From: Pseudomonadota bacterium
Lineage (GTDB): Bacteria; Myxococcota; Polyangia; Polyangiales; Polyangiaceae
Reading direction: 5' to 3'
Length of the DNA stretch: 22,489 nucleotides
Assembly (NCBI GenBank): GCA_023419055.1
Contig: JAEZYO010000480.1
Span: 1 to 22,489, forward strand
Below are positions 1 through 22,489 of the stretch, one piece after another (position 1 is the first letter of the stretch; the number at the start of each line of letters is the position of its first letter). A model generated the notes under the pieces. That model was not told the origin of the DNA. It worked only from the letters and a program-made list of their open reading frames with translations, and did not search any database. A program made the translations under genes and the position numbers.

Positions 1-393
1 GGAGAGGCTCGGCCGAATTTCCTCCTTCGAGGATCGCGGAGCGCGTCACTTGGGCCGAGGGGAGCGCCGCGTGCCGCTGCCGCCAAACCACCGTGTTTTG
101 CCGAAGAGTCCGAGACCGACCCAGCACTCCGCTCCAAAGAGGAGGGTTTGTGCCAGCTGTGCCAACGGGACCTCGCGCATAAGGCCGCTATCTGGTTCCG
201 GCGCTCCGCGCATCGAAGCAGGATGGAAGCGCCGGTGGAGTACCGGGAATCCCTCAGTTTCTTGCTGAGCCCGGGCCCGGACCTCGAACCTTCGAGCCCG
301 GGTCATACGTCAGAACGAAAACGCTGCAGCCCGAACAATCTTGGTCAGGTGAAAGTCCTTGTATGGTACGGGATGTGCCTGCGCGGATCGGCC
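1..393. other. Region without a recognisable gene
   Basis: Short open frames exist on both strands, but none has a credible ribosome binding site, a recognisable domain or coding-like composition. The only structure seen is a GC-rich stretch around 264-304 with two copies of a GAGCCCGGG word flanking a small CTCGAA-cc-TTCGAG palindrome. The last 60 bases probably carry the promoter of the lipoprotein gene that follows. A TTGGTC element near 343 and a TATGGT element near 362 are weak candidates with poor spacing. Confidence 0.5.
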
Positions 394-1160
394 ATGGTCG
401 CCAAGTTCTTGCCTTGGATCGCCCTCGCTACTCTGACTCTCGTCGTGGGATGCGGCGGCTCGCAGCACCGCGAGGACGACGGTGCTGCAGCGGGGAGAGG
501 CGGATCGAGCGGAGGCGGCGCGACGGGGAGCGGTGGTTCGCAGTCGAGCGCTGGATCCGGTGGCGCGGGCGCGAGCGCCTCGACGGGCAGTGGCGGAGGC
601 GGAGGAGCGAACAGCGGAGGAGCGAACCATGGGGGCACCAGCGGCGGCGGGAGCGGCGGTGCCTACGAGTGCACCGCAGAGGCCTTGCACGCTTCGACAA
701 GAGCTGCATGACCGTGGAGGACTGCCTCCTCGTCGACCACACGACCAGCTGCTGCGGGGACCAGCTGCGCGTGGCCATCGACGCAACAGAGGCCGACGCG
801 TTCAGCGCCGCCGAGACTTATTGTTCGTCTCTGCTTCCCACCTGCGACTGCGTCGCTCAAGGCGTCTCTGCCGAAGATGGGAGCTTGGTCCCGTTCGGAA
901 AAGAGGACCTGATCGTCGCTCGCTGCACCGACGGCATTTGCGGGAGCCACTACGCTGCCCCGACCTTCCAGTGCGCGAACCGCGCCTGCACGGTAGAGGA
1001 GCGCTGCACCATCATGATCGGCGGGCCTGCGGGTTCCGAGCCTTCCGGCAGCTGCAGCCCTGACAACGGCTGCAACGACTGCGACTGCGTCGAGACGAGT
1101 CTGGGTTGCCAGTGCGGCGCTGACGAAGGCAACGTCACCATCACCTGTGCGGCTCCCTGA
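394..1160 (+). pseudogene. Cys-rich lipoprotein with Gly/Ser linker, frameshifted
   Basis: The first frame from the ATG at 394 encodes a signal peptide whose lipobox is LVVGC, with the acylated Cys at residue 20. A Gly/Ser/Ala-rich linker follows to about base 660, and then the frame runs into a stop at 709-711. The conserved-looking Cys-rich domain (about 19 Cys in about 150 residues, with CC, CDC and CQC motifs) continues in a different frame, from about base 685 to the stop at 1158-1160. One missing base near 680-690 would join them: adding one C in the GGCCTTGC context gives Ala-Leu-Ala-Arg-Phe-Asp. The intact protein would be an outer-membrane or surface lipoprotein of about 255 residues, function unknown. 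An alternative in-frame start lies at 373; neither start has a strong Shine-Dalgarno. The gene converges with pabBC, with only 18 bp between stops. The break could be a homopolymer sequencing error. Confidence 0.75.
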
Positions 1161-1178
1161 ACCGCTCCTTCGCCGCGC

Positions 1179-3425
1179 TTATTCGAACACGGCTCGGTTG
1201 ATCTCGTCGCAGAGCGCCGAGTCGTAGCGAAGCTTCGCGTCGTGCAGGCTCACTGCGGGCACCGCGCCCATCAACGAGTTCGTCAAGAACACCTGATCGG
1301 CACCGAGCAGATCCTCCACCGTGAGCCGTCGATCCTCGACGGTGAAGCCCCACTGCGAGAGGAGCCGCCGAACCTCGGCCGCCATCACACCCGGCAAGGC
1401 GTGCTCCGAAAGAGGGAAACACGCAGTGTCCGCGAACACGCAGCACACGCTAGCGGTGTTGGTCTCCGACACGGAGCGATCGACGTTGAGGATCAAGGCT
1501 TCGTCACCGCCTTGCCGCTTGGCCCAATCGCCGGCCAACTTGTAAGCCATGTAGTTGAGGGTCTTGTGGCTCGCCAAGTGTGTCTGCCGGACGTGCGGGT
1601 ACACGCGCAGGGACAACCCGGGCTTCGAGCTCAGAGCCGGACGAGGCGCGTACGGCCTCGCGCTCGCCATGAGCACTGGAGACGGGCGCGCGGCGCTCGG
1701 CTTTCCTGCCGCCGCCAAGATCTTGACGGCGGCGACCGCGCTCGAGAGCCCATTCTTCCGGATGATCTCCGCGATCACGTCGGCCCAGGTGATGTCCGGC
1801 GGCGCGCCCTCGAAGAACTCACGCCAGGCGAGCTCGAAGCGTTGCACGTGCGCGTCGAGCAGGATCGGGCGGCCAGCTTGAACCCTCAGCGTCTCGAAGA
1901 AGCCGAAGCCGTACGCCAGGCCTTCGCTGTCGATCGGGACGGACGCGGCGATGCTGGGCTTGAAGGCCCCGTTGTGCCAGACGATCTTGGTCGGCTCCTC
2001 GGCGCTCGTTGCGTCCAGCGCGTTCATGAGCGTGCGCCCTTTGTGGAGCGTCTCCTCGAACTCGCTCGCTGGATCCGAGTCGAACACGATGCCGCCGCCC
2101 ACGGAGAACACGACCTTTTCGCCGGTGAACGTCGCTGTTCGAATCGCGATCGAGAGATCCATCGAGCCGTCGAACCCGACGTAGCCGATGCTGCCCGTAT
2201 AAATGTGCCGGCGAACCGGCTCGAGCTCGTCGATGATTTCCATGGCCCGGATCTTCGGGCAGCCGGTGATCGAGCCCCCCGGAAAAGTCGCGCGGAGCAG
2301 ATCGACGGCGTCCATCCCGGGATCGAGCTCTCCCCTCACGATCGAAACGAGGTGGTGGACGTTCTGGTACCCCTCGAGGCGCTTGTGCTCGAGCACGCGC
2401 ACCGATCCGGCGCGGCAGACCTTGCCGATGTCGTTCCGGAGCAGGTCGACGATCATCGACAGCTCGGCGTCTTCCTTCTTGCTCTCCATGAGCTCCGTCC
2501 GCAGCGCCTCGTCCTCGGCTGGGGTCTGCCCGCGAGGCCGCGTGCCTTTGATGGGCCGTGTTTCCACGCTGCCGTTCCGGAGCTCGATGAAACGCTCGGG
2601 AGAGGTCGAAACGATCTGGTGATCCCCGGCGTTGATGTAAGCGAAGAAGGGGGCCGGATTCGCCGCATACGTGCTGGCGAAGGATTCGAAGGGATCCCCC
2701 GCGAACGGCCCCTGAAAGCGCTGCGACATGTTCACCTGGTAGACGTCGCCTTCGACGATGTACCTGCGGATCGCCTCGACCGCCGAGATGTACTCCGATC
2801 GCGAAAAGTCCGAGGCGCACTTGCCGGTGGCCTGGAGGCCGCGTTCGCGAGACGCGGGCGGGGCGCCGAGCGCCTGCTTGAAGCGCGCGACGTCTCGGCC
2901 GGCGCGAGCCTCATCGCCTTGCAAGCGCATCGAAAGGAGCGTCGTCGCGCCCGAGGCGCGTTCCTGGATCACGATGAGGGACGGCGCGACGAGGTGCATC
3001 AGCGGCAAACCGAGATCGTCGACGCTCGTTCTCGGCAGCTGTTCCAGGCAATCCTTCAGATCGTAGGCGAAGTAGCCGAGGAGCCCACTCGAGAGTGGCA
3101 GCGAAGGAAGCCCTGGCACCCGAGAGTGCTGCAGCAGCCGGCGCAGCGTGGCGAACGGGTCCTCCTCGAGCTCGACACGCTGGTCGCCGTCCGCGAGCGT
3201 GGTCCGCGTGCGGTGGCCGCTCAGCGAAAGCCAGGGATAGAGGCCGAGGATGTGGTGACGTGCCGAGTCGTGCGCTCCGCCGCTCATCAGAGCCACCGTG
3301 CCGGGCAGATGAGCGAAGCGGCGCACCACTTCCAGGAACGGTTCTCTCAGGTGGAGGGGTTCCGAGTCGACCCCGCTGACTTTTCTGAGCCAGGTCGGGC
3401 CGGGCTCGCTCGCAGCGTTCGTCAC
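1179..3425 (-). CDS. pabBC: Aminodeoxychorismate synthase component I fused to aminodeoxychorismate lyase (PabB-PabC)
   Basis: This 748-residue fusion should convert chorismate plus ammonia (from PabA) into 4-amino-4-deoxychorismate and then eliminate pyruvate to give p-aminobenzoate. Residues about 1-470 are the chorismate-binding enzyme. PIKGTRPRG is at 291-299, and Lys293 is the residue that distinguishes PabB (PIKGT) from anthranilate synthase TrpE (PIAGT). PGGSITGCPK is at 382-391. Residues about 480-748 are a class IV PLP lyase: the start FGFFETLR is seen, the Schiff-base Lys is probably Lys621 in HKTLNYM, and FLTNSLMGAVP near 713 is typical of PabC. The GTG start overlaps the pabA stop (GTGA), with AAAGGAG about 8 bases upstream, so translation is probably coupled. 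It is the last gene of the NRPS-pabA-pabBC unit. Such fusions are known in bacteria. What is unusual is the position behind an NRPS. Confidence 0.95.
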   Translation of the reverse strand: MTNAASEPGPTWLRKVSGVDSEPLHLREPFLEVVRRFAHLPGTVALMSGGAHDSARHHILGLYPWLSLSGHRTRTTLADGDQRVELEEDPFATLRRLLQHSRVPGLPSLPLSSGLLGYFAYDLKDCLEQLPRTSVDDLGLPLMHLVAPSLIVIQERASGATTLLSMRLQGDEARAGRDVARFKQALGAPPASRERGLQATGKCASDFSRSEYISAVEAIRRYIVEGDVYQVNMSQRFQGPFAGDPFESFASTYAANPAPFFAYINAGDHQIVSTSPERFIELRNGSVETRPIKGTRPRGQTPAEDEALRTELMESKKEDAELSMIVDLLRNDIGKVCRAGSVRVLEHKRLEGYQNVHHLVSIVRGELDPGMDAVDLLRATFPGGSITGCPKIRAMEIIDELEPVRRHIYTGSIGYVGFDGSMDLSIAIRTATFTGEKVVFSVGGGIVFDSDPASEFEETLHKGRTLMNALDATSAEEPTKIVWHNGAFKPSIAASVPIDSEGLAYGFGFFETLRVQAGRPILLDAHVQRFELAWREFFEGAPPDITWADVIAEIIRKNGLSSAVAAVKILAAAGKPSAARPSPVLMASARPYAPRPALSSKPGLSLRVYPHVRQTHLASHKTLNYMAYKLAGDWAKRQGGDEALILNVDRSVSETNTASVCCVFADTACFPLSEHALPGVMAAEVRRLLSQWGFTVEDRRLTVEDLLGADQVFLTNSLMGAVPAVSLHDAKLRYDSALCDEINRAVFE

Positions 3426-4012
3426 GAGAGCGCTCCTTTCAGCGGTCCCGAGCGCAAGAAGTTCTCGATCAGCAGAAACCCGTGCTGAGTCAAGAAGCTC
3501 TCGGGGTGGAACTGCACGCCGAACAGTGGATCGCGGACGTGTTGAACCCCCATGGGTACGCCGTCTTCGGAACGAGCGTTGACCCGGAGCTCCTCACTGA
3601 TGCCCGTGATGGCGAGGGAGTGGTAGCGCGCTACCGTGAGCGGTTGCGGAACGCCTGCGAAGAGGCCCGACCCGTCGTGATGAACCGCGCTGGTCTTGCC
3701 ATGCATCGGAACCGGCGCGTGCACCGTGCTGCCCCCGAACGCCTCGTTCATGCACTGCATGCCGAGGCACACGCCCAGAATGGGAAACTCGCCGTGGCAG
3801 CGACGGATGAGCTCGGTGGAGATTCCGGCGGCGCTCGGGCTCTTGGGCCCGGGGCTCACGAGCACGTAGTCGGGGCGCTCTCGCACGACGTCTTCTACCG
3901 AGAGCGCGTCCGCGCGGAACACGGAGATCGCAAGGTCGTAGCTCCGGAACATCTGCACGAGGTTGAAGGTGAACGAGTCGTAGTTATCGATGACGAGAAG
4001 CTTGAAAGTCAT
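3422..4012 (-). CDS. pabA: Aminodeoxychorismate synthase glutaminase subunit (PabA)
   Basis: A class I glutamine amidotransferase of 196 residues, the normal size for PabA/TrpG. It hydrolyses glutamine and passes ammonia to the PabB domain. The N-terminus has LLVIDNYDSFTFNL. The nucleophile is Cys82 in GVCLGMQ, and the remainder of the triad is His169 and Glu171 in FHPES. TrpG and PabA cannot be separated by sequence alone, but its partner here is PabB by the Lys293 criterion, so PabA is the better name. The ATG start has GAGG about 8 bases upstream. It lies 42 bp downstream of the NRPS stop and overlaps the pabBC GTG by four bases, which suggests one transcript. Confidence 0.93.
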   Translation of the reverse strand: MTFKLLVIDNYDSFTFNLVQMFRSYDLAISVFRADALSVEDVVRERPDYVLVSPGPKSPSAAGISTELIRRCHGEFPILGVCLGMQCMNEAFGGSTVHAPVPMHGKTSAVHHDGSGLFAGVPQPLTVARYHSLAITGISEELRVNARSEDGVPMGVQHVRDPLFGVQFHPESFLTQHGFLLIENFLRSGPLKGALS

Positions 4013-4054
4013 GCTCTGGCCTCGAATTCCGAGGAGTAGCGCCGCCGGGCAGCG

Positions 4055-7000
4055 CTACAACATCGTGAACCCCCCATCCACCGGCAGGTACGAGCCCGTC
4101 ATGAACCGCGCGAGGTCGCTCGCCAAGAAGAGCACGGCACCCGCCATGTCCTCGGGCAAGCCGTTGCGGCGCATCGGGCACCTCGAGGCGATCACCTCCT
4201 TGACCGCGGGTGACATCGGCATGGCCGCGTCCGTCAACGTCAGCCCGGGCGCGACCGTGTTGACGCGCACGCCGGAGGCGCCGAGCTCCGAGGCGAGCGC
4301 CCGCACGAAGGCGTCGACGGCGGCCTTGGCCGTGCTCTGCGCGAGGAACCCTTCATTGCCGCGCTTGGAGAGGCTGCTCGACACCGCGATGATGCTGCCG
4401 CTCTTGCGCCGCATCATCTCCGGGGCGACCGCCTGGCAGGGGTAGAAGATCGCTTTGAGCTCGTTGGTGACCTTCCGCTCGAGATCCGCCCAGTCGTACT
4501 CGATGAAGGGGCGGTGACGGAAGTTCATGTGCGCGTTCGCGACCAGCACGTCGATTCGCTCGAAGCGCTGGTGTACGGCCGCGACGAGGCCGGCCACGTC
4601 TTCGGCGCGCGTCACGTCTGCTCCGAAGATTTCCGCGGTTCCCCCTTCTGCCTCGATCTGCTCTTTGACGCTCCGCGCCTGGGCCTCACTGTCCCGATAG
4701 TTGATGGCTATCCTGGCGCCGTGCTCGGCGAGCAACAGCGCGGTGGCGAGCCCGATACCGCGGCTTCCGCCCGTGACCAGCGCCACCTTGTCCTGGAGGA
4801 GCCCCGAACCACCGCGCGGTTTCGGGGACCGTCGAGCGTTCGCCGAGGTCTGCGCTGCGCGATCGCTCGACGGTTGCCGAGCCACCTCGCGATCGATCTC
4901 CGCGGCCATCGCCTGGAGCCTCGGCTCGTCGAAGATCTTGGAGACACCGAGCTCTACCCGGAATACGTCCTTGATCCTCGCGAGGACACGCATGGCGGAG
5001 AGCGAGTGACCACCGATGTCGAAGAACCGCGTTTGGCGGCCGATGCGCTCGGCAGGCATGTTCACGACCAGCCCCCAGATCCCCGCGAGCGTCCGCTCCG
5101 TCGAGGTCACCGGAGGTTCGTACGGGTCGCTCTGTTGGAGCTCACCACGCGCCGAGAGGAGCGCGCGTCGATTCAGCTTGCCGTTCGGGAGCAGCGGCAT
5201 CGCGTCGAGCAAGACGAACACGTCCGGCACCATGTACGCGGGGAGCCTCTGCTGCAGAAACGCGCGGAGCTCCGCGAGCTCCACCGTGACGTCGGGCTCG
5301 CTCGTGTAGAACGCGAGCAGCCGCTCACCCTCCCCCACGACCGCTCGAGCGCGGATGCCAGCGAAGTCGCCCAGCACCTTCTCGACCTGGCGCACGTCGA
5401 CACGAAAGCCGCGCACCTTGACCTGAAAATCCCAGCGACCGATGAAGTCGAGCGTGCCGTCCGGCAAAAATCGCACGACGTCGCCCGTATTGTAGAGGCG
5501 AGCGCTCGGTTCAGCGCCAAAAGGATTGGTCGAGAAGCGTTCGGCGGTCAGGCTCTCGAGCCCGTGATAACCGTCGGGCAGACCCACGGACGCGACGTGC
5601 AGCTCGCCCGATACGCCTTCGGGCACCAACCTTCCCCGACGATCGAGCACGTAGATCTTCGTGTTGGCGATCGGCGTACCGATCGGGACGAAGTCGCGCT
5701 GCCCGTCGAAGCTCGACGTGTCGTAGTAGCAGATGTCGTTCAGCTCGGTGCACCCGTAGTTGTTCAGCAATCGCGCGTTCGGGAACATCTCGCGGAAGGC
5801 GAGCACGAGCGACTTCGGCAGCGGTTCACCAGCCGTGATGCACACCTTCAGCGCCGGCAAGCGCCGCCCGCTCACGCGCAGGTGGTCGATCACGCTCGCG
5901 AGGTGCGAGGGCCCGATGTTGAGGCGGCTGACCCGGTGCTCGCCGAGGGCCGAGACGAAGGCCGCCGCATCGCGCACCACGTCGTTCGCGATGAACACCT
6001 GAGGGCAGCCGTTGAGGAGGCCCGCGAACAGCTCCTTGACCGCAACGGCGAAGACGAAGGTCGTCTTCTGGCCCACTACCTCGCCTTGCTCGAAGGGGAG
6101 CCTGGTTTCCAGCGCGGAGAGCCAGTTCTCGAGCTGGCGATGAGGCACGCGGACGCCCTTGGGCTTGCCGGTGGACCCCGACGTGTACATCACGTAGGCG
6201 AGCGCGTCCGAGTCGGGACGCAACTCCGGCGGGTTGTCCAGGTACTTCGACTCGTCGTCCCAGACGTGTTCGAGCCTGAGACAGCGCGAGTCCTCGAGCT
6301 CGAGCAGGGCCTGTTGCTGGGCACCACAAACCACCGCGCCGGGGCGCGCGTCTTCGAGGATTTGCTGCACGTACGCCTTCGGGTACGCCGGATCGAGCGG
6401 CACGTACGCCGCGCCCGCCTTCCAGATGCCGAGCAGGGTCGCGAGCAGCTTTCCGCTCCGGTCGAGACACACGGCGACCAGGTCCCCGCGCCCGACGCCC
6501 CGCGCCGCGAGCGCGTGCGCCACCCGGTTCGCGTGCCGCGCGAGCTCGAGGTAGCTCAAGGCGCCACGCTCGTCCCAGCAGGCGACCGCGCTCGGCGCGC
6601 GCTCGACCTCGGCGTCGAAGCGCTGAACGAACGACTGGCGTGGGGCGCTCGTTACCGGCGCGCGATTGAACTCTTCGGTCAGCTTCCGAACGTCGGAGTC
6701 GCGCAGCAAAGGAAGATCGAGCACTCGACGGTTCGTGTCGCCGAACATGCCCTCCAGCACGCGCTGGTGGTGAGCGAGCAAGCGCTCGATGGCGTCGCGG
6801 TCGTAAAGATCGGAGGCATACACGACCTCGACGGCGAGCTCGTCCGGCCCTCCACCCTCGTACGACAGCTCGATCTCGCACCGCGCAGGCACGTGCTCTC
6901 TCGCGAGCAGCTTCTGGACCGCGTCGTCGTTCTCGGCCGGATCGGGGAAGGGGCGGAAGCTGACGCCGCCCGGCAGCTCGGCTCCCAGCGTGGTCTTGGG

Positions 7001-8143
7001 GAAATTCTGGTGCCGCATGACGATGGGCACCAGCGGGTTCGTGCTGCCGCGGTGCGCCGCGTCCGTCGCTTGCAAGATGCGTTCGAACGGCACGGCGTGC
7101 TCGAACGCGGTGAGCACCTGCGCGCGCACGGCCTTGAGCAGCGCCCCGACGCTGCTCTGCTCGTCGATGCGTAGCCGGAGCGGCAAGATATTGATGAAAA
7201 ACCCGATCAGCGGCTCGAACTCGACGTCCGTTCGGTTGGACGTCGTGGTTCCGATGCAGAGATCGTCCCGGTTCGTGTAGCGGCTGAGCGTGACCCCGAG
7301 CGCCGCGAGCAACGTCATGAAGAGCGTGCAGCCGTGCCGGCGAGACAAGCGCTCGAGGTTTTGCGAAAACTCGCGCGAGTAGCGATAGACGAAGGTAGCG
7401 CTGGTCGTGCAGGACTTTGCCTGCCGCGTCTGCACCGCGGGAAGCTCGAGGCTGTCCTCGTAACCCTCGAGCGTTCGACCCCAGTACTCGAGGCGAGCCG
7501 AGAGGTCCAAGGCCCGCTGCAGGGCTGCGTAGTCCTTGTACTGAACCGTGAGAGGCGCCCAAGCCGGCAGCTCTCCGCGAGAAGCCGAGGCGTAGGCGCT
7601 CTGGAGCTCTCCCAAGAAGATGGCCTTGAGCGACCAGGCATCCGCCGCGATGTGATGCACGTTGAACAAGAGCAGGTGCCGGTCGTCCGATAGGCGGAGC
7701 AAGCTTGCGATGAAGATCGGACCGCGGCGAAGGTCGAAGCGATGTTCGAGATGTCGCTCGAGGTGCTCCAGCATCCGAGCGCGGTCGGCGGCGATGACCG
7801 GCAGGCGCACGCGCTCGGGCGGCGCCACGAACTGAACGGGCTCTCCCTGCTCCGTTTGCCCGTAATACGTGCGTAGGCTCTCATGACGAGCGACGATTTC
7901 GCTCAGGCTCTGCTCGAGGGCCGGGACATCGAGGCTGCCCTCGACGAGCAGCATGAGAGGCAGGTTGTAGCTCGTATTCTGCGGATCGCGCAGGTAGTGG
8001 ATCCAGAGCCGCTCTTGAAACAAAGAGAGCGCGCTGCCCTTGGCGCTGCGATCGGGCAGAAGGCTCGCCGCGTGCGCGCCCCCGTCCTGCGCGAGCTCCG
8101 AATGACTCGTCACGTGATCAGACGAACCCTCATCCACGGTCAT
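4055..8143 (-). CDS. Single-module NRPS: C-A-PCP fused to C-terminal SDR-like domain, predicted aminobenzoate loading
   Basis: The protein is 1362 residues from the ATG at 8143, chosen because GGGAGGA lies about 7 bases upstream; an open frame extends 45 codons further to 8278 without comparable support. Condensation domain about 40-490: His163-His164 with Asp168 in HHIAADA (usual HHxxxDG), and C5-like IGFFINILPLR. Adenylation domain about 500-1000: YTSGSTGKPKG at 653-663, NYGCTELND near 795-803, NGK with Lys989. Gapless alignment to GrsA motifs gives pocket residues Ala699, Val700, Lys703, Asn742, Ile769, Ala771, Asn795, Asp803, Ile804, Lys989. The Asp235 equivalent is Ala, so an alpha-amino acid is unlikely. 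The code resembles that recalled for PABA domains of albicidin and cystobactamid synthetases. Carrier protein: Ser1047 in DIGGHS. SDR domain about 1115-1362: TGGSRGIG at 1124-1131, Ser1256 and Lys1273 kept, but the catalytic Tyr position is Gln1269. No thioesterase is present. PabA and PabBC follow in the same operon. Confidence 0.93.
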   Translation of the reverse strand: MTVDEGSSDHVTSHSELAQDGGAHAASLLPDRSAKGSALSLFQERLWIHYLRDPQNTSYNLPLMLLVEGSLDVPALEQSLSEIVARHESLRTYYGQTEQGEPVQFVAPPERVRLPVIAADRARMLEHLERHLEHRFDLRRGPIFIASLLRLSDDRHLLLFNVHHIAADAWSLKAIFLGELQSAYASASRGELPAWAPLTVQYKDYAALQRALDLSARLEYWGRTLEGYEDSLELPAVQTRQAKSCTTSATFVYRYSREFSQNLERLSRRHGCTLFMTLLAALGVTLSRYTNRDDLCIGTTTSNRTDVEFEPLIGFFINILPLRLRIDEQSSVGALLKAVRAQVLTAFEHAVPFERILQATDAAHRGSTNPLVPIVMRHQNFPKTTLGAELPGGVSFRPFPDPAENDDAVQKLLAREHVPARCEIELSYEGGGPDELAVEVVYASDLYDRDAIERLLAHHQRVLEGMFGDTNRRVLDLPLLRDSDVRKLTEEFNRAPVTSAPRQSFVQRFDAEVERAPSAVACWDERGALSYLELARHANRVAHALAARGVGRGDLVAVCLDRSGKLLATLLGIWKAGAAYVPLDPAYPKAYVQQILEDARPGAVVCGAQQQALLELEDSRCLRLEHVWDDESKYLDNPPELRPDSDALAYVMYTSGSTGKPKGVRVPHRQLENWLSALETRLPFEQGEVVGQKTTFVFAVAVKELFAGLLNGCPQVFIANDVVRDAAAFVSALGEHRVSRLNIGPSHLASVIDHLRVSGRRLPALKVCITAGEPLPKSLVLAFREMFPNARLLNNYGCTELNDICYYDTSSFDGQRDFVPIGTPIANTKIYVLDRRGRLVPEGVSGELHVASVGLPDGYHGLESLTAERFSTNPFGAEPSARLYNTGDVVRFLPDGTLDFIGRWDFQVKVRGFRVDVRQVEKVLGDFAGIRARAVVGEGERLLAFYTSEPDVTVELAELRAFLQQRLPAYMVPDVFVLLDAMPLLPNGKLNRRALLSARGELQQSDPYEPPVTSTERTLAGIWGLVVNMPAERIGRQTRFFDIGGHSLSAMRVLARIKDVFRVELGVSKIFDEPRLQAMAAEIDREVARQPSSDRAAQTSANARRSPKPRGGSGLLQDKVALVTGGSRGIGLATALLLAEHGARIAINYRDSEAQARSVKEQIEAEGGTAEIFGADVTRAEDVAGLVAAVHQRFERIDVLVANAHMNFRHRPFIEYDWADLERKVTNELKAIFYPCQAVAPEMMRRKSGSIIAVSSSLSKRGNEGFLAQSTAKAAVDAFVRALASELGASGVRVNTVAPGLTLTDAAMPMSPAVKEVIASRCPMRRNGLPEDMAGAVLFLASDLARFMTGSYLPVDGGFTML

Positions 8144-8149
8144 ACCTGT

Positions 8150-8157
8150 TCCTCCCA
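8150..8157 (-). promoter_or_regulatory. Shine-Dalgarno that fixes the NRPS start
   Basis: Read on the minus strand, GGGAGGAACAGGT directly precedes the ATG at 8143-8141. The purine-rich core is about 7 bases from the start codon. It selects this start over the longer open frame beginning at 8278, whose extra 45 residues lie outside any recognisable domain. Confidence 0.75.
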
Positions 8158-8400
8158 GGGCGGAATGCTCATCCGAGCCAGCGGTTCGTAAACCCTCTGG
8201 AATATCAGGGCGTACATTTGCACAAAACCAATCCGCCAACTTGAATATTTTGCGCTCCCACGCACGACCGAGCGCCACACGCGTCGACCGCTTCTTCCGG
8301 CATTCGGTCGTTCGGAAGGGGCACTTCGCGGAGCAGCTCGCGAACGCAGGATGAACGATCGATCATGCGGATCCGACGCGCTTGCGTGCGCCGTCGATTT

Positions 8401-8448
8401 CACGCTCGTGTTCGCGTCCGCGCGAGCCGGACGCGGCGAACGGGCGTG
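8401..8448 (-). terminator. Candidate hairpin terminator behind the hybrid kinase gene
   Basis: Five bases after the kinase stop codon an interrupted inverted repeat begins. CACGC pairs with GCGTG at the base, then GTTC with GAAC, then GCGTCCG with CGGACGC, around a 7-base loop (8421-8427). There is a 3-base bulge and no T-run, so it may act as a transcript-end stabiliser or in Rho-dependent termination instead of as a classic intrinsic terminator. Confidence 0.35.
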
Positions 8449-8452
8449 ACCG

Positions 8453-10549
8453 TCAGCCTGCCGGGTTGCTGAACGTGGCGGCCGCCGGGGCCTTGACGAG
8501 CAGCGAGCGCTCCGCGACCGACGCGAGCAACATCTCGAGGCTCGTCATGGTGTGCGGCTTGTCCAGGAAGCCCACGACGTTCGGCATCTGGAGCAACATC
8601 GACGCGTCTTCCGCCTGAAAACCACTGGTAATCACGACCGGGATGTTGCTTCGAACGACGCGGAGCTGGTCGAGGGTCTGCTCGCCCGATTGCTCCGGCA
8701 TCGTGAGGTCGAGGACGACGAGGTCGATGGCGTCCGGCTGCTCCTTCAGGAGCTCGAGCCCTCGACGACCACTGTCCGCGGTGACGACCTGATGGCCGAG
8801 CTCGCTCAACATCCTGCCCGTCACCAACCGGACCGCGGGCTCGTCGTCGATGAGCAGAATGCTCCGGGCCGACGGCTGAACGACCGACAACGCGGGGCTG
8901 CTCGTTCGGCGTGGCACCGAATCCTGCGCGACGGGCAGCAGGATGGCAAAGCTCGTCCCTCGTGACGAAGTCCCGTCGACCCCGAGCCAACCGCGGTGCG
9001 CTCGCACGATGCCGGAGGCGGCGGCGAGGCCCATTCCGCGTCCCGCACCTTTCGTCGAGAAGAACGGTTCGAACAGGCGCTCGCGCGCTTCGGGGCGAAT
9101 GCCGACCCCGTTGTCGCTGACCGTCACTTTCACGTAGCTGCCCGGCGCGACCCCGTACGCCTCGCTGCGCTGCGCCTCGAGCTCCACGCTCTCGGTGCGC
9201 AGCGTCAGAGTCCCGCGCTTTCCTTCCATGGCATCCAACGCGTTGAGGATCAGATTCGTCACCACCTGGCGCAGCTGAAAGCGGTCGGCGCCGACGAGCG
9301 GCAGCGCGTCACCGAGCTCGAGGATGAGTTGCGCCCTGGATTCGACCGTGGCGTGCAGCAGACGGAGCGCCGCCGAGAGCTCCAGATTGATCTCGAGCGC
9401 CTGAATCGCGAGGCTCCGGCGCCCCGCGTAAGCCAGCATCTGCTTGCTCAGCTGGGCCGCTTCTCCCGCAAACGTCAGGATCTCCGTAATGCAGCGCGCC
9501 ACGATGGGCGGAGCGTCGTCAGGCACCTTGCGCAGCGCCACCTCCGCGTTGCCGACCACGCCCGAAAGCAGGTTGTTGAAGTCGTGAGCCACCCCGCCCG
9601 CCATGACGGCCAAGCTCTGCAGAGCCTGGCTCCGCTGCAGCTCTCGCTCCAGATCGCGCTGCCGGCGCTCCGTCACGACGCGATCCGTGAGATCCCGAAC
9701 TACCCGCAGCGTCAGCTCGTCCCGCGAGCCGTTCGGCTCGAAGCGCGTCTCTGTCACGAGCAGCAAGGTGCTCGCGTTCCGTTCGAGGACCACTTCGTAC
9801 GAGCGGCGGTCTCCGCTGTTCGGCGTCGAGGCGGCGAGCGTGCGGCGGCTCCCCGCGGTCAAGAACTCGGAGAAGGTCCTGGTGGACAGATCGTCGCGCG
9901 CGACGCCCAGCGTCTCGGCGAGCGCCTGGTTCGCGAAGACCACGCGATCCTGCGCGTCGAACAAGCCGACTCCCTCCCCCAGGCTTTCCACCAACGCGCG
10001 TTGCATCCGCTCGCTGTGGCGCAGGGACTCCTCGCTGCGCTCCCGGGCGTCGATCTCGCGACGCAGCTCCGCGTTCAGCTCCAGCACGCGCCGACGCGAG
10101 TCGACCACGAGGCCCAGCCCGCCCGCGACCACGAGCTTGACGAGCAACGCGATGATACCAGCCGCGCGCCCCGTCTCCGGGCTGGCCGCGAGCTGAAGAG
10201 CAAGGCCCCGTTCGAGGAACGCGACTCCGACGATCATGACGAGCGCGCCGCGCACGCCGAGCCACACCGCCGAAAGGATGCAGAGCCCCAAGCCGAGCAT
10301 GAAGGCGGGGTTGCCGATCAGAGCATGCAAGGTACCGAACGAAGCTCGGTAAGCGAGCACCAGGACAGCGAGGATGCAGCACCTCACCACGACGTCACGG
10401 TGCCCTTCCGACGAAGCTTTGCGAGCCGTGCCCCTCGATAGGAGCGATGGATACGCGCTGGTTAAGTGCGCTTCCTTCGGTTGAACCGAGGCCCCCGTGC
10501 TGCCCGAACCGAACATGTGACGGGTCATAGGCTGTCGCGGCCGCCCCAT
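8453..10549 (-). CDS. Membrane-anchored hybrid histidine kinase with C-terminal receiver domain
   Basis: About 698 residues from the ATG at 10549; a TTG immediately before it, or ATGs at 10528 and 10516, are possible starts and none has a clear Shine-Dalgarno. Hydrophobic segments at about 53-75, 84-97, 101-120 and 130-150 form an N-terminal membrane sensor. A coiled-coil-like stretch (150-185) leads to a PAS domain (about 185-290). The dimerisation domain has His323 in GGVAHDFNNLLS, the class of kinases with an HDFNN phosphorylation box. The ATPase domain shows Asn437, DNGVGI at 480-485 and GRGMGLA near 504. The receiver domain (about 563-680) has the Asp569/Asp570 acidic pair, phospho-acceptor Asp615 and Lys665. 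(Numbers count the TTG codon as residue 1.) No separate response regulator or output domain is adjacent, so its target is unknown. Its position upstream of the NRPS operon suggests but does not show a regulatory link. Confidence 0.92.
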   Translation of the reverse strand: MGRPRQPMTRHMFGSGSTGASVQPKEAHLTSAYPSLLSRGTARKASSEGHRDVVVRCCILAVLVLAYRASFGTLHALIGNPAFMLGLGLCILSAVWLGVRGALVMIVGVAFLERGLALQLAASPETGRAAGIIALLVKLVVAGGLGLVVDSRRRVLELNAELRREIDARERSEESLRHSERMQRALVESLGEGVGLFDAQDRVVFANQALAETLGVARDDLSTRTFSEFLTAGSRRTLAASTPNSGDRRSYEVVLERNASTLLLVTETRFEPNGSRDELTLRVVRDLTDRVVTERRQRDLERELQRSQALQSLAVMAGGVAHDFNNLLSGVVGNAEVALRKVPDDAPPIVARCITEILTFAGEAAQLSKQMLAYAGRRSLAIQALEINLELSAALRLLHATVESRAQLILELGDALPLVGADRFQLRQVVTNLILNALDAMEGKRGTLTLRTESVELEAQRSEAYGVAPGSYVKVTVSDNGVGIRPEARERLFEPFFSTKGAGRGMGLAAASGIVRAHRGWLGVDGTSSRGTSFAILLPVAQDSVPRRTSSPALSVVQPSARSILLIDDEPAVRLVTGRMLSELGHQVVTADSGRRGLELLKEQPDAIDLVVLDLTMPEQSGEQTLDQLRVVRSNIPVVITSGFQAEDASMLLQMPNVVGFLDKPHTMTSLEMLLASVAERSLLVKAPAAATFSNPAG

Positions 10550-10679
10550 CAAGCGTTGTGGTGAGTCGGCGCAACCGTCTCTAAATGCGAGCGCGCGGTT
10601 CGACTAGCTCTGTCCGCCGCGCCTTGGTTCCGGAGCTTTCGCGTGAGGAGAATCACCCGCTGCGCGCGTCCGCCGTCCC

Positions 10680-13058
10680 TCAAGCAAGGAGCGCCCCGGC
10701 CCGGATGTTCGCCGCTGGAAGCCCCTGCGCGCCCTTTGCGGCGCGGCTGAACGCCGAGATCGTGAGGACCGCGGTCAGCCAGGACGCGGCGAGCAAGCAC
10801 TCGACCAGCTGCTTTGCCCAGCTCCCCTGGCTCATGCCTCCCCAAACGAAGTTCGAGCACAGATAGAGCAGCTTCACGCCCAAAAGAACTCCCCCAGAGT
10901 GGGCAGCTCGGTTGACGCGCTCGACGTCCGTGGTCTGACGAGACCAAGAGCTCAGCACCAGGATGACGCCGGCGCTGTAGTAGAGGCAGAGCATGGCCCC
11001 GGTGAGCGGCAACCAAAGCGGCAGCGCTCCGCCCAGAAAGCCTGCCAGTACCTTGACGTCGCTCGGCGAGATGCGATTTCCCTCAGCGACCACGAACAGG
11101 TAGCCCAAGGCGACCAGCATCGCGCCGCGTAGCCAGGGCGCCAGGCGCTCCCCCAGCCTTCGCTCCAATTCTGCCCGCTCGAGCAGGCGAGGGGCGAACG
11201 CGCCGACCAACAACAAGAACGACCATTGGAGCCCGCCCATCTGCAAGTTGGAGAGCGTGAGTAGAGCGCCCTCCAGCGCGCCGAGACTGGACGCACCCCA
11301 TCGCCGACCGAGCAACATGCACCCTGCGACGAACAGGGGCAGGTAGGGTCGCAGAGCCACGGGGCACGCGAACGCGAGCAACGGGATCGAGAGCGGCGCC
11401 GAGAGCCTGGTCGTGAGCGATCCGCCGCCCGTGGTCCAGCCGTAGAGCGCGGCAGCGGGCACCGTGAGGAGCAGCGCACGTGCTCCCTGCAGGTCTTTCG
11501 TCGAGTCGAGGACGTACGTCCAGCCGAGCGCGGTGATCAGCGCCGATGCCGTCGCGACGAACAGGGTCAGCGCCACGCGCGCGCGGTACGGCGCGGCGAA
11601 CCAGGCGCCCAGCAAGAGAGCGAACGGAGCGACGAGGATCACCCAGTGAGCCTCGGTGACGGAGATCGAAGCGCCCGCGACGAAAACGAGGAGAGCGCCC
11701 CAGCGTCGCGAGTGCCGACGCAGCAGGGCCGCGAGCGCGATCACCAGCAAGAGCAGCGTCCCGCCGTAAGCGAGCCCCGCCGCCCCCAAGCTGAGCTGCG
11801 GCAGCGCATAGTGAGCCAGGAGCACTTGTAGCGCGACGAACCCCGCTCCCAGCCAGAAGAGCGGCGCGTAGAAGGCGGTTCCGTCCACCTGCGCGGCGAC
11901 GAGCAAAAGGAGCACCGAAAGCACCACTGGTAGGATTGACAGACCGAGGCGCAGGCTCGACGGTTGCTTGAGGTCGGCGATCTGCCTCGAGATCTCGTCT
12001 GCGCTGCTCGCTGCTCGAACGGAAACGCCGCGCGAGCGCGCGAGCTCGCTGAGGAGCGTTCGCTTTTGCGCGACGAGCTCCGCCTCGAGCTCGGTCCGTC
12101 GAACCCTGTCTCCGGTCGAAAGTACGGCAGGCACCCCACCCTCGCTCATCGCTGGAATGGGCGCGCCCAGCAAGACCGAAATGAGCGTGGGCACGTCCGC
12201 CTGCGACAGGGGCGCGGGGCACTCGCCCCGCACGATCCCGGGCCCCCAAGCCGCGAAGAACGACGCTCGCGTCTCCGGCTGGTCCCCGCCGTGATTCCCG
12301 GAATCGAGCGCCCCGTGATCGCTCGTGACGATCCAGGTGGTCGCGCCGTCACCCTGACTTTCGACCGAGCGGAGCTGCTCGTCCAGGCCGCGCGCGTACT
12401 CGACGTAAGCCTGACCGAAGAGCCCGTGGAGGTGCGCCCGGTGATCGATCACGGGGTCGTGCCAAACGCAGAGATCGCAGTGCTCCTCCGAGAGCGCTCG
12501 CTCGAAGAGCTCGCTGCCCGGCAGCTTCTCGTCGGCGTAGGGCCCCAGATCGCGCACCGTGACCGCGCGCGCGACGTGACGCCCGAAGAGATCGCTCCAG
12601 ACTCGTTCTCCGATGACGACCGTGCGCTTGCCGGCCCTCGTGACGCTCGCCGGCAATGAATCTGCTTGCAGGGGTCGAGCCTGAAAGTTCTGCGGCAGGA
12701 GCGCCAGCGTGGGAAACGCCCCCGTGCCGAGCGTGTACACGCCAGTCACGGTGAACGTGAGCGGACCGGCCGTGCTCGGACAAAGGACCCCGCGGGAACG
12801 CGCAAGCTCGTACGTCCGCGGGAACGTCGCGGCGAAACGATCGAAGCGCACTCCATCCAGAACGACGAGCGCCACCCTCCGGGTGAGGGCGGCGCGCGCT
12901 ACCGGCGGTGAAACGATGGTCACGTCGTCGGAGCGGAAGCGCTGGCGCGCGAGCGACGCAAGGCCCACGGCCAGGAGCACGAGCGCGCCGAGCACGCGAA
13001 CGGCGCCGAGCAGCGCCCAGCCGCGATCTTTCCCGAACACACCACCTGCCCGCGACAC
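10680..13058 (-). CDS. Polytopic alkaline-phosphatase-superfamily protein, GPI ethanolamine-phosphate-transferase-like
   Basis: 792 residues from a GTG start. One N-terminal membrane segment (about 14-36) is followed by a soluble catalytic domain with alkaline-phosphatase-fold metal sites: Asp68 in VVLDGVRFD, a Thr cluster at 101-105 as likely nucleophile (TFTVTG), Asp205 and His209 in DHRAH, Asp247-His248 in TSDHG, and His256. From about 370 to the end the protein is almost entirely hydrophobic, with roughly 13-16 membrane segments. This order (TM, phosphotransferase domain, many TMs) is that of eukaryotic PIG-N/PIG-O/PIG-G enzymes, which transfer ethanolamine phosphate to GPI anchors. Bacteria lack GPI anchors, so the substrate is open; a lipid or glycan phospho-modification in the cell envelope is plausible. 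It lies 130 bp upstream of the kinase gene on the same strand. Confidence 0.78.
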   Translation of the reverse strand: MSRAGGVFGKDRGWALLGAVRVLGALVLLAVGLASLARQRFRSDDVTIVSPPVARAALTRRVALVVLDGVRFDRFAATFPRTYELARSRGVLCPSTAGPLTFTVTGVYTLGTGAFPTLALLPQNFQARPLQADSLPASVTRAGKRTVVIGERVWSDLFGRHVARAVTVRDLGPYADEKLPGSELFERALSEEHCDLCVWHDPVIDHRAHLHGLFGQAYVEYARGLDEQLRSVESQGDGATTWIVTSDHGALDSGNHGGDQPETRASFFAAWGPGIVRGECPAPLSQADVPTLISVLLGAPIPAMSEGGVPAVLSTGDRVRRTELEAELVAQKRTLLSELARSRGVSVRAASSADEISRQIADLKQPSSLRLGLSILPVVLSVLLLLVAAQVDGTAFYAPLFWLGAGFVALQVLLAHYALPQLSLGAAGLAYGGTLLLLVIALAALLRRHSRRWGALLVFVAGASISVTEAHWVILVAPFALLLGAWFAAPYRARVALTLFVATASALITALGWTYVLDSTKDLQGARALLLTVPAAALYGWTTGGGSLTTRLSAPLSIPLLAFACPVALRPYLPLFVAGCMLLGRRWGASSLGALEGALLTLSNLQMGGLQWSFLLLVGAFAPRLLERAELERRLGERLAPWLRGAMLVALGYLFVVAEGNRISPSDVKVLAGFLGGALPLWLPLTGAMLCLYYSAGVILVLSSWSRQTTDVERVNRAAHSGGVLLGVKLLYLCSNFVWGGMSQGSWAKQLVECLLAASWLTAVLTISAFSRAAKGAQGLPAANIRAGALLA

Positions 13059-13111
13059 GCGGAGCCCCCGAGCAAGACTCGGACCAGCGCGTGAAAAGCG
13101 CTCGGATGACG

Positions 13112-13145
13112 CTCACCCGTTCGCCCGCTCTATCCGGCGGGTGAG
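13112..13145. repeat. 8-bp inverted repeat upstream of the phosphatase-like gene
   Basis: CTCACCCG at 13112-13119 is repeated as its exact complement, CGGGTGAG, at 13138-13145, with 18 bases between. It sits 54 bp upstream of the GTG start at 13058 and about 120 bp beyond the ferredoxin stop. It could be an operator for the downstream gene or a transcript-end hairpin for the ferredoxin operon; the spacing does not decide. Confidence 0.35.
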
Positions 13146-13263
13146 AGGCTGTGAAACGGGTGCCACAGCTCTCTGCGTCAGTGTGAAGGTGGGGTACGCG
13201 CGTGGAGCAAGGGCTCGCTCACCCGCGTTCTCGCGCGACAGAGCGGAGACGGCAGCGTCGTGG

Positions 13264-13581
13264 TCAGTCGATGAGCTCGAAGCCGAGCGCACGGGCGCGC
13301 TCGGCAGCGGTCCCGAGAGGCTCGGTCTTCTGGCTGACTACCGGCAAGCGCGCGGCGCGCTCGGCGTTGACGGCGAGCCATCGCTCTTCTTCCGCCGGGA
13401 GCGCGCCCTCCTCGTAGATGGCCTCGACCGGACACTCGGGCACGCAGGCGCCGCAGTCGATGCACACCTTCGGATCGATGTAGAGCATCTCGGCGTCCCC
13501 GTGGAAGCAGTCCACCGGGCAGACGACGACGCAGTCGGTATATCGGCAGCGCTGGCAATTACCCGTCACCACGAACGTCAT
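13264..13581 (-). CDS. fdxA: 7Fe (3Fe-4S/4Fe-4S) ferredoxin, FdxA type
   Basis: 105 residues, typical of the FdxA family. Cys9, Cys17 and Cys21 (Cx7Cx3CP) and Cys40, Cys43, Cys46, Cys50 (CxxCxxCxxxCP) are the pattern of one 3Fe-4S and one 4Fe-4S cluster; Cys12 and Cys25 are additional. The NCQRCRYTDC and CPVDCF segments are characteristic. The ATG overlaps the stop of the reductase gene by four bases (ATGA), so the two are translationally coupled. By position it is the likely electron donor to the siroheme reductase in the cytoplasm. That pairing is inference from the operon. Confidence 0.93.
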   Translation of the reverse strand: MTFVVTGNCQRCRYTDCVVVCPVDCFHGDAEMLYIDPKVCIDCGACVPECPVEAIYEEGALPAEEERWLAVNAERAARLPVVSQKTEPLGTAAERARALGFELID

Positions 13582-15842
13582 GGCGCGACCTCGCTCGTCG
13601 AGCTTCCGCCGAGGCGCACGTGGTATTGGTGTGCGGCGTCGACGAACAGCTGTGCCTCTTCGATCATCTGATGCGCCGCTCTCGTGTCGGCGGACGTCAG
13701 GTCGGCTCCGTGGGCGCGGAACAGATAGTGCGCGAACTTGCCCCCGGACCGGGGGTCGTCGAACCTGCCGCTGTCGTGCAGGTGCACCCGGAACAGCCGC
13801 ACGACCTCGGCGGGGTCGTTCTCGAGGTTCGGTTCGAAGGACCGCGTCAGCGCCATCGCCGCCTCGATCATGGCGCCCCGCGCGCGCTCGGCGGCAAGAA
13901 CGGTCTTGCCGTCATCGAGCAGCAGCTGAGCCTCGAACACTTGCCGCTCGCTCTCGGCGAGCCCGAACTCGAGCGGCGATACGATTTCACCGGCGCACTC
14001 GCCGACACCCATGTCACCGGTCGTGTAGACGCGCGGATCCCCCCAGTCGCTGTAGAAGTGCGGCGCTTGCTCGAACGGAGGCACGTCCGAGAGGTCGGCG
14101 ACCATCGCCTTCACCTCCTTGCGCCCAATGCGACGGATCCAATCTTGAAATCGCTCTCCTTCCTGGCGGCCCTTCCCGTAGGCCACGGTGAGGCGCTCGA
14201 CCGCTTCGGGTACGCGTTTGGACGGGATGGCGCCGATCGCCAGACCGAAGGCGCCGGCGTTGTTCTCCCATTCGCCGCCGACCACGAGCTGGAAGTGAGG
14301 CACGCGCCGGCCGTTGACGTTGCGGCTGACGCCGAGGAAACCGATGTCTGCCACGTGATGCTGGCCGCAGGAGTTGAAGCAGCCGCTGCATTTGATGTGC
14401 AGCTTGCGCGTGGCGCCGTCGAGCTCGCCGTCGATGACGCCGAGGTGCCGGCGGAGCTCGCGCGCGAGCCCGCGGGAAGACGAGATACCGAGCTTGCAGG
14501 TATCCGTCCCCGGGCAGGAAGTGACGTCGCGCACCGCAGAGGCTCCAGCTTCACCGAGACCTATCGCGGAGAGCTCCTCGTGAAGGGCGGGAAGATCGGA
14601 GTCAGCGACCCAGCGCAACAGCAAGTTCTGCTCGGCGGTCGTGCGCAGAGTGTCGCCGGAGAACGTTCGCATCAAGCGCGCGATGGCGCGGCCCTGTGTC
14701 GGCGTGAAGTCGCCGAGCGGCAAGGCGATCGTGACCGCGGAGAACCCCTGCTGCCGCTGCGGATAGACGTTGCTGCGAGCCCACGCGGCGTACGGCTCGT
14801 CACCCGGCGTCGCGGCGAGCGAGCCGGCCGATCGCGCCGGAACCTCGACGCCGTCGTCGAGCTGCCTCAGGAACTCGGTCCAGCGCGGATCCGGCTTCAG
14901 AAGCTCGCGCTCTTCGAGGATCAGGCGCCGCAGCTCGTCGATGCCGAGCTTCTTGAGCAGAAACTTCAGCCTGGCCCGTGAGCGGTTGGTCCGCTCGCCC
15001 AGTCGGGCGAAGACGCGGCAAACGGCCTGCGACAGGGGCAAGAGCTCCGCCTCGGGCACGAAGGCTTGGAGGAGCTCCGCGGCGTGAGGGACGGGTCCGA
15101 GCCCGCCCCCGACGTAAAACTCGAAGCCGCGCTCGATACGCCCCTCGACCTCACGCGTGCGCGCGATGCAGCCGATGTCGTGGAAGCTCGTCAGCCCGCA
15201 GGCTCGTTCCGCACAGCCGGAGAAGGCAACCTTGAACTTACGACCCATGTCCTGGGTGTCCGGATGCCCCAGGAGAAAGAATGCGAGCGCGCGAGCGTAG
15301 GGCGTCACGTCGAAGGCCTCGCCGTGGCAGATGCCTGCGAGGGGGCAAGCGGTAACGTTGCGCACGGAGTTGCCGCAGGCCTCCCGCGTGGTGATCCCGA
15401 CGGCCGCCAGGCGTCGCATGAGGTCCGGCGTGTCTTCGATGTGCACGAAGTGCAGCTGGATGTCCTGCCGCGTGGTCACGTGCAGGATCTGATCGGAGTA
15501 TTCCTCCGCCAGATCGCACAGCAGCTCCAGCTGCTCGGCGCTCAGCTTCCCGAACGGGATCTTGATGCGTTGCATGCCGGGCGCGTCCCACACCGTGCCC
15601 GGGCCCTTGGTCAGAGGATCGCTCGGATAGTGGAGTTGCTGAGTCGTCTCACCGTCGTGCCGCTGGCCGTTGTCGTAGCGCTGCCCGTAGGAGCCGCGTC
15701 GCAAGCGCGTCTCGGCGAACAGTTTGTCGTCGACCTTGCCCAGTTTTTTCAGCTGGATCTGAGTTTCGAAGACGTCGATTTCCCTCTCCCAGCCCTCCGG
15801 GGCCTGTCCGGAGAGCCTCTGCTTCCAACTGTCGTCGGCCAT
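13578..15842 (-). CDS. Ferredoxin-dependent siroheme nitrite/sulfite reductase with C-terminal extension
   Basis: Catalyses six-electron reduction of nitrite to ammonia or sulfite to sulfide using siroheme coupled to a 4Fe-4S cluster. The cluster ligands are Cys443 and Cys449 (CPGTDTC) and Cys488 and Cys492 (CFNSC), the standard Cx5C...Cx3C arrangement. Two ferredoxin-like half-domains (about 80-150 and 365-430) precede the two siroheme-binding halves. At 754 residues it is about 150-200 longer than common NirA or CysI; residues about 620-754 form a helical extension, possibly HEPN-like. Sequence alone does not separate nitrite from sulfite, but the NsrR-type operator 42 bp upstream and the neighbouring nsrR favour nitrite. 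ATG start with AAAGGA about 6 bases upstream. Confidence 0.93.
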   Translation of the reverse strand: MADDSWKQRLSGQAPEGWEREIDVFETQIQLKKLGKVDDKLFAETRLRRGSYGQRYDNGQRHDGETTQQLHYPSDPLTKGPGTVWDAPGMQRIKIPFGKLSAEQLELLCDLAEEYSDQILHVTTRQDIQLHFVHIEDTPDLMRRLAAVGITTREACGNSVRNVTACPLAGICHGEAFDVTPYARALAFFLLGHPDTQDMGRKFKVAFSGCAERACGLTSFHDIGCIARTREVEGRIERGFEFYVGGGLGPVPHAAELLQAFVPEAELLPLSQAVCRVFARLGERTNRSRARLKFLLKKLGIDELRRLILEERELLKPDPRWTEFLRQLDDGVEVPARSAGSLAATPGDEPYAAWARSNVYPQRQQGFSAVTIALPLGDFTPTQGRAIARLMRTFSGDTLRTTAEQNLLLRWVADSDLPALHEELSAIGLGEAGASAVRDVTSCPGTDTCKLGISSSRGLARELRRHLGVIDGELDGATRKLHIKCSGCFNSCGQHHVADIGFLGVSRNVNGRRVPHFQLVVGGEWENNAGAFGLAIGAIPSKRVPEAVERLTVAYGKGRQEGERFQDWIRRIGRKEVKAMVADLSDVPPFEQAPHFYSDWGDPRVYTTGDMGVGECAGEIVSPLEFGLAESERQVFEAQLLLDDGKTVLAAERARGAMIEAAMALTRSFEPNLENDPAEVVRLFRVHLHDSGRFDDPRSGGKFAHYLFRAHGADLTSADTRAAHQMIEEAQLFVDAAHQYHVRLGGSSTSEVAP

Positions 15843-15883
15843 CGCAAGTCCTTTGAGCGCAAAGCATCAGCAGCGCGGTCTTA

Positions 15884-15906
15884 AAGATGTACGCGAAATG
15901 AATCTT
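15884..15906. promoter_or_regulatory. Predicted NsrR operator upstream of the nitrite reductase operon
   Basis: The 23-bp site starts with AAGATGTA and ends with AAATGAATCTT. Compared with the known NsrR box (two 11-bp arms, AAGATG(C/T)ATTT and its complement, around one base), 18 of 22 arm positions agree, counting T as allowed at the Y position. The surrounding TAAAGAT...ATCTTTA is a perfect 7-bp inverted repeat at 15882-15888 and 15902-15908. It lies between nsrR and the reductase, 42-64 bp upstream of the reductase ATG, and overlaps the candidate -10 element, the expected arrangement for repression. Confidence 0.72.
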
Positions 15907-15931
15907 TAGCGGCGACCACCCGCGCATGCAA
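15903..15931 (-). promoter_or_regulatory. Candidate sigma-70-like promoter of the reductase-ferredoxin operon
   Basis: On the minus strand, TTGCAT (15931-15926) and TAAAGA (15908-15903) are separated by exactly 17 bases. Both hexamers are imperfect, but spacing and location are right. The predicted start of transcription falls near 15896, inside the NsrR-like operator, so binding there would block initiation. Confidence 0.45.
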
Positions 15932-15966
15932 GCAAGAAGCACCGTGTAGGCGGCTGCGCAGTTCCT

Positions 15967-16410
15967 CTAGCCGAGGAGCAGCAGCCGCCTCAGCTGAGTC
16001 GTTCGACCTGAAACGATATCCTCGAGGGTGTGCTCATCGAGAGAACGAAAGAAAGCCGAGACCGCATCGCCGAGCACGCCACGCAGCTTGCACGCGGCGG
16101 TGATCCGACAGCCGCGCGGGTGAGCGCCCGTGCTGAAGCACTCGACCAACTCGACGGAGTCCTCCGTCTGCTGGATCAACCGGCCCAGGCGAATTTCACG
16201 CGCTGGTCGCGCGAGCTCGAGACCACCACCGCGCCCGCGCACCGTCTGCACGTAGCCGAGCTTCGCGAGCGAGTGCACCACCTTCATGAGGTGCGCCCGA
16301 GAGATGTCGAACGCCTCCGCGATTTCGTGGATGGTGGCAAGCTTCTCCGGCCGCACCGCGAGAAACATCAAGACGCGCAGGCTGTAGTCGGTGTGCCGGG
16401 TCAGGCGCAT
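15967..16410 (-). CDS. nsrR: Rrf2-family iron-sulfur transcriptional repressor, NsrR type
   Basis: 147 residues. It opens with MRLTRHTDYSLRVLMFLAV, the characteristic NsrR N-terminus, followed by a winged helix-turn-helix (about 25-65) with the GRGGGLELA wing. Cys91, Cys101 and Cys107 are the expected ligands of an iron-sulfur cluster that reacts with nitric oxide. The first two are nine residues apart (CFSTGAHPRGC), slightly wider than in familiar NsrR proteins. It lies directly upstream of the reductase operon on the same strand, with 124 bp between containing a matching operator, which supports the assignment over IscR or CymR. On the minus strand AGGGG sits about 8 bases before the ATG. 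A related Rrf2 nitrite sensor cannot be excluded. Confidence 0.88.
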   Translation of the reverse strand: MRLTRHTDYSLRVLMFLAVRPEKLATIHEIAEAFDISRAHLMKVVHSLAKLGYVQTVRGRGGGLELARPAREIRLGRLIQQTEDSVELVECFSTGAHPRGCRITAACKLRGVLGDAVSAFFRSLDEHTLEDIVSGRTTQLRRLLLLG

Positions 16411-16434
16411 GCAAGGCCCCTATAGCCTGGAATC

Positions 16435-16457
16435 AGCGCGCTCGCTCGCAGCGCGCT
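16435..16457. repeat. Repeated self-complementary octamer upstream of nsrR
   Basis: AGCGCGCT, itself a palindrome, occurs at 16435-16442 and again at 16450-16457 with seven bases between, beginning 25 bp upstream of the nsrR start. It could be an operator or a hairpin in the leader; no known regulator site is matched. Confidence 0.3.
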
Positions 16458-16506
16458 CGAGGCGAAGCACGACGAACGAATCGTTCGACGAGCGTTCTCG
16501 AGGGAG

Positions 16507-16537
16507 GCCTCGCGCTCGAAACTCGGGTGCGCGAGGC
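16507..16537 (-). terminator. Hairpin behind the lipoprotein-HIT-ATP-grasp operon
   Basis: GCCTCGCGC at 16507-16515 and GCGCGAGGC at 16529-16537 form a perfect 9-bp GC-rich stem with a 13-base loop, 51 bp past the ATP-grasp stop. No T-run follows on the minus strand. A smaller hairpin with 7-bp arms (CGAACGA/TCGTTCG) lies at 16473-16487. Together they probably mark the end of the operon. Confidence 0.35.
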
Positions 16538-16587
16538 GCATCCTTACAGCCGAGCAGGATTCGCGCGTGAGCGAACTCGCACCTCCA

Positions 16588-17517
16588 TCAACGTGCGTGC
16601 TCCCGGCATACGCGCGCCAGCACTCGAGCAGCTTTGCGTCGACCGTCGAACTGCGCGCCGAGGTCGAAGCCGAACTGCTCCTGAAACGCGAGCCCTCGGG
16701 GAGTGCTGAAGTGCCAGGTGATGCCGAGGCTGTTGGCCTCGATCACGAATAGTTCGCCCGTGCCGGCGTCGCGCAGGATGTCGACCCCGAGCAAGGGGAC
16801 ACGCGGGAACGCCGCGTGTGCTCTCTCGCCCAGGGCCACCACCTCGGGATCGTCGTCGAGCGTGAACGTGCAACCTCGACCTGACGACACGATGCTCTGG
16901 CCGTGGAAGGCGTCACGCTCGCGGAGCGGGGGCAGGTCGTGACTCGCCTCGGTCCGATCCGCCCACAAGGCGTTGCCGAACAGCGTCACCACGCGATGGC
17001 TGCGCGGCCAAGGTCCGGTGTAGACGAACTCTTGCGCGAGGCGTGGATTGAAAGGCCCTCCGAAATTGAGGGTGCGTGCCGTTCTCGGCGGGGTCCATTG
17101 CGCCGTATCGCGGCGTTCGATGCGAACGTCGGCGCCTTGCGCTCCGAAATCGGGCTTCGTGACGACGTACGGGCCGAAGCCGTCGAGATCGGGCGTTCGA
17201 TTCGGTAGAAGCCGAGTCCAGCGAGGCACGGGCACTCCGGCGGCTCGAAGCGCGCGGTACTCCGTGGATTTCGGGACGTGTTGTCCCTGAAAGACAGGTC
17301 CACGACGCGGGCGAAGCCGGCGCAGCGGCGCCGGTGAAACCGTCACCGTCGGGATGTCGGGAATGTCGGACGTCACGTCGGCGCCGGCAACGTCCGGCAC
17401 GACGCACACGACGGTTTCACGGTCGAGCTCGTTGATCCAACCAGCGATCTCGAGAAAGTCACTGGCAGCGTTCACGGACGGGTTGGTCACGAGGATCAGC
17501 GCGCGAACGGGGGACAC
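16588..17517 (-). CDS. ATP-grasp domain protein (RimK-like ligase fold)
   Basis: 309 residues from a GTG start. ATP-grasp enzymes join a carboxylate, activated as an acyl phosphate, to an amine or thiol. Visible features are the nucleotide-binding lysine in VVTKPDFGAQGADV (Lys121), the QEFV hinge segment (162-165), the metal ligand region GVDIL (Asp246), and Glu260 and Asn262 in FVIEANSLG. The N-terminal about 90 residues form a Rossmann-like pre-ATP-grasp region, and VPKSTEYRALRAAGVPVPRW at 81-100 fits the usual entry to the fold. The substrate cannot be read from the sequence. It begins 6 bp after the HIT gene stop, so the two are co-transcribed; a joint role in a small-molecule or peptide modification is possible but unproven. 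Confidence 0.82.
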   Translation of the reverse strand: MSPVRALILVTNPSVNAASDFLEIAGWINELDRETVVCVVPDVAGADVTSDIPDIPTVTVSPAPLRRLRPRRGPVFQGQHVPKSTEYRALRAAGVPVPRWTRLLPNRTPDLDGFGPYVVTKPDFGAQGADVRIERRDTAQWTPPRTARTLNFGGPFNPRLAQEFVYTGPWPRSHRVVTLFGNALWADRTEASHDLPPLRERDAFHGQSIVSSGRGCTFTLDDDPEVVALGERAHAAFPRVPLLGVDILRDAGTGELFVIEANSLGITWHFSTPRGLAFQEQFGFDLGAQFDGRRKAARVLARVCREHAR

Positions 17518-17523
17518 GCGCCA

Positions 17524-18054
17524 TCACCTCCGGGCCGCGTCGTGCGCGGGCCGAGGCCAGCCAGCGACCAGCTGCCGGCACACCTCGGACGCCTCCTCAT
17601 CGTCGTAGATCACGACACCTTCGGACCAGCTCAACACGCGCGCCGGGCGCGCGCGCTCGTCGGTCTCGAACACCGGGATCACGTGAACGTGATAGTGCGA
17701 GTAGGTCTGCGGAAGCTCGGCTGCGGCGCCGAGGGTCGCGGTGAACACGCGCGCGGGCTTGAAGCAGGCCTCGACCGCGCGCCCCGCCTCGAACACCAGG
17801 CGTTGAACGTCGACGAAGACTTCCCAATCGATGTCGCTCATTCGCTCGACGTGCCGGCGAGGGATCACCATCAAGTGACCGTAGCGGCAAGCGAAGCGGT
17901 CGAGCATCACCACGGCGTGTCGGCTCTCGGCGACGCACCCCTCACCGCCGTTCTTCGCCAGCTCACACATCACGCAGCTCGCGCCGCTCGCGAGCAGGCT
18001 CTGCTTGTGCTCGGCGAGCAGCGCGAGCGCGACTTCTTTGGTGACGACTCGCAC
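17524..18054 (-). CDS. HIT (histidine triad) domain protein
   Basis: 176 residues from a GTG start. The histidine triad is HYHVHVI with His120, His122 and His124; the middle-to-last His acts on the alpha-phosphate of nucleotide conjugates. Cys27 and Cys30 (CVMC) near the N-terminus, with His-rich segments further on (GHLMVIPRRHVE), resemble the zinc-binding HIT branch (HINT or GalT-related). Likely activity is hydrolysis or transfer on a nucleoside phosphoramidate, adenylate or dinucleotide. The start lies 1 bp after the stop of the upstream lipoprotein gene, and the stop is 6 bp from the ATP-grasp start, so the three form a tight operon. Confidence 0.9.
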   Translation of the reverse strand: MRVVTKEVALALLAEHKQSLLASGASCVMCELAKNGGEGCVAESRHAVVMLDRFACRYGHLMVIPRRHVERMSDIDWEVFVDVQRLVFEAGRAVEACFKPARVFTATLGAAAELPQTYSHYHVHVIPVFETDERARPARVLSWSEGVVIYDDEEASEVCRQLVAGWPRPAHDAARR

Positions 18055-18055
18055 G

Positions 18056-19222
18056 CTAACCGCCGGGGGTGACCTCGAGCGGCTCGCCCGTGGGCAGGCT
18101 CGCCTCGAGCGCCGCGATCAGAGCCTCGACGTTCTCCCGAGTGGGCCAATAGAGCTCACTCGGGATGCCGAGCGAGAACTCGTAGTCGCGGAGTACGCTT
18201 CCGGAAAGGTAAGTCTCGCTCCACTCGCACGACACCGAGCTCGACCAGGTGCTCGGATCGACGAGGGGAACGCAGTCGAGCAGCGCCTCGAACGCTCGGA
18301 GCGCAGCCACGTCGTCTTCGAGGCGAGCCGCGATGGCCGGAGTCGCGAGCGCCCAACGCTCGACCATCGAGATGTTCCCGAGAATGAACTCTCGAAATCC
18401 GACCGCGCCGAACGAGAAGGAGCCGCAGTAGTTCGACGTCTCGTCGGCGCTCGACTGGTAGTAGATCGCCCCGATCCGCTGCGGATTTTCGAGGGCGGTT
18501 TCGATCGGTACGACCTCACCTTCCGCGTCGTAGACGAAGAGCCCCGTCGGATCGAAGACGGCGATCCAGGCCTCGGGTTTGAGCTCGATCTCGAGCAGCT
18601 GGGTGCCGTAGGTCTCGCCGGGCCAGCCGAGCAGCGTTGCCCAGGGGTTGGTCCAAGTAAACCGCACCTTGGCGAACACCTCGCTCTCGAGCTTTGCCGC
18701 GAGCTCTTGCTGCGGAGTTTCACCAGGAGCGGCGAAGGCAGCGAGCTCGGTGAACGCCAGGCCGCGTCCCATTCCGGGTCTCTCCGAGCGGCTGAAGAGC
18801 GGCCCACCTTCGCGGAGCTCCGCCACCTGTTCGTCAGTGGTCCAGCTGTAGAACACCCGCTGCGCGCCGATTCGCGAGACCACCTGATCGGCCAACGCGG
18901 TGTCAGTCAGCTCGCAGTTGCCGTTGCCCCCGAGGTTCAAGGCACCGGCCATATTCGAGGTACCACCCGTGTTCGAGGTACCACCGGTGTTCGAGGCACC
19001 GCCCGATTCCGAGGAGCCGCCGGCTGCTCCAGACTGCCCCGCGCCGCCGCTCCCCGCTCCCGGAGGCGGGCCATCCTTTTCGGTGCTGGCATCGCTCTCC
19101 ACGAGGCCACACGACGAGCTCGCTGCGAGTACGAGGATGGCCGTCACCGCCGTAGGACGCCACCTTCGTTGCGCTTTTCGGCCGGCATCCAGCTTCGGCC
19201 CGCCCGGACTCACACGCACCAT
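18056..19222 (-). CDS. Probable lipoprotein with Gly/Ser/Asn-Thr repeat linker
   Basis: 388 residues. A basic N-terminus (RKAQRRWR, 15-22) and hydrophobic stretch lead to ASSSC with Cys38, a weak lipobox. Residues about 51-100 are a low-complexity linker that includes SNTGGT repeats encoded by three 18-bp units. The globular part (about 103-388) has no family that I recognise; it is acidic and rich in Trp and Tyr, with Cys103 and several later Cys that may form disulfides. It is probably an envelope protein. GAGGAG lies 14 bases upstream of the chosen ATG, rather far; the GTG at codon 2 is an alternative. It is the first gene of the operon with the HIT and ATP-grasp proteins. That association of an exported with two cytoplasmic proteins is unexplained. 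Confidence 0.8.
   Translation of the reverse strand: MVRVSPGGPKLDAGRKAQRRWRPTAVTAILVLAASSSCGLVESDASTEKDGPPPGAGSGGAGQSGAAGGSSESGGASNTGGTSNTGGTSNMAGALNLGGNGNCELTDTALADQVVSRIGAQRVFYSWTTDEQVAELREGGPLFSRSERPGMGRGLAFTELAAFAAPGETPQQELAAKLESEVFAKVRFTWTNPWATLLGWPGETYGTQLLEIELKPEAWIAVFDPTGLFVYDAEGEVVPIETALENPQRIGAIYYQSSADETSNYCGSFSFGAVGFREFILGNISMVERWALATPAIAARLEDDVAALRAFEALLDCVPLVDPSTWSSSVSCEWSETYLSGSVLRDYEFSLGIPSELYWPTRENVEALIAALEASLPTGEPLEVTPGG
18951..19004. repeat. Three 18-bp tandem repeats in the lipoprotein linker
   Basis: Units built on GTGTTCGAGGTACCACC (plus strand) recur at about 18951-18968, 18969-18986 and 18987-19004, the third diverged. They preserve the frame and encode SNTGGT-like hexapeptides. 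This is a coding minisatellite, so linker length may vary between strains by slippage without frameshift. Confidence 0.7.
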
Positions 19223-19314
19223 GGGCCGAGTCTAGTCTCCTCGGTCGCTCCGAACAATCCCGGCCCGCGCGGACTCCACGCGATTCGGCGAGACAACACA
19301 CCGCGTCGCGCACG

Positions 19315-19349
19315 AAAGAACGGCGAGCCCACCGTCGAGCGGGCCCGCC
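19315..19349 (-). terminator. Intrinsic terminator of the DNRLRE-protein gene
   Basis: On the minus strand, GGCGGGCCC (19349-19341) pairs with GGGCTCGCC (19330-19322) in a 9-bp stem with one G-U pair around a 10-base loop. G and then TTCTTT (19320-19315) follow. It begins 24 bp after the stop at 19373 and upstream of the next gene's start at 19222. Confidence 0.6.
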
Positions 19350-19372
19350 ATTTCTCCAACACTCACTATGGC

Positions 19373-21238
19373 TTAGAAGCTCGGGAACGCGCTGAAATCG
19401 ATCGGGCTCGGTTCCAGCGGTTCCGAGACGACCGTACCGGGGCAGTCGGCGAGGAAGCTCGCTTGAGCCGTGACCGGCGAGGCGCCGAGTCCGCCCGCGC
19501 TCGCGAGGTTCAGAATGCTGCGCTGCGCCTGGAAGGGGTTGCAACTCGGGTGCACGTGCACCTTGAAGCGCAACGTGACTTCGCCGTTGGGCACGAGCTC
19601 CCCGTCCCACATCACGACGAACTCGGGAGTGCCGCTCGGGCCCGGCGTGACCGCGATGTTGGCTTCGAGCGGCGCCGCCCCGCCCGGGCTCCTGACCTCG
19701 ATCGCGTTGAGCACATGCATCGGCCAAGGCAGCTGGTCGCGAATGAAGGCTGGCGCAGGCCCGGAACCACCCTCGTTCTTGAGGCGGATCTCGTACGTGA
19801 CGACGCCACCTTGCGGAACCACACCATCGGCGTCGAGCACCCGCTTCTTCAACACCAAATTGCCGAGCTCTCCCGGCGGCGGCGGGAGCTGGAGGATGTC
19901 CTCCGTCTCGCCGAGCTCGAAGCTCTTGGCCGCGCTCATCGGATGGGGACCGCGACCGTCGGGCAGCCCCACCGGAGGAACCACGGCGGGCGCTTCGCTG
20001 AGCGTGAAGCGCATCCAATGCGGCACACCTTCGCTGAGGTTCAAGACGCGCTCGGTGGGGACGTCCAGATCCGCGAACGAGCCCTGAGCGATGCTCGAGA
20101 CGTCGACGGGGAAGTTCTGGACGATCCATTCGTAGCTCGTCCGCGCCGGACCTCCGTTCGGAGGCGTGCACGTGGCCGTATCGTTGAAGTCGCCGTCGTG
20201 CTCGCCGTCGAACCAGGCATTCAGGTACATCTGCTTCTTGGTCGCACCGTTCGGGCGCGAGACGCGGATCTTCAGCGTTTGCTTGAGGCAGTTGTAGAAG
20301 CGAATGTTGCGGTTCCGCCATCCGTCGTCACCCCGATCTCGATCGGCAACGTCGGCGATCACGCCTGCGGCGTTTCTGAGGATGTTGTTGGGTCCGTCGG
20401 AGTCGGGGCCAGCGTCCGCCTCGCGCTCTCGCGAAATGAAGTTGCCCAAGAATGCTTGCAGCGTGACGTTGTCGTGGCGCGGCCCAGCCGCCTGCCCTGC
20501 CGGGACCTGGTACACGGTCGGGAAGTTCCCGGGAACTCCCGGGTACGCAGTGTTCACGACGCCGTGATGGTTGGTGCTGTCCGGCGCGTCACCAGCGTCC
20601 GGCGCCGGGCCCGGTGGCTCCGCGGGAATCGAGTAAGTGATGACCAGGCGCGGCGCCGGATGGTTGCCGGCTTCGCGAGACCAGAACTGCTTACCGCCGG
20701 GAGTTACCGAGCGCAGCCCGAAGCCGTAGTTGTCTGCATCACCGTCGTGCCAGCTGCGCACGATCTGGGTGACGTCCCAGCTGATGTCCCCTTCGCTGTC
20801 GCCGACCTCCGCGCTCGGACCGTTCCAGGTGATTTCGGGCTGATTGCTCCAAGTGAGCGACGTCTCGTCTCATGTACCGTCCACTTGCCCCACGTCGACC
20901 GTGTTCAATCCGGCGTAGTTGCCGTTGAAATAGAGCCTGAGCTCCGCGGACTCGATCACCGCGTCGGCCCGGAGCGCCGTCAGATCGAACGCGACGAAGC
21001 TCTGGTGACCTGCGGTGTTGATCCAGAGAATGCTGCCGTCGAAGTTCACGTTTTCACTCGGGGACTGCGTGCGCGCGTCCTGGACGGCAATGAGCTCGAC
21101 GGTCCCCGTTTCGGCGGGAGACGCGAGCTCTTCTGTCCGAGTCTCGACCACCGGATCGGGGTCGACGGGACCACAAGCGAAAGCGCCGAGAACGAGCGCA
21201 CTGACGGCGGAGAGCTGACGAATCGATCGAGCTTGCAT
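19373..21238 (-). pseudogene. Secreted DNRLRE-GEVED-DUF11-like protein interrupted by an in-frame TGA
   Basis: From the ATG at 21238 (AGAGGAA about 7 bases upstream) the frame encodes a signal sequence ending in GAFAC, a probable lipobox with Cys22, then a DNRLRE (CBM96-like) beta-domain, stopped by TGA at 20870-20872 (codon 123). The same frame continues without another stop to 19373, 621 codons in all. The next residues, DETSLTWSNQP, directly continue the DNRLRE fold, in which a Trp normally precedes such a D/S-E-T-S-L-T-W motif; TGG to TGA is a one-base change. Downstream come a GEVED-type domain (WFDGEHDGDF at 342-351, ending LGETEDILQ near 445) and a DUF11-like domain (about 459-599, PQGGVVTYEIRLKNEG). 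The Met at 20761 is an internal codon, not a likely start. The intact form would be a cell-surface or secreted adhesin-like protein. Decay, sequencing error and readthrough all remain possible. Confidence 0.82.
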
Positions 21239-21476
21239 TGTTGATTCCTCTCTAGGGTCGCGTGTTGAATCGGCATCCATTCGTGCCGGGACGCTGCCTC
21301 TTCAAGGCGCATGCCACCGGAGCCGCCTGCGCGGCGGGTCGCGCTTTTCTCGAAAAAAACGGGAAGGAAGAGGACCGTCGTCGCGCTGCAGGGTCAAAAG
21401 ACCCGTCGATCGCGGCTGCTGTCCCATGGGACGCGGGACATGAGACGCGGCCGGGTAGTGCCCGCTCTTCGATGCG

Positions 21477-21506
21477 CGCGCTTCGATCGAAGCGCGAAGC
21501 TTCGCG
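21477..21506. repeat. Two overlapping perfect palindromes
   Basis: A 20-bp perfect palindrome (arms CGCGCTTCGA / TCGAAGCGCG, 21477-21496) overlaps by four bases a 14-bp perfect palindrome (CGCGAAG / CTTCGCG, 21493-21506). In RNA only one of the two hairpins, or a combined structure, could form; in DNA each could bind a dimeric protein. No T-run is present, so this is not an evident terminator. Confidence 0.65.
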
Positions 21507-21597
21507 TCGCCGATCTCCGGACCCTCCGTCGCGCGGGACGCGCTCTTGCGTCGCCCTGAACGTGCGGCCGGCGGCGCCGTCACTCGAGCGGCGTCCA

Positions 21598-21622
21598 CAA
21601 CGCAATGCAAAGCATTACGTTG
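21598..21622. promoter_or_regulatory. Inverted repeat, candidate operator of the RHH gene
   Basis: CAACGCAATGC (21598-21608) and GCATTACGTTG (21612-21622) are complementary at 10 of 11 positions around a central AAA. It lies 37 bp upstream of the GTG start of a ribbon-helix-helix gene. RHH repressors commonly bind such palindromes near their own promoter, so autoregulation is the simplest reading. A further partial copy, CGTTGCAA, follows at 21623-21630. Confidence 0.5.
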
Positions 21623-21658
21623 CGTTGCAATCGCGATCAGGTGTGATAGTGAGGCCAC

Positions 21659-21898
21659 GTGCAGCGCAAGCGAAACGCTCGACCTCCGAAGCGAAGCGGC
21701 GGAAACGATCGGCAGATCGTGGTCCGGCTCCCGGCCGCGCTCGTCGGGCGCGTCGATCGCTTCGCCGAGCAGCTGCGCGCAGAGCTCCCGGGCACGCGCT
21801 TCGCGCGCTCGGAGGCGGTGCGCGTGCTGCTCACCCGGGCCCTCGATCACGCCCAGGTGACGCGCGGCGCGATCCCCAGAAGCAAAAGCAAGCCATGA
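21659..21898 (+). CDS. Ribbon-helix-helix DNA-binding protein
   Basis: 79 residues from a GTG start; a TGA at 21650-21652 closes the frame upstream, so this is the only nearby start, with GTGAGG just before it. A basic N-terminal tail is followed by a strand RQIVVRLPA (18-26), a helix (28-41) and a second helix starting at the TRFARSEAVRVLL segment (46-58), which is the CopG/Arc-type ribbon-helix-helix pattern. It should form a dimer that binds DNA through the paired strands. The stop overlaps the ATG of the next gene (ATGA), so the two are co-expressed. This could be an antitoxin-like autoregulator or a specific repressor; no toxin family is recognisable next to it. Confidence 0.75.
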   Translation: MQRKRNARPPKRSGGNDRQIVVRLPAALVGRVDRFAEQLRAELPGTRFARSEAVRVLLTRALDHAQVTRGAIPRSKSKP

Positions 21899-22170
21899 GC
21901 GGAAAGCTCCTGTCCCTGTTCGACCACCCGGAGTTCGTTCGGCGTCTTCAGGCGCGCGAAGAAAAGGCGCTCGCTGAAGCGATGGTGCCCGTCGTCCGCC
22001 TCGGGCGCGGCAAGTTTCGCTGCCGGCGTTGTCTGCTCGAGTACGACGCCGTGCCCCGGTTGCACGATCTCGCCGACGCGCTCCGCCTCGAACCTTGCCC
22101 CCACTGCGATCGCTCGCGCGAGCTCGACGAGATCGAGGCCTTCCTGAGCCAGGTGCTCGAGGATCCCTGA
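21895..22170 (+). CDS. Small zinc-ribbon protein of unknown function
   Basis: 91 residues from the ATG at 21895. Cys43 and Cys46 (CRRC) and Cys68 and Cys71 (CPHC) form a two-knuckle zinc ribbon with 21 residues between the pairs. The N-terminal third is a charged helix (FVRRLQAREEKALAEAM) and the C-terminus an acidic helix. No enzymatic motif is seen. Start overlap with the RHH gene (ATGA) shows a bicistronic unit. It could be a nucleic-acid or protein-binding adaptor, or the effector partner of the RHH protein; I do not recognise the family. Confidence 0.72.
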   Translation: MSGKLLSLFDHPEFVRRLQAREEKALAEAMVPVVRLGRGKFRCRRCLLEYDAVPRLHDLADALRLEPCPHCDRSRELDEIEAFLSQVLEDP

Positions 22171-22308
22171 GCCTGCTCGCGCCCTTGCCGTTCTGGGAGC
22201 GGCGTTGCGTGAGTCAACCGAGCCTTCGTCCTGCGGCCCAGCAGGGCTGGAACCGGTTCTAGCTCGCGCGAGATCGTGATAGCGTGCCCTCCTTTCTTGG
22301 ATAGCACG

Positions 22309-22489
22309 ATGCGTTCAATCCCGATCTTGAGTGGCTTCCTCTTCGCGCTTGCTTCGGTCGTGAGTTGCAGCAGCAGTGACCCGCCCCAGCCTGGCGTCGG
22401 TAGCGGAGGCGGCACCGCCACGGGCGGCGCTAGCGCCACGGGCGGCGCGGCAGGCTCCGGCGCCAACAGCGCGGGGACCAGCTCGGCGG
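22309..22489 (+). CDS. N-terminus of a Gly-linker lipoprotein, cut by the window end
   Basis: From the ATG at 22309 the frame is open to the window edge (60 codons). Residues 1-20 are a signal peptide ending in SVVSC (lipobox, Cys20), followed by SSSDPPQPG and a Gly/Ala/Ser/Thr-rich linker with ATGGA repeats. The architecture is the same as in the lipoproteins at 394-1160 and 18056-19222. The functional domain lies beyond the window. No strong Shine-Dalgarno is seen. The 138 bp between this and the zinc-ribbon gene contain no obvious terminator beyond a small CTCGCGCGAG palindrome near 22262. Confidence 0.75.
   Translation, partial: MRSIPILSGFLFALASVVSCSSSDPPQPGVGSGGGTATGGASATGGAAGSGANSAGTSSA

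Follow-up and report, generated by a model that had tools for sequence, protein, structure and literature searches.

A three-gene unit predicted to make and activate PABA, with a one-module NRPS ending in an unusual SDR domain

The window analyzed here, a stretch of 22,489 nt from a Polyangiaceae bacterium, carries on its minus strand three tightly packed genes: a one-module NRPS, pabA and a pabB-pabC fusion. That this operon combines a dedicated supply of PABA with the activation of PABA is well supported by sequence comparison. Our overall explanation, which we regard as somewhat probable, is that a self-contained three-gene unit makes PABA, loads it onto a carrier domain and forms an amide with it.

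Gene layout and PABA supply

As read from its ORF and from Pfam matches, the first gene (4055..8143, minus strand) encodes a single-module NRPS with the domain order C-A-PCP-SDR. The frame is open across 4055-8278 (minus), and the likely start is the ATG at 8143, with a GGGAGG ahead of it at 8156-8151; this start yields 1362 residues, as many as in the deposited copy P0004. The NRPS stop (TAG, 4057-4055) is separated by a gap of 42 nt from the ATG, at 4012, of pabA (3422..4012, minus; ORF and Pfam GATase), which encodes the glutamine amidotransferase of aminodeoxychorismate synthase. The pabA stop overlaps by 4 nt (3422-3425) the GTG start of the third gene (1179..3425, minus), whose product fuses aminodeoxychorismate synthase component I, bearing the motif PIKGT, to a lyase of aminotransferase-IV fold. 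In the three genes, GC by codon position (about 0.65/0.45/0.85) is the same as in the other minus-strand genes of the window, so the three ORFs agree with real genes. Judging from the gene spacing, NRPS, pabA and pabBC would share a single transcript. No sigma-70-like promoter was found for the operon, and terminator-like matches numbered 5, against 4.5 expected.

The gap and the overlap bear out the gene order, tight spacing and translational coupling described in the initial annotation, and Pfam matches do the same for its C-A-PCP module with an SDR-like end. It had also pointed to the absence of a thioesterase, exporter or further tailoring enzyme; indeed, none of these families was matched in the 12 other, larger ORFs of the window that were scanned, and there was no second NRPS among them.

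Directly upstream of the operon and on the same strand lies a gene for a CckA-like hybrid histidine kinase (8453-10552, minus). A further gene of the window encodes a 792-residue membrane protein (10680-13058, minus) whose N-terminal part is phosphodiesterase-like, by a weak Pfam match. We take this protein to resemble eukaryotic GPI ethanolamine phosphate transferases, which would be odd in a bacterium.

PabA matches GATase in Pfam, and the PabB-PabC fusion matches Anth_synt_I_N, Chorismate_bind and Aminotran_4. The motif PIKGT is a mark of the aminodeoxychorismate synthase PabB, the TrpE counterpart being PIAGT. A PabA of GATase type, a PabB with PIKGT rather than PIAGT and a PabC with the aminotransferase-IV fold together support the full chorismate-to-PABA route that had been assigned to these genes. 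With NCBIfam models, TIGR00553 (pabB) scored 343.6 bits, above its cut-off of 328.4; TIGR00564 (trpE_most) gave the top bit score, 384, yet remained below its own cut-off of 517.7. TIGR03461 (pabC) reached 89.5 bits, below the cut-off of 176.85, and TIGR00566 (trpG_papA), a model that does not separate PabA from TrpG, reached 186.1 bits, above 121.05.

Second copies of pabB were sought in six genomes (G002, G003, G270, G305, G492 and G516), all six of which contain folP. Two from the genus Actinoplanes, G492 and G516, have one and two further PIKGT-type PabB genes outside the operon, respectively. In G002, G270 and G305, the operon PabB was the sole PIKGT-type copy found, with a PIAGT-type TrpE elsewhere; in G003, where the NRPS lies at a contig end, the search returned a PIAGT-type gene only and no PIKGT-type PabB. 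Depending on the host, the pab genes can thus be reserved for the NRPS or may supply folate synthesis as well: because no second PabB was found in G002, G270 and G305, they are perhaps not exclusive to the NRPS there. Sole copies in genomes with folP are also what would be expected if these genes simply made PABA for folate and the NRPS stood next to them by chance. The additional PabB genes of G492 and G516 argue against such an arrangement, as does the conserved synteny described below.

Adenylation and condensation domains

The adenylation domain (5156..6619, minus, with boundaries that we set; AMP-binding 554-904 and AMP-binding_C 965-1034 in P0001 numbering) has the pocket AVKNIANDIK, its ten positions being placed by eye on the GrsA numbering. 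The peptidyl carrier domain (4898..5092, minus; Pfam PP-binding, P0001 residues 1063-1127) contains the sequence GGHSL. The pocket is AVKN[IV]AND[IV]K in 24/24 aligned rows. Across the 189 listed proteins of the family (window copy and partial proteins included), residue 235 is Ala in 187 and Val in 2, whereas, as a background, Asp occupies this position in 300 of 308 A domains taken from the 80 loci listed, a count that includes the window's own.

In the lapcin paper, the DNA pattern ARAARA(N11)TTYGCNRT(N7)AARGAR is termed unique to known PABA A domains, and Ala at 235 is named for such domains (PMC8837603); the pattern spans 38 bases as printed there, and 47 according to the accompanying text. 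Both features occur in the window NRPS. The signature matches once in the whole window, inside the A domain (6032..6069, minus; protein QKTTFVFAVAVKE), and not once in 100 shuffles. Its protein form was found in the window, L001 and L002 only, among the 308 A domains mentioned above. The pocket of L001 is AVKHYANDMK, so that the pocket varies within the NRPS family. The published signature and the conserved pocket support the aminobenzoate-type pocket proposed in the initial annotation; the predicted substrate is very probably PABA or a close aminobenzoate.

The window pocket differs from the PABA code AVKYVANDxK at position 278, where it has Asn in place of Tyr. This substitution would suit an A domain that activates some other achiral aryl acid, such as 4-hydroxybenzoate, 3-aminobenzoate or aminodeoxychorismate, with the pab genes serving a different step. 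The same may be said of residue 236 (Val in 142, Pro in 36 and Ala in 11 of the 189 listed proteins), as Ala-Pro at 235/236 occurs in 36 of them. We find this quite improbable, since the published signature is matched exactly and since pabA and pabB are direct neighbors of the NRPS in six loci (window included) and in L003. The latter (L003:628-8158, Granulicella mallensis) has pabA, pabB and, as a gene of its own, pabC immediately ahead of an NRPS of the type C-A-PCP-C with pocket VVKNIANDLK, and is a different PABA-type cluster.

The condensation domain (6680..8032, minus; Pfam Condensation, P0001 residues 83-533) has an intact HHxxxD (VHHIAADAWS), a motif kept in 176/176 rows where it is aligned, among the 189 listed proteins. 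We placed it in a tree comprising 285 C domains, including 6 from the family, with subtype labels taken from architecture only. The nearest outside relative of the family C domain is that of L067 (Rugamonas sp. CCM 8940; support 0.871), and the nearest outside neighbors comprise L067, whose C domain follows a carrier, and L003, whose C domain opens its protein. The C domain in L067:1-6222 sits after a degenerate A domain, in a module whose pocket, cut by the contig end, reads AVKHVANDV. Module 4 of cystobactamid CysK, which is a PABA module, likewise comes after one whose A domain is inactive (PMC7966384). This arrangement in the nearest relative points to a common ancestry of the family's C-A pair and a PABA module, in which case the acceptor would be PABA-S-PCP. 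As a whole, the L067 NRPS resembles albicidin/cystobactamid-type lines.

Mean distances from the family C domain were 3.15 to the 182 domains after a carrier, 3.22 to the 72 that are first in their protein and 3.90 to the 15 after another C-like domain. A well-supported group of 75 rows around the family contains 23 after-carrier and 26 first-in-protein domains and all 15 of those after a C-like domain; its inner forks are weak (0.26-0.35). The best matches among solved C-domain structures were Txo2 and Txo1. From these comparisons, a starter-type (lipo-initiating) C domain is not favored, though the after-carrier and first-in-protein mean distances are hardly apart.

Some free-standing condensation domains join a loaded donor to a soluble amine. 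By analogy, loaded PABA could be the donor, which the C domain would join to a soluble amine, thereby releasing a p-aminobenzoyl conjugate, while the SDR would modify the amine or the product. The NRPS has no thioesterase, universal metabolites would suffice as reactants (fitting a unit found in several phyla) and the 285-domain tree fits more than one subtype of C domain, all of which would be compatible with this scheme. We nonetheless consider it unlikely, given that the C domain precedes its A domain and that its nearest relative, in L067, belongs to a PABA-type module within a longer line.

The terminal SDR domain

The end domain of the NRPS (4064..4789, minus) is an SDR with a predicted FabG-like fold and a Glu-Ser-Gln-Lys active site. 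Its Pfam matches, in P0001 numbering, are adh_short (1164-1356) and adh_short_C2 (1173-1405), and also KR. The cofactor motif TGGSRGIG, in the context VTGGSRGIG, has the classical form TGxxxGxG. Classical SDRs rely on the catalytic residues Asn-Ser-Tyr-Lys, whose positions were fixed here by FabG alignments. Among the 189 listed proteins, the Tyr position is taken by Gln in 103 and by His in 86, with no Tyr at all, and the Asn position by Glu in every one, the window copy included; Ser persists in 187 and Lys in all 189. Thus, the domain shares fold and cofactor motif with FabG-type ketoreductases and departs from the classical catalytic set in the loss of Tyr and Asn. A candidate enoyl-reductase-like Tyr-x6-Lys site was rejected, as its Tyr occurs in 47 of the 189 proteins and is Phe in 140, including the window.

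Despite these losses, the SDR shows the highest average conservation of all the domains. In 23 rows compared with the window, identities were 60-88% for the SDR, 47-83% for C and 55-85% for A; taken row by row (rounded values), SDR identity was higher than that of A in 17/23, equal in 3 and lower in 3. This suggests that the domain is kept by selection, yet as a non-classical SDR. Foldseek and sequence both point to the FabG-like fold; the predicted structure has a mean pLDDT of 78.9, with active-site and substrate-side loops below 50. The domain might also be non-catalytic.

The R domains of NRPSs are extended SDRs of the NAD_binding_4 type, and Dieckmann-type R* domains have also lost catalytic residues. 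The window SDR matched adh_short_C2, adh_short and KR only, and not NAD_binding_4. Like the window end domain, terminal R domains are SDR-superfamily domains placed after a carrier; they keep Ser/Thr-Tyr-Lys (PMC8949500), unlike the FabG-like SDR with its Glu-Ser-Gln/His-Lys. The loss of Tyr and Asn, as well as the fungal homologs discussed below, had no counterpart in the initial annotation.

Distribution, proposed product and significance

The order NRPS-pabA-pabB(C), on one strand, recurs in five further loci from at least two phyla, with identities of 48-84% to the window. NRPS identities are 49.7% (L093), 48.6% (L091), 49.0% (L092), 72.3% (L095) and 68.3% (L096); the ranges for PabA and PabB(C) are 64-84% and 51-74%. 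L093 is from a Chitinispirillaceae MAG and L091 and L092 were drawn from the same phylum, probably Fibrobacterota, while L095 (whose unit is without the PabC half) and L096 come from genomes in the genus to which Actinoplanes sp. DH11 belongs. Moreover, the lists of NRPS and PabBC matches show 30 exact coincidences of contig size, out of 125 distinct NRPS contig sizes of at least 10 kb; in the range 10-500 kb, there were 28 against 0.11 expected when sizes were jittered by 10%. The synteny check proposed at the outset therefore came out in favor of a conserved association, and the possibility raised then, that the NRPS neighbor would not be conserved in relatives, did not materialize. Order and strand are kept across phyla at about 50-70% NRPS identity, and, with the 28 coincidences, this makes a chance neighbor beside ordinary folate genes extremely unlikely: that reading is largely refuted by conserved synteny.

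The unit was found in 4/120 genomes from the phylum of G002, in 3/40 from its class (the same genomes as three of the phylum's four) and in 3/67 from the genus of G005, one of these with a partial NRPS. None was detected in the phylum of G001 (0/195, with 3 candidates scored per genome; the Sorangium lineage may be outside the sample), in the family (0/150, 4 candidates per genome) or class (0/345, 2 candidates per genome) of G005 or in a further set of six genomes (0/6). The partial NRPS at L097:10162-12453 (Actinoplanes genus) has no pab genes beside it and is possibly a decaying unit; in L002 (Fibrobacter MAG, at a contig end), no pab gene was present in the 1.9 kb after the NRPS. The 80 loci listed, gathered with generic patterns and not a census, contain family members in L001 and L002 only and a pabA or pabBC match in L001 and L003 only.

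No conserved additional neighbor gene was recognized among 20 selected neighbor proteins scanned. Neighbors include a GH5 cellulase (L093/L094), a PfkB kinase and pyruvate:ferredoxin oxidoreductase (L091), an alpha/beta hydrolase (L092), MFS and histidine kinase proteins (L095) and an aldo-keto reductase and FAD enzyme (L096). A gyrase/topoisomerase IV-like pair (L093:17875-19692, L094:693-2585) starts about 1.4 kb behind the operon of the Chitinispirillaceae MAG; topoisomerases are the targets of known PABA compounds, but this may be an ordinary chromosomal pair.

With one module, no thioesterase and no initiating module, the NRPS could be imagined to hand PABA in trans to a bigger assembly line whose genes lie in another part of the genome. 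This is decidedly improbable: within the flanking sequence examined, which reached about 10 kb at most, there is no further NRPS match in L091-L093 and L095 and only a weak, 26% A-domain-like gene in L096, and the NRPS has a C domain of its own with HHxxxD intact.

We instead favor a unit that works by itself. PabA and PabB would convert chorismate and glutamine to aminodeoxychorismate, from which the PabC half would release PABA; the A domain would adenylate PABA and load the PCP. The C domain would then form an amide on the aniline nitrogen of PCP-loaded PABA, a step for which we see about even chances. As there is no other carrier protein in the unit, the donor would most likely be delivered in trans, either by a second PABA-loaded copy of the NRPS, giving a short PABA-PABA amide, or as a common acyl donor. 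In the flanks seen the unit is self-contained, so donor and acceptor are probably PABA or universal metabolites, hence our guess of acylation or PABA-PABA coupling. The latter in particular is doubtful, because the C-domain tree fits more than one subtype. Finally, the Tyr-less SDR, which stands where a release domain would and keeps its NAD(P) motif, may finish or release the product non-classically. PABA loading, amide formation, the donor, the SDR reaction and the product are all what we infer from the domains and their relatives.

The PABA-built compounds known so far, albicidin, cystobactamid and lapcin, inhibit topoisomerases and come from large assembly lines. The albicidin synthetase has PABA-specific A domains with Ala at 235, like the window A domain; unlike the window NRPS, it is a multi-module line and is not known to end in an SDR domain. 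Clusters of these three types have several modules and several PABA A domains, with thioesterase release as in CysK/CysG, whereas the operon has one module, an SDR and no thioesterase. Cystobactamid CysK/CysG, also myxobacterial, likewise contain PABA-activating C-A-PCP modules, and CysK module 4 follows an inactive-A module just as the L067 C-A pair follows a degenerate A domain; however, they amount to six modules with a thioesterase and tailoring genes (PMC7966384). Similarly, the lapcin lap cluster shares the PABA signature with the window A domain, but PMC8837603 gives it ten modules in five genes and a predicted decapeptide. PABA-using NRPSs (multi-module) and R-type end domains (another SDR class) are therefore already known; no report of this C-A-PCP-SDR plus pab unit was found in the open-licence PMC literature, outside of which subscription journals mostly lie.

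Named hosts include Sorangium, Polyangiaceae, Actinoplanes, Cellulomonas, Kineosporiaceae, Chitinispirillaceae, Fibrobacteria and a Clostridia MAG, together with Sordariales and the chytrid Rhizophlyctis among the fungi. For five of the eight named fungal proteins the contig measures 0.66-8.8 Mb, a size that argues against bacterial contamination; such contamination is possible for the Mycothermus copy (103 kb contig) and for the two Rhizophlyctis copies (49 and 7 kb). When 29 chosen rows were placed in a midpoint-rooted NRPS tree, the seven from fungi (P0090, P0096, P0097, P0098, P0100, P0104 and P0107; Sordariales and Rhizophlyctis) formed one group (97/98), beside Actinoplanes utahensis (98/97), within a larger group (96/99) that holds, besides the fungi, four actinobacterial and two environmental rows. 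Hence, the NRPS gene was apparently transferred from a bacterium to fungi. The fungal pockets, AAKN... or AVKNFANDIK, keep Ala in the 235 position. The best 120 PabBC matches include no named fungal protein, so the fungi probably have only the NRPS gene of the unit and draw on PABA of their own making.

Many of the named hosts, from Sorangium, Cellulomonas, Actinoplanes, Fibrobacteria, Chitinispirillaceae, Sordariales and Rhizophlyctis, are degraders of cellulose or other plant polymers. A link of the unit to cellulose degradation is a lead, drawn from a host list with no control set behind it.

Because distantly related bacteria share the set and the synthetase also occurs in some fungi, the product is probably a natural product not yet known. 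At about 7 kb, the unit could be moved whole to a laboratory host, and it has many relatives in environmental sequence; its SDR-type end domain has an active site unlike that of classical SDRs. Fungal homologs beside actinobacterial sequence suggest a useful product whose function is testable in both kingdoms. More tentatively, and with less than even confidence, we picture a minimal mobile unit that would make a small aromatic PABA amide, possibly a PABA-PABA oligomer, through a new Glu-Ser-Gln/His-Lys release or tailoring chemistry; its synthetase gene would have passed between phyla and from actinobacteria to fungi, mostly among plant-polymer degraders, in which the product may have a shared role.
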